DNA from: Thraustochytrium sp. TN22
Taxonomy: Eukaryota; Sar; Bigyra; Thraustochytrida; Thraustochytriidae
Length of the DNA stretch: 64,000 bases
Assembly: GCA_013306675.1 (NCBI GenBank)
Contig: JABLUY010000092.1
Span: forward strand, 1 to 64,000
Direction: 5' to 3'
The position numbers were made by a program, and so were the translations under genes. Below are positions 1-64,000 of the stretch, piece after piece. The notes below the pieces were generated by a model, which made no database searches, was not told the origin of the DNA, and worked only from the letters and a program-made list of their open reading frames with translations. How positions within the stretch are numbered: the stretch's first letter is position 1; each line of letters opens with the position of its first letter.

Positions 1-1
1 T

Positions 2-64
2 CGGCGTGACTACTACGAGGAGGAGGGGTTTCTGAAGGAGCTCATTCGTCGTTGCCTGAGCTGA
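2..64 (+). CDS. 3' end of an unidentified gene (partial)
   Basis: The window opens inside a short open frame that reads RRDYYEEEGFLKELIRRCL-S and then meets a TGA at 62-64. The acidic-to-basic, helix-prone sequence looks like a genuine protein C-terminus rather than random GC-rich translation. Only 20 residues are visible, so no family can be named. The rest of the gene would lie to the left of the window. It could also be chance. Confidence 0.3.
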   Translation, partial: RRDYYEEEGFLKELIRRCLS

Positions 65-1083
65 GCTGTGTGCGGTACAAGCTCAGCTGAAACGGCTCAA
101 ATTATGTTGTCTTTGTTTGATCTCTGCCTTTGAGCTCGAGCTTGACTTGAGGGCTCGGAAGCATTGCGCGACGTGCGTAGCGCACTGTTAAAGATCTGTG
201 TCTGTGCCACATGCTGGCTCGGGCGCCGCGCAGTCCCCTGGGCGTATCCTACCTTTTGGCGTAGCTTCTGGGCTTGCATGGAAGAAGGTGCTTCGACTGG
301 AGTATCAAGCGCTACTGACAATGGCTCGGCCTAGCTAGAGTCGCCCGCCAAAAACCAACCGAGTTTGTCTGGGGGCGCCGACAAGCGGCAGACCTGCAAA
401 CGCGTGGCGCCGAGACGGAGGTTGGTTACACACGGGTCGGTTGTGCAGCAGGAAGGAAAGGGCGGCCGGCGCGTGGGCGACTGGACGCGGTCCCTTCTCT
501 AAGTTAGGCCTAGGCTATCTCCTTTGTTTGTTTGTCGTTCTCGTTTCTTCTTCGTGCTGTCCGGCGGCCTCGCCCCTCAGTCACCATCCTAGACGTTCCT
601 CGCGGCATCGTGCGCCGACCAGTCTCGGCAGGTCGAGAGCATCAATCTAACGTAGCGCTGCCGTGCTCTGACGCGTCTCCGCCATTGCAGGCGCACGCTG
701 CAGAACAGCGCACGACGCCTGACGCGAACCTTTGGCAGGGCTCGAATTGCCTCAGCCGCGCGGCGCCTTGACGTCGCCTTGACCGACGCACTGGCACCTA
801 ACGGCCTCCAAGTTGTTGGCGCACGGCACACGCGCGCCGCTGATGGCCGATGCGCCGGATACGGCGGCTCATCAATGTCATCAGGCTGCGGCGCACTGGC
901 GAAGGCCACGAACGCGAGGCGTGCATTCGCTTGGCTCGGCTCGGCTCGGCTCGGCTTGGCTTGCTCGGCAGCGCCCGACAGCGCGCCTCTCACGGGTCGC
1001 GCGCAGCCCCGGAGGCCGCCAGCCGTCGCCTTTTCGTCACCAGGTCTGCGGCAAAGCGGATACGAGAGCCCAGTGCAGGCAAG
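65..1083. other. Spacer upstream of the ABC transporter
   Basis: No convincing gene. The overlapping open frames have no recognisable domain and antisense frames stay open because of the base composition. It holds a CTAGCTAG word at 331-338 and a pentanucleotide GGCTC run at about 931-966, roughly 120-150 bp before the transporter start, where a promoter would be expected. Confidence 0.6.
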
Positions 1084-2955
1084 ATGTGGCTCGTGGCGGA
1101 GCTGTACGCGGCGGAGGCGCGGCGGCTGGTCGGGTGGCCAGCGTCCGAGGCGGCGTCCGAGGAGGCGCGGCGGGTGCTGCTGACGAGCGTGAACCAGACT
1201 CTGGTGAACGATGCGCGAAGCAAGGGCGAGGGCGCGACGCAGCTCGTGGACGTGCCGGTGCCGAGGCTGCTGCTGTCCATGTCGCCGCTGCTGCTGGCGT
1301 GCGCGGTCTCGTACATGCTGCGGTTGAACCTGGTGTCGGATATCGTGGTGTCGTCGGCGCGGACCTTTGTGCAGCTGAGCGTGGTGGGCTTTATCCTGGT
1401 GCCCATTTTCCAGGCGGGCGCGGAGCACTGGTACGTGGTGGCGGCGTACGTCTTCTTCATGTGCCTGCTGGCGGCGCGCGAGGCGGCCACGCGCCCCAAG
1501 TACAGCTTCCGCGGGCAGTTCCTGTGCGTGCTGCTGTCGATCCTGGCCAACGTCGGCTTGGTGTCCGCCTTCGCGTTCGCCGTCATCATCCGGCCTACGC
1601 CCGTGTATGACCCGCAATACGTGATCCCCATCTGCGGCATGCTGCTGGGCAACTCCATCAACGGCATCGCGCTCTCGTTGAACGCTTTGCTGACAAGCTT
1701 CGCGGAGCAGCAGGCCGAGCTGGAGCTCCTGCTCTGCTTCGGAGGCACCAAGTACGAGGCGAGCGCGCGCCTGCTGCGCGAGGCGGTGCGCACCGGCACC
1801 ATGCCGACGCTCAACAGCATGGCGGTCATCGGGCTCATCTCCATCCCGGGCATGATGACCGGTCAGGTCCTGGGCGGCAGTCCGCCGCAGGAGGCGGCGC
1901 GCTACCAGATGCTCATCATGTACCTCATCGCCATTTGCGGCTTCGGCAGCATCCTGTCCATCGACTGGGTGGCTCTCCTGGTCGCCTTCGACGGCGACCA
2001 CCGCCTGCGCAGCGAGCGCTTCACGAAGCGCAGCGGACCGCGCCAGACGCTCGTCGGCTCGGTGCGCGCCTGCTGCTGCGTACCGGTTCGCTTCCTGCTC
2101 TGCCGCCTCTGGCCGACGCGCGTCGAAGGCTACTCGACCATCGACCCGGCCTCTGACGCCAAGGCGGACAGCGCCGACCCGGAGGGCGGCCTGGCTGCTT
2201 CGCCGCCCCAGGTGGACCTGGCCCCGAACCGCATCAAGGTCACCGTGCTCAACCGCGCTGCGTCCACGAATGGCGTCGCAAGGGACATCCTCGAGGTGGA
2301 GCACGTGTCGCGGTCCGTCCCTCTCGAGGCCGGCAGCCGCGAGAAGCGCGTGCTTTTTGCGGACTTTGGCGTCGCGCTGCGCGCCGGCGAGATCTGCACC
2401 GTGACCGGGCCCAGCGGCGCCGGCAAGTCGCAGTTCCTGCGCCTCGTCGCCGGCCTTGTGCCGCTCGACCGCGGCGACATGCTCCTGAACAAGCAGCGCC
2501 GCAGCGAGATCGCCGACATGACGGTCTGGCGCCAAAAGGTGCGCTACGTGACCCAGTACAAGATCTCCTCGCCTGGCACGCCGACCGACTTCATCCAGCA
2601 GATTGCCGACCTCAACGTCAACCGCGCCTCCGCCGACGCGCCCTCCGCCGCCGACATGACGGCCGAGACGCGTCGCCTCATCGCCGACTGGGGAATGAGC
2701 GGCTCCAGCGTCGACAAGGAGTGGAAGGAGCTCTCTGGCGGCGAGGCGCAGCGCGTCATTGTCGCGCTCGCGCTCGCCTCGCGGCCCGAGGTACTGCTCC
2801 TGGACGAGAGCACCTCGGCGCTTGACCTCAACACCAAGCTGCGCGTCGAGAAGAGCGTTGAGGCTTTTGCGCGCGACCACGGCGCCGCCGTGCTCTGGAT
2901 CACGCACGACGACGACCAGATCTCGCGGATTGAGTCTGCCCTCGCCTCTACATGA
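1084..2955 (+). CDS. Fused UPF0014/ALS3-FetB-type permease and ABC ATPase
   Basis: 623 residues. The N-terminal half (about residues 55-335) is a UPF0014 permease like bacterial FetB and plant ALS3/STAR2, with several hydrophobic helices and the family stretch around GNSINGIALSLN. The C-terminal part (about 400-620) is a full ABC ATPase: Walker A GPSGAGKS near residue 442, signature LSGGEAQR near 550, Walker B VLLLDE near 570 and a switch His in ITHDDD near 606. In bacteria FetA (ATPase) and FetB (permease) are separate, and so are plant STAR1 and STAR2; here they form one half-transporter that presumably dimerises. Family roles are iron export/homeostasis and aluminium tolerance via UDP-glucose or metal handling, so the substrate is unknown. 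The start at 1084 is chosen because the upstream in-frame sequence back to 850 is low-complexity Ala/Arg/Gly; the chosen Met directly precedes the conserved amphipathic N-terminus. Confidence 0.88.
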   Translation: MWLVAELYAAEARRLVGWPASEAASEEARRVLLTSVNQTLVNDARSKGEGATQLVDVPVPRLLLSMSPLLLACAVSYMLRLNLVSDIVVSSARTFVQLSVVGFILVPIFQAGAEHWYVVAAYVFFMCLLAAREAATRPKYSFRGQFLCVLLSILANVGLVSAFAFAVIIRPTPVYDPQYVIPICGMLLGNSINGIALSLNALLTSFAEQQAELELLLCFGGTKYEASARLLREAVRTGTMPTLNSMAVIGLISIPGMMTGQVLGGSPPQEAARYQMLIMYLIAICGFGSILSIDWVALLVAFDGDHRLRSERFTKRSGPRQTLVGSVRACCCVPVRFLLCRLWPTRVEGYSTIDPASDAKADSADPEGGLAASPPQVDLAPNRIKVTVLNRAASTNGVARDILEVEHVSRSVPLEAGSREKRVLFADFGVALRAGEICTVTGPSGAGKSQFLRLVAGLVPLDRGDMLLNKQRRSEIADMTVWRQKVRYVTQYKISSPGTPTDFIQQIADLNVNRASADAPSAADMTAETRRLIADWGMSGSSVDKEWKELSGGEAQRVIVALALASRPEVLLLDESTSALDLNTKLRVEKSVEAFARDHGAAVLWITHDDDQISRIESALAST

Positions 2956-3471
2956 CGAGCGAGGCAGCCTGGCGTCCTCAAAGCGGCGAGCACCTCCCGC
3001 CTCATTCTTCATTTTCCAAAGTAGTTCTGTAGTAAGGTAATCTGTCTGTCTTGTTCTTCCTGCGGGGCCCTTGCGTCGACAACGAGTGGAGTGGAACGGA
3101 GCTCTCTAGAGCTAGCGGCGACGCGCGGCTCGTCATCTTCGCGCTCAATCACCCTCAAGGCCAAGCGCGTCGTGACGACGACACCTGAATTTCCACGTAC
3201 GGAGTCAGGCGGAGGCCAAGAGCTCCCGTGTCTTTCCTTCTCTTCAATCTCAAAGTTCTGGTAGGTAATGTATCGATCTTTTCCTTTTCGTATGTCATTC
3301 GCTGGAGTTGGAAACCGGCATCCTTGGACAGCTCGCTCTGTCGACGAGCCGTTCACCACACAACAACAAGAAACGCGGCTCGTTCCGACCGAATTTCCTC
3401 ACATTCTCTCTCTCTCTCTCTCTCTCTCGTTGTCTCTCCCGGAAACTGTATGCCTTGGCCGCAAAGGTACA
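2956..3471. other. Spacer between convergent genes
   Basis: No gene seen. It separates the stop of the ABC transporter from the stop of the thioredoxin-fold gene and must hold both 3' ends. A (CT)12 run lies at 3405-3428, about 45 bp beyond the stop of the minus-strand gene. Confidence 0.6.
3405..3428. repeat. (CT)n microsatellite
   Basis: Uninterrupted TC/CT dinucleotide run. Similar runs recur at 26189-26211, 33879-33914, 36594-36631 and 45723-45751, always outside coding exons. Confidence 0.95.
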
Positions 3472-4242
3472 TCAAAAGAAGCGGCGAAACAAAAACTGCG
3501 AGGCCGTCACACCAGAGCGGCCCTCCATCCACTCTTGCACGCAGTCGGTCGGGTTCCACATGACAGCGCTCCGCCCCCAGCTCGACACGCACATGCCAGT
3601 GTTGTCGAGTATCATGAGCGAAGGGAAGAAGAATTCGGCCGCGCCCAGCGACTCGCGCAGCGTCTCGCCGGTAGACTTGTCCTCGTACGCGAGCGCGTAA
3701 AAGCTCGGGTGCCGGTCCATGAAGGCGCCCATGTCGTCTTTGGAGGTGTCCTGCGACACGTAGAGCACAGCAAAGGTATCCTGATTGGCTGCAGCCACGG
3801 CTTCGAGCTGGTCGGTGAACTTGACCCCCTTGGCCAGCGGGTCCGACCCGTTGAGTCCCGTGAAAAGCACGCCGACGAGCTTCTCGCCGAGCGCCGTCTC
3901 AATGGGCACGTTGGTGCCCTGCGCGTCCACCACCGTCTTGACGCCGTACGTGAAGAGCAGGTTCGAGTACAGGTCGCCCTCCATGTACACCTCATCGCCC
4001 ACGTCCACCTCCGTCGTCAGGTCCGAGATGATGGACGACTGCGACCGCAGCACATGGAAGCGGTCCGGGGTCTCGCCTGCCTCCGCCAGCCGCGGCGCGG
4101 GCTCGCGGTCCTTGGCATCATCGCCGGCCTCTGCCTCGCGCGCCTGCGACGCGCTCGCCGCCGTCCGGGTCTGCTCGCCGCCGCGCTCCACCATGGCCAC
4201 GCCGTCCTCGCCCACGGCCTCGGCCTCGGCGTCGCCCGCCAT
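3472..4242 (-). CDS. Thioredoxin-fold protein lacking the CxxC motif (nucleoredoxin-like)
   Basis: 256 residues. The first ~60 residues are Ala/Glu-rich and disordered. From about residue 115 the sequence follows a nucleoredoxin/tryparedoxin-type thioredoxin fold: a strand (VGVLFTG), then FAVLYVSQD, then a PSLMILDNTG strand with the expected proline before it. Where active members carry WCPPC this protein reads LFTGLNGSDP with no cysteines, so disulfide reductase activity is unlikely. It may act as a binding scaffold. The ATG at 4240-4242 is the only in-frame Met before a stop upstream. The reading frame ends in a basic/aromatic tail (FLFRRFF). The gene is convergent with the ABC transporter; no partner can be inferred. 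The fold is moderately sure; the function is unknown. Confidence 0.65.
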   Translation of the reverse strand: MAGDAEAEAVGEDGVAMVERGGEQTRTAASASQAREAEAGDDAKDREPAPRLAEAGETPDRFHVLRSQSSIISDLTTEVDVGDEVYMEGDLYSNLLFTYGVKTVVDAQGTNVPIETALGEKLVGVLFTGLNGSDPLAKGVKFTDQLEAVAAANQDTFAVLYVSQDTSKDDMGAFMDRHPSFYALAYEDKSTGETLRESLGAAEFFFPSLMILDNTGMCVSSWGRSAVMWNPTDCVQEWMEGRSGVTASQFLFRRFF

Positions 4243-4245
4243 GAT

Positions 4246-4334
4246 GACGCCGACGCCGCCGTCGACGCCGCCGTCGCCGCCGCCGCCGCTCGAGCTGCCG
4301 CCGGGCCGCAGCGCTGGCGCCTGCTCCGCTGCTC

Positions 4335-4370
<36 letters not shown>
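4246..4370. repeat. GCC/GAC triplet-rich tract
   Basis: Imperfect (GCCGCC)n and (GACGCC)n stretch, with a pure GCC run at about 4336-4369. It lies immediately upstream of the minus-strand start at 4242, so it is probably in the 5' leader of that gene. Confidence 0.85.
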
Positions 4371-5079
4371 GCCGAGCGGAGGCGCAGGACTGAGCCGGGC
4401 TGCGCGGAGTGGAGCGAGAAGTCGCTTTGCGCGCTCCTCTGCGCTCAAGTTCGGGCGCAGCCTCAGGTGCTACGAGCCTCTTGCGCCGCGCAGGAGGACG
4501 GCTCGTCGCGCGGCGCTAGCCGCTCGCTGGGGGTCGTGTGCAGGGACGACCGGTCGACGGCAAGCCGTAGGTGCGCGAGCACGGTTCTGGGCTTCCGAAG
4601 TCGTCAACAGCTGAGGTTGTGCTCGCACAGGGGGCGTCTGCAACGAGATGGACGCAGAGCCGCCCGCAATGGGACGAGGGATAGCTTGATGAGTGGGGAG
4701 CTCAGGCGCGGACGTGTCGCAGGCATGGAGAGTCGCGCCCGAACTTCGCCGAATCAAGCCACGCTAAGTTGGGTTGCAAAGACCAAGACTTTCGCAACTT
4801 CCTGGGTGCATCCGCATCCATGAGCCAGATGGACGCTGGCGGGCGGGGTTCCTCTCTTCGATGGCGACGTAAAGAGGCTTGACGAGACCCGTAGATGCCG
4901 GCGCGAGAAGAAGGAGACCAGCGCTTCTCCATCCTCTCTCGTCTCGGGAACATGAGGCATGGGATGATCTTGAGCGCAAGGAGGGGGGAGCAAAGGACAA
5001 GAAGAAGGTCCCCTCGTTTTCTTCAAACTTAGCAGTGATAGTACCCGCTACCCTGGTACCACATCACCATGGCAGTATC
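4371..5079. other. Spacer between two minus-strand genes
   Basis: No gene recognised. It contains the 3' end of the first thioesterase gene (stop at 5080) and the promoter of the thioredoxin-fold gene. Short open frames on both strands show no domain. Confidence 0.55.
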
Positions 5080-6063
5080 TCACAGGCTACTCGCGGTGGC
5101 GGGCACGCGGCGCGAGGGCATGGGCTTGGCGTAGAGCACGTAGGTGGCCGTGGCGCGGACAACTGCGGTCTCCGGCATGCCGCCGTCGTCGAGCGAGTAG
5201 AACTCGGTCTCAGCGAGCAGGCGGCGGCTCGTGAGGCCAGCGCGGCGCACGGTTGTCTTGGTGAGCAAGGCCACGGCCTGGTCCGGCGCGGCGGGAAAGG
5301 CGACGGGTGTGGAGAACTCCACCTGCATGGTGCCAGCCGTGAGTCCGCCCGCGTAGCCGATGCGGGCGGCGGCCGCCATGAGCTCCGTGACGGCAGTGAA
5401 GAGCGCGCCCTCGCCCACCAGGTGCGTCCCAGCGCGGTCCGAGCCGGCCTGCGGCGACACGTAGAGCACGGCCATGACAGAGGCGCCCTCCGAGGCGCCC
5501 GTCATGTCCTCGCCCCCGGTGACCTTGAAGCTCTGCAATAGCATGCGCGGCGCGTCGACGAACTCAAAGTACATGTAGCGGCCCTCCTCCGGCACGCGGC
5601 TCGGGAGCGTGGGTGCGATCTCCGGCAGCGCGACGGGCTCCAGCTGCGGCCGCTTGCGCAGGCGCTTCTCGCACGCGAGGCCGCGCTGCCAAGGCGACTG
5701 CCGCGGCTCGCGCCCTGCCGCCGGCGCCGTGGCGATCTCCACCTTGGAGAGCGGCTTGCGCGTCGCGACGCCCTCGCTCGCGGCGTCCTCGCCGTCCTCG
5801 AGCGGCAGCAGCCGCGCCGACCCCTCTTCCTCGCCCCTCTCCACGAGCAGCCAGGTCTCCAGCGGCGTCTTGCTGAAGAAGACCGCCGTGAAGCTCGTCA
5901 CGGCCTCGCCCTCGCCCGTCAGCACCGCCATATACGCGGCGCCCAGTGCGCCGCCGTGCGCCACGCCGAGTCCGCCCTCCGCGCGCCGCGACAGCCTGAA
6001 CGCGCTGCCGTCCTCGGCCACGGACACGCGGACGTCGTCCAGCACGTACCGCTCGCGCCCCAT
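5080..6063 (-). CDS. Double-hotdog acyl-CoA thioesterase-like protein, paralogue A
   Basis: 327 residues from the Met at 6061-6063. Two hotdog-type halves can be seen. The N-terminal half carries the PaaI-like helix start AHGGALGAAY near residue 35. The C-terminal half carries THLVGEGALFTAVTEL (about 210-225) followed by strands ending in ATATYVLYAKP. Such proteins hydrolyse acyl-CoA thioesters or act as non-catalytic hotdog dimers; the substrate is not predictable. The Met at 6063 is preferred over the one at 6264 because the tandem neighbour begins with the same motif (RYVLDD) nine residues after its own Met, while the 67 upstream residues are Arg/Ala-rich. The next gene upstream is a close paralogue in the same orientation. 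No organelle-targeting peptide is obvious with this start; the longer form would give an Arg-rich presequence. Confidence 0.7.
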   Translation of the reverse strand: MGRERYVLDDVRVSVAEDGSAFRLSRRAEGGLGVAHGGALGAAYMAVLTGEGEAVTSFTAVFFSKTPLETWLLVERGEEEGSARLLPLEDGEDAASEGVATRKPLSKVEIATAPAAGREPRQSPWQRGLACEKRLRKRPQLEPVALPEIAPTLPSRVPEEGRYMYFEFVDAPRMLLQSFKVTGGEDMTGASEGASVMAVLYVSPQAGSDRAGTHLVGEGALFTAVTELMAAAARIGYAGGLTAGTMQVEFSTPVAFPAAPDQAVALLTKTTVRRAGLTSRRLLAETEFYSLDDGGMPETAVVRATATYVLYAKPMPSRRVPATASSL

Positions 6064-6484
6064 GCTGCCCGCCCGCGCCTGCCGCGCCGCGCGGCCCGAC
6101 CTCGGGCTCGTCCGACGCCGCGCGCTCCTGCGCCTTCCCTGTCTGCCGCCGCGCTCGCCTCGCATTGTGATTGCTCGCATTGCAAGGACACAGGTGGGGA
6201 CAGAGACGGCGCGGGCCAGTCCCCCCGGCGCGAGCGCACGGCGTGGCATCATGACGATCTTCACATGTCAATGCGCCTCGCTGCGCGACGCTGCGCGACG
6301 CTGCACGGTGGCCGCGAGCGGGTCGACTTGAAGAGCAGCGCGAGACCGGGGCTGCGGAGCTCGAGGAGGGCGCCGTGGAGAGTACAGAATCCTTTTCATC
6401 GACTCGCTAACTTTGACAGGAGAGGAACTTGGAGAGGAACTTGCGTGTGCATGGGAAAGGCCGCGTGGGAAGAAAGGTATGCGG
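6064..6484. other. Spacer between the two thioesterase paralogues
   Basis: 421 bp holding the 3' end of paralogue B and the promoter of paralogue A, or an N-terminal extension of A if translation starts at 6264. The sequence around 6279-6304 has short direct repeats (CTGCGCGACG). No separate gene is seen. Confidence 0.5.
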
Positions 6485-7477
6485 TCAGAGACGAGGGACT
6501 GGGTCGCCGAGGAGGACAAAGGTGGCGTCCGCGCGGACCACGGGCATCCCGGGCATGCCGTCCGAATCGAGCGAGTGGATCTCCGTGGTGGCCAGGACGC
6601 GGCGGCTCGTGAGACCCGCGCGGCGGATGGTGGTCCGCGTCAAAAGGGCGACGGAGCCCGCAGCCGGATCCGTACTGCCGCCTGCGGGCGCCGTTGTCCC
6701 CTCCGCCTCGTCCGAGAAGGCGACCGGGATCATAAAGTCGAACTGCAGTGCCCCGGTGACCAGGGCCTCGGTGAAGACGGTGTTCACCGTGGTGCCCATG
6801 ACCTCGTCGACGGCCGTCATGAGCGCGCCCTCCGCCACGAGGTGGGTGCCGCCGCGGTCCGAGCCGGCGCGCGGCGACACGTACAGCACCGCCAGCACGG
6901 TGGCCGACTGGCCGTCGGACCCTGCCTCGGGCGCCTGGAAGCCCTGGAAGAGCATGCGCGGGCCGTTGTGGAACTCAAAGTGCGAGTACCCCGCCGCGAG
7001 GCGCTCCGGCGCGATGGACCGCGCCACCACAAAGTCCGGCACGGAGAGCGGCGACAGCTCGGGCCGCTTGCCCAGGCGCCGCTCGCACGCGCGGCCGTTG
7101 CGCCAGGGCGACTGGCACGCCTCGAGGCTGGCCGCCGGGGCCGTGCGCAGCTTGACGCGCGACAGCAGCACGTCGCCACTCCACAGGCTGGCCTCGTTTC
7201 GTTCCTGCGCCACCTCGAGGCGCGCCCAGGTCTCCACGTGCAGCTTGGCCTTGAAGACCACCTCGAAGGCGGTCACCACGGCTCCGGTCGGCGGCACCAG
7301 CGCCGCGTACGTCGCGCAGATCGCGCCGCCGTGCGCGTTGCCCGGCGTGCCGCGCGCGCGCCGCGTGAAGAAGACCTCCGCGCTGCTCACCGTGTCATCT
7401 CGGCCGTCTTCGCCTTGGCGCAGCCGCAGCGTCACGCGGTCGTCGTCCAGCACGTACCGCGCCGCCGAAGCGCTCAT
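6485..7477 (-). CDS. Double-hotdog acyl-CoA thioesterase-like protein, paralogue B
   Basis: 330 residues. It is colinear with the downstream neighbour: both start with RYVLDD, share SPW(R/Q)RGLACE-type and PRML(F/L)Q segments, LAVLYVSP(R/Q)AGSDR, (V/G)EGAL(M/F)TAV, and a common RRAGLTSRR segment before the last strand. The N-terminal helix reads NAHGGAICATY, the PaaI-type HGG motif. It is therefore a tandem gene duplication of a two-hotdog protein. Paralogue B has an extra Gly/Ala/Pro-rich loop (about residues 270-283) missing in A. The predicted activity is acyl-CoA thioester hydrolysis, by family only. Its 5' end faces the DENN gene across a 0.9-kb divergent spacer. Confidence 0.72.
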   Translation of the reverse strand: MSASAARYVLDDDRVTLRLRQGEDGRDDTVSSAEVFFTRRARGTPGNAHGGAICATYAALVPPTGAVVTAFEVVFKAKLHVETWARLEVAQERNEASLWSGDVLLSRVKLRTAPAASLEACQSPWRNGRACERRLGKRPELSPLSVPDFVVARSIAPERLAAGYSHFEFHNGPRMLFQGFQAPEAGSDGQSATVLAVLYVSPRAGSDRGGTHLVAEGALMTAVDEVMGTTVNTVFTEALVTGALQFDFMIPVAFSDEAEGTTAPAGGSTDPAAGSVALLTRTTIRRAGLTSRRVLATTEIHSLDSDGMPGMPVVRADATFVLLGDPVPRL

Positions 7478-8393
7478 CGCCCCGCCGCTGCCGCCGCACG
7501 CGCGCGCCGCCAGAGCCGACCGCGCTGGCGAGGGCGAGCGGCCAATAGAGGTCTGCTTGCTTGCTCGCTTCCAAGGACCTGCTGCAGCTGCTGCAGCGAC
7601 TGCCTCACGTCGTCACTGGCACACCCGCTTGCGCGAGCAAGCAAGAAGCAGCCGCTCGCGTCGCCGGCGCGGCTCTGCGCTCTTGCTGCAGTGCTCCAGG
7701 TCCTCCGACTCGAGCGCGACCGTCGCCCGGTCTTCTGGCGCGGCGCGGTCCACGTCCGCTTGGAGAGTCAACCCATTCATTCATGAGAAGCGTGGAGAGA
7801 GACAGGGTTTGTTCGTGCGAGCACGCAGCGCGGTCGATCAGCAGCGAGTCGTCGGGGCTGCGCGCAGGCATGCACGGCTCGAAGGCGCTCTTCTTGACGA
7901 CGACAGCTGCGGAGGCCTTGAAGGACTCGGACGTGGCGCGAGTCTCTTCACCCTAGCCGGCCGAAAGTGACTGGGCACAGACTGTCAGAGGGCTCTGGCC
8001 GTCCGCGATCGTTCACCGTCCTCACGAGCGTCCTTCCTCTCGATCTCGAGCACGTCATTCAAGCGCATGCCCTGCCGTGCTGTTGGTCGTCTCTTGTCTT
8101 GTCTTGGCGTCTCGTCTAGTCTCGTCCCATCTCGTCTCGTCTCGGCCAGCCAGAAAAGCCGACCTGGCGCCTGCGTCCGGCAGCGTGCGTCCCAGGACGC
8201 ACAGCACTGCACCGCCCGCGCGCAGCGTCCAGCTGCAGGACGACGACGGGCCTCGGCGCGCCCTCGGCAAGCTCATGGGACACGATGGACATGAACACGA
8301 GGTACATGACGGCGCGGCGAGGACCCAGAGGGGGCTCAATTAAGCTCGCGGGCGCGCGGCAGACCCCGAAGCGCGGCGCGGCCGCCGCGCGCG
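7478..8393. other. Divergent promoter region, thioesterase B and DENN gene
   Basis: No gene recognised in 916 bp. It drives paralogue B to the left and the DENN protein to the right. At about 8095-8150 there is a run of TCTCGTC/TCTTGTC pentamer-like repeats, 250-300 bp before the DENN start, comparable to the pentanucleotide runs before other genes in the window. Confidence 0.55.
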
Positions 8394-11300
8394 ATGTTCC
8401 GGCGGCTGAGGCGCGGGCTGCGGCGGTACACGTCCTCGGAGGCGCGCGGCGGCTCGTCCGCGCAGGCCCAGGCGGCAGCGGCGGCGGCGCAGGCCGAGGA
8501 CAGGCGCCGCGAGGGCGGCGAGAACCCGTTGGCCGGTCGTGACGCACGCAGCGACGACCGCGCCGACGGCCGCCGTGCAGAGCTGCAGCGAAAAGGGTCG
8601 GCGAAGTCCGAGACGACAGAGCACAGCGGCTCGCCGGGAAATGATGGCGCTCATGGCGGCGGGCAGTCGGCCACCGCCAGCAGCGACCCGCAGGAGATCG
8701 CCGAGAGCGGGTGGGGCGCGGCGAGGCGCGCGGAGTCAGCAGAGGATGCGCTGGCCAGCCTCATCAAGGACGCGGGCAAGGGCGTGCGGTTCGTGTCGTC
8801 GCGCGAGCTCCAAGAGGACGACGACTTTGACGAGGACGTGGAGATCTCCAGCGTGAGCAGCAGCAGCGACAGTAGCGACAGCTCGGGCCTGGGCTTGGGG
8901 TTCAAAGGCGACGCTGCTGCAGCGGCCGGCGCCCAGCCGTCGCTCGTGCGGCACAACAGGACGCTCACGATGCGCAGCCAGCGCGCGGCGGACCGACGGC
9001 TGCTCGACGCCGTGGCGGCCAACGCAACGCCCGCCGACGTGGACGCCCTGCTGGGCGAGGGCGCATTCTTGAACTGCGCAGACTTCGAGGGTAACACCCC
9101 GCTGCACGTGGCCGCCCGCGAGGGCCACGCGGAGCTCGTGCGGCACCTGTTGCAGCGCGCAGGCGCCGACGCTCGCGCGCGCAACCACATGGGCCAGACG
9201 CCCGTGGACCTTGCGCCCGCGCGCGTCAAGCCCATCTTCTACGAGACCACCGAGGAGCACATTTTGGATTGCGCGCGACGCAACGAAGTGCGGCTCATGC
9301 AGCCGCTGCTGCGGTCGCTGGAGGAGGCCGGCATGCTCAAGGACGCGCTGCGCACGCAGGTTCTGCTCGTGGCGGCAGGCGAGGGCGCCGCGCTCGTTGT
9401 GCAGCACATGCTGGACGTGTACGACGTTCCCGTGGACGCCACGCGCAAGCTCGGCCGGACGGCCCTGCACTACGCCGTGTCCAACAACCGCTACGAGGTC
9501 ATCCGCATGCTGCTGGAGCGCGGCGCCAGCACCGAGGTCGTGGACGCGCATGGCCTCAAGCCTATTCACGCCTCGGACGACCGCATCACACAGCGCGTCA
9601 TCCGCCGCGTGCAGGACATGCGCCGCCGCTCTCGCAAGGCGGTCTCCTACGCAACCGCACGGCGCCACGTTACGCTCGACAGCGACTACTTTGCGGCCTC
9701 GCGCACGCTCATCGACGCCATCCTCGTCTACGGCTTTCCGCTCAGCGCCGCGAGCCTTGGGGGCGCCACCGCTGTTGAGGCGGCCCGCACTGGCGTCGCC
9801 GGTGATGGCAAGCTGCTCTCCTCCTTCCCACGCGCGAGGGCTGACGCCGAATCCGCCAATTTTGAGCTCTTCTGCCGCGAGGCGCTCGCCTGCCTTGTGC
9901 ACAGCGCAGCCGAGGAGAATCGGGCGCAGCTGCAAAACATGCGCTCGGACCGTTCCTTCACGCAAAAGAGCTCCTTTGTCTTCCTCAAGAAGAAAATGAA
10001 GACGCCGCAAACCCCAAATGAGAACAATCACCAAACGGGCGTCTCCGACGCAACCGCCGCTACCGACCCGGGCATGTCCGGCAAAATGAGCGAGGCTGCC
10101 CACAGTCAGCACTCGCAAGACTCCGGACTGAGCTTCAGCCTGGGCCAAGACGTCATCGAGGTTGACGACGAGGACGACGACGACCAGGACGCCGATGATG
10201 GCGCCAGTGTGAGCTCCGGCGAGGGCGACGACGGCCGCTACGGTTCGGCGGCCACCACCGCCATCCGCGCGCCGCTCGAGAAGCCAGCCTCCTCGTCCGC
10301 GTCCTCGCACTTGACGCGGCGCGGCAGCTTCGCCGACTACCATCAGCTCAACGTGAACCTCTTCAAGCCGGCGTTCTACCCGTTCGTTGTCACGGACGGC
10401 AAGGGCGAGCGGTCCTTTTGCTTTGTCATGTGCTTCGCGCAGGTGTCTGAGGACAAGTCGGAGCTTGAGGCGCGCTGCGTGTGCCTCCTGTCCAAGCTTC
10501 CGCTCTTCAGTATCCACCGCGACGTGCTCTTTGACATGTACGCGGTCGCCATGGGCCACTACAAGCATGGCGGCGCCGGCCGCGAACCCATCACCGCGGC
10601 GCGCATCGCCCGCGCGCTCGTCGGTCGCGACGTCGGCGTCCCCGGGAGCCCCGGCCTGCGCGTGGACATTGGCACGCGCCTTGTCGCCTTTGACCCGCCG
10701 CCCTCGCTCTCGCTACCCATCGTGGACGACCTCTGCTTCAAGGCGCTCTTTGCCTGCCTGGAGCCCGCCAACATCGCGCGCGTGCTCTCGGCCCTGCTCA
10801 CCGAGCAGTCCGTCCTGCTCACGAGCGAGCACCCGGCGCTGCTCACCTTTGCCGCGCACGCGCTCCTGGCCCTGCTCTTCCCCTTCGAGTGGGTGCATAG
10901 CTTCATCCCCAACCTGCCGCGCGAGACGCTGCACATCGTGCAGGCGCCCTTTCCCTTCTTCTTTGGCATGCACAGCGCCTACTTTGAGCACGTCGCCGGC
11001 GACCGCCTCGCGTCCATCGTCGTGGTGAACCTGGATCGCGACTCGGTCGTAGCGCCCATCGACACGCTCGCCCCACACGGCCGCCACGCGCGGCGGCCGT
11101 CCCAGGGCCAAGACGCCAGCGGCATGGACGACGACCTGAGCGACCCGGGCACGCACGACGTCCCGCTCATGCCGTGGTCGCTGCGGCAGCTGATCGAGCA
11201 CGCCATCGCAGACGCCCTCCCGCCGCTGCACTGCAGACCGAACGCCGCCGACGTGGCGCTCGCCCTCGGCGCGCCCGGCCGGGCGCAGGTGTCCGGCGGC

Positions 11301-12242
11301 AGCAGCTTCGCGAGCGGCGCCAACCCGAGGGATCACAGCTCGCTGTCGGGGCTCGGCAAGGGCGCCGTCTCATGGATCGCGCGCGGCGCGCGGCCGTCCG
11401 CCTCGGGCAGCGTCAAGTTCTCCAGCGGCAAGTTCGCCCCGCTCGCCCGGACCACGGGCGACGGCAGCCTGCACCGCGCCTCCTCGTGGGTCGACCAGCC
11501 CCCGCTGCGCTCGTGCGCCTCCTCCAACGCCTCCTTCGGCTCACCGCACACGTCCTCCTTCAAGGTGCCCTCCGTGCGCTTGACGACGGCCGACTGGGTT
11601 TGTGACGTTGCCAAGGTGCGCGCCGCCTGCCTCGAGGCCATGGTCGGCCTTGTGGGGGACTTCAGCCGCGCCCACTTCGCGCAGCGCGCCAAGCTCGACA
11701 TGCTGGACCGCCAGACGCCCGAGATGCGCCGTTTCCTCACGCACATGCTCGAGACGCAGTACTGGAGCGTCTTCGTGACGGAGATCACCTCCGAGGCGCG
11801 CTCCGACCGCCGTGAGATGGAGCTCGCTCTCTTCAACACACTCATGGACAACCAGCTCGGCCATGTCCGCGTCATCGTGGAGGCGCGGCGCCTCGACCTG
11901 CACGAGGACCGCGACAGCGAGTCCAACGTCGAGCACACTGTGCAGCTCGGCGATCGCCTCACCATTATCGACAAGGTCCCGGCGCACTCGCTCGCGCACG
12001 CAACCTGGTTTCGCTTCCGCGAGTTCCGTGGCTGGGCCCTGGCTCGCGAGGCCGACCTTCGCAGGCTCGATACCGATTCGGACAGCCATCGCCGCTTGCA
12101 GGCGGCTCGCTTGCATTTCGGCAACGCGCAGCTGTACCCGCGCCAGTCGCCTGCGCAAGGCAGCACCCTCCCGGACCACGACGTGCTCTTCCACACCATC
12201 AACTTTGAGCGCTTCGAGTCCAGCTTCTGTGAGGCAGCCTGA
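8394..12242 (+). CDS. Ankyrin-repeat DENN-domain protein (probable Rab GEF)
   Basis: 1,282 residues in one exon. Residues 1-195 are low-complexity and Ser/Asp-rich. Ankyrin repeats follow at about 200-275 (EGNTPLHVAAREGHAELV) and 320-395 (RTALHYAVSNNRYEVIRMLLERGA). A tripartite DENN module follows. uDENN starts near residue 655 (FYPFVVTDGKGERSFCF). cDENN spans about 775-890, with LLTEQSVLLTSEHPALL and the FPFEWVHSFIPNLP stretch typical of the family. dDENN is around 1070-1140. An SH3-like end includes a WFRFREFRGWALA segment. DENN proteins exchange GDP on Rab GTPases in membrane traffic, so a cytosolic or membrane-recruited Rab GEF is the likely role. The DENN assignment is firm; the ankyrin fusion is a lineage feature. 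The start is the first Met, preceded by GC-rich leader sequence. Confidence 0.88.
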   Translation: MFRRLRRGLRRYTSSEARGGSSAQAQAAAAAAQAEDRRREGGENPLAGRDARSDDRADGRRAELQRKGSAKSETTEHSGSPGNDGAHGGGQSATASSDPQEIAESGWGAARRAESAEDALASLIKDAGKGVRFVSSRELQEDDDFDEDVEISSVSSSSDSSDSSGLGLGFKGDAAAAAGAQPSLVRHNRTLTMRSQRAADRRLLDAVAANATPADVDALLGEGAFLNCADFEGNTPLHVAAREGHAELVRHLLQRAGADARARNHMGQTPVDLAPARVKPIFYETTEEHILDCARRNEVRLMQPLLRSLEEAGMLKDALRTQVLLVAAGEGAALVVQHMLDVYDVPVDATRKLGRTALHYAVSNNRYEVIRMLLERGASTEVVDAHGLKPIHASDDRITQRVIRRVQDMRRRSRKAVSYATARRHVTLDSDYFAASRTLIDAILVYGFPLSAASLGGATAVEAARTGVAGDGKLLSSFPRARADAESANFELFCREALACLVHSAAEENRAQLQNMRSDRSFTQKSSFVFLKKKMKTPQTPNENNHQTGVSDATAATDPGMSGKMSEAAHSQHSQDSGLSFSLGQDVIEVDDEDDDDQDADDGASVSSGEGDDGRYGSAATTAIRAPLEKPASSSASSHLTRRGSFADYHQLNVNLFKPAFYPFVVTDGKGERSFCFVMCFAQVSEDKSELEARCVCLLSKLPLFSIHRDVLFDMYAVAMGHYKHGGAGREPITAARIARALVGRDVGVPGSPGLRVDIGTRLVAFDPPPSLSLPIVDDLCFKALFACLEPANIARVLSALLTEQSVLLTSEHPALLTFAAHALLALLFPFEWVHSFIPNLPRETLHIVQAPFPFFFGMHSAYFEHVAGDRLASIVVVNLDRDSVVAPIDTLAPHGRHARRPSQGQDASGMDDDLSDPGTHDVPLMPWSLRQLIEHAIADALPPLHCRPNAADVALALGAPGRAQVSGGSSFASGANPRDHSSLSGLGKGAVSWIARGARPSASGSVKFSSGKFAPLARTTGDGSLHRASSWVDQPPLRSCASSNASFGSPHTSSFKVPSVRLTTADWVCDVAKVRAACLEAMVGLVGDFSRAHFAQRAKLDMLDRQTPEMRRFLTHMLETQYWSVFVTEITSEARSDRREMELALFNTLMDNQLGHVRVIVEARRLDLHEDRDSESNVEHTVQLGDRLTIIDKVPAHSLAHATWFRFREFRGWALAREADLRRLDTDSDSHRRLQAARLHFGNAQLYPRQSPAQGSTLPDHDVLFHTINFERFESSFCEAA

Positions 12243-12753
12243 CCCGCGCAAGAGTCGCCACCGTCCCTACCACTATTTTGATGCCGAAGATTGTACCAAA
12301 TGTAAAAGAACTGCAGGGCAAGAAGAGGGAGGGAGGGGAAAGAGAAACAGAGAGACTCCGGGAGCTCTATGAAAAAGATGAGGTTGATTCGGAAAGGGGG
12401 GGGGTTGGGCGTGTGGCTCGAGAATGATCGCACTGCGCGCACGTGTGGCTCGAGAACGATCGCACTGCGCGCACGTGTGGCTCGAGAACGATCGCACTGC
12501 GCGCACGCCTCGGCACAACTATCCGCCGCTCGCCCGCCCGCCCGCCCGCCCGCCCGCCCGCCCACCTCGCAGTCAGGCAGCGCGCACGTAGCGTGCAACA
12601 CAAGGGGAACAGGGCATGCAGCGCAACGCGCAAGGCGCGTGCGCAACAGGGACAGGGGTCTACTCTCTAAGAGTAGAAAAGGTGGTGGGTGGGTGCGTCG
12701 GTGGGTGGGTGGGTGGGTGGGCGAGTGCCCTCTTCGAATGCGCACGTGATGCC
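12243..12753. other. Convergent spacer full of tandem repeats
   Basis: Both neighbouring genes end here. It holds three 32-bp units (12411-12506), a (CGCC)n run at about 12531-12563 and a (GGGT)n run at 12681-12723. No coding potential is seen. Confidence 0.7.
12411..12506. repeat. Three tandem 32-bp units
   Basis: Units at 12411-12442, 12443-12474 and 12475-12506 are identical except for one T/C difference in the first. Each contains CTCGAG and CGATCG palindromes, and each junction creates CACGTG. There are no spacers between units. Confidence 0.95.
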
Positions 12754-13961
12754 TTACTTGTCGCCGCCGTAAGCCTCCGGCTTGAGGCAGCCAACAAAGG
12801 GCAGACAGCGGTAGTCCTCCGCGAAGTCCATGCCGTAACCCACAACGAACTCGTTCGGGCACGTGAAACCGACGTAGTCGACCGCCACATCCGTCTGCGT
12901 GCGCCGCTCCTTCTTGTCCAGGAGCGTACACAGCTTGACCGACGCGCAGTCCTTGGTCATGAGGTATGACTTGAGCCACTTGAGCGTGTTGCCCGTGTCG
13001 ATCAGGTCCTCGATACTACGTGCGAGGGAGCCTGCGTCAGTCTTGCCGCCTGCCGACCTCCGTGCGCCAGCGCGAGGAAGACACAAAACCCCTCCCTCCT
13101 TCACACAGCCCAGACTTACATGAGCACATGCTGGCCCGCCGGGTCGTTGGCGAGATCCTTCTTGACGACGACCGAGCCCGTGGACTGCGTGCCCTTGCCA
13201 TAGGAGCTGACGGACATGAAGTCGATCTACACTCAAACCAAACAAGCAAGCAAGGCGTGTCAGCTTCGAGGGAACCACGCACGGCGTCCTGTCTGCACCC
13301 GCGCAGAGAAACAGCACAAACGCACCTGGTACGGCACAAGCATGTACTTGAGCAGGTCCGTCATGAAGCAGACGGCGCCCGTGAGGATGCCGACGGCCAG
13401 GATGGACTTGCCCTCGTAGTCCTTGCTAATCTTGAGCGCCATCTCCTTGACCTTTTGCTGGATCTGCGACTCGGTGAAGATCACCTCCTGGATGTTGCAC
13501 GCCCAGGACCGCGGGCAGTTCACCAGCGCCCTACGCCGCGCGCCGCGCGCGTCCAAACGTCAGTCCCTCGGAACGACAAGAGCCCCTTGCTCGCGCGGCG
13601 CCCTCCCATCCCTGAGCGCTTGCATTTTCCGCGGCACAAGGCGGGAATTTGCGGCGCTGCGCTGCGGTGCGCGCGTCTTCCGCCCCCCCCCCCGCTCACT
13701 CGCCAGGCCGGCCGGCAGCGGCCGCCTCGCGCTCTTCTGCGTGGCGTCGACGTGGGCTGCGTCTCGACGGCCGTGCCCTCTTCACAGCGCACTGCGTCCC
13801 CCCTCCCTCCCGCCCGCGTCGCGCACGTACTGCTGCAGCTTCATCTCCTGCGAGAGCTCCGTCTCCTCCTCCTCGCGGCGCTTGCTCGGCTCGATCACCT
13901 TGCGCTGGATCAGGTCGGCCACGGCCTTGAGGCCCTGCTCGAGCTCCAGGTCCATCTCCAT
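12754..13961 (-). CDS. HPRT: Hypoxanthine phosphoribosyltransferase, four exons
   Basis: Exons on the minus strand: 13961-13827, 13487-13326, 13226-13120 and 13015-12754, giving 221 residues. The three introns (339, 99 and 104 bp) are GT-AG and keep the frame. The joined protein has KSILAVGILTGAVCF, then DFMSVSSYGKGTQSTG, the PRPP-binding motif VLIIEDLIDTGNTL (created exactly at the exon 3/4 junction), LLDKKERR and a C-terminal VGYGMDFAEDYRCLPFVG. These are the hallmarks of a bacterial-type HPRT, which makes IMP or GMP from hypoxanthine or guanine plus PRPP in purine salvage. The charged N-terminal ~45 residues encoded by exon 1 are not conserved; this exon is inferred from splice phase and is the least certain part. 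The gene diverges from exportin-6 over a 453-bp repeat-rich spacer and converges with the DENN gene. Confidence 0.87.
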
Positions 13962-14414
13962 CGCGCCGGCCGACGCCGCCCGCCGCTCTGCCCTCGCTTC
14001 GGCTCGATTCGCGATTGCCGGGCGCCGCGCGAGGATGATTCGCGTGCAGCGCCGCCGCCGAGGCCATTGATCGAGCAGAGCAATGTCAGTGCCGCGTGCG
14101 GGGCGCGTGCGTCCGCGACCGTCGCGGACCGTCGCGGACCGTCGCGGACCGTCGCGGACCGGCGCGGGCGGCGCGGGCGTCGCGGACCGTCGCGGACCGT
14201 CGCGGACCGTCGCGGGCGTCGCGGACGGTCGCGGACGGTCCGGAAGGATCCGGGCGGCAGTGCCGCTTGGCTGCTCGCGCGCCTCGGCCGCCGACCGGAC
14301 GCCGACGCGCGGCGCGCGGCGGCCGCGAGCGCGCCCGCGCGGCCGGGTTCGGCCCCAGGCCAGGCCCGGCCCCGCCCGGCCCGGCCCCGGGGGCCGGCGG
14401 CGGCGGCTGGCGCC
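13962..14414. promoter_or_regulatory. Bidirectional HPRT/XPO6 promoter region
   Basis: 453 bp between two start codons. Much of it is a decamer minisatellite (14111-14241). No separate gene is seen. Both transcripts must start in or beside the repeat. Confidence 0.55.
14111..14241. repeat. 10-bp minisatellite, GTCGCGGACC units
   Basis: About a dozen perfect or near-perfect decamers in two blocks separated by a GGCGCGGGCG variant, ending in degenerate GCGGACGGTC units. It lies between the divergent HPRT and exportin genes. Confidence 0.92.
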
Positions 14415-17400
14415 ATGGCGCGGCTGGCGGAGGTGGAGGCGGCGCTCAACCGGCTGTTCGACCCGCGCACGGACGGCGCGGAGAAGCAGCAGATCGAGGC
14501 CGGGCTCGCGCAGCTGCGCGAGGGAGGAGACGCGGTGGAGTTCGCCTGCCAGGTGCTGAACGAGAGCCGCAACCAGTTCGCGCTCTGGTTCGCGAGCCTG
14601 ACGTTGGAACATGTGGCCCAGACGCGCTGGGCCACGGTTGGCCAGCGGGACGAGGTGCGCGGCTTCGTCATGGCGCACGCGCTGCGCCAACGCGGCGCGG
14701 CGCTGCCCGCGCACGTCGTCACCAAGCTGGCTAAGGTCGCTGTCGAGATGGCCAAGCACGACTGGCCGCAGCGGTACCCGGGCTTCTTGCGCGACGTCCT
14801 GGGCGGATGCGCCGCGCAGGACGACGCCACCAGCGCCGCCGCCCTGCAGCTGCTGCTCATGACCATCGAGGAGCTCGCCACGGACTCCACGCGCGCGGTG
14901 GTGTCCTCGGCGCGCAAGGCAGAGCTGCGCCAGCTCCTGCGCGCCGAGGTGGCCGCCATCGTGCAGCGCGTCGAAGCGGTGCTGCGCCAGGGCCTGGCGG
15001 CGCCGCAGCTCGCCGCGGGCGCCGAGCTGCCGCGCACGACGCTCGCCTTCGCCGTGCTGCAGCAGGTGCTCTCCTGGCTGCCGCCCGAGCAGGCGGCCGG
15101 CGGCGAGATCATGGGCGTCGTCTTCAAGTACATGGCCGTGCTGCGCAGCCCGCACGCCGTCGAGGCGCTCATGTGCATCAACGAGCTCCTTGACAAGAAC
15201 CTTGTGCCGCAGGACACGCTGGACTTTGTGCTGCGCGTGGCCGTCGCCGCGCTCGAGACGCTCCAGGTGCTGGCCGGCTCCGGCTCGGACGGCGCCCTCG
15301 GCGCCTGCGCCGAGGGCTTCGTCACGCAGTACACGCGCTTCTTGTCCATTCTGCTGCACAAACACCTGCGCAAGCTGGAGACACTTCCGCAGTTCTCCGT
15401 TCAAACCTTCGCCGAGCTCTTGGCGACCTACACGCTGCGACAGGAGTCCGTGGACGACTTCTTGTACGCGCTCGAGCTCTGGACCGTGTACACAGGCTAT
15501 GTCCGCGAGGACTTTGAGCGCGGTGGCGCGCAGAGCGCCCCCGCCGCGGCCTACCTGCAGGTCCTCGGCAACCTCATGATGGAGCTCCTGGAGCGCGCGC
15601 TGTGGTCCTCTAACGAGGACTTTCTCGACTCCATCGAGGACGAGCCGCTGGACCGCGCCTCCCCAAACGCGGCCGGCCCGTCCCTCTCGGGCGCCGGCGA
15701 CGAGGCGGCGCCCGAATCCGATCTGGAACGCTTCGTGACGCGCGTCGGCGCGCTCGTGGCGGAGATCGCCCTGCTCCCGGCGCCGTACGAGGGCCCGGCG
15801 TTCGAGCCGGCGCTCATGCAGGCCGGCCGCCACCTGCAGCGCGGCCTGGAGCGCCTCGCGCCGCTTTTCAACACGCTCAAACAGGGCCAGGTCGTGAGCC
15901 AGGGCGAGATGGCTGTCTACGCGCGCGCCGCCGGTGACGTCGGCACGCTCGTGCGAATCGTGGGCCAGCTCGCCATCTGGCTTGTTGTGCCGGGCCGCTT
16001 CTCCGCGCTCTTCGATGTCGCGCTGCAGTACATGCGCTGGGCCATGGAGCTCATCGAGGCGATGAACAGCAACCGCGTCTACACGTGCGGCCCCAGCTTT
16101 GTGCGCCTCGAGGTCAGCGTGCTGCAGCTCGCCACCGGTCTCTGCACCTGGCTGCAGAAGCTTGGCCAGCTCGCGGACGCTGTCCTGTCCACCAGCGGCG
16201 AGGTCAGCGAGGCGGACCGCGCCGCCCTGCAGGCCAATGCCACGGCTCGCGACTTCGTCGGCAGCTTCGACAACGTCGCCATGCAGGTCATCGAGCACGC
16301 ACTCGCCTCGCTCGCCTCCAACATCACGCCGCTCCCGGAGGAGATCAGCCTCGCCGGCATCGACCTCTTTGCGGCTGTCTGCGCCAACGTCATCCCGACG
16401 CGCCTGCTCGAATACCCGGCTGTCGACCGCGTCTGCGGCAACCTTGCCGACTTCTCGCTCTCTGTGCCGATTCGCCCGCGCACCAAGCTCTACGTGGCCG
16501 TCTCCCGCATGACGCTGGCGCCCGCCGTCAAGCGCAAGGCCGCGGCCGACCGCGAGACGCTCAAGGCGCTCTACATGGCGCGGATCGGCCCGGTCACCGC
16601 CGCCCTGCCGCCCCTCGTCGACGAGTGCGCGAGCCAGGCCGCCAACACGCCCTCGCGCCGCATGCAGAGCGCCGAGCGCTGCCGCCCGTTGCTCTCCATC
16701 CTCGCCGCGCTCAGTGACGACGCCGCGCTCAGCGTCACCACCACCAAGCAAGTTGTCGCCTCCGTCGTCCTGCCCGGCCTGCCGCAGGCGGTGCGCCTGC
16801 TCAGCGTGCTCATGATGCCGGCCGGCGCGCTGGCGGCGCAGAACGGCCAGGCCTCGCCCGAGGACCTGCAGCGCCTGCGCCGCCAGGTCACCGCCTCGCT
16901 CGGCGCGGCGCGCGACGCGCTCGACTTTATCGTCTCCGCGCTCGGCGCCTTTTCGCGCCAGGCGAGCAAGGAGGACTGCCTGCAGACCATCTCCGACCTG
17001 GTTGACATCTTCGCCGGCCAGAATCTCGCGCAAAACATCGCTGAGAACGGCAGCGGCGGCCCGCTGTTGCTGCTCAAGTTGCTTCGCCTCTTCGTGGCAC
17101 TCCTCGGGGAGCCCTCGTCCACGTTTTATCCGGTCTTTCCCAAGCTCATGACGCTCTGCCTGCAGGAGTTCCCTGCCGTCATCGCCAACCTCACCGCCAG
17201 AACTGCCGCCGCCGACGCTGGCGCGCAGTCCGCTGCCGCCGACCACGCTGTCGATCTTTACGAGGCGCTCTACGAGCTCGTGCACACCGTGCTCCGCCAG
17301 CATTGGCGCTGGTTTATGCGGGACTCCAATGCCATTGGCAAGCCCTGCTTTTCGCGCTCGATGGAGTTGCTTCTCGAGTCCCTCGACATGTCGAGCCTCT

Positions 17401-17786
17401 CCCCCAACACGTACCGCCGCAACCTCGCCATCTTTGACGACCTGCAGCAGACCCACAATCTCTACAGCGTCGACGAGTTCAAGCGCAACATGCGCCCGGC
17501 CTTTATGAAAACTCTGCTCATGCTTCTCGTCACCGGCTCGCGTGACATCCTGCAGGACGAGGTTCTGCAGACGCTTTACGGCCTCGCCAATGTCGACTTT
17601 GAGGAGTTCTACGCGAGCTTCGTTCCGGATGTTCTCCGCGCGTACGTCGCTCGCCACGGCCAGCAGCTCACCGAGGACGCCTATGCCAAGGTCACCGTAG
17701 CGCTCGTCAACCGCCCCACGGACCTTCCGTCCTTTTCGCTGGCCATGCGAGCCTTCTCGAACGACATTCGCGTCATGCTCTCCTAA
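14415..17786 (+). CDS. XPO6: Exportin-6-like karyopherin
   Basis: 1,123 residues, close to the ~1,125 of animal exportin-6, in a single exon. The N-terminus resembles the importin-beta N-terminal/Xpo1 region (KLAKVAVEMAKHDWPQRYPGF, about residues 104-124). Family-specific segments follow: SARKAELRQLL, CINELLDKNLVPQ and YTRFLSILLHKHLRKLE with LWTVYTGYV. The end reads LQDEVLQTLYGLANVDFEEFY and DLPSFSLAMRAF, as in XPO6. Exportin-6 carries profilin-actin complexes out of the nucleus with RanGTP. The rest is HEAT-like helices. The Met at 14415 is chosen because it starts the conserved helix; the upstream open frame translates the GC-rich decamer repeat. An internal acidic insert lies near residues 405-445. 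Assignment to XPO6 rather than XPO4/7 rests on the end segments. Confidence 0.85.
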   Translation: MARLAEVEAALNRLFDPRTDGAEKQQIEAGLAQLREGGDAVEFACQVLNESRNQFALWFASLTLEHVAQTRWATVGQRDEVRGFVMAHALRQRGAALPAHVVTKLAKVAVEMAKHDWPQRYPGFLRDVLGGCAAQDDATSAAALQLLLMTIEELATDSTRAVVSSARKAELRQLLRAEVAAIVQRVEAVLRQGLAAPQLAAGAELPRTTLAFAVLQQVLSWLPPEQAAGGEIMGVVFKYMAVLRSPHAVEALMCINELLDKNLVPQDTLDFVLRVAVAALETLQVLAGSGSDGALGACAEGFVTQYTRFLSILLHKHLRKLETLPQFSVQTFAELLATYTLRQESVDDFLYALELWTVYTGYVREDFERGGAQSAPAAAYLQVLGNLMMELLERALWSSNEDFLDSIEDEPLDRASPNAAGPSLSGAGDEAAPESDLERFVTRVGALVAEIALLPAPYEGPAFEPALMQAGRHLQRGLERLAPLFNTLKQGQVVSQGEMAVYARAAGDVGTLVRIVGQLAIWLVVPGRFSALFDVALQYMRWAMELIEAMNSNRVYTCGPSFVRLEVSVLQLATGLCTWLQKLGQLADAVLSTSGEVSEADRAALQANATARDFVGSFDNVAMQVIEHALASLASNITPLPEEISLAGIDLFAAVCANVIPTRLLEYPAVDRVCGNLADFSLSVPIRPRTKLYVAVSRMTLAPAVKRKAAADRETLKALYMARIGPVTAALPPLVDECASQAANTPSRRMQSAERCRPLLSILAALSDDAALSVTTTKQVVASVVLPGLPQAVRLLSVLMMPAGALAAQNGQASPEDLQRLRRQVTASLGAARDALDFIVSALGAFSRQASKEDCLQTISDLVDIFAGQNLAQNIAENGSGGPLLLLKLLRLFVALLGEPSSTFYPVFPKLMTLCLQEFPAVIANLTARTAAADAGAQSAAADHAVDLYEALYELVHTVLRQHWRWFMRDSNAIGKPCFSRSMELLLESLDMSSLSPNTYRRNLAIFDDLQQTHNLYSVDEFKRNMRPAFMKTLLMLLVTGSRDILQDEVLQTLYGLANVDFEEFYASFVPDVLRAYVARHGQQLTEDAYAKVTVALVNRPTDLPSFSLAMRAFSNDIRVMLS

Positions 17787-17822
17787 CGACAGAGACCGAA
17801 CGGCACTCCCACTGATGATGGG

Positions 17823-17918
17823 ATGCTGATGCTGATGCTGATGCTGATGCTGATGCTGATGCTGATGCTGATGCTGATGCTGATGCTGATGCTGATGCTG
17901 ATGCTGATGCTGATGCTG
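17823..17918. repeat. (ATGCTG)16 hexanucleotide repeat
   Basis: Sixteen perfect copies, 37 bp after the XPO6 stop codon, so probably inside its 3' UTR. Confidence 0.97.
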
Positions 17919-18010
17919 ACGTTGCAGCGCAGCCTGCTCATCCTCATCGGCTTCGCTCATCATCATCGGTGTCGGTGCTCGGCACTCGATCCATCGAACT
18001 ATCGAACCAT

Positions 18011-18090
18011 CGATGCATCTTGATCCATCTCGATCCGTCTCGATCCATCTCGATCCATCTCGATCCATCTCGATCCATCTCGATCCATCG
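18011..18090. repeat. CGATCCATCT decamer array
   Basis: About seven copies of a 10-bp unit with a few variants (CGATCCGTCT, TGATCCATCT). Confidence 0.93.
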
Positions 18091-18228
18091 ATTCATCGAT
18101 CGGTCAACCGATCGCGGAGAGCTTAGGTATGCTATCGACTAGCCCTTCATCCGTAACAAACACAAGCATGATTGACAACTCACTCTGACCTCAACAGCTC
18201 ACTTCTACGTTTGCTATGTTACAAAAGC

Positions 18229-21200
18229 TTACGCCTCTGGGCCACCTTGAAGCGCCCGTGCATGGGACATGGACCGCCCCACGAACAACAGTGCACCCGC
18301 CTCTTGTGGCGTCGTCGCTGCCTCCGTCCTCCGAAGAGGCTCCAGGCGCGCGCGTCGGGCGCGACGAGTACCTCGACTCCGAGCCGCCTGGAAGTCGTGT
18401 CGGGGCGGAAGAGAGACCGCTGCGGGCTCCAGAGGCACGCTGTGCGTCTGTGGGCCGAGAGAAATCGCCATGGGCTCCACGTGCACGCCGTGAGCCTGGA
18501 CGCCCAAGTTGCCCATGTCCAGCTCGGCGGCAGACGCGCAACGCTTCGGAGTCCTCTCCAGGCTCGAAATGGCAGCCAGATTTTCGTGCAGCGGCCCAGC
18601 ACGAAAGCTCGCCGCTGACTTGGACGAACGCAACACGGGGATCTGCGAGCTCTGCACCTCGATCGCAGCCTCTGACGCCAACGTGTCCTCGCCGCCACTG
18701 ACGGCGCATCCAAATGCTAGGTCCCGCAGCGGGCTCGGCGTGAACGCTGCGGATCGCGACGGCACCCGTGTGTGCCGGGGCGCGACCGTCCTCACCTCAC
18801 GCTGCGCATTGCGCAACGCCTCCTTTTCCCGCCGCAAGATCCGGAGCGCCTCCGCTTGAGTTACGGGCCTGGGCTCCGGCTGCAGCGAGGACGACTTCAA
18901 CGAGGTCGGGCTCGTCATCGTCATCGTCATTGTTGTCGCAAGTGCCGCACCATCCTGGTTCAGGTGCACGAGAGCCCCGTCCTCGAGCCCCGAAGGGCCG
19001 CCGCTGCTGCTGTTGCTGGGCTCGGGCTCCTGGACGCACTCTTGCAGCAAGAGCTCATCCACCTGCGCAAAAAAGCCGGGCAGAACGTCGCTCGAGACGC
19101 TCGAGGCCAACGTGGCCTCCTTCACCGCCACCTCGGTCTGGTTCGTGCCTGCGCCTGCCTCGATGGCGTCGTCCACCCCCACCTCTTCCTCAACGACCGT
19201 CTCATGGAAACCCTGTCGCGAGGTGCGTGCCTGGCGCGGCGCCGCACCTGGCGATGCAGCGTCTCTTGGGGGGGATATGGCCCGCATGAAGGATACGGAG
19301 CTAAGCGAGTCGCTGAGCGAGTCGCCCACGTGCAAACGCTGCGGCTGGGCCCGGGCCGAGGTTGCCGACTCGGTGCTGCGCGCTGACGATGCGGCTGCTA
19401 GGGCTTCGTCCGACACCGGCTTCCATTCGATGTCCTCGTTCACACGCGCCATGCGCAGGTATGGGTCGAGCCGCTCCTTCTCGAACGACATGCCTTCTCT
19501 GTCGGCGAGTGCCTTGACCGAGACGGCGTGGTCCTGCGCCTTCCAGAGCGCACTCGTGAATCGCGGTGCACAAGTCAGCTGCACGGGTCCCATGATGAGG
19601 TCCAGCCCCTGGAGCTCACCAAGACTTGCCTCGGACATTTTCTGAGAGTCTGAGTCGAACGAGTCAGACGAGGTGGGGGAGCTGGACGTGCTGTCCTCTT
19701 GCTCTACTTTTGCCGACTCTTGCTCTTCTTGCACTGGAGCGCTCGCAGGCTGCTCTTCTGCTTCCTTCTCCTCTGCGCCCGTTTCCTCCTGGACGCCCTC
19801 TGCGTCCCCAGGAATCACGACAGCGTCGGCGTCGTCCTTGTCTTCTTCTTCGTGCACCTCGTCGCTCGTCATGACGAAATTGGCGAAGAAGTGGTCGGGC
19901 CGGGCGATCTCCGGAAAGGAGTTGATCCCGGTGGCCTCTTGCCACGCGAGACCATCCTCCTCGTCGCTGTCCGAAGGTGAGGACAGGTGCCGCGGGCTGA
20001 GCTCCGCCACCTTTTGCGCCAGCGAGAGCCGACGGCTCTCCGGAAGCAAGAGCGACATTTTACGCTCGTTGGACTCGGTTGGGAGAGGCTTGCCGTGCTT
20101 GGCAGCATACTCTTGCGCCTCGAGCTCATACTTGCGGCGCTCCGCAAGTTCTTGCTCTCGCGCCTTGCGCTCCTTTTCCATCTCCGTTCGGAGCTTGACC
20201 TCGGCTTCGATCACCTCGCCATGAAAGAGGAGGCTGCGAGAGGCAGAGAAGAACTCATCGATACGCCGGAACGACATGTCGCGATCCACGGTATTCTCGT
20301 TGTCGCGCACAATCAAGACGCTCGATTTGCGGGTGAACTCGCGAGTCGAGAGCGTCTCAGACCTGCGGAGCTCGCGCACAAGCTTCCTGCCCACCGGATG
20401 CGTCTCTGTCAGAGGCTTACTGAGCTGCAAGAGCGGGTCGCTGTCAAGCGTGGGTTGACTGCGACGCTGCGCCTGGATCATGAGCACCTCCTCGCGCGTG
20501 GGCCGCTCGCCAATGTCTTTGGCGGAGATGGCCCGGATCGACGACGTCGTCAGCTCGTCCTGCGACTCCTCCGAGTCCGAGTCCGCGCCCGAGCTCGTCT
20601 CCTGCGCGCTCTCACTCGAGAGAGACGTGCGCCGACCCTTGCGTGTGCCCCCGTTTGCTGTGGCGCTGCCCTCGTCGTTGTCGTCCTCCTCATCGTCGTC
20701 GTGGTCGTGGTCGTCGTCTTCCTCATCCTCGTCGTCCTCGTCGTCGTCCTCGTCGTCGTCCTCCTCGTCCTCCTCCTCGTCGACGTTGTCCTCGTCCTCG
20801 TCCTCGGCGGACACAGGAAGGCTGCTTTGAACGGAGCCCAGACCGGAGGCGTCCGTGCCCCGGGTACCGGGCCGACCATTGGAAGCCTCTTCACCCTCTT
20901 CGCCCTCCACGATCACACTCGCCTTGGCGATGGGTGAGGTTGCCTCCAGAGCGGTTTCCAACGGGCCGCCCGTTGCGACTCCGGTGAAGGCTGTCGTCGC
21001 GGTCTCCTCGCGAGCAGCGGCGGCCTTCTCCTCCTCCTCTTTGTCCCCCTCCTCCTCCTCCTCCCCCTCCTTGGCGGCCGTGGCGGCGGCGGCACGCAAG
21101 GCATCGGGGGACACTGAGCGGGGCCTCTCGCCAGGAATGCTTGCAGTCTTGACGACCTCGTAGTCGAGAAGAAGGTTCTCGCGGAGGCCCTCGGGCGCGA

Positions 21201-24200
21201 CGTAGTCCTCGAGCGGGTTCAGGCGTCGGAAAATCTCCTCCTCGAGCTTCTCGCGCGATGTAAGCCATACTGCGCTCAGGGCCGCCTCAATCTCCTGAAA
21301 GCGGAGCGACTTGGCCGTGTCGCTATCTGCCTGCTCGCGGAGGTCTTGCGCGGCGGTCTTGGCCTCCTGCTGCCGCGACTCGAGCTCGCCGATGCGGCGG
21401 ATGGTTTCGTTGAAGGTCTCGTTGGTTTGCGACTGGAGCCTGGCCTTTTGCGCCTCCTGCGCGCGCAGCTCCGCCAAGAGCTGCTGCATGAGGTCCTGCT
21501 GTTCGGCCAGCTCCTTCTTGAGCGCGCGCGACCGCGGATTCTTGTCCTGGCCGCGGCGCCGCAGCGCGTCCAAGTCGGCCTGAAGCTGGTCGATGCGCTC
21601 TTGGAGGCGCGCATACTTGCTCTGGTTGATGCGCAGCTCCTCCTCGATGGTGGCCAGCTCCGTCTGCGAGCGCTCCCGGCCCTGCTGCAGCTCGTGGGCC
21701 GTCACGCGGCGCGTGCGCCGGCACGAGCGCGCTTGCGAATCTAGCTTGCGCGCCACGGCCTGCGCCTCCGCGACGCGCTGCGCGTAGTCGAGTCGGCGCG
21801 AGTTGACGTGGCTGCAAGCCAGGCCAAGGCGCTCGAGGAAGTCCGTGCGGACCTCGACAGCGAGCTTCCAGGCGGCAGACAACCGGAGTTGCGCGTCCGC
21901 GCCGCCAGCCTCAGTCTGCGTTAGGTCGACCGCTGCTTCGTGCTCACGGTCACCCGGGCTGCCGCCGTAGGTGTCTTGGAAGAGCTCCAGCAGGTGCATG
22001 GGATCGTCGGCCTGCAGCAGAAAGGCCCGCATCGTGGACCCACCGGCGCGCCGGTTGGGTACACCGCTGCGCAGCGCCCACAGGCAGGTGGGCTTGGGGC
22101 CGAGGACCTTTTGGTAGAAGGCTTTGGTGCGCACGATGGAGCTCGAGATGCGTGTCGCGGCGATGGTGGTCTGCGCAAGGGCATCGCCTTGCTGACTGCA
22201 CGGAGCGTCCGCGCCCTCGTCGTCCTCCTCCTCTTCGGACCTACGAAATGCCATGGCTTGGACAGTGCCCGCATGTGGGATGCGCGTGTTCTCAAGGTAC
22301 TGCAGCAGATAGGCGCTCGGTTTGCCAATGCGGGATGCACGCTTTTTCGCTTTGACGCTGAAGGACGCCAGCGCGCTCGGGCCGGCGCGTGCGCGAGCTT
22401 CTTCCTCCGCGCGGGCCTCGGCGAGCTGCTGATGCACGACGCCGCGTGCCAGTATGACCTTGTCACGCTCGAGGCAGGCTTGCGTGGTGCGCGTGCGCGC
22501 CGCGATGGTACGAGTCTGGCCCTCGCGCAGCTCGTCGATGGAGCCGAGGAAGGACGGCGAGCGGCGGTCGAGCATGTGGCCCGGTGTGGTGCGCATTGAC
22601 TTGCCCGAGCTCTGCAGCGAGGCCGCAGAGCACGACGCCGCAATGGCGACGCGCCAAAACGACGCCGAGCTCAGGTGCGCCCAGGAAGCGTGCGTGCGAA
22701 TGTGCCGGTAGGACATGAGCTCAAAGGGGGTGAACTCGACCGCCTCGAGCCGCGCCCCGTGCGCTTTGAGAAAGGCGCGCGTCCGCGGGTCGGTGGCCAG
22801 GTCGACCGGCAGCTTGCCGTCGTCGTCGTGCGCAAAAACCGAGGCGCCGGCCTGCACGAGGAGGACGACGATCTGAAACCAGGCGTCGCCGAGGTGGCGC
22901 GCTGCCAGGTGCAGGCTGGTGGCGCCAGTCGCGTTGCGCGTGTCGACGGCGAAGTCCGCGAAGGCATCCATGGCGGCGCGTAAATCAGCGGCCTCGTGGT
23001 CTTCTGCAGGCCGTGAGGCGCCCTTCTCTAGCACGTTGGAGAGGACGTCATGTGCCGAGAGCTCGGTGGAGAGGTCCTTCATGGTCGCCTTGCGCAGCTG
23101 CTTGAACATGCGCAACTTGTGCTTCTCAATAGAGTGCAGCTTCTCATACTGCGCCGGGCCCTCAAGCTTGGCCAAGGCCGTCCGCACGAGCTCAACATTG
23201 CCCAGGTCCGCTGCCTCGTGCAAGGGCGTCTCGGCACGGTGCGCATTGGGCGGCTCGCGGGAGCGAGTGAGCCAGCGATGCAGCGTGGCGAGGTCGGCCT
23301 CATCCTCGAGGGACCAAGCCGAGGCGAGCTGTGAGCCGGCGTGCAGGCAATAGCGCAGGTCGCCGGCCGACTGAAAGGCGTGCTCGTAGCGCGGGTCGAC
23401 AACGTCGAGGACTTGGGCGGCCGCCGCCTTGGGCTTGGTGCGATTGCGCGTCAGCGAGGCGACCCAGGTCGCGAAGCAACGGCGCTGCACGCGACGCGCC
23501 TCGGAGCGCAGGTACACGAAGCGAGCGAATTTCCAGCGGCGACGGCCCTCGCAGACGCGGCGCCAGGCCCACCAGGCGCGCACTAGATAGACATGCGCGG
23601 CATCGCGCTGCCACATGAAGACGGCGTGCAGCGCAATCTGCACGTTGCGTGTGCTGCCGGGTGCCAGCAGACGGTCGCTGTGGCAGATGCGCACGGCCTC
23701 GAGGTCGTCAAAGCGGCGCTTCCACAGGCGCAAGACCTTGCGTTTCGCGTCGGACCGCATATTGAGCGAGAGGTAGCGCTTGACCACGCGTAGGCGTGCC
23801 TTTCGGCGCGCGTAGTCGAACCACGCCATGAGAACGCGCCGCGCTTGGCGCAGCTGACCGCCGCGGGCACGAGCGTGCTCAAACCAATGCTTGAGCACGT
23901 AGTACTGCCGCGACTGCTCGTATTGCTGCTTGGCAAGCGCTTCGTTGCGGCGTTTGCGCACACGGCGCCAGCGGTAGGAGCGCATCTTGCGGAAGAACCG
24001 CAGGAGCAGCATGTGCGGCGCGCGCCGCGCGGCCTCGGCCTTGAGGAGCTGCATGCGCGCGTACCGCTGGAGCCACTCGTCCCAGAGCGCCAGCTCCGTA
24101 GCGAAGACGGGCGTCGGCTCCTGCCGCCGTCGACAGCCCCGAAAGGCTGCCCAACGCCGCCACATCTCATAAGTGATCTGTAGCCTCTCCCCGGTCCATA

Positions 24201-25209
24201 GCTTGCGGCAGCGCTGCGTCGGCTCCAGGCGCGACATGCGAAGCAGGTGCATGCTGGCGAGAATGCGCCGTCGCGCGACGAGCCGCAGGTACAGGAGCCA
24301 GCCGTCCAGAGCCTTGCGCTTCTGCGACATTTCTGCCATTTGACGCACGCGCCGCCACGCCTTGCGTTGCTCCACCCTGGCGCGGGCCTCCTCTCGCTTC
24401 TTCGGCTCGAGCAGCATCCACGTCGGCAGTTCTTCCTCCTCCTCCTCCTCCTCCTCCTCCTCCTCCCCCTCGGGCTCACCCTCCTCGAGCCCCTCCTCGG
24501 ACGTCTGCGTCTCCACGCGGCTGTCTTGGTCTCGCTCCACGCTCTCGTCGGGCGCCGACGTGCGTCGACGGCGCTGACCGGCGCGCGCCATGCCATGGCG
24601 CTCCATGCGCACGAGCAACTTGCTCATGAGTACGTCGTTCTTGCCCATGGTCATGGCCATGATGAGCTTGCGCGACTCCGCGGCCTCGACCTTGGCCGCG
24701 CGCCACCGGTACAGGAAGCGCCTGCGCACGAAGCTGCGCAGCAGGCGCTCGGCCTTCACGAAGAAGATCCACCCCTCGAAGAAGCGCCTGCGCACGCCGC
24801 AACGCCGCACGCGCACGCGCATGAACCGACCGCGCTGCGCCTTCATGCGCCACCACGCCTGCAGGCGGCGCGCCGCGTCCTCAGCGCGCCGCTGGAACTT
24901 GAACTCCAGCACGAAGCGCTCCATCTCGACCGCCCCGAACCTGTCCGGCACGCTCCCGCGCCCGCGCTGTCGCGCGTATTCCAGCACGTGCTGCGCATGT
25001 TTGGCCGCGAGCTCGCCCACGAGCGTCGCGCTGCCTGTGGCCTTGGCCGCTCCGCCACCGCCCACGTCCTCCTCGACGCGCGCATCGCGCAGCAGCTGCG
25101 CGCCGTCCTCGGCCTTGCCGCGCCGCGCGAGGCTCGCCTCCAGCAGCTCCACGCGCGCCTCGGCGAAGGCCAGCGCGCTGCGCAGGTCCGCGACCTCGGC
25201 GGCCTCCAT
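18229..25209 (-). CDS. Giant Trp-rich helical-repeat, ankyrin and coiled-coil protein
   Basis: 2,326 residues in one exon from the Met at 25207-25209 (38 residues of Arg/Ser-rich in-frame sequence lie upstream). Regions in order: a short coiled coil (1-40); about 113-590, long basic helices with regularly spaced W/F (LQAWWRMK, FFEGWIFF, FLYRWRA, LDGWLLYLR, VLMAWFDYARRK, VLRLWKRRF, VRAWWAWRR), which resemble Sfi1/centrin-binding or IQ-like repeats, interrupted by a pure Glu run near 250; ankyrin repeats at about 656-680 (AETPLHEAADLGNVELV) and 760-825; a long coiled coil at about 1135-1310; an extreme Asp/Glu tract near 1460-1520; and a Ser-rich disordered tail. No catalytic domain is seen. 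By analogy a centrosome/basal-body or cytoskeletal scaffold is plausible, but no orthologue is recognised. The single frame over 7 kb and a codon bias like its neighbours argue it is real. Confidence 0.8.
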   Translation of the reverse strand: MEAAEVADLRSALAFAEARVELLEASLARRGKAEDGAQLLRDARVEEDVGGGGAAKATGSATLVGELAAKHAQHVLEYARQRGRGSVPDRFGAVEMERFVLEFKFQRRAEDAARRLQAWWRMKAQRGRFMRVRVRRCGVRRRFFEGWIFFVKAERLLRSFVRRRFLYRWRAAKVEAAESRKLIMAMTMGKNDVLMSKLLVRMERHGMARAGQRRRRTSAPDESVERDQDSRVETQTSEEGLEEGEPEGEEEEEEEEEEEELPTWMLLEPKKREEARARVEQRKAWRRVRQMAEMSQKRKALDGWLLYLRLVARRRILASMHLLRMSRLEPTQRCRKLWTGERLQITYEMWRRWAAFRGCRRRQEPTPVFATELALWDEWLQRYARMQLLKAEAARRAPHMLLLRFFRKMRSYRWRRVRKRRNEALAKQQYEQSRQYYVLKHWFEHARARGGQLRQARRVLMAWFDYARRKARLRVVKRYLSLNMRSDAKRKVLRLWKRRFDDLEAVRICHSDRLLAPGSTRNVQIALHAVFMWQRDAAHVYLVRAWWAWRRVCEGRRRWKFARFVYLRSEARRVQRRCFATWVASLTRNRTKPKAAAAQVLDVVDPRYEHAFQSAGDLRYCLHAGSQLASAWSLEDEADLATLHRWLTRSREPPNAHRAETPLHEAADLGNVELVRTALAKLEGPAQYEKLHSIEKHKLRMFKQLRKATMKDLSTELSAHDVLSNVLEKGASRPAEDHEAADLRAAMDAFADFAVDTRNATGATSLHLAARHLGDAWFQIVVLLVQAGASVFAHDDDGKLPVDLATDPRTRAFLKAHGARLEAVEFTPFELMSYRHIRTHASWAHLSSASFWRVAIAASCSAASLQSSGKSMRTTPGHMLDRRSPSFLGSIDELREGQTRTIAARTRTTQACLERDKVILARGVVHQQLAEARAEEEARARAGPSALASFSVKAKKRASRIGKPSAYLLQYLENTRIPHAGTVQAMAFRRSEEEEDDEGADAPCSQQGDALAQTTIAATRISSSIVRTKAFYQKVLGPKPTCLWALRSGVPNRRAGGSTMRAFLLQADDPMHLLELFQDTYGGSPGDREHEAAVDLTQTEAGGADAQLRLSAAWKLAVEVRTDFLERLGLACSHVNSRRLDYAQRVAEAQAVARKLDSQARSCRRTRRVTAHELQQGRERSQTELATIEEELRINQSKYARLQERIDQLQADLDALRRRGQDKNPRSRALKKELAEQQDLMQQLLAELRAQEAQKARLQSQTNETFNETIRRIGELESRQQEAKTAAQDLREQADSDTAKSLRFQEIEAALSAVWLTSREKLEEEIFRRLNPLEDYVAPEGLRENLLLDYEVVKTASIPGERPRSVSPDALRAAAATAAKEGEEEEEGDKEEEEKAAAAREETATTAFTGVATGGPLETALEATSPIAKASVIVEGEEGEEASNGRPGTRGTDASGLGSVQSSLPVSAEDEDEDNVDEEEDEEDDDEDDDEDDEDEEDDDHDHDDDEEDDNDEGSATANGGTRKGRRTSLSSESAQETSSGADSDSEESQDELTTSSIRAISAKDIGERPTREEVLMIQAQRRSQPTLDSDPLLQLSKPLTETHPVGRKLVRELRRSETLSTREFTRKSSVLIVRDNENTVDRDMSFRRIDEFFSASRSLLFHGEVIEAEVKLRTEMEKERKAREQELAERRKYELEAQEYAAKHGKPLPTESNERKMSLLLPESRRLSLAQKVAELSPRHLSSPSDSDEEDGLAWQEATGINSFPEIARPDHFFANFVMTSDEVHEEEDKDDADAVVIPGDAEGVQEETGAEEKEAEEQPASAPVQEEQESAKVEQEDSTSSSPTSSDSFDSDSQKMSEASLGELQGLDLIMGPVQLTCAPRFTSALWKAQDHAVSVKALADREGMSFEKERLDPYLRMARVNEDIEWKPVSDEALAAASSARSTESATSARAQPQRLHVGDSLSDSLSSVSFMRAISPPRDAASPGAAPRQARTSRQGFHETVVEEEVGVDDAIEAGAGTNQTEVAVKEATLASSVSSDVLPGFFAQVDELLLQECVQEPEPSNSSSGGPSGLEDGALVHLNQDGAALATTMTMTMTSPTSLKSSSLQPEPRPVTQAEALRILRREKEALRNAQREVRTVAPRHTRVPSRSAAFTPSPLRDLAFGCAVSGGEDTLASEAAIEVQSSQIPVLRSSKSAASFRAGPLHENLAAISSLERTPKRCASAAELDMGNLGVQAHGVHVEPMAISLGPQTHSVPLEPAAVSLPPRHDFQAARSRGTRRARRARLEPLRRTEAATTPQEAGALLFVGRSMSHARALQGGPEA

Positions 25210-25587
25210 GGCCGCGCGCGGCGCGAGGCTGCTTGTCTGCCAGCGCGCGATCGACCGCGTGCTCGATCTCTCCACAGCCTTGCAGATCACATGCGTGCGC
25301 GCGCGCGCGCGTGCTCTAACAATCATAAAAAGCGAACCAGGGGTGTGTACCGCCTCTATGTCACTCGGTGACAGTCACGGTGACACTCTTGTTAACTATC
25401 AGTGCCGTTGGCTACGTGGCGGCGGCGGAGCCTCTGGCGCGTGCACGCAATACTGCTCTATCGAAGCAAGGTTGAGCAATGCCGAGCCATGGGCCAAGTA
25501 CCAGTGAACGCTTTGTTTTGCTGCTTTTTTTTCAACTTTGCTTTGCTTTGCGTTTTGCGTTGTTTTGCTTTGCGTGTGCCCTCTTCT
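25210..25587. other. Spacer between the giant gene and the HORMA gene
   Basis: 378 bp holding the promoter of the giant gene and the 3' end of the HORMA gene. It includes a (GC)n/(GCGT) run at about 25291-25313 and two adjacent GTCAC dyads at 25360-25384. A locally T-rich stretch at 25510-25575 probably belongs to the HORMA 3' UTR. Confidence 0.55.
25360..25384. promoter_or_regulatory. Paired GTCAC/GTGAC dyads
   Basis: GTCAC-TCG-GTGAC (25360-25372) is followed after one base by GTCAC-G-GTGAC (25374-25384). It sits about 150 bp upstream of the giant gene's start codon. Dyad symmetry of this kind is typical of dimeric transcription-factor sites; the function is inferred. Confidence 0.35.
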
Positions 25588-27233
25588 TCAGCGGCGGCGG
25601 CGCTTCGGGGTCGCATTGGGCGTGTGGCACTGGAGCGGGCGCTTGGACTTGGAGAGCTTCGGCACGTTCTCGCGGTCACTCGTGAAGCTGTCCTGTGACC
25701 ACGCAGCCGGCGCCTTGGCGACGTCGTGGCGCTCCGCAAGCGGCGGCCGCCGCGCCTGCTCCGCGCGCTCGGCAGCATACCGGTCCAACAGCTCGCGCTG
25801 TAGCGTGGCGCTCAGCGCTGCGCTCAGGCCTGACCGCCTCAGCGCCTCCTCGGGCGACACTGAGGCACCGGCGGCGTCCAGGGATCGGCGCAGCGTCGCG
25901 TACAGGCTCTCCTTGGCGCGGGACCAGTCCGCCATGGCTGATGCCTCCTGCTGGTCGGCCGCAAGGGGCGCCTCGTCGATCTTGGTTTTCTTGGAGAACA
26001 TCTTGGCGAGGCGCGCGTCTTCGGCGTTCTCGCTGCCATCTTGGTCGCCAGCGCCCTTGTCCTGATTGATCTCCTCTTCGTCGGTGTCGTCGTCAAAGCA
26101 CGTACGAACCTTGACCTCCAGCGCATGGTAGCCCGTATCGGTGGAGCCCTGGCGAACTGAAGTAGCCGGTGACTTGAACTACGCAGTAAGAGAGAGAGAG
26201 AGAGAGAGAGAACGCATGTGATGTGAGTCCGTCTAGGATGACCTCACGCTGGGTTGTCACAAAGTTGTTTGCGAAACGTACGACGGGAACGGCGCCGCTC
26301 GAGGCATTCTCGAAAAGCGGCGGCTCATAGTCGCGGGGCGTGTGGTCGTGGTACGTGAGGTAAAAGGTCACCCACCTGTTGCCGGCCACGTCCTGTAAAA
26401 GCGCAAGGGAGCAAGCGCGCGAGCAAGCGCGCGAGCGCGTGAGCCTCGGCAAGGGCTATGGCGCCGGCCTGATTCTCAGGAAAGAAACGTACCGGCAACT
26501 GAGCCATGGTGCTCGTGAGCGTCTTGATGAGCGCCCGCGTCTGCTGGGAAACCTGGTCGCGCGAGATGCGCTCGGCGGAGCTGGCTGCCGCCGCCGCCGC
26601 CGACGAGGTCCGCTTCATGGCCTCTGCGATCGGCGAGCCGTCCTCCTCGGCGATGATGCGCGCCTTGGCGTAGTCGATGCGAAAGGCGTACGACTCGATG
26701 ATGTTGGCTTTGGCGTCCGGGCCGTCCCTTGCGAGCTCCGGGTCGGCGTCATGGATGTTGAGCATGATGCGATCCACGTAGCCTTTTTGAAAAGAGTCGA
26801 AGACGCCCTTCTCCAGGTAGTCCATGAAGGCGCGCGCGCCGCCGTCCTTCGTGGCCGGGCTCAGGATCTTCAAGTCGATGCCGCACTGTTGCGTGTCGCG
26901 CGCGGCGGCGACCGTTAGTCTCCCCTCCGAGCCCATTTTCAAACTGGCGACCGCGCTTACGCACGTATTCGCGGTCCTTGAAGTCCTCCAGCGGGAAGAT
27001 GCCGCGCTGGAAGGCCACCGCGGACGCCATGATGCGAATGCTGTTCCTGCGCGCCCGGCCGCCCGTCAGCTCTCCTCCCTCTCTCCCTCGCGTCCGGCTT
27101 CCCCATGGACGATTTTCAAAAAATCACCAGCGGCCCTTCTTCTTGCATGCACGCACTTGACGGCGGCCGTGCTGGTCTTGAGCGATGCGATCGTCTGCTG
27201 TCGCGTCTTGCTCTGCGCGCGCTGCGCCTGCAT
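25588..27233 (-). CDS. HOP1: HORMA-domain meiotic protein (HOP1/HORMAD-like), five exons
   Basis: Exons on the minus strand: 27233-27157, 27046-26965, 26885-26493, 26392-26248 and 26156-25588, about 421 residues. The four introns are 110, 79, 100 and 91 bp, all GT-AG and phase-consistent. The joined N-terminal ~240 residues show the HORMA order: RGIFPLEDFKDREY; then DLKILSPAT; a segment DYLEKGVFDSFQKGYVDRI; YAFRIDYAK; and LTYHDHTPRDYEPPLF, which is near-diagnostic for HOP1/HORMAD proteins. A short acidic region (CFDDDTDEEE) follows, and the C-terminus ends in a basic PKRRRR, a possible nuclear signal. HOP1 proteins build the meiotic chromosome axis and control recombination, so the gene implies a sexual cycle. 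An upstream in-frame Met at 27323 would add 30 residues. The junction of exons 4/5 is the least certain: the last intron holds a (CT)n tract and several possible acceptors. Confidence 0.82.
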
Positions 27234-27494
27234 GGCGGCGGGCGAGCGCGGGTCGAGGAGCGCGCGGCGGCGTGCAGAGTCCTCCTGCGCTTCGTCGCTT
27301 CTTCGATGCGGGTTTGCTCGCAATGCAGCGCCTCAAAGAGAAACAGGGGGAGGTCACTCCCGCCGACGTTAGGCACGCGCGACCCGCGGACCCCGGGCGC
27401 AGGCGCCGGCCACTGGTCCCGCCTCGATGCGAGCGAGCAAGTCGACGCAAAACTAGAGAAGCAGGCGCGGGGCGCAGATCCCAAGCCCGGCCGC
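27234..27494. promoter_or_regulatory. Bidirectional HORMA/GT4 promoter region
   Basis: 261 bp separate the two start codons (170 bp if HORMA starts at 27323). No repeat array. Both genes must share this short control region. Confidence 0.5.
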
Positions 27495-29444
27495 ATGGGC
27501 CGCCGCCGGCGGCGGGGCGCGGCAGCACAGGCCCTGGTGCTGGCGCTGGTGCTGGCGCTGGCGCTGGCGCTGCCGTCGGCGGCGAGTGCGGCGAGGCTGG
27601 AGGCATGGCGCGACCTGCGCGCGGCAACCGGCGACAACGTCTGCGTCCAGCAGCTGCAGCAGCTGCAGCAGCAGGACGAGCACGGCGTGTGCGCCCGTGT
27701 GGACAGCGGCGGCCGCGTTGAGGTGCTAGGTCGCGGCTCCGTGCGTGCGCAGGTCCGAACGAGCGAGGGCGGCTTCCGTGTGGTGGAGTGGACGGGTGGC
27801 GCGGCCGAGCAGGGCGCCGAGTGCAGGTTCGAGCGCGTGGCGCCCGCGTTCGGCGCCATTGGGGTCGGCGGCCTGCCGGCCCCGGCGCGGCTCGAGTACC
27901 GACTTCTCAACTGCCCGCGTGCGGCGCTTGGCCTCGAGCATGTCGAGATCAGACACATGAAGCGGGACCAGCCCTGGATCTCGGTGTCGTCCGGGCTGGA
28001 CTGCGAGCGCGTCTCCGGCGACTGCCGCGGAATCGTCAGCCTGACGGAGACCCTCCCCGGCACGCACGCATTCGAAATGCGCGTGGGCCAGGACGGAGAG
28101 CCCTCCGTGCTCTTCATGGTCGACGTGCTCCCGGCCTCGCTGGCCCAGATTCGCAGGGCGCCGCCTACGCAGGTTTCGACCGCACCCAAGGCTGCACACA
28201 AGAGCGAAGCAAGCTCGCCGTGCAAGCAGCATGTAGTCTTTGTTGGTACGCTGCATTGGGACGGCCAAAAGGCGATCTGGGCGAGTCTGCTAGAAGCGCT
28301 GGCCGGGGCGGCGGCGCGGCTGTCCTACGTGACCTTTGCTGGGGAGGACCTGGCAAGGGCGAGCGATACGAAGCTACGGCAGTCCCTAAAGCGCCTCGGT
28401 GTCAATTTCGACCACGTCCCGCTGCAGCTGCAGCCTGGGCCCGGTGACCGCGGCGATGTCGCAGGCCTTGTGCTGGACCTGGTGAGTGCGACGCGAGGCC
28501 TCGCCGAGACGCGACGCGCTCGGTGCCGTGCCGCACCCGCCTCGTGCCTTGCCACGTGCTCCTCCGCGCTGGCCAGGCAGGCGGAGCTATTCCTGCCAAA
28601 GTATGGTGTGGACCTCGTTCAGCGCATGCTCGGCGCGCTCGAGGGCGCGGACACGCTGGTTTTTGGCAACAGCAAAGAGCTCACTGATGTCTTACTTGTT
28701 GAGGTGGCACGGCTCGCGGGTGTTGGCTTCATTCTCATGGACCTCCCGAATGTGGACCCTCACCCGCGGGTGGACGCTGACGTCGTGGTGGCGCCATCGC
28801 GCGCCACGCACGCAGAGCCATCCGTGGCGCGCCTCGCCGGCACCAAGGTCGTGGTGCACCCAGGCGTGGACCTGGTGCGCTTCGAAGCCTCCCGCTATCC
28901 CCGACTGCGTTCGGCGCGCACGCGGCCCGTGGTGGGTTTCGTGGCACGCCTGGAGCCGGAGAAGTCGGCCGGGCTATTCTTTCACGCGGCGTCGCTCCTC
29001 GCGGACCTAGACGCCGACTTTGTCGTTGTGGGCGGCGGCTCTCTGCGGCCAGCGCTGCACGAGCTGCGAGCCGCACTCGGCCTGGAGCGCCGGCTGCTCT
29101 TCGCAGGGATGCTCTTCGACGACGCGCTTCCAGCGATGATGGCGCGCATGTCGGTCGTGGTGAACCCGTCCCTGTCGCTGTCGGAGACCTTTTGCATCGC
29201 CAACGTGGAGGCGATGGCGCTAGGCGTGCCCGTGGTGTCCTTTGGTGTGGGTGGCGTGGCAGACTACCTGGAGCACGGCGAAAATGGCGTTCGCGTGGAT
29301 GACCTCTCGCCGGCGGGTCTGGCCGCGGGCGTTCGCCAGGCGCTCGCTCGGCGTGAGGCGCTGAGTGTGGGGGCGTCCGCAACGGCGCGGCGCTTCTCGA
29401 CGCGCGCCATGACGGACGCGTACCTTGACATGTTGTTGTTCTGA
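27495..29444 (+). CDS. Secretory-pathway GT4-family glycosyltransferase
   Basis: 649 residues. The start at 27495 is chosen because it gives a clear signal peptide or anchor: MGRRRRRG followed by a run of Ala/Leu/Val ending at ASAA (about residue 32). The upstream open frame overlaps the HORMA exons. The N-terminal ~220 residues are a luminal region with several cysteines and no named domain. From about residue 255 the protein has a GT-B fold: HVVFVGTLHWDGQK, a second Rossmann half with PVVGFVARLEPEKSAGLF, FVVVGGGSLR, and the family motif ETFCIANVE (E-x7-E) near residue 566, then GVPVVSFGVGGVADYL. Retaining GT4 enzymes transfer sugar from nucleotide donors; the acceptor is unknown. Location is probably ER/Golgi lumen or secreted. 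Convergent with the GPCR gene; only 85 bp separate the stops. Confidence 0.82.
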   Translation: MGRRRRRGAAAQALVLALVLALALALPSAASAARLEAWRDLRAATGDNVCVQQLQQLQQQDEHGVCARVDSGGRVEVLGRGSVRAQVRTSEGGFRVVEWTGGAAEQGAECRFERVAPAFGAIGVGGLPAPARLEYRLLNCPRAALGLEHVEIRHMKRDQPWISVSSGLDCERVSGDCRGIVSLTETLPGTHAFEMRVGQDGEPSVLFMVDVLPASLAQIRRAPPTQVSTAPKAAHKSEASSPCKQHVVFVGTLHWDGQKAIWASLLEALAGAAARLSYVTFAGEDLARASDTKLRQSLKRLGVNFDHVPLQLQPGPGDRGDVAGLVLDLVSATRGLAETRRARCRAAPASCLATCSSALARQAELFLPKYGVDLVQRMLGALEGADTLVFGNSKELTDVLLVEVARLAGVGFILMDLPNVDPHPRVDADVVVAPSRATHAEPSVARLAGTKVVVHPGVDLVRFEASRYPRLRSARTRPVVGFVARLEPEKSAGLFFHAASLLADLDADFVVVGGGSLRPALHELRAALGLERRLLFAGMLFDDALPAMMARMSVVVNPSLSLSETFCIANVEAMALGVPVVSFGVGGVADYLEHGENGVRVDDLSPAGLAAGVRQALARREALSVGASATARRFSTRAMTDAYLDMLLF

Positions 29445-29529
29445 CTTAGTTCAGAAGTAAAATTAGGAAAGATCTTTGTCAGGACAGAGTGTGGGCGTGG
29501 TAGAGTAGGGTTACATCGCAGCGGTGGTT

Positions 29530-32500
29530 TTAGATACTGGTCTTTTGGATGGGTTCGAGATTGAGCTGGTCGTCGTCGTCCGAGTCCGGGTCGATCCAGT
29601 CCGAGGCGATGGGCCGGATCGAGAGCGAGGAGAGGCCGTCGACCGGCGTGACTGCGAAACCAAGCGGTTTGGCGCTGCGCGTGCCGATGTTGGGCGAGTT
29701 GGCCGGGCTGATCTTGGCCTCGTCCGTCTCGTCGATGGCGAGCGACTTGCGCAGGCCGCTCGTCTTGGACCCCTGGATGAAGACAATCTTGGGGAAAAAG
29801 AGGATGAAGAGCGACGTGAGGCTGCAGACGAGCGCGAAGGTGGACACCAGCGCGAAGCGCGCGGCCGTGGACCCCTCGACGAGCAGCACGATGGGCACGA
29901 CAAAGGCGTACGGGTTGACAACGGCGAGCAGCGCAATGGCTACGTAGCGCGCCTCGCTAAAGGCCGTGCGATAGTTGATGGTGCGGAAGGCGTAGAGCGA
30001 GCCCGAGGTGGCCGCCACCGCGTGCACAAGCAGCAGCAGCAACACGAAGTCCGTGAATCGGTCCGAGGTGCAGCGGCCGGCGCTCTGCAGCGGAAAGCCC
30101 ATGCGGTCGACCAGCGTATCGACGCGAGCGTACACCGGCGCGTCCACGGTGAACCAGACGATGCAGATCACCAGGTCAACCGCGAGGTAGGCCGCCGAGG
30201 TGCGCGCGAGTTGGGCGCCCGTCACGTTGATGCGGCGCAGGGATCGCCCGTCGTACTCGTGGAAGGTCTTACGCAGCTTCTCCTGGAGCGGAACAAAGGT
30301 GACGACGAAGCCCAGGCAGTAGACGACAATGGAGGCGCGGCAGCCGAGATCGGCCAGCGAATTGCCGCCGCGGCTGTCGGCACGGTTCCCGGCGTCATCC
30401 TCGATTCCCATGAGCGCGCCGCTGAGCGCAACGAGCGCGATGCCAAGCAACAGCATGGCGAGGAAGCGCGGCTGTGCGGTCTGCACAACGATATGTGCCC
30501 TGTAGCGCAACACCCAGAGCGCGAGAGCAAGCACGAGAAGCCAGATGGCTGCCGCGCTTGCGAGGCCGGCGCCCAGCAGGGCCGGCGGGACGAGCGAGAG
30601 GTCGTCCGCGGCCTGGTCCGCGACATGGAGCGGCAGCGCGGCGGCCACGTCCCACTGCACCTCTCCAGCATCCGAGAAAAATCGAGCGTGCGCAAGCACG
30701 ATGTACTTGCCTTCCGACACATCAAGCGCTGATAGGCCGGCCGGGATGACGAGGGTGTTGTCGGCCGAGGCCACCGCGCTGGAACGTTCGAGCGGCACAG
30801 GGTCACCCACGGCCAAAAGGTCCTGCGACAGGCCCTTGACAAATGGCGTGCAGAAGCGGATGCGCTGGTCGCAAAAGTGAAGATTGAAGTGCGCGATGGG
30901 GGCCGCGGCGGACGCCGAGACCATCTGCGCCGGGACCTCCACCTCGGTGTGGAAAATGAGGCCAGCCAGGTCGGCCTGGCGTACGAGCTGGCGCGGGTGG
31001 TCCACGAAGGAGACGCGCACGCCGGGCGGGCAGCTGGCAAGCTGATCGTGGGCGCGCTTGGACCGGGCGGCCGTGCGCCAGCACACGCTGGTATCGAAGT
31101 CGCCCAGATGGTAGCCGGCTTCCGCGTTGCTGCTCGTCTGGCGCAGGAGTGTCTGGCCGCCCTCGGACGGGATGACGGCGACGGCAATGGCGTCGCGCAG
31201 CGTCACGAGCGCGTCACCGCGATCGTGACTCACAACCGAGGCGATGGCGACGACCATGTAGTCGCCGGTCTCGTCGATGCGCACATCGGCCTCGAAGCGC
31301 GAGCTGGAGGTCTCTCGCAGTGAAAAGATGCCTAGGAGCGTATCGGGGGAGCACGGCTGTGTCGCGTGGCAGTAGCCCAGCTCGGTGCCGGCGGTGGGAG
31401 TCCACGAGGCGCCCGCGTCAAGGGAGAAAGTGATGGCGCGTGGGACACCCGCCAAGAGGGAGATTGAAGAGGCCTCCTCGTCGTTCCCGGTCGAGCCCTC
31501 GTCGCCTGCGGCGGTGGCCGAGAAGGCGAGCGTGGGGCGCAGGTCCGTCGGGCAAGAGATCTCCACGGCCGGGGAACCGTCTTGCGGCGACTCCCAGCAC
31601 TTTGGCGTCGCGCTCGGGTCAGGCGCGCCAGTCTGCTGCAGCGACAGTGGGGCGGCGAAGCGGCCGGCCGCGTACACGACGCCGTCCTCCGTGGTGACGG
31701 AGGCCAGCAAGAAGTGCTGGGCAGTGGAAGGCAGGTCTGCCGGCGCTGTGAAGACGACGCTCGCCGTCGTGGCGCCCGGTCCCAGCGCCACCGCGTCAGA
31801 GAGCGGCTCGCTTGTCGCCGGCTCACAGAGCGCGGCAGCCGGGTCAGCGCAGAAGCGGAGCTGCAAGGTGGGTGCGCGCGCTGCGTCGCGCGCCACGACC
31901 GTGGTGCAGTCGTCGCCCAGGGTGTCGTTGCAGGCCCCGGAGCCGAGCGCGAGCTGCAAGTCTACCTGGTACGTGCTGCCGCGGGTGAGAATCCGCGGAA
32001 GCGAGGAGACAACGTTGGTGGCAAGCCCCTGCGGGCACGCGGCCATGCGCTCTGCGCGGCCGCCCTTGTACGCCACGTGCAACGGGTCTGCGTAGGTGAC
32101 CCAGCAGGCGGTGGTGGTCCTGGTGGACGGCGCAGCAGTGGCTGCGAGCATGGCGGGCGCAGCCACGTCGGCCGGCGCAAGCGAGGAGTTGGAAGCAAAG
32201 ACAGCGTCGGCGACGAAGGCCCAGCGCTCCCCCAGCCACTCGGCGACGTTTACCAAGCGGCCCGAGGGCAGGAGATTCTGTACGTAGGTTGTGGCAGTGG
32301 AGGCGAGGCGGGTGCCGCTTGCGCTGAAGGCGACCAGACCTGTGGTGGCGCGCAGCGTGGTCTGTGCGAGGCCCTCTGTGGAGAGCTCGCCTTCGCCGGC
32401 ACAAACGCTGGCGCCTAGGGCCAGGACGGCGTCGAAGGCGAAGCTGGCGTCGTCGTCCAGGCGGACGTCGACAGCGGACACGGAACGATCCACCAAGGCG

Positions 32501-33387
32501 TCCAGGGTTTGGGGCGCGGCGTTGTCCAGCCAGTGCGCCAGGAGCTCCCACTCCTTGCGGTCCTGCGCCGTGCTGCGCTCCAGGCCGCCACTCCGCACGT
32601 ACAGGGAGCCGGCGAGCGGGTGCGGCGCGGACTGCAGCAGTTCCGGGCCGACCATGTCGGTAAAGGTCCAAAGCCAGGTGGCACCGAACATGCTGCGCGC
32701 ATCGGCGGCCTCGAGCACCGCAGGCAGCGCGGTGGGCCCGACGGCCACGAGCACGGAGCGCAGGCCAGTGCGGCGCAGTGCGTCCACTGCGAGCGCCGCG
32801 GACTGGCCGAGCGGGACCGGGACGAGCTTGAAGGCCGTGGCGCGCAGCGCAGCCTGCTCGAGGTCCCGGCGCCACGCCAGCGAGGTGGCCGCGCCCTCCT
32901 CAAACAGCAGCGCGACGCGAGTCTGGTTCAGCCGCGCGTAAACGTCAATGAGCGCGCCGGCGGAGGTGTGAGAGGGCGCCGCAATGGCCATGTCAGCGGG
33001 TTCCAGCGCCGCGTGCCGGTCCAGGGAGACGAACGGCACCTCGGCTCTGCGCGCGCCGGCAGCCGCGCAGGCCGGGCCCACGAGCACGTCGAGCTGTCTG
33101 GAGGACGCCAAGTTCCACACGTGGCCCTCCTCACAGGCGCCTGCGTCGAGCAGGTCCACCCGCACATCGGGCGCGCAGGCGCCGATGCCGACAAGGTCCT
33201 CCACGATGGAGTCATCTCGCGCGTTGAAGTGCTGCTCCGCGAGAGCGGCCGCAACGTGCGTCGCGACCGACCACGGCCTCTCCTCGTCCCTGAGCACGCC
33301 AATTCGCGTCGGCCCTGCGTTCGCGGCGACCACGAGCGTCGCTACGGCCGCGAGGACGAGGCCTGCGCCCGCGCGCGCTCCCGCCAT
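29530..33387 (-). CDS. Class C G-protein-coupled receptor (GABA-B-like) with three ectodomain modules
   Basis: 1,285 residues from the Met at 33387, which opens a signal peptide (MAGARAGAGLVLAAVATLVV). Residues ~25-420 are a periplasmic-binding-protein-like ligand domain (RIGVLRDEERP, DVLVGPACAA, VRVDLLDAG). Residues ~429-925 contain three modules of about 165 residues, each beginning with Cys-Trp and carrying a nearby Cys-Pro (CWVTYADP, CWESPQDG, CWRTAARS). They replace the cysteine-rich linker of metabotropic glutamate receptors. Seven TM helices at about 930-1205 include VVQTAQPRFLAMLLLG and a cytoplasmic FFPKIVFIQGSKTSG typical of class C receptors. The tail is short and Ser/Asp-rich. The ligand is unknown. 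Upstream Mets at 33465 and 33615 would hide the signal peptide. A second seven-TM gene lies upstream in the same orientation. Confidence 0.86.
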   Translation of the reverse strand: MAGARAGAGLVLAAVATLVVAANAGPTRIGVLRDEERPWSVATHVAAALAEQHFNARDDSIVEDLVGIGACAPDVRVDLLDAGACEEGHVWNLASSRQLDVLVGPACAAAGARRAEVPFVSLDRHAALEPADMAIAAPSHTSAGALIDVYARLNQTRVALLFEEGAATSLAWRRDLEQAALRATAFKLVPVPLGQSAALAVDALRRTGLRSVLVAVGPTALPAVLEAADARSMFGATWLWTFTDMVGPELLQSAPHPLAGSLYVRSGGLERSTAQDRKEWELLAHWLDNAAPQTLDALVDRSVSAVDVRLDDDASFAFDAVLALGASVCAGEGELSTEGLAQTTLRATTGLVAFSASGTRLASTATTYVQNLLPSGRLVNVAEWLGERWAFVADAVFASNSSLAPADVAAPAMLAATAAPSTRTTTACWVTYADPLHVAYKGGRAERMAACPQGLATNVVSSLPRILTRGSTYQVDLQLALGSGACNDTLGDDCTTVVARDAARAPTLQLRFCADPAAALCEPATSEPLSDAVALGPGATTASVVFTAPADLPSTAQHFLLASVTTEDGVVYAAGRFAAPLSLQQTGAPDPSATPKCWESPQDGSPAVEISCPTDLRPTLAFSATAAGDEGSTGNDEEASSISLLAGVPRAITFSLDAGASWTPTAGTELGYCHATQPCSPDTLLGIFSLRETSSSRFEADVRIDETGDYMVVAIASVVSHDRGDALVTLRDAIAVAVIPSEGGQTLLRQTSSNAEAGYHLGDFDTSVCWRTAARSKRAHDQLASCPPGVRVSFVDHPRQLVRQADLAGLIFHTEVEVPAQMVSASAAAPIAHFNLHFCDQRIRFCTPFVKGLSQDLLAVGDPVPLERSSAVASADNTLVIPAGLSALDVSEGKYIVLAHARFFSDAGEVQWDVAAALPLHVADQAADDLSLVPPALLGAGLASAAAIWLLVLALALWVLRYRAHIVVQTAQPRFLAMLLLGIALVALSGALMGIEDDAGNRADSRGGNSLADLGCRASIVVYCLGFVVTFVPLQEKLRKTFHEYDGRSLRRINVTGAQLARTSAAYLAVDLVICIVWFTVDAPVYARVDTLVDRMGFPLQSAGRCTSDRFTDFVLLLLLVHAVAATSGSLYAFRTINYRTAFSEARYVAIALLAVVNPYAFVVPIVLLVEGSTAARFALVSTFALVCSLTSLFILFFPKIVFIQGSKTSGLRKSLAIDETDEAKISPANSPNIGTRSAKPLGFAVTPVDGLSSLSIRPIASDWIDPDSDDDDQLNLEPIQKTSI

Positions 33388-33875
33388 GCTGCTAAGCGCC
33401 CACGCTGGCGTCGCCGCCGCGATGCGTAAATGGCCTGACGGCCTGCGTCTCTCGCGTCTCTCCATCGATCGCCCAGGGGGGCGAGCCTGATCTGATCGAT
33501 GGACAATTGATGTGAGTGAGAGGCCTTGCTCAGCTCGCTCGCTTGCTGGGCCTAACTTAGATGTGAGTTCTTGCTTGTCCCAGCCTGAGCCAGGCCTGGA
33601 GCGCGGCCGGTCCATCCATGCCGTTACGGGCCGCTACGTATGGGTCTGTAATTAGACCGCTTCGGCCGCAGCGCAAGACGGTCTCGATGCCGGTTTCGCG
33701 ATGCTGTATCATGAACAAACAAAAGTAGTTTGAAGCGAGGCTTGTTCAGCACGCTGCGGTCAAGGCGTTTAAATGGCCAAGCACAAGGTTGAACTGAGCT
33801 GGAACGCAAGGACCGAAAAGGTGATCAGAAGGACGGGGAATAGTGGACAGACAGCTAGCTCTCTGCAATTCTCCA

Positions 33876-33917
<42 letters not shown>

Positions 33918-34038
33918 GGGAGAGAAGGATAGAGGGAGAGAGGAAAGCAACCCTGAGATAGCGAAAGCTTGGGCCCCGGCTCAAAGAGCTCAGAAGTTGC
34001 GCCTCGATCGTTTGAACCAAGGCGGCCGCTTGCACTCA
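33388..34038. other. Spacer between two receptor-like genes
   Basis: 651 bp with the 3' end of the PA-like seven-TM gene and the GPCR promoter. It holds an (AG)18 run at 33879-33914 (CT in the transcript sense). No gene is seen. Confidence 0.6.
33879..33914. repeat. (AG)n microsatellite
   Basis: Uninterrupted AG run about 125 bp beyond the stop of the upstream minus-strand gene, probably in its 3' UTR. Confidence 0.95.
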
Positions 34039-35508
34039 TTAAACAGAGCAGACCGGGCGTTGGTCGCGCTGGTCGGCACGGTCCTCGGGGAGGCTGGCGT
34101 CAAGCGACGTGGCGCTACGTTCGTCGAGCGCAGGCTTCGTGGCAGTACGAGGCGAACGAAAGGCGGAAATCTTGAAGAAGGACTGGCCGGGCAGCGAGAG
34201 GAAGGTGAGGAGGGAGGCGACGGCGCGGCCCGAGATGGTCTGTGAGACAGAAATACCTGCGAGAATGATGCCGAGAGAGGCGGTAAACATGAGGATGGCC
34301 GCAGCGATGAGCTTGCGCGTCATGCGCATGGAGGGCTCCTGCGAGGTGACGAAGTTGTGGACGCGCTCCCGGAGGGTGGCGTCGTCTTTGGCGTTGCTGT
34401 CCGCGCCAGCGCTGCCATGAGCGCCGAAACGCACCTTGCGCAGCATACGTGCGAATCGCCAGCCGGCAGCGACGAAGAGCAGCGCGACGCAGAGGTTGGC
34501 GACGGCGACGATGGCAGGTGCGGTCCTAGCTAGGACATTGCCGGTGAAGGCGGAGAACATGGTGATGGTGACGTCGATGAGGAAGAAGCTGCCGGCAAAG
34601 ACGAGGAAGGCGATGCGGCCGCGGCGCGAGAGCGTAGACTTGTGTGCCTGCCTCATCTTGAGCGTGTTGCGCGTCATGTCCTCCCAGGCGAGGAAGAGCA
34701 CGGCCGAGCCGAGCCAGCCGATCGGCAGCGAGATGGTCATCAGCATGCGGCTGAGGCCGTAGGGAAAGATAAGGCGGCTCCAGACCGGGTCAACAGCCAG
34801 GTAGATGAATCGTACGATGCTGGCTGCGAGTTCGAGCGCGATGCACAGGACGCCGTTGTGGTAGAGATGCTTTCGGTTCCAGGTGGCGAGGCGGTATGTG
34901 GCGTAGGCCGCACAGGCGCCGTTGGCGAGTGCCATAAAGACCTGACAGGCGATCCAACCCGAGCTATACCAGTCGAGCCACGGGTTGGGCGTGCTGTAGA
35001 GCAAGACGGGGGTCCCGGGCTGGAGCGCGTCGGCCCTCGTATCGACGAACTCCAGGGCGAGCGCCTCTGCGGCGCGCGCCTCCTCCCACTCGTCGAAGCG
35101 CTGCACGACGAGCGCTTCGTGGCCGGGCAAGACGTTCACGTTGCGGAGCAGTCCCACGGCTCCTGCCCTCTGCGCTATGAGCGCGAGCTTGGCGTAGCCG
35201 CAGAAAAAGCAGTGCTGCGAGAAGTAGTCGATGACCAGGACGGTGGGCTGCTGCGCGGCCAGGAGGACCACCGGGTCGTCCGGGTCCGGGCCCTGGCAGT
35301 CTTGCTCGCACCATGAGCTGTCGAAGTGCGCCGTGTAGGCGAAGGTGCCATTAACGTCGGGGCTGAACTCGAACTTGGGCGTCGCCAGCACCTCGACCAC
35401 CTCGCCGAGGGCCAGCGGATTAAGGACATGTGTTGCGCAGGCGCGCCGCCAGTGCAGTGCCACGGTGAGCGCCAGCGCCGCCGCAGTGGCGCTCGCGTGG
35501 CGGCCCAT
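34039..35508 (-). CDS. Seven-transmembrane protein with PA-like N-terminal domain
   Basis: 489 residues. An N-terminal hydrophobic segment (about 7-20) may be a signal peptide. The luminal/extracellular part (~25-175) contains HCFFCGYAKLALIAQRAGAVGLL, which matches the core of protease-associated (PA) domains. Seven hydrophobic helices follow: near 181-204, 214-240, 253-275, 297-319, 327-347, 395-415 and 424-444. A charged tail (ALDERSATSLDASLPEDR) ends the protein. The layout suggests a receptor or sorting protein of the endomembrane or plasma membrane. No GPCR class motif is recognised, so 'GPCR' would be a topology-based guess. It lies in tandem with the class C receptor, but the helices are not similar, so it is not a simple duplicate. 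The start is the first Met. Confidence 0.65.
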   Translation of the reverse strand: MGRHASATAAALALTVALHWRRACATHVLNPLALGEVVEVLATPKFEFSPDVNGTFAYTAHFDSSWCEQDCQGPDPDDPVVLLAAQQPTVLVIDYFSQHCFFCGYAKLALIAQRAGAVGLLRNVNVLPGHEALVVQRFDEWEEARAAEALALEFVDTRADALQPGTPVLLYSTPNPWLDWYSSGWIACQVFMALANGACAAYATYRLATWNRKHLYHNGVLCIALELAASIVRFIYLAVDPVWSRLIFPYGLSRMLMTISLPIGWLGSAVLFLAWEDMTRNTLKMRQAHKSTLSRRGRIAFLVFAGSFFLIDVTITMFSAFTGNVLARTAPAIVAVANLCVALLFVAAGWRFARMLRKVRFGAHGSAGADSNAKDDATLRERVHNFVTSQEPSMRMTRKLIAAAILMFTASLGIILAGISVSQTISGRAVASLLTFLSLPGQSFFKISAFRSPRTATKPALDERSATSLDASLPEDRADQRDQRPVCSV

Positions 35509-36590
35509 GGCTGCTGCCTGCTGTTCGGTTTGCTGCGGAGCTCGCTGCCCGTGGTTCGCAAGTTCGGTTTTTGCGATCAGCCAGTACGCAGTGCCGACGG
35601 CTCGACGGCTCGACGACTCGTCGCCTCCTGCTGTTGGCCTGGCGTGGCGTGGCCTGGTAGCCAGGCTAGCCTATAGCCTGGCCCACCTGGCGGGCGTGCG
35701 GAGATAGCAAGTTTGCTTTCCAGCAGCGGTAGTTATCACACAAGCGCGGCTGGAACCGGGTTTGCGTCCAGGCGGACAGCCGGTCCGAGGAGGCGACGCT
35801 GGGTTGGCGGCCCTCCCTCATGTCATGAGCTAAGCCTGGCAGGCAGCCTGGCTGCACGTGACTTTCTGTCTCCGGAGCGGATAGCAACGCGTGCCACTGC
35901 CTTGCCTTGGTTGATCTCTCGTTCTTCTCACCGCCTCCAACAAGTTGGCATACGTGCGATCTGGGCCTAGGGCGGCTGGTGAGCCAGGTGAGGGACCTTT
36001 CGTCGGTGACACGCCGCTCAACGGCCCAGCTGAATCGAAGAGAGCGCCTTCGCCTTGGCCGCCCTGCGCAAGCTGAGGCGCAATAGGATTGCAATGGGGG
36101 TGCGCAATTGAGTTGGGCCTCACCATGGTCACAGTCAGCTAGCTAGAGCGCGGCCTAACGAACTCGTTGCGGAACTGGCCCCGAGGGTCGGATGCCAGGG
36201 TACGCGCGCGCACATCAGCCAGCCGTGCCAGTCCAGGGCAGTGGCATGCGCAGAGAAGGCACGATTTTGATCGAGAGGCTCGTTTGCCAGAGTTGAGACC
36301 AAACTGACTGCGAGCAGGCCAGCCAGACGGAAACACCCGAGATCGCGGGTGCGGCCTCGCGCTAACGGTCGCAGACTCGAAGCGCTGCTCGCGGGTGCAA
36401 AGCGCAGTTCAATCGAATTGACCAACCAATTCCGACGGCGCAGCCTGTCGATAGCCAGATGCAGCGAATCGCAGCGACGTGCAGTGGAAAGGACGGCTCT
36501 CTCTCACCTTCTCGATGCATCCTGATTCGTCTCGCTGTCAGTCGACTCGCAGCGGGCCACAAGCGAGCCGCAGCGAACCAGATGCATGGG

Positions 36591-36632
<42 letters not shown>

Positions 36633-36769
36633 AGTCGACCACTCGACCAGTGTCGATTCGTCTCAACTTTTGCTTCTCGAGTTTTCTCTTCAAGTTCCTT
36701 CCAGGGCTGTTGGATCCGGCTGCAAGGGAGCATCTCTCGTTGTTGCTATACGCACGCCAAACCATCATA
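35509..36769. other. Gene-free spacer
   Basis: 1,261 bp between the ER thioredoxin stop and the PA-7TM start. Contents are short direct repeats, an AGCTAGCTAGAG word at 36137-36148 and a (CT)19 run at 36594-36631. Open frames show no domain. Confidence 0.55.
36594..36631. repeat. (CT)n microsatellite
   Basis: The longest pure dinucleotide run in the window; about 140 bp beyond the stop of the ER thioredoxin gene. Confidence 0.95.
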
Positions 36770-37504
36770 TCAGTTGCCCTTCTTGGCCGCAGCCGTCGCA
36801 GTGGGCGGACGGAAGAGCAGCCAGAGCACGAGGCCGCCGGCGGCAATGCCGCCCGCAGCCATGCTGGCCGCAAGGCCGGGTTCCGCGCGGACGCCGTCCA
36901 CGACCTTGTCGATGGCGAGCTCGGCGAGCTCCAGAAAGTCGTCAAAGGCCGAGGGCACTGGAGGAACCGGGGTGCCGGGTGTGCCATCGGCGGGTTCGCG
37001 GTGCTCGTTGATATGCCGCGCGAAGGCGGCAAGCGAGTCCTTGTCGCGCTTGCCCGTGTACTTGAACACCGTGCCCTTGTGCAGGTAGAGCAGCGTTGGG
37101 AAGCGGTCGATGCCGAAGCGCCGACGCAGCCCCTTCTCCTCCTCCACGTTCACCTTGGCAACATTAATCTCTCCGTCGAGCTCCTCGGCGAGCGCTTCCC
37201 ATGTGGGCGCGAGCCTCTTGCAGTGGCCGCACCACGGCGCATAGAACTTGACGAACCTGCGTGAGCGCGCGAGCAGGTCCAGATGGGTCGTCGCCTCTCG
37301 TCAGTACGCTCTCCGCCTCCTGCGCGTACGCTCGCTCCTCCCCGTGCGCCCCGATACCTACCAGTCGCCGGTCGTGGCGCCCGTAGCCGCCTGCGTGAGA
37401 TGCTCGAAGTCCGAGCCCAGCTCCACGACGCGCGCCTGCACGACCGCCACCACGGCCGCCGCCAGCGCCAGCGCCAGCGCCGCCGCCGCCCTGGGCCCGC
37501 GCAT
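36770..37504 (-). CDS. ER membrane thioredoxin/PDI-like protein with dilysine tail, two exons
   Basis: Exons 37504-37362 and 37256-36770 (105-bp GT-AG intron, phase 2) give 209 residues. A signal peptide (MRGPRAAAALALALAA) is followed by a thioredoxin domain. The splice junction joins GDW to FVKFYAPWCGHC, so the CGHC redox site sits right after the junction (about residues 56-59). Then come INVAKVNVEEE and the cis-proline strand RFPTLLYL. A hydrophobic span near 178-196 (SMAAGGIAAGGLVLWLLF) and a short tail ending KKGN fit a type I ER membrane protein with a KKxx retrieval signal. It resembles the TMX/PDI-like oxidoreductases that form and shuffle disulfides in the ER lumen. The active-site CGHC matches oxidising PDI rather than reducing thioredoxins. 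Function by family; confident in fold and topology. Confidence 0.88.
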
Positions 37505-39258
37505 CTTGCCCGAGAAGCCCGCTCGCGTTCTGCGGCCTCGCGCGACCTTGGCCTCGACTTTTGATTTTCCGTCGCCGCCGTTGGCCTTCTGCGGCTGCGA
37601 CTCGTACCTGAGGATACACGTTCACGAGGTCACGTTGCCACCGCGAGGCGCGAGCTCGCTGGGAGCAAGGCTCAAGTCCCAAGGCTTGGTCAGCCCACAT
37701 CGAGCGCCTCGAGGGCGAAAGCGACGATGAAAGGTCGAAGCGAACGTAGATGATGAATCGTTCGAGGGAGCGACTTGGACGCACGGTCTGAGCGAGCTGG
37801 TCAAGACCAGCAAGCGAGTAACTTACGAGAGGCCTGCTCGCAACGAGTTGCCACGGAAAGCGTGTGCCTTGTGACCGTCTTGACCTGACAAGGTGCAGCG
37901 TCAAACTCACGCGAGGCTCCTAGGAGTCGTCGTCGGTACCACGGGGTCGAGATTTCGTCTCTGGAGCTCTAGCTAGCTAGAGCTAGCTAGAGGAGCAGTG
38001 AACTCGGGCAGCGTCGCAGTATCGCTCACAGCTACTTGCCGCATGCCTTCGACATTCACGCTGATTACGCGCCCAGCTGCAAGGCGGGTTGTGTTCCAGG
38101 GCACAGTCTGCCAACATCTGCCTCTTTGCTTGGTCTGTCTCCCAAATCTTGCGGATGCATCAAGCCTCATCGGTGCCGCGAACATCTCAGATCGAGCCTC
38201 GTACGACAAAAGCCTCGCTATGTGGTGCGCCTCCCCCCGGCACCGCCGCGAGCGATGCCGAGTCCGAGCCATTTCGGTTCGCGGAGCGGCCTGAGGGCGG
38301 TTGCGGTTACGCGGAAAAGCACCTGGTCGCTGCACAGGTGGACCGTGGCCGCACGCGCCGCCGCGCCCGGCGCGACTTCCACTGCCTTGCAAGTTGCCAC
38401 GCACGGTCCGCTCCCCTGGCGCCGCCCTCGCGTCGCTGCGACTCTAGCTACTAGCTCTAGAGAGGCCTACTAGCTGCTCGCGGCAAACGTCACGCTCGGG
38501 GCTCGCGGCGCGTGCAGAAATGGTACGGTCGAGGCAACTGCGCTGCGGAGCGACCATAACACAACTGCAGCGTGCGATGGCGGCACTGGCGCTGACACTG
38601 GCGTGACAGTGGCGTCCCGCCATCCACTGATTCCACTCAACTCACGCCAACTCACTGACTCGGTTGCGTGCGGTGCTTGTGCACGACCGTGCCACAACGC
38701 CCACGCTTCCCTGGTCCGGACCTGGAAGTCGACGAGCAGCGCCGCCGCGGCGCCACCAACGTCACTCGGGGCCACGGGCTTGATTCGCTCAGGCTGACCG
38801 CCCCGGCCTTGAGCGCCGTGGCGCGGCGCGCCGCTCCGGCCTTGCAGCCATGAGCGGCTCGTACTTGACGTGCTTGCTCGGAGCTCGACTGGCCTGCTGC
38901 CGACCTTGAAGACGATGGCGATGAGGAGTCAGGACGAATGGCCTTGGCCGACGCTTCGCTCACTGGCGCAGCCCAGCTCGCGCGAGCGGCAGCCAAGCCT
39001 TTCTCTCTCATCATCTGCACCCCGTTACAGCACCGGAGCCTCATCACGCCTCTGCGGACAGGGCACAAGCGTGCCCTGCTAGTAGGAAGGGCATTCATTC
39101 GTGGACCTGACGCAGCGCAGCAGCGCCGATCGAGGTCTCACCGGAAGTGGTGTGCGTGCAGCACCACGGGCCACGGCAGGGCAAGCCTCAGCGGCAGAAT
39201 CGAATCGGCGTGGCCTGGACGTGCTCTCTCTGCTCGACCTAGCCAGGCTCCGTCTCCG
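37505..39258. other. Divergent gene-free spacer
   Basis: 1,754 bp between the starts of the ER thioredoxin (-) and the sulfur-type transporter (+). It contains a CTAG-rich block at 37966-37991 and another at about 38443-38475. No domain-bearing open frame is seen. It is long for this gene-dense region and could hide a non-coding RNA or a small multi-exon gene that I cannot recognise. Confidence 0.5.
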
Positions 39259-40611
39259 ATGTCACCGCGCGGCAGCGCCTTCGCGGCGGCGGCGGCACAC
39301 AGAAAGTCCCGGTACGAGGGCGCGGTGATCCCAGACGAGGGTCTCGCCCTGAGCTCGAGCAACCCGCTGGCGAGGGTGCAGCATGGCGACGAAGGCGAGG
39401 ACGTGGAGCAGCAGGCGCAGCGGCGCGTTTCGCCGGAGAAGTCGACGCCAGCGGCCGATTCCGACGTGCCGCCGCCGAGCTCGTGGCGCGCGTGGCTGGT
39501 GGTGGGCGTCACGTGCACGGCCATGGGCCTGCTCTTCGGCTTCGCGTTTGCCAAGACGCGCGTGTACGAGCCGTACGTGATTCGCAGCCAGTTCGTGTTT
39601 GAGCGCTTCATCATGCTCAAGATGTTCCTCTCGGCCGGCTGCATGAGCGGCGTCATTTTCGTGTGCGCGTCGATCGTGGCGCCCAAGCGCTTCGAGGAGG
39701 CGCGCCTGGAGTGGGAGGCTTCGCGGTGCATGCGCGGGCTCCGCAGCGCCTGCCTGGGCGGCGGCATTCTGGGCCTCGGCATGGCGGTGGCCGGTGCGTG
39801 CCCCGGCATGGTGCTGCCGCAGGTCGGCGCGGGCGTGGAGAACTCTGGCTTCACGCTGCTGGGCGGCTTCTGCGGCGCCCTGGTCTACAGTCTCGTGGAG
39901 CCGCTCACGCAGCCGCTGCTGCGCCGCTACGGCGGGCCGACTGGCAAGAACTCCTTCGTGGACGAGTACGTGTCGCTGAGCTTTGCGCAGTGCGCCGCCC
40001 TGTTCACGCTCTGCATGGCTGCCGTGGTGGTCGGGCTCGAGTTTGCCTTTCCCTGGCAGTCCGAGCTGCCTCGGCCGCTGGAGGACGACTGCGCGCTGAG
40101 TGCGCCGCTGCGCTGCTACGCGTGGCCGCCCTCGATCGGCGGCGCGCTGATCGGCTCGCTGCAGCTGCCCATCTACCTGGTGCTGAATACGTTTTTGGGC
40201 TCCTCCACGAGCTACCAGACGGCTTGCAGTGCGTGGGTGCTGCTGCTGTCGGAGCGGCTCGCGAGCTACTTTTCCTACGCCAAGCGCTTCGCGCGGCCCC
40301 GCGTCGAGACGCATTGGCAGCTCTTCTTCGTCTCCTTTGCCATCGTCGGCGCCTGCCTCACGGAGCTGGGCACCGGCCTGCTCGGCAAGGTGCCGGGCGT
40401 CTCGATCGGCTACGCTTTTGGCGGCGGCTTTGCCATGGTCTTTGGGTCGCGCCTCGGCGCCGGCTGCACCTCGGGCCACGGGCTCTCCGGAATGGCGTCG
40501 CTGCAGATGCACTCCTTCATCGCCGTGCCCTCCATGTTTGGCGCTGGCATCGTCATTGCCTTCGTCTTGCGCGCGCTCGACCCCAACTTTCTTCCTGCCG
40601 ACATTAGCTGA
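39259..40611 (+). CDS. YeeE/YedE-family (TsuA-like) membrane transporter
   Basis: 450 residues. After a ~75-residue cytosolic N-terminus there are about ten hydrophobic helices. Two family signatures stand out: GACPGMVLPQVGAG near residues 180-193 and SRLGAGCTSGHGLSG near 398-412. Each centres on a conserved cysteine like those that relay thiosulfate through bacterial TsuA/YeeE. A bacterial YeeE is ~350 residues, so the extra length is mostly the N-terminus and loops. Probable role: uptake or intracellular movement of thiosulfate or another sulfur compound; the membrane is not indicated. The Met at 39259 is chosen because upstream in-frame sequence is low complexity; the 38938 Met would add 107 unlikely residues. 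The N-terminus has a SSSNPLAR motif shared with the small ORF at 48092. Confidence 0.83.
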   Translation: MSPRGSAFAAAAAHRKSRYEGAVIPDEGLALSSSNPLARVQHGDEGEDVEQQAQRRVSPEKSTPAADSDVPPPSSWRAWLVVGVTCTAMGLLFGFAFAKTRVYEPYVIRSQFVFERFIMLKMFLSAGCMSGVIFVCASIVAPKRFEEARLEWEASRCMRGLRSACLGGGILGLGMAVAGACPGMVLPQVGAGVENSGFTLLGGFCGALVYSLVEPLTQPLLRRYGGPTGKNSFVDEYVSLSFAQCAALFTLCMAAVVVGLEFAFPWQSELPRPLEDDCALSAPLRCYAWPPSIGGALIGSLQLPIYLVLNTFLGSSTSYQTACSAWVLLLSERLASYFSYAKRFARPRVETHWQLFFVSFAIVGACLTELGTGLLGKVPGVSIGYAFGGGFAMVFGSRLGAGCTSGHGLSGMASLQMHSFIAVPSMFGAGIVIAFVLRALDPNFLPADIS

Positions 40612-40916
40612 AGCGTTTCACCGCGAGCGAGGGGCATGGGCCAAGGCAAGGAGGCTGTGATGAGTCCTTGGAGAAACGAGCTAGCCTTGGGCGAAGTGCG
40701 TCCACCTGTGTTGATTACTATTCTAATTTACTGCTGCATCGGTTGCCTGAGTTCGTATGCGACCCGCCGCAAGACCGGGCTGCAACACGCAAGACCGAGG
40801 AGCTCGCTCACACATCAACGCAGGACCTCGCGGTTGCGTTGCGTCATGTTGCGTTGCCTCCGTGAAGGTCCCTCGGGCAAGAGCTCCCTCCCCTCGCCCA
40901 CCGCGCGCGCAAAGGG
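40612..40916. other. Short convergent spacer
   Basis: 305 bp between two stop codons. A locally AT-richer stretch (40710-40740) may belong to the transporter 3' UTR. Nothing else is seen. Confidence 0.55.
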
Positions 40917-41411
40917 TCAGCGCTGCTGATAGACGATGAAGTGGCCGTCCTCCTTCTGCGACGCGTTGCTCAGCAGGGCGTCGCGGTTGCCGCCCTCGGT
41001 GACCTCATCGTCGCGCAGCGGCGCCTTGGCGGCCGCGCCCTGGCCCGCAGCGACGGCCACAGCGTCGCCCTCACGGTGCGCCGCCTCGGCCTCGGTGACC
41101 AGGTCCGCAAAGCGCAGGATGGACGCCAGCTCGCGCTGCAGCTGGGCGCGGCCCTCCTCGCTCGCCGGCAGCGCCAGGTTCACGAGCCCCGCCAGCTCCT
41201 GCAGGCGCTCCGCCGTGAGCTCCGTCGCGCCGCTCGGCGCCGCCGCCAGCAGCTTGTCATGCAGCGACCATGCGCCGCCGCCGCCGCCCTCCCACGGCAG
41301 CCGCGGCGACGGCGGCGGCGGCGCCGTGCTGCCGGAGAGGGCCCGCGCCCCGCGCGCCGGGGCCGCACGCGGGAGCAGGACAGCGCGCGAGAGCGAGAGC
41401 ATGGCCTCCAC
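40917..41411 (-). CDS. GATC: Glutamyl-tRNA(Gln) amidotransferase subunit C, organellar
   Basis: 164 residues. The C-terminal ~100 match GatC: ELTAERLQELAGLVNLAL, then RELASILRFADLV, and the closing APLRDDEVTEGGNRDALLSNA followed by EDGHFIV. GatC is the small subunit that holds GatA and GatB together in the complex that converts Glu-tRNA(Gln) to Gln-tRNA(Gln). The N-terminal ~55 residues are rich in Arg, Ala, Ser and Leu with almost no acidic residues (MLSLSRAVLLPRAAPARGARAL), as expected of a mitochondrial presequence. Met 1 at 41411 or Met 4 at 41402 could start it. The Gly/Pro spacer after the presequence is not conserved. It sits 135 bp downstream of the TIR-NACHT gene's stop, on the same strand; the two are unrelated in function. 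Confidence 0.86.
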   Translation of the reverse strand: MEAMLSLSRAVLLPRAAPARGARALSGSTAPPPPSPRLPWEGGGGGAWSLHDKLLAAAPSGATELTAERLQELAGLVNLALPASEEGRAQLQRELASILRFADLVTEAEAAHREGDAVAVAAGQGAAAKAPLRDDEVTEGGNRDALLSNASQKEDGHFIVYQQR

Positions 41412-41546
41412 GATGCAGGACTGCCGCTGCCGCTGTCCCTGACATGTGGTGAGCTCACGTCACCATACCATCATACCATGACATCAAGCATGCGCAACCT
41501 CCAAGAACGCTGGACCTTCTTCTCTGACCTACTCTAGCTACCAAGC

Positions 41547-44500
41547 TCATCTTCGGGTTCCTGACAGCCGGCCAATCGACTCGCCTGCCTCCTTCATCCT
41601 CAGAATGTGCACCATGCCGGACAAGTCACCGGCAACAAAGGTGTCTGCCTGCGAGATGCAGCACTCTGGGTATGTCGCATACTCCGTCGTGAAGCCAACT
41701 CGGCCGCCGCCAGGAATCACCTGAAGCTCGTTCGTCACTTCGACGGGGAGCGCGTGGCGCCCAGCGTCCGGAAGCGGCACGGGTAGGTCGACTCGTGCGT
41801 AGGTCTCCAGATCCCAGCGCAGCACTCTGCCGGCCACATCTTTGCTGGTGATGATGCCGCCGTCCAACGTCACGCTGATGACCCAGTCAGTGTGTCCTCG
41901 AAGTACCTGCAACTGGTCGCCCGTGTGAGCATTCCACACGCGCACGGTCTTATCGCCAGACCCAGAGATGACCCGATCGCCGTCCAGAGCCACGCTGTAA
42001 ACGTATGACGTGTGGCCTTGGAGCACACGCAGCGGGTGGCCAGTGAGAGCGTCCCACACGCAAATCGTCGTATCGCGAGACCCTGACACGATCCGATCGC
42101 CGTCCACAGCCACGCTATTGACACTTGACGTATGCCCCTCGAGCACGTGCAAGTGCTCGCCAGTTCCTGCGTCCCACACAAGCACCGTGCTGTCCTCAGA
42201 CCCAGACACGATCCAGTTTCCATGAAGGGCCACGCTGTTGACTCTCGCAGCATGCCCCTCAAGCACGTGCAGCTGGTCACCGGTGAGAATGTCCCACACT
42301 CGCACCGTCTTGTCGATAGATCCTGATACGATCCGGTCAGCTTTCAAAGCCACACAGAAGACTGCGTCCGTGTGCCTCTCAAGCACTTGCAGCAAATCCA
42401 CAGCACAAAGGTCCCAGACGCGCACAAGGTTGTCCGCGGACCCAGTCACAAGCCGGTCACCATCCAGAGCCACGCTGGAAATGGCCGAAGAGTGTCCCTT
42501 GAGCACGCCCAGCAAATCGCCGGTCTGCGCGTCCCACACGCGCACTGCCTTGTCTTCCGACCCAGACACGATGCGGTCGCCGCCCGCGACCACGCCGCTG
42601 ACGGGTGCCGTGTGCCCCTTGAGCACATGCAGTGGATTGCCGGTGCGAATGTTCCATACGCGAACTGTGTTGTCTATGGACCCAGACACGGCGTAGTTGC
42701 CGTCCAGATCCACGCTAGTGACATCGTCCAGGTGGCCCGTGAGCACTCGCAGCTGGCCGCCCTCGAGTGCGTGCCATACGCGCACCGTCTTGTCGTATGA
42801 CCCAGAAACGATCCGATCGCCGTCCAGTGCCACACTCGAGACGAGAAGCGAGTGCCCCCTGAGCACGTGCCGCTGGCAGCCGGTGCTCGCGTCCCACACG
42901 CGAATCGTGTTGTCTCGAGACCCAGACACGATCCAGTCGCCGTTCAGATCCACACTGAGGACCGAGGCCATGTGCCCCTCGAGCACGTGGAGGAGCTCGC
43001 TGGTGTGAATATCCCACACGCGGACCGTGTTGTCGCGCGACCCAGACACAACCCGGTCGCCATCCAAAGCCACGCAGAGGACCCAGGACGAATGCCCTTC
43101 GAGGACGGAGAGCTCATCGCCGGTGCGGGCGTCCCACACGCGCAACGTGTTATCCGAAGAGAGCACGTCACCCGATCCAGACACAAGGTAGTCGCCGTGT
43201 AGAGCCACGCTGTTGACATGAGCCCTGTGCCCCCTAAGTACGTGCAGAAGCGGATCGCGCGGGGCGGCAAGGGACTGCTTGACGGGGCATAGCCACGGTC
43301 TTTCCGGAGGTTGAAGTGTGCGTCGCAGCGGGTGCTTGGGGTCGACGATGCGCGCGAGGACCTGGCTGGCGAGCTGGTCCGGGTCGGTAACGGCGGCGAC
43401 CAAGGCCCTGCTGAGAAGTCGGGGCGTGTCGCTATGGGCATCGAGCTTGGCCCGTTGAGTGTCACGGAGGACGCTGCGGATGAAGGCGTGGCGACCGGCG
43501 GGCGATGATTCGGCCGAGAGAACTTTGTGAACCCACTTGAAGTTGTCGAGCCGAGCGCACGCCTCCTCGAGCTTGCCGGCCTCTGCGAGGTGGAAGACGA
43601 CGTGCTTGAGCGCGAACGGGCTCGGGTCGTCGAGGAGGGCCACGGCAAGCGTGGCGTGGCCATGGGTACGGCTGACAGCGAGCTCTTCGCCAGCTCGGCG
43701 TTTGTCTGTGATCAAGTCGGGCATGGACTTGTGGACGAAGCGCACGGAGGCGGTGTCAACATCGAATAGCTGCGCGGCACCAGTGAGCAGGTCTATCGTG
43801 TCGCAAACGCTGCATCCGAGGACCTTGGCCGCCACGCTTATCGGCAGCGGGTCACGCACGGCGCACATTGCGCCGAGCAGGTTGGAGTATGCCTCCTCAT
43901 CGCCTCGCAGCGAATTGTCGAGCAGGTTACGGAGCTCCTCCTCGTGCATGGCATTGAGGCTAGGGGGAGAGAGCCCAGCCAGCCGGGCAGCCGTGAGGTT
44001 GCTCACACCGCCATCCTCGAGTCTGCTGCGGAGCATGCTTCCGTACAAGAGGAGGCCGTCCGCGCTCTCCTCGATCTGCGGCAGGGCGGCCTCGAGCTCC
44101 ACATCATTGGCCATGAAGCCCTTGAGCATGGACCTAAGGTACTTGGCGACGTCGGCCTTGTTGCGCTCGCCGTCGAGGTCAAGGACGAGCGCGTTGGAGT
44201 GGAGCAGGTGCTCGCGGATCTCGTCCTCGGGCGTCGAGGCAACGAGGAGGCCGAGCCAGTCGGGCGTCTTTCCCCACTCTTGGCAGAGGATACGAAGAAG
44301 CGCGCCGCGCTGCTCGGGGTCGGCCTCGTCAAGCGCGTCGAGGGCGACGATGACACGCGTCGCAGGCGCAGCAATCTTGCTGCAGGGATCAGCGATGATG
44401 CGCTTGAACAGCGTGAGCGGGTCCTCGATGCTGCGCGTGGCAGCAACTAGCTCAGGTGAGTACTGGTCGTGTAGGCAGGGGACGACGGCGGCGAGCTGGT

Positions 44501-45479
44501 TGGCGATGCTGCGCAGGCAGGTGAGCACGTCTCTCGCTTGCGCATCGTGGTAGCGGAAGAAGTGGACGGCGCCAACTTGATGAGGCTGCGAGCGCGACAG
44601 GCGCTGAGAAACACGAGCCGAAAGGGACCGCCTGGGCTGTACAGGCGCGGCAAAGCCGAGCACACCGGCGCAGAGCGTGGCGATGGTGACGGTCTTGCCG
44701 AAGCCGTCGGGCCCGAGTATGGCCATGACGCGCGTGGCCCACGGGAGCGTCTTGGCCCAGTCGTCAACCTCGCCAAGGACCCAGTGCCGGGTCCCGGGCT
44801 CGTACTCGAGCGCCTTCTTGCGGCCCTCGAAGCGAAAGTCATCGCCCATTTGAAACGGAGCGGGCCTTGGCGCACCACCATGAGGCCGCACATTCGCGAT
44901 GACCGGCGCGTCGGCCTTGTCTAGAATCAGTCTCGCGAGCGCATGCATGGAGGCGCCGAAATCCGCGTCTGGTCGGAGACAACAAAGATTGGCCTCGCTC
45001 TGCAGGACCATGAGCACAATTCCTTCCCTGGCGCCCTCGGGCAGCGCGTCCTCCTCCATCACCATACCAAGCATCCTGTTGGGCTTTTGGAGGCCTGCGT
45101 GCACGAACTCTTTCCGGCAGTTGCTGAACTTCTCGCCATGGTTGACGGCATCGTAGTAAGCTTTGGTCACGCACGCCAAGAAGACACTGCACGCATCAAT
45201 CTGCTTCGCCGTCCCGCTGCCAAAGTCCGCGTACGACTTCTGCGTGTCGAGCACCATGGCGATGCCGAGGTCCTCCTCGTGCTCACCGAACCAGGCGACG
45301 ATCCGCTCGAGTCGCGCGACCACGTCGCGGCCCAGCTCGTCCAGGCCCGGCGTGTGCGACATGTAGACCGTCACGAGCTCGCCTGGCTTGGGCTTGGCCG
45401 TGGGTCCTGGCGCGGCTGCGGCCTCCGGGTCCGCTGCGCATGGCCGCCAGATGCGCGTGAGCACCGACTTCGCCAGCAT
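41547..45479 (-). CDS. TIR-NACHT-WD40 STAND protein (NLR-like sensor)
   Basis: 1,310 residues in one exon. Residues ~32-170 look like a TIR fold: LVTVYMSHTPG, an IDACSVFLACVTKAYYD strand-helix, and NCRKEF, whose Glu (about residue 124) sits where TIR NADases carry their catalytic Glu (C/WxxE). A NACHT-type P-loop ATPase follows: Walker A GPDGFGKT near residue 253, Walker B VIVALDALDEAD near 376, then helical winged-helix-like sequence to ~740. The C-terminal ~485 residues are twelve consecutive WD40 units plus a degenerate end (AGDLSGMVHIL), enough for two seven-bladed propellers. The layout is that of STAND/NLR regulators in fungi, animals and bacteria: propeller senses, NACHT oligomerises, TIR signals or degrades NAD+. 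The start at 45479 is preferred; the upstream frame (to 45806) reads through a CT microsatellite as Arg-Glu repeats. Confidence 0.88.
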   Translation of the reverse strand: MLAKSVLTRIWRPCAADPEAAAAPGPTAKPKPGELVTVYMSHTPGLDELGRDVVARLERIVAWFGEHEEDLGIAMVLDTQKSYADFGSGTAKQIDACSVFLACVTKAYYDAVNHGEKFSNCRKEFVHAGLQKPNRMLGMVMEEDALPEGAREGIVLMVLQSEANLCCLRPDADFGASMHALARLILDKADAPVIANVRPHGGAPRPAPFQMGDDFRFEGRKKALEYEPGTRHWVLGEVDDWAKTLPWATRVMAILGPDGFGKTVTIATLCAGVLGFAAPVQPRRSLSARVSQRLSRSQPHQVGAVHFFRYHDAQARDVLTCLRSIANQLAAVVPCLHDQYSPELVAATRSIEDPLTLFKRIIADPCSKIAAPATRVIVALDALDEADPEQRGALLRILCQEWGKTPDWLGLLVASTPEDEIREHLLHSNALVLDLDGERNKADVAKYLRSMLKGFMANDVELEAALPQIEESADGLLLYGSMLRSRLEDGGVSNLTAARLAGLSPPSLNAMHEEELRNLLDNSLRGDEEAYSNLLGAMCAVRDPLPISVAAKVLGCSVCDTIDLLTGAAQLFDVDTASVRFVHKSMPDLITDKRRAGEELAVSRTHGHATLAVALLDDPSPFALKHVVFHLAEAGKLEEACARLDNFKWVHKVLSAESSPAGRHAFIRSVLRDTQRAKLDAHSDTPRLLSRALVAAVTDPDQLASQVLARIVDPKHPLRRTLQPPERPWLCPVKQSLAAPRDPLLHVLRGHRAHVNSVALHGDYLVSGSGDVLSSDNTLRVWDARTGDELSVLEGHSSWVLCVALDGDRVVSGSRDNTVRVWDIHTSELLHVLEGHMASVLSVDLNGDWIVSGSRDNTIRVWDASTGCQRHVLRGHSLLVSSVALDGDRIVSGSYDKTVRVWHALEGGQLRVLTGHLDDVTSVDLDGNYAVSGSIDNTVRVWNIRTGNPLHVLKGHTAPVSGVVAGGDRIVSGSEDKAVRVWDAQTGDLLGVLKGHSSAISSVALDGDRLVTGSADNLVRVWDLCAVDLLQVLERHTDAVFCVALKADRIVSGSIDKTVRVWDILTGDQLHVLEGHAARVNSVALHGNWIVSGSEDSTVLVWDAGTGEHLHVLEGHTSSVNSVAVDGDRIVSGSRDTTICVWDALTGHPLRVLQGHTSYVYSVALDGDRVISGSGDKTVRVWNAHTGDQLQVLRGHTDWVISVTLDGGIITSKDVAGRVLRWDLETYARVDLPVPLPDAGRHALPVEVTNELQVIPGGGRVGFTTEYATYPECCISQADTFVAGDLSGMVHILRMKEAGESIGRLSGTRR
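41794..43252 (-). repeat. Twelve tandem WD40-coding units of about 120 bp
   Basis: Within the preceding gene. Units are almost all exactly 40 codons; the first carries a six-codon excess around VLSS. The core (S)VALDGDRIVSGS-DxTVRVWD recurs with high identity, while the residues just after GH (the propeller top-face loop) vary most. That pattern suggests ongoing unit duplication or conversion. Confidence 0.93.
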
Positions 45480-45717
45480 GCCCACTTGCGCGAGGGCGGC
45501 GGCCTTGCGGGTCTGCGAGTTCGCGACGCGCAGCCGCCACCGTGCGCCCGCGCGTGCAGCAGGCTGTAAGTAAACGCAGGGAAGGAAGGGCTGTTTGCCC
45601 CCGAAGGCGACGGCGTTGTCGAGGGGGGCGGCGGCGACACAGCCGTGGCGCACGGCGCGGTCGCGCAGCAGCAGGAGAGGGAGGGCGGCCAGCGCGCGAG
45701 CGGCTGGACGTGGTCCC

Positions 45718-45754
<37 letters not shown>

Positions 45755-46735
45755 GGTGCTTTCGCTTTTCGTTTCTGGTGGAATTCTGTTCGGCAGGGCT
45801 CACCACCTTGGGGCGAGCCGCCGCGGGCCTCGATACAGATCTCGGCTCCTCTCTCCCAGACCACTAACTTACTTTGGCTCCGAAGGATCACAGCTCCCTC
45901 TGCGCGAGCAACAGCCGCGCACCACCCGCCTCCGGAGGGAAAGCACCCCAAAGATAAGCGGTCTTGCGTTCATACGTCCGTGCGTGCAAGAGAGAGAATT
46001 TATCATGACCATGGTCGAGAGCAGAACCTGAGTTTTGCAGCAGATGTAGGCCGAGCCGCCAGGGCTTGCAAAAGCCTGATGAGTTCGCTGGCCGTTGGTG
46101 CTGACTGGTACATGTCTCATCGCATCTTGCACGAGCGACTCGCGCATACATGGTTACCGGTGACAGGCTCGAGCAGGGAGTCAAGTAGACCAGATCAGAG
46201 GGCGAGACGGCGACGCCACACGGCGATGCAAGAAACAAGGGGAAGGACGCTCGTCTCATCAAGGACGCTCCAGACCCTCTTCCAGCCTTTGGTTTTGGAG
46301 AGATCTTTCGCAAGAAGCTGCCCAGCAAGAAGGACCACTTCAAGGGAGAGCTCCGCAAGGAGCCCGACGGCCGTGCGCATCGTTGTGCCCCAGCGGCACA
46401 CCGTGGCACAAGGGCCTCGGCAAGGGTGTCCTTCGAAGGCCGTGCGCATCGGCGCCTTTTTCTGTGGCCCGACAGGCTCGCGTGACGAAGCGCATGTTTC
46501 CTGAGGCAACATCTGCGGTCATCCGTGCAGCGCCGGTGGGCTCGTACCGCGCGGACGCTACTCGTGAAACGGACTGCAAGGAAGACGCGCTGGCGGACTT
46601 GCGCCAGGCTTGGCGAAAAGTCTCGGCAAAAGGCGCGACAGGCGTGCGCCAAGGGCGAGGTCCTGACCGCGGCTGACGCAGGTTGGTGTGCTTTCACGAA
46701 GACGCAGCACCGATGAAAAGGGTTTGTTTTTTACA
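45480..46735. other. Gene-free spacer upstream of TIR-NACHT gene
   Basis: 1,256 bp with a (CT)n run at 45723-45751, about 245 bp before the chosen start. Long open frames on both strands (for example about 45.9-46.7 kb) lack domains. GGCCGTGCGCATCG occurs twice, near 46370 and 46438. No gene is supported. Confidence 0.5.
45723..45751. repeat. (CT)n microsatellite
   Basis: Dinucleotide run in the probable promoter or 5' leader of the TIR-NACHT gene. Confidence 0.95.
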
Positions 46736-47674
46736 TCACGAATGCTGCATGCGAGCGCCGAGGTCGCCGAGCGCGGTGTAAATGAGCGCGTACTGGGCCC
46801 TCCCTTCAACCATCCACGGGTGTCGCTGGGCACGGAGCGTCTGAATGGCCTCGCGCACGAGCGAGACGAGGTGCGCGGCAAAGGCCGGGCCGTCGAGGTT
46901 GTCGAGGTCGCCCTTGTCGTCCTCGAGACAGAGGTGCTCTGCGACGCTGAGGATGGTGACGAGGGTGCCGGAGCGGCCCACGCCTCCGCTGCAGTTGACC
47001 ATGGTGGGCCTGCGCTCACGGTCGCTACCTCGCAGCGACAGGACCTTTTCGACGAGGTCCACGAGCAGCGCGACGTTACCAGGCGTGCCGTAGTTGGGCC
47101 AGGCCTCGAATTGCAGGTGGTCAACGCGGCGTGGCGCCACGCCGGTGGCCTCGGACGAGACACGAAGCACGCGATGCACGAGCGGCGCGGCGGAGGCATC
47201 GGCCGGTGCGTCGCTTTCCTCCTCGAGTAGCTGCACGTCGCCGCCGAGGTCGCCGGCCGCGACGTAGTTGGCGCACTCGCGGCCAAAGGGCGCCAAGCCG
47301 ACCATGAGGGCGACCTGATTGGCGAGCGCCGCTTTCCAGAAGGCGGCGCGCGTGTCCGGGTCCGCGAGCGGGCCCTGCGCCACGACGAATCTGCATCCTA
47401 GCGGGTCGACCAGCGAGGCGTTCACGTAGTCCTCCCCCCCGCAGGGCGCGAGGTGGTCGTCAAAGGGCAGTATGTTGCAGAAGCGGTTCTCGCGCGGGTG
47501 CCCTGCCGCCACCTCGCAGCGCCCATCCCGCATCATGGTCTCGTGGCTGCGGCGTCCCGTGCCGTCCTCGCGGTACGTCGAGCTCGCGTGGATGTCGGCG
47601 AACTCTGCCGCGGCCTCGGCCGCGCCCCGCGCTGCGCAGGCCTCCGCGAGCAGCCTGCCGAGGCGCTCCCGCAT
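46736..47674 (-). CDS. Protein tyrosine phosphatase-fold protein with altered catalytic loops
   Basis: 312 residues. The classical PTP order is present: ENRFCNILPFDD (for KNRYxNIxPYD), DYVNASLVD, FVVAQGPLADPDTRAAFW, HLQFEAWPNYGTPG (WPD loop), VNCSGGVGRSGT (P-loop, Cys about residue 228) and a Q-loop QYALIYTAL. The nucleophilic Cys and the P-loop Arg are kept. The general-acid Asp of the WPD loop is Asn here (about residue 194), and the His before the Cys is Asn. In characterised PTPs loss of the WPD Asp cuts activity strongly and favours substrate trapping, so this may be a slow enzyme or a phosphotyrosine-binding pseudophosphatase. No TM or SH2 domain is seen. The Met at 47674 is the first in-frame Met near the domain; upstream sequence is hexamer and pentamer repeat. 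Confidence 0.82.
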   Translation of the reverse strand: MRERLGRLLAEACAARGAAEAAAEFADIHASSTYREDGTGRRSHETMMRDGRCEVAAGHPRENRFCNILPFDDHLAPCGGEDYVNASLVDPLGCRFVVAQGPLADPDTRAAFWKAALANQVALMVGLAPFGRECANYVAAGDLGGDVQLLEEESDAPADASAAPLVHRVLRVSSEATGVAPRRVDHLQFEAWPNYGTPGNVALLVDLVEKVLSLRGSDRERRPTMVNCSGGVGRSGTLVTILSVAEHLCLEDDKGDLDNLDGPAFAAHLVSLVREAIQTLRAQRHPWMVEGRAQYALIYTALGDLGARMQHS

Positions 47675-47727
47675 CGTCCTCTGCCTGCAGCAGGTCCGCG
47701 CCGGGGCCTGCCGCCTTGGAGTTCTGC

Positions 47728-47769
47728 GGACCGTGACCGAGACCGAGACCGCGACCGCGACCGTGACGC
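47728..47769. repeat. GACCGN hexamer array
   Basis: About seven imperfect GACCGA/GACCGC/GACCGT units just upstream of the PTP start codon. Confidence 0.88.
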
Positions 47770-47965
47770 CGTGGGCCTCCAAGGCTTGCGCCGCGAGTGC
47801 AGTCGGCTGCAGTCGTGCAGTCGTGGTGGTCGCGCTGGTCGCCGCGCGCGGCACGTGTCTGCACGCGCTCCACGCCGCGCGCTCCCGGACAGCGTGGCTG
47901 GCGGCCAGATACCATCGCCCAAGTTGTGCACGCGCAGGCGCGGCGCGGCGCGGCGCGGCGCGCGC

Positions 47966-48020
47966 GGAGCGGAGCGGAGCGGAGCGGAGCGGAGCGGAGC
48001 GGAGCGGAGCGGAGCGGAGC
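47966..48020. repeat. (GGAGC)11 pentanucleotide repeat
   Basis: Eleven perfect pentamers, about 70 bp before the start of the small plus-strand ORF. Confidence 0.96.
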
Positions 48021-48091
48021 GGCGGCAGAGCGCCAAGGCCGACCCCGTCGCGCGCGGCGGGCGAGGAGGGCTGCGAGCGGCGCGAGCGAGC

Positions 48092-48400
48092 ATGCCGAGC
48101 ACGCCGCCGGGCGGCGGGCCGGGCGGCGGGCCGGCGCCGCTCTTCGAGGGCGACGTGCTGGCGCCGGGCGGCGGCTCCGTGAGCTCCATGAACCCGCTCG
48201 CGAGGTTCGATGAGGACGACGAGGACGTGCGGAAGATGGCGCTCAGGAGGGGGTCGCCGGGGAGGACCGCCGCGATGGTCGACGGCCTGCCGGGCCCGGG
48301 CGCGAAGCGAGGGTGGCTCTCCTCGGCTCTGACGTGGTGCGCGGCAGGCGCGACGACGAGCGACAACGAGTCGAGGACGAGCTCGAGCCGCTGGATTTGA
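48092..48400 (+). CDS. Small ORF, Gly/Pro-rich, unknown function
   Basis: 102 residues. It opens with a Pro/Gly-rich stretch (MPSTPPGGGPGGGP), then VSSMNPLARFDEDDEDVRKM and a Ser/Arg end. The motif NPLAR followed by acidic residues and EDV also occurs in the N-terminus of the YeeE/YedE transporter at about 39,350-39,440. That similarity, and the change from repeat to non-repetitive sequence exactly at the ATG, suggest it is real. It could instead be the first exon of a longer gene; a TGA closes it at 48400. No membrane segment. Weakly supported. Confidence 0.35.
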   Translation: MPSTPPGGGPGGGPAPLFEGDVLAPGGGSVSSMNPLARFDEDDEDVRKMALRRGSPGRTAAMVDGLPGPGAKRGWLSSALTWCAAGATTSDNESRTSSSRWI

Positions 48401-49198
48401 GGCCGCGTCGGATGACGTTATACATGCTGTCATGCAAAAGCCAGCGTCCCGATCGGCGGCTATCGTTGCGCACGTGTCTGCCTGCCAAGCGGTGAGGAAT
48501 GAGTGCGTGATGCTCGTACCTTGGTGGTGGCCCCCCTCCCCCCGGGGGTACCAGAGTGGCAGCTACCAGAGTGGCAGCACCATCATTCCTTCACCAGCAG
48601 GCGGCACGACCTGGCGGCTCTGCATGCATGGTGGCGCGCATCTCTGCGGCGTCCATGGCAGACGCAGGAGAAGTCCTGGCGTGCCTTGATTATCACAAAG
48701 ACGAAGAAGAAGAAGAAGAAGAAGCCAGGCAAGGAAAGATCAATTGAAATAGTAGGCCTACAGGCTCGAGAGGTTGGTGTCGGTGGTACCTTGAGGCCAT
48801 GGATAGCGCGAATGAAAGGCCTGGTGAGGCAAGATCGTGAATGAAAGGCTTCGTGGAGCACACCCGAGGCGGCCCACTTCACTGCTCGTCACACATCGAG
48901 GCTTTCGAGTGGGCTTGGCTTGACAGTGAGTAACAGATCAAGTGCTTCTCTTGGTCCTGGTTGCTGGCGATCACGGCGCTGTGCACGGTAGATCGCAGGA
49001 GGCAACCCAAAAAAAATACTCGGCAAGCCCCAGCTATCTCTCTCCCTTTCTCTCTGTCTCTCTCTCTGTCTCTCTTCTCTCATCAAGGCAAGGATTGACA
49101 GTGAACAAAAGGCTTCGTGGAGCACGGGAGTTGACAAAGAGGCTCGCTTTGGACACAGAGGGCTTGGCTTTGCTTGCTTGGTATGCTCGGGGCAGAGC
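48401..49198. other. Gene-free spacer
   Basis: 798 bp. It includes a GAA-type run (48693-48725), a T/C-rich stretch (49035-49080) and an 18-bp phrase (AAAGGCTTCGTGGAGCAC) present at 48844-48861 and again near 49109. It contains the TVP15-like 3' end. No gene is seen. Confidence 0.5.
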
Positions 49199-49717
49199 TT
49201 AGACCAGGCTGCTGGCGATGACGGTGCCATCCTGCTTGTACTGGCTCTTCTCCTTCTGCATGTGCTTGCGGAGGCAGAAGATCTCGCCAAGAATGTAGAT
49301 GAGGCCGATGCCGACGAGGATGTAGGCGAAGATCCTGCGCGCGCTGTCCCAGATGTCGGCGCCGGTGCTGCCGGCATCAAACGGGTTGGTGCCGGCGACG
49401 AGCGCGAGGTTGAGCACGCCGATGAACATGATGAAGAAGCCGCGGAAGGCCCAGTTCTTCATGGCCGGCAGGTGCGCGAAGGTGCTGCCGTGGCGGATCT
49501 CCACGAGAAAGAGCAGGATACTGAAGCCCAGGCCGTAGAAGCACAGCAGGAACACGAACCACGCGTCATCCGCGTTGTACTCAAACATCTGGGCCGCGCC
49601 CACGATGCCCAGGAGATAGCTCACCATGTTGAGGATGGCCGCGATGAGCGAGAGGTAGCTCAGCGCCGCCAGGAACAGCAGCGAGCAGGGCCTGCGCCCG
49701 GAGTCCTCGCGCGCCAT
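49199..49717 (-). CDS. TVP15/COPI-associated Golgi membrane protein
   Basis: 172 residues with four hydrophobic spans (about 14-40, 50-72, 88-107 and 128-146). The central NWAFRGFFIMFIGVLNLAL, with an Arg-Gly between helices, and the following conserved Ile/Leu span match the COPI-associated/TVP15 family. The yeast protein sits in late Golgi (Tlg2) membranes and has a minor role in vesicle traffic. The cytosolic tail is Lys/Gln-rich (RKHMQKEKSQYKQD) and ends in SLV. The length matches the family. The start is the first Met, with a short polar lead-in. The upstream 3-kb spacer has no recognised gene. Confidence 0.75.
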   Translation of the reverse strand: MAREDSGRRPCSLLFLAALSYLSLIAAILNMVSYLLGIVGAAQMFEYNADDAWFVFLLCFYGLGFSILLFLVEIRHGSTFAHLPAMKNWAFRGFFIMFIGVLNLALVAGTNPFDAGSTGADIWDSARRIFAYILVGIGLIYILGEIFCLRKHMQKEKSQYKQDGTVIASSLV

Positions 49718-52700
49718 CTTGCTGCTTTCCTCCCCCTCGCTGCCTGCTGCTCGCGCTGGCGCCTCCTTGTCTGCTCGGCCGCTGGCAAGTCGCTAGCTCG
49801 CTCGTTGCGCGTTTGCCTGCTCGTGCGTGCGTGCGTGCGTGCCGCCGTGCCTGCCTGCGTGCGCTTCTCGGCCAGCCTGCCAGTTCCACTGCTGCCAGCT
49901 GCCAGCACACTCTGCACACGCGCGGCCCGGACAGCGCCACCCTGATTCCTGATTCCTCTGGTGGCAAGGCGCGGCAACTGCAGGAGCGCCAGCGCCAGAG
50001 CCAAAGCTGACTTACCAACCTCGTCGTCACGCTTCCGTGGCCGCAGTCCAGGCCTGGCTCAGCTGGCTGGCGGCGATCGAGCTCACGGCGCCTCGCGCAC
50101 CGCTCGTACCGTCGAGGCCGTCATCATGGCAGTCATCCTGCGCCAGCCCTCGTCGTCATTCTGCTGCTGCTGCTGCTGCTACCGCACGACTCCGATGTGG
50201 ACGGCGCCGACGACCTGCTCCTAGGCCTAGTTGGTTGTGTCGCGCGCAAGCGTCCTGGTGAGAGAGAGAGATCGGCGATCATCGGCGGCGACGGGCAGGA
50301 GCTTTTCGTGGTCCTTGACGGGGCCGGCCTGCGCCGCTCCCGACCTCAGCTCGCTCCGGCCGGGCGGCTTCCGCGGCTGCCGCTGCGCCAGGGCGAGGCG
50401 CTTGAGGCAGAAGGCAAGCCTCGCCGACCTGAGCCTGCATTGCATTGTTTTCCGCGCGAGCAGGCAAGCTTGATTGATTCGTCTGGATTGATTTATCCAA
50501 GGCGCCCCGCACGCGCCGCGCGCCCCGCGTCCGCTGCGGCCGCGCGCGCCTCAGGGCCGCGTGCTGCGCGCAGCGGACCTGGGCGCCTTCCGCCTTCCGC
50601 CTTCCGCCTGCCTGCGTGCAGCCACGAGCCAGCGGCCGGCGGCGGCGGCCGATGCAGCGGCGGCGGAGGCCGGAGCGACGCCCGCTCGGAGCGCCGCGCA
50701 AGACAGAGACGGCTTGCCACGGCAGTGCTGGCCGGCCCGGGCCCGCGCCGGCGCCGCCTTCCACTGACGCACTGACGCATTGTGGCGTGAGTGTGCGGTG
50801 GTGCCTCGCCGCGGCGGGCGCAACGCGCGGCGCGGCGGGCGCAACGCGGGCCGCGGCGGGCGCAACGCGGGGCGGCGGCGGCGGCGAGGGCGGCCTCGGC
50901 CAGCGCCGGGCCGCGACCAGGTACGAGCCCGGCTCGGGCGGGAGGCGGCGAGAGACGGGAGCCTGACGGAGGCCAGCCTGAGGAGGTACGGTCAAGGCTC
51001 AAGGGTCGCGGCGACGCGATGCGTCGGAGGCGATGCGGCCGAACGGGTACGCGCGACGGCGGCACGCGCGGCCACGCGCGGCCACGACACGCGGCGCCGC
51101 AGCTTTTAGGCCTACTAGTAGAGGAGGCTCGCTGCTCTCAAGGACGGAGTGTTTTGAGAGCAGCCAGCTGAGTGGACGGTCGAGCCACTGTGCTGGACGC
51201 GGCTCCCGGCCTCCGACACGGACCTGGCCGCGGCCGGCAGCGGCTCGGTCTGGTAGACTGACTCAGCCAGGCTGCCAGAGCACTTCAAGTTGTAGTGGCT
51301 CGGCGTGGCGACTTCGGAGACGACTCAGCAGACTCGCTGGCGGCTGTCCGAGTCAAGTCGGGTCCAACAGGCTCTGGTAATGAGAGCTCAGCTAACCCGC
51401 GAAGTGAGCAAGCTAGCTCGCTCTCATTGGCGGCCCGGGCGTCTGTTGTCTGTCCGAGCCGCGCTGCCGCTGGCTCAGGCCGCCTGCAACCCGTTCTCGC
51501 AGCTGGAAACCTCAAAGCTGTCGACGTGGACCAGCGCAGCCTTGCTGATGCGTAGCCGTCGCGAGCTGCTGACGACGCTGGCCGCGCCTCCGAGTCCAGC
51601 CAGCATGCGGGTCGCCCACGAACTCGCAGTGGGCCGGGCCGCTGGCCTGCTGGCTGGCGAGCTGCGAGTCCTGCCTGCACTACTACCGTAGGCTCCAGGC
51701 CTACTACCATCATGGCATACTGTCCCGATCTTACGAATGGACCCGGCGTTGACGCGCCACGCGCTTGCGTGCGCGCTTGCACGCGCGCCAGAAGCCTCGG
51801 ACAGGCCGGCCACGACTCTGACAGCGCACGCGCCACGCTCGCCAGCGCGGCCCGGGAGCGGGAGCGAGACCAAGAGGACCAGCGCCGCTGCCGAACGGCA
51901 CGGCAGCAGGCCTGGCCTGTCCGTGGCCGTCGCCGCGGCGCCGTCGCCTGCCTGCCTGTACGAGCTAGCTACCAGCAGGCCAGGAGGATGTGGACCGCAC
52001 GTAGGAGAACGGGGTGCATCGGACGGACACGCACGGACCTGGAACCGCACGCACACGCGCGTGCGCTGCTCCGCGCTGGACGTCCGCGTAAGTGCAAGTG
52101 CCTTGGCATCGTCACCGGGGCCCTAAGCCAGTACGGACAGCACTGCACAGCCTGAGGTTGCAGTAGCGCGACGTGCACAGCCTGAGGTTGGGCGTCGTGG
52201 AGAAGCATGTTCTTGGGCCAGCGCGCGGGCTACGCACTGGAGACCCATCCGGCGCTGGCCACGGATGGGAATCTCTGCCTGGCTGGCGGCTAGCGGCGGC
52301 TAGCTAGGGCGTCTGGCATCTTCTACCGCTCCGGCTCCGGCTCCAGGAGAGCTGCTAAATACCTGGAATCGGTTCGAGCGGCGACGGACGTGGTGCCAGT
52401 GGTGGCGCGGCTCGACTCGACTCGCACCAGCGGTTCGTACTGGCTGGTGTGCAGGCAGGCAAGGCACTTCGCACACGTGCAACGGCCTAGAGTTTCGCCT
52501 GGTTGCGGCGTACAGCACCCGCACCCGGACGCGATCGCGGCCGCAGCCACCACCCGCGTGCCACGGCGCGTGTGCGGTTCCTCTAGCTCACCAGTGGTCC
52601 AGCGCGCGCTACGTAGCCACGTCTACTAACCTCAGCCCGCTGGGGCAGCGCTCGTGCCCTGGCCGGCAGCGCCACGTCCGAAGCAGACCCGCAACTCTCA

Positions 52701-52767
52701 AGCCCCAAAACCAAAACCGAAAACCAGAACCTCAAGCTCCTTTCGCCTCAGCTTACCCTTTGGAACC
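49718..52767. other. Three-kilobase region without recognised genes
   Basis: It holds several open frames of 70-240 codons on both strands, but none has a domain, signal peptide or sensible composition; they reflect GC-rich drift. Contents worth noting: GCGT/TGCC short repeats (49825-49855), a CTG run (50160-50180), and three ~21-bp GCGGCGGGCGCAACGCG units at about 50812-50875. Words such as GGCTGGC and CTAGCTAG recur. A non-coding RNA or fast-evolving small gene cannot be excluded. Confidence 0.45.
50812..50875. repeat. Three ~21-bp GC-rich tandem units
   Basis: GCGGCGGGCGCAACGCG core occurs three times in direct tandem. Confidence 0.85.
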
Positions 52768-52968
52768 ATGGGCTGCATTCAGTCGATGATCGAGGCTGCT
52801 CAGGACCCCGAGGCCGCCGCGCAGAAGGCCGCGGAGAAGGCCGCGGAGAAGGCCGCTGAGAAGGCCGCCGAGAAGGCCGCCAAGGCTGTCGCTGACAAGG
52901 CCCTGGCCGTCGCTAGCGAGAAGACCGGCGGCGCCGCTTCTCCCGCCGCCGAGGAGGAGGATGCCTAA
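52768..52968 (+). CDS. 66-residue N-terminally lipidated-looking Ala/Lys/Glu helix protein
   Basis: It begins MGCIQSMIE: Gly2 with Ser6 fits an N-myristoylation site, and Cys3 fits palmitoylation, as in many dually acylated peripheral membrane proteins. A KAAE repeat (four 12-bp units, about residues 20-38) then forms a long Ala/Lys/Glu amphipathic helix, and the tail is acidic (AAEEEDA). The coding run is clean, the context ACCATGG is strong, and the sequence contrasts with the noisy spacers on both sides, so it is likely a real, highly translated small gene. The function is unknown; a plasma-membrane or flagellar-membrane associated peptide is an inference. The in-frame 38 codons upstream (from 52654) probably are 5' leader. 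Confidence 0.68.
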   Translation: MGCIQSMIEAAQDPEAAAQKAAEKAAEKAAEKAAEKAAKAVADKALAVASEKTGGAASPAAEEEDA

Positions 52969-53761
52969 GTGGACGTTCTGTCATCCAAGCCAGGAAGAAA
53001 GTCAAGGCCTCTGATGCGACGACCATGCTCCGTGACCAGATACGTACTCAAGAATCATCCACTCGCTGTGTCTCTCCTCTTTTGTCATAGTTATGCTTCG
53101 CGCACTGCAGTGCACTGCTTGCAACTTCGGGCCAGCCAGGCAGCCATTCCTGCCGCAAGGCCTTGTCGGTTGTCGGAGCCGCCCCGGCCCAGAAGCAACC
53201 CTCTTGCCTTGCAGCCAACACGCCCGACTCGGTTGTGATGGTAGTGGGCTCTGCCTGCATGACGGCGACGACGTCAAGGCGACCTTTTCTGGCTGGTATG
53301 ACTCCGCCAGCTATGGATCGCCCTCGCGCCCGCCACCGCCCTACCATCAGCCAGAACAACTTGAAGTGCCAGTGCTGCAGCCACAGGCACTGGCAGGCTT
53401 TCTTGCTGTGCAGTGGCAAGTGCTTGTGGTGATGGCTGTGGCCCGCATTGCACGTGGCACTCTCTCATCATGCGGTCACCGTCATGTATGGCACAGCCAC
53501 TGCCAGTGGCAGCGTCCGGACCTTACTTACTGTTGGTGCGCTCGCGTGGCGCGTGCTCCAAGCTCCGCCGTCTCTGCCGAGTCTGGCGGATTGGTCGGGG
53601 AAGCGGCCTCGGCGGCCTGCCTCGGCTTGGCAGTCCTTGGCAGCCTCGGCTTGGTCCTTCCTTGCCTTGGCTTGGCCGGTTGGCGTGGCGCGGCCGCTTC
53701 ACTGCAGTGCAAGTTGCTGTTCTTGGCAAGCTTTGCGTTGCCTTGCTCGCCATGTTGAAGA
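52969..53761. other. Gene-free spacer
   Basis: 793 bp between the small lipidated protein and the phosphatase. Open frames in several phases (53.1-53.9 kb) show only CT/GGC-rich drift. The segment 53,590-53,700 is rich in CTTGGC repeats, just before the phosphatase start. Confidence 0.5.
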
Positions 53762-55059
53762 ATGGCGGCCCGAGGCAGAGCGGCAACTCCGACGCGGCGC
53801 AGTACGTCCCGCGGCGCGCGGGCGGCGGCGGCGGCCCCGGCGGGCGAGGGCGGCACCATGGAGGACATCGGGCACGTGCAGCTGGATAGCGGGCTGCCGG
53901 TCGGGTCGCAGGCGGAGGATGCGGGCGGCCTAGTGCTGGTGCAGTTCACGGACCTGCACCAGTTCCCGGCGGGCGTGAAGGAGTTCGAGGCGCGCGGCAG
54001 GACGATCGACTTTGAGGCCGAGGGGTACAGCAGCGAGCGCAATGTGGAGCTCATCGCGCACGTGCTGCGCGAGACCACGCCGGACCTCTGCATCTTTACC
54101 GGCGACATCGTGGACGGCCGCCCGTGCAAGGGCATGGGCCGCGACGCCTTCAAGACGGTCATGATGGAGATCCTCAAGCCCGTGCTGGAGGCCAACGTGC
54201 CCTGGACTTTCATCCCGGGCAATCAGTACGTCCCTTGCCGGCTTGTCCCAGGGCAGGCCGGAGCCCGCCCGACTTTTCGTCTGACGACTAACGCGCTCGC
54301 GCGCCCGGCTCTCTCGCTCGCAGTGATGATGACGACTCCCCGTGGACGCGCGAGGACCTGCTGGAGATCTATCAGCTGCCGCTCTGCGTGTCTGCCAAGG
54401 CGACCTCCTTCAACCACACGCTCACCATCGGCCGTGGCGAGACGCCAGACGCCACGTCCAGCCTGAGGCTCTGGCTCTTCGACTCCGGCACCAACAGCCC
54501 GGACCCCAAGATCCGCTACACCACGTTTTCCCCGGAGAGCGTGCAGGGCTACAAGGACCTGTCCAAGAGCGAAACGCTCGCGCCCGCTGCCGAGGGCCTC
54601 GCCTTCTTCCACATCCCGTTGCCCGAGTACGAGGGCGTGCGCCCGCTCGCCGGCAAGAATGGCCTCTTCGACGCAGCCGTCAAGGGCGGCAAGGCGCCCT
54701 GGCCCGTGATGCACGAGCCCTTCAAGTCGCTCGTGCGCTGGCTCGGCAAGGACCTCGTCGCCGGCTGCTCCAAGCTCAACAGCGGCATCTTCAACGCCTT
54801 TCGCGAGGAGGGCAACATCCTCGCCACCTTTTGCGGCCATGACCACCACTCTGACTTTGTTGCGCGCCGCGACGGCATCTATCTCTGCTACGGCCGCTGC
54901 GGCTCTTTCACGCCGCCCAACAACTGGGAAGGCGCCGGGGGCGACCTGCCCTTTAACCGCGGCGCGCGCGTCATCGACTTTCGCGGTCCTGACGAGCTCT
55001 TCACCTGGAACTGCACCTTTGAGAGCCCGGCCGAGGACCACTTTCACCTCAAGCACTGA
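53762..55059 (+). CDS. Calcineurin-like metallophosphatase (Dcr2/PAP28-like), two exons
   Basis: Exons 53762-54225 and 54324-55059 with a 98-bp GT-AG intron give 399 residues. The metal-binding motifs of the metallophosphoesterase fold are all visible: QFTDLHQF (DxH), FTGDIVD (GDx2D), PGNHDDD (the His codon is split by the intron), and GHDHHSDF near residue 335. The segments FHIPLPEYE, LNSGIFNAF and GIYLCYGRCG, and the closing basic RGARVIDF, match the small purple-acid-phosphatase-like proteins (plant PAP28, yeast Dcr2). No signal peptide is evident; the first ~32 residues are Ala/Arg-rich and a Met at 53858 is an alternative start. The substrate is unknown. A decayed partial duplicate lies just downstream. 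Confidence 0.86.
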
Positions 55060-55269
55060 CGTGTTGGAATTCGATGACCTACCTGGCCAGTGGTGATGGC
55101 CGTACGTACCACCACCACGCGTATCATCAACTCTTTTTTCTCCATCAACTATTTCTTTTTTTGTTTTCTCGTCGCAGGCTGCTCGCACTGCACTGCTGAT
55201 GCGTCGCTCGCGGCGCAACGCTCATGTTGGAGAGGCAGATGCGCCAGGCCGCAAGTGAACTCCGGCGCA

Positions 55270-55640
55270 CACATTCATCAGGCCGCATTTTTAGCAGCTG
55301 CCGCTCTGCACGGATCGACCAGGGCGACCTCGTTCAATCGTGGTCACGATCAGGCACGGCTGAACGAGACCTCAAGCGTCTTCGACTCGAATTCGCCATC
55401 TTCTTGCAAAAGAGCGTGCCGGGTTACGCGGGGCTGTCGGAGAGCCGCGCGTTGGTGTCGGCGATCAAAAGCCAAGCCTTCTTTCACACCTCAATGCCGG
55501 AGTACGAGGACTTGGGCCCCTTCACTCGAATTCAAAAGATGCCGCCGTCGCTCATCATGCGCGAGCCGTTCACCAACCTAACGCGCGCTCGCTTAGCAAG
55601 GACCACGTCGCTGGGTGCGCGAGCAGAAACAGGTCGGATT
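55270..55640 (+). pseudogene. Decayed partial copy of the neighbouring metallophosphatase
   Basis: Starting about 210 bp after the intact gene, this stretch repeats part of its second exon. The 15-mer CAGCTGCCGCTCTGC (55295-55309) is identical to 54373-54387, followed by ATSFN in both. Further on KSVPGYAGLSES matches ESVQGYKDLSKS, AFFHTSMPEYEDLGP matches AFFHIPLPEYEGVRP, MREPFTNL matches MHEPFKSL and KDHVAGC matches KDLVAGC. The matches lie in three different frames, the metal-binding GHDH part is missing, and no start or splice site is retained. It is therefore a truncated tandem duplicate that has lost coding function. Confidence 0.75.
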
Positions 55641-57512
55641 TGTCGCGCGACGCGCCGGGATCTGACTAGCTAGAGGCGAGGCTCCTTCGCGCACCACCGA
55701 GTGAGGTCGATGCTCGCGCCTCTCACGAAGTTCTGTGAGCCGGGCCAGGTCTTCTGCTTCCACCTTCAGCAAGCTAGCTAGCTAGCTCTTACAGCGTTGC
55801 CTTTTCTTGCGAGAAGGTGGTGCCGGCGCTCGCCAAGGACACCCTGGAAGGTTCAAGACAGCCTCCAACGAAGCCCACAAAACAAGCTGGGCTGCCTATC
55901 AAGAAGGCCAGGATTGATGTTCGCTTGCACGTTGGAGGACGACGTGGGTGACAGACGACGGCGGGCCGTCATGTAGCAACAAAATGCAGCGAGCGTGGGA
56001 GCGAGCCAAAGGTCGCCTGCTGCGTCGCACGCTCACTCGCGGCCCTGATTGATGGCGCGCGCGTGCTCACACGCTCGCATTCTTGGCCGGCCCGGCTCGG
56101 CTCATGCCTTTTGTCCTGGATCGCCAACCTGGTGGAGAAGTTGGCCTCACGGCGTCACGGAGAAGGAGGGAGACTCCGCTCGCACACTTCGTGTCGGGTG
56201 TTGGCCAGCTGGCAGGCAGCTGGCTGGTGGGCTGCGCTCACCAGCAGTTTCTCGGAGCGAGATTGAAGAACTCACCCCCACGCTAGCTAGCGCTAGCTAG
56301 CTAGAGCGAGCGACCACGAGTTTGTGGGCCGCCGGCAATCTTGCGCGTGCGCGGCACTTGAACCGTGGCGCGCGCTCTGTTTAGGCGCTATTCACGCGGC
56401 GCACGCCAGACTTTTCCAGCAAGCAGCCCCGGCAAAGGCACACCTCAAGTGCTCGATCTCCCTCGCTCGCGCCCGGCGCCATGACCTTGCGCGCGATGCA
56501 CGCGCGCACCTCGTCTTGCTTCTCTTCCATCAGTCCGTGCTCACCCAGCCAGCAGTTGGCAAAAGTGTAGTCCTCAGCCGCCAGTCTTGCACCTGCCTCC
56601 CGTACCCCCTGCCGCGTGCAAGCGCCCTTTTCGCCACGAATCGCGCGCCAGCGTGCCGTGCCGCTTCCACGCAGCCGCCCCCCTCCAACGCCAGCCGAGA
56701 CCGCCAGCCAGCAGCTCGATTTTCTCGCCGTCTTCTCAAGCTTCTCGTTGACCCGTGCCTCCGCGCTGGCAGCAGCGGCAGCAGCGGCAGTCAGCCAGCC
56801 AGCACTGCTGCTGATCGACCCGCGGCGGACCACGATGCGGAGCCTCCTCTTCTGCCCCCCCCCTCGCCTGCCAGTGGCCTCTCCCTCGCTTGGCCATTTC
56901 CTCGCCGCCCGGCCGCCCGAACCTCGCGCGGGCCGCAGCTCAGCGCGCGAGACCGACCAGTCAGGGCCACCGGAGCTGTCGTGGGTTTCTCCGCCGCCCG
57001 TGTCGCCCGGGAGACGAGGTCGCGCCCGAGCCCCCAGGAGCGAGATCACGTAAGTGAAATGGCTGCCAAGATTCCCTCAGAGCGGAGCCGAGTGGGCAGG
57101 GCGCGGGACTCGAACGGTGTGTGCGCAACCAATTTCCATTTCTGGCTAGCTAGCTGGCTGGTGGGGCTGCAGAATGTTTGCCCCGCTCCCTCTGAGTCGC
57201 TCGCCTGGTCGCTCGCGCGAGTAGGCCGCCCCCTCGCGGCCGACGCGGCTTCGCGCCGCGCGGAGGCCCTCTCGCGGCAGTCAGGCATTGGCGAAGGCCA
57301 AGCTCGCGTCCCCCGGAAGCGGCCGGGCTGGTGCCTGTAGAGCAGGCGCACGGGCCGGGCTTCGTGTGAGCGCGCAAGTCCAGCCTGCTCACCCTGCGCA
57401 GTGCGCGCGCGGGCCGAGGTCAAGCGCGCTCGTGCGTTGCGCCGCACGCGACGCCAGGGGGTAGACGGGCAACAATCCAGTCACCTTCGCCGACGAGGTC
57501 GCGTGCTACGCC
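55641..57512. other. Gene-free spacer
   Basis: 1.87 kb with CTAGCTAG blocks at 55773-55787, 56282-56303 and 57144-57154. Long open frames at 56.3-57.3 kb on both strands are Arg/Ala/Ser-rich without domains. A tRNA-like arm near 57105 was tested and rejected. Confidence 0.45.
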
Positions 57513-57628
57513 ATGGCTGGGTTGCGAGCGGGGGCGTTGGCGCGTGCGCGCGGCTCGCTCGGCACGGAGGCAAAGCAGCAACGCAGCCGCGCCGACCAGG
57601 GCGCGACCGTGAGCAGCAGCAGTCCGTC

Positions 57629-57662
<34 letters not shown>

Positions 57663-59213
57663 CCGTCGAGCAGCAGCAGCAGCAGCACTGGCCGAGGGAG
57701 CAGCAGCCTTGCCGGCGTGGCCGTCCTGCTGCCCGCCGCGATGGCGTCGAGTGCGCGGCGGTGGAGCCGCAAGGCCGCGTGGACGAGCGACGAAAGCAAG
57801 GGGCGGTCTGTCTCGTACGACGGCACGTCCAGCAGCGGCAACAGCAACAGCAACAGCGACATGATCGAGGAGGACCTCGCCGACGCGCGCGCCGAGGCCG
57901 TGGTCAACGACTTGCTCCCGGTGCCGCACAAGCAGAAGCGAACAGAGGCGAGGCGCGCGCGCATGACGGCCTCGTCGCGCGCCGAGGGTGCGGTGAACGA
58001 GCTCCTGCCCGTCCCACACAAGCAGAAGCGGTCCGAGTCCAGGAGATTTCGTGAGGCGGTCCGCGCCTCCCGCGCGCAGCAGGCGACCGTGGACGACGAG
58101 GTGGAGGAGCAGGAGGAGGACGCCTTCGACGACGAAGTCTCCTCGATGGGCTCATCGAGCACTGCCTCACCGGCGCCGCCAACCTTCACGTCGGCGGACG
58201 ACGCCACCGGCTGGGGCGGCGATGTGGAGGACCCGCGCCGCACCAAGAGCCTCCGAGCACGGTCGATTCGGCTTTCGCAGAAGCTGCGCCAGAGCCTTTC
58301 GCGGCGGCGGCGGCCGACCTCGGCGCCCGAGGGCAAGGCGAAGCGCGCCCTCTTCGTGCACTTCAACGAGGAGGTGCTCGTGCGTCGGTACGTGGTGACC
58401 TCGGACACGGAGGACGAGGACGACGAGGACGAGGGTGTCCTCGGCCTCGTTGTTGGCCGCGGCGGCAAGGGCGACCACGGCCTGGGTATGCGCTCGAAGC
58501 GCGGCGCCCAGCGGCGCGCCGCAGACCTGGACCACGAGGAGGGCATGCGGCGGCGGCCGTCCACCTCTGCGCGGCACTCGCACGCATCCTCGTCGGACGA
58601 GACCGAGGCTGACGACGAGGAGGACGACAACGGGAGCGTGCTGACGTCGGACACCGAGACGGAGGCCGCCGCGCTCCACGACGAGAAGAAGACGGTCTCG
58701 CGCAAGCGTGTGCGCCGCCGTCGCCGCCGGCAGGCTCAGCGCCGTCAGCGCAGCCCTGAGTATACGCGCGAGGCGGAGTTCTTCGACGCGATCCAGGACT
58801 GGTGCCGTCGCGAGCTGACGGACGCCACCTACGACGACGCCACCATTGACGAGTTCCTGCCGCGCAAGCGCGCGGCTGCGGCCAAGGCGAACCACGTCGA
58901 CTCTTACGCCGAGCTCGTGGGCAAGTGCAAGCGCTACGTTGACGAGCGCATCTACGAGCCGTCCAGCTTGGAGCAGGACGGCACCACCTTTGCTATTCAC
59001 ACCGAGGAGATCATCGCCAGCCTCGTGCGCGACTGCCTTCAAAGCTTTCTGCGCTACCGCGTCGAGAAGGCGCCGCGTGAGTTCGACGCGCTCTGCCACG
59101 ACTGCTTCTACGTCGCCCGCGACCTCGTCATTGCACGTCGTATGCACGTCCCGGCTCCGGACCCTGCCATTGCCGAGAGCAATGGCAGCGTCAGGAAGAC
59201 TGCCGCCGCCTGA
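57513..59213 (+). CDS. Ser-rich, acidic, low-complexity protein of unknown function
   Basis: 566 residues. A CAG/AGC triplet tract codes poly-Ser (about residues 34-60). The motif LLPVPHKQKR occurs twice, near residues 133 and 171, inside a duplicated ~38-residue block (VVNDLLPVPHKQKRTEARR and AVNELLPVPHKQKRSESRR). The middle has KRALFVHFNEEVLVRRYV followed by an acidic TSDTEDEDDEDE, resembling PP1-docking regions of Reg1-like proteins. The last ~130 residues (EAEFFDAIQDWCRRELTD onward) are the only well-structured part: helical, Cys/Trp-containing, with no recognised family. The frame stays open to a clean TGA. A Met at 57741 follows the poly-Ser and is an alternative start. The gene is probably nuclear or cytosolic; its function is unknown. 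Confidence 0.62.
57611..57688 (+). repeat. CAG/AGC triplet repeat coding poly-Ser
   Basis: (AGC)n interrupted by two CCGTCG units; in frame with the flanking gene it encodes Ser runs broken by Pro. Confidence 0.93.
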
Positions 59214-59420
59214 TTTATTTTTCATGACCAACACCGACAGGGGGGGGTCCTGCCTGCTGCAGCGCGGCCTGACTGCTGCGGCCACTCCCCACCTTTCTCT
59301 TTTGTTTTCTTTTGTTGTTGTATCTGCTGTCATTCTCTGAGAGTCTGTTGTTCTTCAACTTTGCTGCGCGCTCACCGGCAGCCTCTGGCTCGACACGCCG
59401 CCGGAGAGCATTAACAGAGC

Positions 59421-59488
59421 CTCTCGCTGACTGCGGATTCCTCGGCACTTGATCCTCTCGCTGACTGCGGATTCCTCGGCACTTGATC
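59421..59488. repeat. Perfect 34-bp tandem duplication
   Basis: Units 59421-59454 and 59455-59488 are identical, about 210 bp beyond the stop of the Ser-rich gene. Confidence 0.96.
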
Positions 59489-60798
59489 CTCCGAGTCTCT
59501 TTGGTTCCCACAGCCAGCCAGGCCCTTCATCGTGATGACACGTCACACGTCCCAGGATCAGCGATCCGGTGACGAATTCCGCGACCCGCCGACGGGCTCC
59601 CTGAGGTTGCCTCGCTCCAAGCGACGGACCGCTGGTCGGCCGGCCCGCCCGCCTGCCCGCCAGCGCGCTCCGATCAAGCCCTCCAACCTGCTCCACCCGC
59701 CTCCGCCAAGTCGCCGCGCGTTGGCGTGGCCATGGCTGCCGCGCGGCATCCGCTATGGCATGCCAGCCGCCTTCATTCAACCTCTGCGCCGCCGGTGCCA
59801 GTGCGTGGCTGGGCGCCGGCCGCCCGACTCGGACGCCGCCGGCCTGCGCAGCGCGGCCGCGGCGAGCACTCAGCAGGCGCCGCAGTAAGCTCGCGCTCGC
59901 TCGGGCTCGCAGCGAGCTCGCCTTCTAGCTAGCTAGCTCGCCCGTGGGCGCGTCGGCGTCGCGCCATCACCAGCGGAGTGCGCATGCCGGCGCGCGCCTC
60001 CGACGCAGTGGCCGCGTGGCGCCTGCGCGAGCTGGCTGGCAGCCTCGCTGAAGGCGGCGCGCGGCGAGCTGCGCTGCGCTGCGCCGCGCGGCGCCGCGCA
60101 GCGCGGCCGCTGCGCGCCCCAGCCAGCTCTGCGTTGCAGGTTTGAATTTGAATTCGGATTGGACGTCATTTTGAACCCGAGCCGCGCTCGAAATCAAAGT
60201 CGCAACCTTGGTGGGCGCGCGCGGCGGCGGCGCCGCCGCCGCGGCGGCGCGCTCGCCAGCCCTCCGGGGCCGAGTCCGGTTAGTTGTTGTCGCTCGAGCC
60301 TCCCGCACAGTCACAATCAGGCGCCTTGCGCCGCTTGCGGGCACAGCTGAGCAAGGCATGGGCACTGACTGCACTGCACGCACTGCAAGCCTTGAGCAAG
60401 GCACAGCGCCGCGCGCACGCAAGCACGCGCGTGCTTGCGTTGGGATCATGATGGCATCATCATCGTCTTCGCTGCTCTGCCAGCAGGCCAGGCCGGCCGC
60501 GGCGGAGGCTGCGGCGCTGCGCGGCGACGCCAGCCTGAGTTGCTGCTGCAGCCGCTCTCTCGTACCTCGGAGCCAAAGGCTCAAGGCGGGGCACGCGCCG
60601 CTGGCTGGCTGGCACCGAGCGCGGCACCGCGGGCGCTAGGACGCGGCAGTTAGTTTGCCAGCTCCACTCTGCTCGAGGCGGGCGGGGGCGGTGGCCTGCC
60701 AGGCTGACAGGTAGGCAGGGCAGACACAGGCGGATCGGGCCAGCAGACCCGCTTCGAGACCGCGCATCCGTCGCGCTCCCTCCCTCCCTGCCTGCCTC

Positions 60799-60834
60799 CG
60801 TCTCGCTCGCTCGCTCGCTCGCTCGCTCGCTCGC
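60799..60834. repeat. (CTCG)n tetranucleotide run
   Basis: About eight CTCG/TCGC units in the DHCR7 promoter or 5' leader, followed by GCTTGG/GCTCGG pentamer-like repeats. Confidence 0.9.
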
Positions 60835-60932
60835 GACAGCGCGCAGCCGCGCTCCGCTTGGCTTGGCTCGGCTCGGGTCCCGCTCGGCGCTCACCGCTCC
60901 GCCCGCAGAAGCCAACGCAGCAAGCGAGCAAG

Positions 60933-62348
60933 ATGGCGCCGCACGAGTCCGCGTCGACGAGCGGGCCCAAGGCGCTGGCCGGGGCGAAGAAGAAGACATC
61001 CTCGGAGATGTGGAGCGGCGAGAACTCGGACGCGAGCGTGGGCCTGCTGCCAGAGGCGCTGCGCGCCACGCTGGGCCCCCTCATGCTGGTGCTGTCGACG
61101 CCCCTCATCGGTATCATCCTCAGCCGCTGCATGGTGAGCACGGAGCACGAGAGCGGCTTTTTGCTCAACGCGCTGGACGTGCTCAAGGAGATCCGTGACG
61201 AGGGCATCGTGTACACGTACACGCGCGACGCCATGGACCCGTACGCGTGGAAGGTCATCGGCGTCTACATGCTGGTGCAGCTCGCGCTCATGCGGCTCAT
61301 GCCGGGCCCGATCTATGAGGGCCCGCGCTCGCCCATGGGCAACGTTCCCATCTACAAGGACAACTGCTTCGCCTGCTACGTCGCGTCCTTCGTCCTCTAC
61401 GGCTTGGGCGTCTACTTTGAGCTCTTCAAGGCCGGCGTCGCCTTCGACTACTTCCCGCAGATCATTGCCTCGCTCAACATCTTCGCGCTGCTCTTTGTCA
61501 GCATGCTCTACATCAAGGGCGCCGTCGCGCCCTCCACCACCGACTCGGGCCTCTCTGGCAACCCGGTCTTTGACTTTTACTGGGGCACCGAGCTCTACCC
61601 GCGCATCCTCGGCTGGGACGTCAAGGTCTTCACCAACTGCCGCGTCAGCATGACCGGTTGGGCCCTGCTCTGCACCTCCTTCGCCGCCGCGCAGTACGAG
61701 CACTTCGGCGAGGTCTCCAACTCCATGCTCATCTCCGCGGCGCTCCAGGTCATCTACCTCGCCAAGTTCCACATCTGGGAGCGCGGCTACATGTACACCA
61801 TCGACATCATGCACGACCGCGCCGGCTACTACATTTGCTGGGGCGTTCTCGTCTGGGTGCCGAGCCTGTACACGGCGCCCACTGCCTTCCTCGTGCTCAA
61901 CCCCTACAACTACCCGACCCCGGCCGCCGTCGCGCTCTTCGTCTTCGGTCTTGCATCCATCTGGCTCAACTACGACGTCGACCGCCAGCGCCAGAACTTC
62001 CGCGCCAAGGATGGCAAGGTCAAGATCTGGGGCAAGGACGCTGAGTACCTTGTCGCCACCTACAAGACCAGCGACGGCAAGTCCCACTCCTCTATGCTCC
62101 TCTACACCGGCTGGTGGGGCATGGCGCGCAAGGTCAACTACTTCTTTGAGCTCTGCGCCGCCTTTTCCTGGTCTGCCGTCCCGGCCTTCCCCTTCCATCT
62201 CTGCGCCTGGTCCTACTTCGCCTTCCTCTTTATCCTCCTCGTCGACCGCGCGTGGCGTGACGACGCGCGCTGCGGCTCCAAGTATGCGGACAAGTGGGAT
62301 GAGTACAAGACCAAGGTGCCCTACCTTATCATCCCTGGCGTGTACTAA
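60933..62348 (+). CDS. DHCR7: 7-dehydrocholesterol reductase (sterol delta-7 reductase)
   Basis: 471 residues, close to human DHCR7 (475), in one exon. About eight or nine membrane helices lie between residues 45 and 440. C-terminal signatures are strong: NFRAKDGKVKIWGKDAEYL, then the NADPH-side LLYTGWWGMARKVNYFFEL, LVDRAWRDDARCGSKYADKW and a closing VPYLIIPGVY, matching the ERG24/DHCR7 family with DHCR7-type spacing rather than C14-reductase. It reduces the C7-C8 double bond of 7-dehydrocholesterol-type sterols in the ER with NADPH. It implies synthesis of cholesterol or another delta-7-reduced sterol rather than ergosterol. The Met at 60933 follows CAAG and precedes a Lys-rich cytosolic tail; upstream in-frame codons are repeat-like. 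Confidence 0.93.
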   Translation: MAPHESASTSGPKALAGAKKKTSSEMWSGENSDASVGLLPEALRATLGPLMLVLSTPLIGIILSRCMVSTEHESGFLLNALDVLKEIRDEGIVYTYTRDAMDPYAWKVIGVYMLVQLALMRLMPGPIYEGPRSPMGNVPIYKDNCFACYVASFVLYGLGVYFELFKAGVAFDYFPQIIASLNIFALLFVSMLYIKGAVAPSTTDSGLSGNPVFDFYWGTELYPRILGWDVKVFTNCRVSMTGWALLCTSFAAAQYEHFGEVSNSMLISAALQVIYLAKFHIWERGYMYTIDIMHDRAGYYICWGVLVWVPSLYTAPTAFLVLNPYNYPTPAAVALFVFGLASIWLNYDVDRQRQNFRAKDGKVKIWGKDAEYLVATYKTSDGKSHSSMLLYTGWWGMARKVNYFFELCAAFSWSAVPAFPFHLCAWSYFAFLFILLVDRAWRDDARCGSKYADKWDEYKTKVPYLIIPGVY

Positions 62349-62393
62349 CTTTAGAAGCAAGACAACCCCCCCCCCCAAAAAAAAAAAAGCAAC

Positions 62394-62429
<36 letters not shown>

Positions 62430-64000
62430 GCGGCACCACAGCGACGCTTTAGCCTGGTGCACCCTGTCTCCTGTGCTGGGGCTGCGTCGCTTTGCAGAGA
62501 AGTGGAACCAGCGCCGCCATGACTTGCGGACGAGCAAGCTGCGGTGTTCAACCTCGTTGGTTCGATGAGAGCCGCAAGAGCGAGAACCAAGTGCCCCCAC
62601 CACACCTCACACCTCGATGGAGCTCAATGATCCCAGTAGTAGAGAGAATGCAAGCCGCCCGACTCTGACTCGCTCTGTTGGCGCCGCACAAACCTGCGAG
62701 GAGTGCAACGCTGCTCTTGGCCTTGGATGACGTGCTAGCTCGAGTCAGAGTCGGCCGTCGGCGCCAAGCGGACGTCGCGCGGCGCTTGCACACTTTGAAC
62801 GTTTACGCGCGGGAAGAGGGCTGGGTCTGCGGCGCTGTACACGGGTTGTCTGCTTGATCATCAATGCCGGCTTGCGCCCTGGCGGGACAATGGGCTTTGG
62901 GTACACCCACGCACTTTGCGAAGCGCTTGAAAATCGATGTGGAGCAACTGGGTTGGTGGGCGTCGGAGCGTCTGCGCGTTGCCGGGGAGGGTATATACGA
63001 AAGTCTCGACCAAGAAAACACGCGTCGGCCCGAGCCCGTAGGAACAATGCCTGCACGACAGAGACCGAGCCAGCAGCCAGAGATGGCGAATTCAGTGGCA
63101 ATGCGCCCAATGATCGAACGGAACCGCCAGCATGAAGGCAAAGTGCAGTCGGACTTCTCCTTCGTCCGCAAAGAGCGCACAACACCGGGGAGGCGCCCCG
63201 CGACATCCGGTGCCCCCGGCCACGCCCGATGCGCTCCGCGACCTCAACCATGCTTTGCAAGCCCTCTCTTACGCGATCTGCTCAGCGCATGAGCATCTTT
63301 CGCTCATTCTCGTCGCATCATTCCGCCGACTGAGAATAAAGACGCAAGTGTTGGCGGTGGAAGATCTCTTCCAATCATCGATTGAGCGCCTGCGGGTGAC
63401 CACCAACGTGCGCAGCGGGAGACCCAAACTACCAGATAGACATGCAATGTTGAAGGACTTCAAGCCGTGCGGGCACGGCGCGGCACGTAGCGGGTGGCCG
63501 CGGGGCGCCAAGTACATGTCCCAAATCGGGAACTCTGTGATCGGTTCGGCCAAGGCAGAGCCCCTGTCTTATATTCGCGCCGGTAGCGACCGACCTACCC
63601 GGGATGCAAGTGCTCTTTGAAATGCTAGCTCGGGCGCATCCTGACCGAGGAGGCTGCCCCACCCACCCCCACACGCCCCCCTGCGCGCCCCCGCGGCTCT
63701 GCGGGTTGCATGGTCCCCGCTGACGGCCGCACGCATTGGAGAATACCCAGGGATGGCCATCGAAGGAACTGGAGACCCGGAAGGTCGTTTGTCATTGGCA
63801 CTTGCCTGTAGTTCCAAACAACGCCGAGACCTGGCCGTCCTTGCGCATGGTCTGCGAGGCGCAGCTGCGCAAATCGTGAACGTCTGGCCTGCACGACACA
63901 CAGGCCACACGCGACGCACACAAGGACGTCCCGGCGACATGCACGAGGAGAGCCTTGCTTGCCACGCCCACAAACTCGCAGGCCAGTTCCCTCCATGGGC
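62349..64000. other. Right-hand end without recognised genes
   Basis: A poly-C/poly-A and (CA)n tract at 62366-62423 marks the DHCR7 3' UTR. From about 62,800 to 63,600 the sequence is visibly less G+C-rich than the rest of the window and holds overlapping frames of 80-160 codons with no domain. It might be a different compositional block or an unrecognised repeat. The last 400 bp are GC-rich again, with nothing recognisable. Confidence 0.45.
62394..62423. repeat. (CA)n microsatellite
   Basis: CA run directly after a C9/A12 homopolymer tract, 45 bp after the DHCR7 stop. Confidence 0.95.

Follow-up and report, generated by a model that had tools for sequence, protein, structure and literature searches.

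A TIR-NPHP3_N-WD40 gene of a thraustochytrid and its paralogous family, with homogenised WD40 repeats and excess replacement at four repeat positions

NLRs whose homogenised repeats evolve fast are known from filamentous fungi, and in fungi the possession of NLRs has been linked to multicellularity (PMC4986451; this and the other papers are cited for those portions of their text that were available). The closest described case is the HNWD family of Podospora anserina (HET-D, HET-E and HET-R), a family of 10 members in a filamentous fungus with heterokaryon fusion. Its proteins combine an N-terminal effector, a NACHT-type ATPase and homogenised WD40 units, and the units are exchanged between loci and show excess replacement at four propeller positions (PMC1805685, PMC2873952, PMC12222747). 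For HET-D and HET-E, unit codons 7, 9, 25 and 27 are reported to be positively selected (PMC1805685, PMC2873952). The HNWD effector is a HET domain, which is possibly related to TIR (PMC4986451). The gene described here, P0001, likewise has an N-terminal effector, an ATPase and WD40 units, and its family shows exchange and excess replacement at what we map as the equivalent positions, but its putative effector is a canonical TIR.

P0001 lies in a window of 64,000 nucleotides (the whole stretch analysed, positions 1 to 64,000 of contig JABLUY010000092.1 of Thraustochytrium sp. TN22). The open reading frame runs without internal stop through 1310 codons, in agreement with the coordinates of the first-pass annotation (Table 1), and the order of TIR, STAND ATPase and WD40 repeats proposed there is borne out by Pfam matches and family alignments. 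The gene is flanked by genes for GatC and a protein-tyrosine phosphatase, the contig also carries a DENN-ankyrin protein, and five of the eight neighboring ORFs that were scanned have a Pfam match. Bacterial contamination was considered and rejected, based on this contig content and on the distribution of paralogues over many contigs. Profile searches of the genome gave 20 dynein heavy-chain matches, seven Zn_clus matches and no match to chlorophyll-binding protein, which is compatible with a flagellated heterotrophic protist. The dynein and Zn_clus counts argue against a typical filamentous fungus, a group in which HNWD-like genes would be expected, although a zoosporic fungus would also fit them. 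DNA_pol_B_2 had no match in this genome and none in the control genomes, so that its absence carries no weight.

Table 1. Coordinates of P0001 and its features in the window.
Feature	Position	Strand	Basis
TIR-NACHT-WD40 ORF (P0001), 1310 aa	41547..45479	(-)	ORF and Pfam
TIR domain, approximately residues 35-187	44919..45377	(-)	TIR_2 sub-threshold alone; relatives, PDB profile matches, bacterial TIR alignment
Glu124 of Cys-x-x-Glu motif, putative NADase catalytic glutamate	45108..45110	(-)	invariant column E94 of alignment A1
NPHP3_N (NACHT-clan) ATPase, residues 229-415	44235..44795	(-)	PF24883, 58.9 bits
Walker A GPDGFGKT, residues 256-263	44691..44714	(-)	family alignment
Walker B RVIVALDALDEAD, residues 375-387	44319..44357	(-)	family alignment
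Thr416 at sensor-1-like Arg position	44232..44234	(-)	Arg in 26/28 aligned rows
Helical/winged-helix region, residues 417-735	43275..44231	(-)	family-conserved, alignment A2
12 WD40 units, residues 747-1231	41787..43241	(-)	repeat analysis and structure model
C-terminal tail, residues 1232-1310	41550..41786	(-)	similar by eye in L015 and L018

Taken alone, the TIR of P0001 scores 15.9-16.5 bits against TIR_2 (cut-off 28), and it is absent from the 128 TIR_2 matches of the Pfam profile search of the genome. We consider the assignment secure because its relatives match TIR_2 (23 of 23 aligned family TIRs, at E<=0.1, best 9e-15), PDB profiles (the family TIR profile matches structures of SEFIR, a TIR relative, of Cat1-TIR and of RPS4-TIR), and a bacterial TIR (hhalign probability 93%). 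Compared with Pfam at a limit of E=10, residues 1-207 matched TIR_2 and DUF5513, and no HET domain. The AlphaFold model of the TIR from the single sequence is all-helical and without a TIR fold, but its mean pLDDT of 41 is too low for it to count for or against that fold. PADLOC, run on 704-residue pieces of two paralogues, gave weak matches for L028 (three ThsB models, best 3e-5, and PDC-S66) and no match for L010; on P0001 its sole match was the HEAT-ARM_XIII model, within the WD40 part. The first-pass annotation also pointed to the glutamate of the Cys-x-x-Glu motif used by NAD+-cleaving TIRs, and this residue is present, as Glu124 in the sequence NCRKEF. It is invariant in all 23 TIRs of alignment A1, the others of which are 21-63% identical to that of P0001, and it occupies 30 of 30 aligned rows in a separate alignment. 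All 24 family loci in which BLASTP detected a TIR retain it, and its column aligns with the glutamate of the bacterial TIR.

The label NACHT stands at the level of the clan. The best model is NPHP3_N, with a Pfam cut-off of 24.8 bits that is well exceeded, and the plain NACHT model stays under its own (16.8 bits, cut-off 26.7); judged from these scores, the ATPase is better named NPHP3_N-type than NACHT. For P0001 alone, WD40 and NPHP3_N are over cut-off, and TIR_2 and NACHT under it. Searched against PDB, a profile built from 24 family NACHT regions had no significant match (best E 0.066; Apaf-1 at 0.078), and there were no viral relatives of the NACHT part among 204 pattern matches. Both Walker motifs expected for NACHT are present (GPDGFGKT and VALDALDEAD), and the Walker A pattern GxxGxGK[ST] occurs in 27 of the 27 rows with sequence at that position (30 rows in total). 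After the third strand, most of the family has the sequence SRP, whose arginine we take to be a sensor-1-like residue, with the role that this name implies. Of the 28 rows that have sequence here, 26 keep it, the exceptions being L030 and P0001 itself, and this makes P0001's own activity less certain than the family's. Behind NPHP3_N, the winged-helix region has a counterpart in HTH_TANC1 matches of a bacterial gene, L055. The N-terminal part is under purifying selection: dN/dS between P0001 and its nearest paralogue, L010, is 0.37 for the NACHT region and 0.46 for the TIR. Values are 0.37-0.45 for the NACHT region against the ten nearest paralogues and 0.35-0.75 for the TIR across all 17 pairs, of which the distant ones are near saturation.

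The WD40 part of P0001 matches PF00400 with E=3e-91. Its first unit has a 5-residue insertion, the following ten are exactly 40 residues long, and the last is degenerate. In the structure model, 48 strands form 12 four-stranded blades (pLDDT 75 for the best of five models, 66, 58, 42 and 42 for the others; pTM 0.47). The best Foldseek matches of this model are single designed propellers (Tako8), and the tandem-propeller proteins Pwp2, Gemin5 and Apaf-1 are among the matches listed, with modest TM-scores (0.28-0.56 by query length); the model suggests two tandem propellers. The C-terminal tail has pLDDT <50 and is possibly a degenerate extra blade. The units of P0001 are 58% identical in amino acids, with no two the same, and are older and less homogenised than those of the family.

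Related architectures, which the first-pass annotation expected elsewhere in the genome if its reading was correct, are abundant. There are 65 matching segments, including P0001, and the best 30 of these became loci L009-L038, of which 29 (L009-L037) were examined as members of the family. The genome has 46 NPHP3_N matches and 128 TIR_2 matches, 114 of them over cut-off, where the TIR_2 figure counts matches rather than genes, so that some genes and tandem copies are counted more than once. In the same search 17 of 24 family TIRs are over the Pfam cut-off; those of the near relatives of P0001 (L010, L012, L013 and L017) fail it or are unlisted, as in P0001. For the 29 loci, TIR status was assigned by BLASTP in 24 and by eye in L035, which has the glutamate, and L036, in which it is replaced by Gln. 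L030 and L031 have no in-frame TIR, and L026, whose open stretch begins inside the NACHT part, was left out of the count.

The family's WD40 units have a period of 40 residues, and they are homogenised inside genes and exchanged between genes. Among 230 units of 28 genes (accepted if at least 9 of 14 consensus positions fit, so that degenerate units were dropped and L034 and L038 gave none), amino acid identity is 0.645 within genes and 0.53 between genes, and the largest difference in 200 label shuffles was 0.010. The nearest neighbor of a unit lies in the same gene for 64.8 of the 230 units, compared with a mean of 7.6 and a maximum of 15.4 in 100 label shuffles. One 120-nt unit is identical in L011 and L016. 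Near-identical arrays of this type may be misassembled.

Four columns of the unit (8, 10, 24 and 26) show an excess of replacement, and the 230 units carry 196 distinct combinations of residues there. Variable columns were observed before the comparison with the published Podospora positions; the set of four that was tested is our own mapping of Podospora codons 7, 9, 25 and 27, to which by this alignment columns 8, 10, 24 and 26 would be equivalent. They account for 60% of the nonsynonymous changes in the closest within-gene pairs, and five of the 91390 four-column sets, counting this set itself, reach that level. At codon positions 1 and 2 of 14 such pairs, 28 of 112 sites differ in the hot codons and 18 of 1008 in the other codons, versus 9 of 302 fourfold sites (p=1.2e-10 for hot codons against fourfold sites). 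The ratio of the hot-codon rate to the fourfold rate is 8.4 for the closest within-gene pairs and still 2.4-3.0 at the most permissive limit applied. Some of the close-pair tests share data. Column 7, which lies outside this group, outranks or ties with column 26 in most sets. Genes outside clades A (13 genes, with P0001) and B (3 genes), two groups picked by eye from repeat type, were tallied separately; in them the four columns hold 19% of nonsynonymous changes, and 18 of 91390 sets are as good. In P0001 itself they hold 23%, a level matched by 151 of 91390 sets, and its own array is weak evidence of recent diversification.

We consider it likely that P0001 belongs to a large and still radiating family of intracellular STAND/NLR-type non-self receptors of a eukaryotic microbe, which would work as follows. 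The WD40 array would fold as a beta-propeller, probably as a tandem pair, and read a ligand at the top face. With units homogenised and exchanged between loci, the scaffold would stay uniform, and selection would diversify four residues per blade that presumably face and bind the ligand. Binding would free the NPHP3_N/NACHT ATPase for nucleotide exchange and putative oligomerisation, and TIRs brought together in this way would cleave NAD+ or produce an NAD-derived signal, upon which the cell stops or dies. The putative role is defence or allorecognition.

An alternative account of the repeats is that the four columns are the least constrained positions of the blade, in arrays that turn over by neutral slippage and have no recognition function. 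Residues at such hotspots vary in highly repetitive WD40 proteins generally (PMC5587647), and a simple count of nonsynonymous against synonymous changes within these codons shows no clear excess over neutrality: it is not significant for within-gene pairs (p=0.31, 0.33 and 0.10) and mixed for pairs from any gene (p=0.05, 0.005 and 0.08). We interpret that count as the result of whole-codon replacement, in which some steps score as synonymous. Relaxation alone could raise the rate at most to neutral, which lies far below the excess over fourfold sites given above, and although GC bias may slow the fourfold sites, it would hardly do so eightfold. We regard this account as highly improbable. A better case can be made that the receptors serve allorecognition rather than defence against pathogens, with a repertoire that separates conspecific cells at fusion or mating, as HET-D and HET-E do through HET-C. 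The family shares its repeat dynamics and four sites with the HNWD proteins, whose role is incompatibility (PMC1805685, PMC2873952, PMC12222747). On the other hand, some two dozen TIR-bearing paralogues and more than 100 TIR matches suggest a broad repertoire, and nothing in the analysis shows cell fusion in the host; we find this alternative rather doubtful, if plausible.

Two further alternatives concern the effector and P0001 itself. The TIR could serve in signalling or as a scaffold and have no NADase activity. Among animals, many TIRs lack enzymatic function, and in L036 Gln takes the place of the glutamate. Two of three amoeba TIR proteins tested (TirB and TirD) were without NAD+ processing (PMC13142454). 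The invariance of the glutamate among TIRs as divergent as those of A1, and its alignment with the bacterial residue, argue for an enzyme, and make a non-catalytic TIR somewhat unlikely. For P0001 alone, the copy may be specialised or decaying. It might be an inactive switch that acts as decoy, brake or partner, with the family as described above: it has lost the sensor-1 Arg, a loss shared solely with L030 among 28 rows, and its repeats lack any identical pair. Its sub-threshold TIR is weak support for decay because near relatives fail the cut-off or are unlisted as well, while 17 of 24 pass. The uninterrupted reading frame, the intact Walker motifs and Glu124, and the dN/dS values against L010 point the other way, and we judge a decaying or regulatory copy to be unlikely.

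There is a wider reading to which we give slightly less than even chances: that a single-celled flagellate maintains a self-renewing innate repertoire of some two dozen or more TIR-NACHT receptors, with blades reassorted inside and between loci and diversified at four ligand-facing residues equivalent to those of the fungal allorecognition receptors, as a germline-encoded yet rapidly evolving anti-pathogen or anti-fusion suicide system of a free-living protist. The putative suicide function would follow from the repertoire's output through a TIR instead of a HET effector. Under this reading, the mechanism either evolved on two occasions from a TIR-NACHT-WD40 ancestor of bacterial type or has been part of eukaryotic NLRs since ancient times. 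If true, a TIR-effector system in an apparently flagellated heterotrophic protist with more than 100 TIR matches would decouple the mechanism from multicellularity, and cell-autonomous immunity of protists would become testable, with a family that provides a putative effector, equipped with a candidate catalytic residue, and a sensor in which position predicts the residues that set specificity.

Parts of this arrangement are familiar from other proteins. SARM1 (ARM-SAM-TIR) and plant TNLs have a TIR with the conserved glutamate, and TNLs also have a STAND ATPase, but with NB-ARC and LRR where P0001 has NPHP3_N and WD40. Apaf-1 joins a STAND ATPase of the NB-ARC type to tandem WD40 propellers, with a CARD effector and diverged repeats. 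Units of the HNWD proteins are 42 residues long, compared with 40 here, and their conservation and exchange are matched by the P0001 family and weakly by P0001 itself, with its 58% identity. The complete order is found in L055, from a Burkholderiales MAG, in which Pfam detects TIR_2, NPHP3_N and a TANC1-like winged helix, and WD40 repeats were recognised by eye; it is 31% identical in the best NACHT segment and 27% identical to P0001 on the trimmed alignment, and its repeats appear diverged in the part visible before the contig breaks off within the gene. The red alga Chondrus crispus, a multicellular eukaryote likened here by description rather than sequence, has an expanded TIR-ATPase-WD40 set, with WD40 in 58 of 61 NB genes and TIR in 23 of those 58 (PMC7145615). 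Highly repetitive WD40 proteins, with high internal identity and variable hotspot residues, occur in bacteria, fungi and protists; they are a class defined by the repeats, and the words NACHT and TIR are absent from the available text of the source (PMC5587647). The TIR-NACHT-WD40 architecture is already known from bacteria and reported in a red alga. What is new here is the mode of sensor evolution, by homogenised and exchanged repeats with four hot codons.

The first-pass annotation had placed a TIR domain, a NACHT ATPase and WD40 repeats in one open frame, and this observation is right.

Layout of the TIR-NACHT-WD40 gene of the window
Feature	Position	Strand	Details
Open frame	window:41547-45479	minus	1310 codons, stop-free
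TIR domain	residues about 35-187		
NPHP3_N-type NACHT-clan ATPase	residues 229-415		PF24883, 58.9 bits (cut-off 24.8)
Helical/winged region	residues 417-735		conserved
WD40 repeats	residues 747-1231		twelve units: the first carries a 5-residue insertion, the next ten are exactly 40 residues long and the last is degenerate

The plain NACHT model of Pfam scores 16.8 bits on this gene, below its cut-off of 26.7. For the C-terminal part, single-sequence AlphaFold predicts 48 strands, forming 12 four-stranded blades, with a best mean pLDDT of 75 (pTM 0.47; the remaining four models range from 66 to 42) and lower confidence in the middle of the array and in the final 83 residues. The top Foldseek matches to this model are single designed propellers; Pwp2, Gemin5 and Apaf-1, which have tandem propellers, also appear among the 50 matches listed, with modest TM-scores. 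The gene is flanked by genes for GatC and a protein-tyrosine phosphatase, and a DENN-ankyrin protein and a sulphur transporter are encoded elsewhere in the window (five of eight neighbouring ORFs have a Pfam match), so that it belongs to a eukaryotic chromosome. A CT/GA dinucleotide run occupies window 45723-45751, ~245 bases upstream of the likely start codon.

Taken alone, the TIR of this gene scores 15.9-16.5 bits, under the Pfam cut-off of 28. Its identity is settled by the family: every one of the 23 family TIRs in the alignment has a TIR_2 match at E<=0.1 (9e-15 for the best), their profile matches the structures of SEFIR (1e-6), the CRISPR-associated Cat1 TIR (0.002) and the RPS4 TIR (0.004), and this profile aligns to a bacterial homologue's TIR (hhalign probability 93%), with NCRKEF opposite VCRQEV. 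In a whole-genome search, 17 of the 24 family loci having a BLASTP-detected TIR are over the TIR_2 cut-off; the window gene and its near relatives L010, L012, L013 and L017 are below it or absent from the matches listed. Single-sequence AlphaFold renders the TIR as all-helical, at very low confidence (mean pLDDT 41). The C-x-x-E glutamate claimed earlier is Glu124, which is invariant in the alignment of 23 TIRs. A wider alignment, built from the 24 family loci plus five others and a second frame of L023, has the glutamate in all 30 rows. In a tally of 28 of the 29 family loci (L009-L037 except L026), 24 have a BLASTP-detected TIR, each with the glutamate; L035 also has it by eye, and L036 has Gln instead. 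The NACHT-WD40 relatives L030 and L031 lack an in-frame TIR and could possibly be a sensor-only or helper class.

In the ATPase, the expected Walker A (GPDGFGKT) and Walker B (VALDALDEAD) are both intact, and Walker A fits GxxGxGK[ST] in 27 of the 27 family rows having sequence there. We take the arginine of the SRP motif to be the sensor-1 arginine. Of the 28 rows having sequence, 26 keep it; one exception is L030, and the other is the window gene, which has threonine instead (Thr416), so that the switching of this copy may differ from that of its relatives. A PDB search with a profile of 24 family NACHT regions gave no significant match. Against L010, dN/dS is 0.37 for the NACHT part and 0.46 for the TIR. 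The NACHT value is 0.41-0.45 for the nine loci that follow L010 in closeness, and the TIR value spans 0.35-0.75 across the full set of 17 pairs, where distant pairs are near saturation. With these low values, the gene is under purifying selection.

The first-pass annotation had looked to related architecture elsewhere in the genome, and this is plentiful. A search with the first 732 residues of the protein gave 65 matching segments in the 37.9-Mb genome; one is the gene's own, and identity in the rest reaches 66%. The family loci were taken from the best 30 of these. The genome has 46 NPHP3_N matches and 128 TIR_2 matches at E<=1, 114 of them over the cut-off (matches, not genes). In a tree of 24 NACHT regions, including that of the window gene, and two bacterial ones, the window gene groups with a young radiation (L010-L018), in which several inner branches are poorly supported, and an older clade (L028, L032, L035-L037) is separate with a support of 99. 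One member of the older clade, L028 (contig C242), is a single 2048-codon open frame with two TIR_2 and two NPHP3_N matches.

Among other TIR genes of the genome, a scan of nine proteins showed partner domains of the COR/Roc, ankyrin, ARM and ZZ types. COR-A with a C-terminal TIR occurs in L042 (C321), L043 (C217), L044 (C406), L045 (C288) and L048 (C38), which make up a Roc-COR-TIR set; L045 has Roc besides COR-A, and its contig carries several TIR matches in succession. The partner is ARM repeats in L039 (LRRK2-type ARM model), ankyrin repeats in L041 and a ZZ finger in L040, and L047 has a long N-terminal region that is ARM-like by eye, without a Pfam match. On contig C160 (1247-4627), TIR_2 matches recur every 1043 bases, four times, with an identical internal TGA in each, a pattern that we read as a tandem array of a TIR-bearing unit. 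Family-type WD40 units are also found on contigs other than those of the family loci taken, namely C36, C331, C205, C51, C32, C406, C80 and C179 (150 of 496 candidates scored), and are possibly fragments, orphan arrays or other genes. Open frames 4000-5000 codons long contain 15 of the 20 dynein heavy-chain matches, which suggests a genome with few introns; there are seven Zn_clus matches, and no chlorophyll-binding protein was matched in the genome. The simplest reading of these counts is that the host is an intron-poor protist that has flagella and lives heterotrophically.

Of more interest than the window gene by itself is its family, and with it the way in which the sensor evolves. We compared the 40-residue units of two gene sets chosen by eye from repeat type, clade A (13 genes including the window gene, 108 distinct units) and clade B (3 genes, 20 units). 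In each clade, and also in the 10 units of the window gene taken by itself, the three columns with the highest replacement rates are 8, 10 and 24. Column 7 ranks fourth in both clades; column 26 is fifth in clade A and sixth in clade B. In passages from Paoletti et al. (2007), codons 7, 9, 25 and 27 of the Podospora unit are positively selected (PMC1805685; repeated in PMC2873952) and paired around conserved codons 8 and 26 (PMC1805685); a passage of a 2025 paper, with different numbering, gives positions 10, 11, 12, 14, 30, 32 and 39 (PMC12222747). On our own alignment, through a shared V and D, columns 8, 10, 24 and 26 correspond to Podospora codons 7, 9, 25 and 27.

In the closest pairs within genes, which differ at no more than 12 of 120 nt (14 pairs from 9 genes), these four columns hold 31.6 of 52.3 nonsynonymous changes, a share reached by five of the 91390 possible four-column sets, counting this one. 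Their share is 35% for clade A pairs (3 sets as good), 59% for clade B pairs (6 sets) and 19% for the remaining genes (18 sets); the window array alone shows the pattern weakly (23%; 151 of 91390 sets as good). Positions 1 and 2 differ at 28 of 112 sites in these hot codons and at 18 of 1008 in other codons, and fourfold sites elsewhere differ at 9 of 302 (hot codons against fourfold sites, Fisher p=1.2e-10). The excess drops to 2.4-3.0 times at the loosest limit and persists at all eight settings, within and between genes. Against this excess stands a simple N-to-S count inside the four codons, which is not significantly above neutral for within-gene pairs (p=0.31, 0.33, 0.10) and is mixed for any-gene pairs (p=0.05, 0.005, 0.08).

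Whole units also turn over. Among 230 units from 28 genes, identity is 0.645 within a gene versus 0.53 between genes for amino acids, and 0.733 versus 0.624 for nucleotides; 200 label shuffles gave differences of at most 0.010 and 0.008, respectively. The nearest neighbour lies in the same gene for 64.8 of the 230 units (100 shuffles: mean 7.6, maximum 15.4). Some arrays are nearly uniform (amino acid identity 0.90 in L010, 0.93 in L014 and L022; 15-16 DNA-identical pairs), and the window array has an identity of 0.58 and zero identical pairs. Units that are identical or nearly so are also shared by genes other than nearest relatives; for example, L011 has one 120-nt unit that is identical in L016. 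L022 and L023 have a NACHT-part dS of 0.058, yet every L022 unit is at least 7 of 120 nt from the L023 units, so array turnover, through homogenisation within loci and exchange between them, can outpace the rest of the gene; between L018 and L019, the unit-by-unit match is still present. The arrays may be misassembled, as Illumina-based assemblies are described in part of one source as not reconstructing such repeats (PMC12222747).

An NLR-type receptor is the best reading of this gene and its family. The propeller would be the sensor, a role supported by site-specific diversification; the NACHT-type ATPase would be the switch, supported by its conserved motifs with the caveat of Thr416; and the TIR would be the effector, supported by its invariant glutamate. 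The earlier interpretation is mostly right, being upheld in the architecture, the glutamate and the family; oligomerisation, NAD+ cleavage and a biological trigger are what we infer beyond these. Such receptors may guard against pathogens, a role that the size of the repertoire perhaps favours, or may guard against non-self cell fusion, a role supported by fungal precedent.

The TIR-ATPase-WD40 architecture as such is already known. A Burkholderiales contig, one of two relatives among 443 pattern matches in a prokaryote collection, is alike in having TIR_2, NPHP3_N and a TANC1-like winged helix (Pfam) followed by WD40 (by eye). An Acetobacteraceae MAG encodes TIR_2 and NPHP3_N within the first 341 residues (Pfam), beyond which no WD40 was seen by eye, and appears to have the same core with another sensor. 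Chondrus crispus is credited, in a passage of one paper, with 58 NB-WD40 genes, 23 with TIR (PMC7145615), and highly repetitive WD40 proteins with variable hotspots are noted, in part of another, from bacteria, fungi and protists (PMC5587647). No description of a protist TIR-NACHT-WD40 family with diversifying repeats was found among the open-licence literature matches listed. In behaviour, the closest known system is that of the HNWD genes of Podospora anserina (HET-D/HET-E/HET-R); fungal NLRs are associated with filamentous growth and multicellularity in a passage of Dyrka et al. (2014; PMC4986451). A Pfam scan of residues 1-207 of the protein, up to E=10, found no HET domain, and the gene is therefore no HNWD gene; by analogy, it would work like one.
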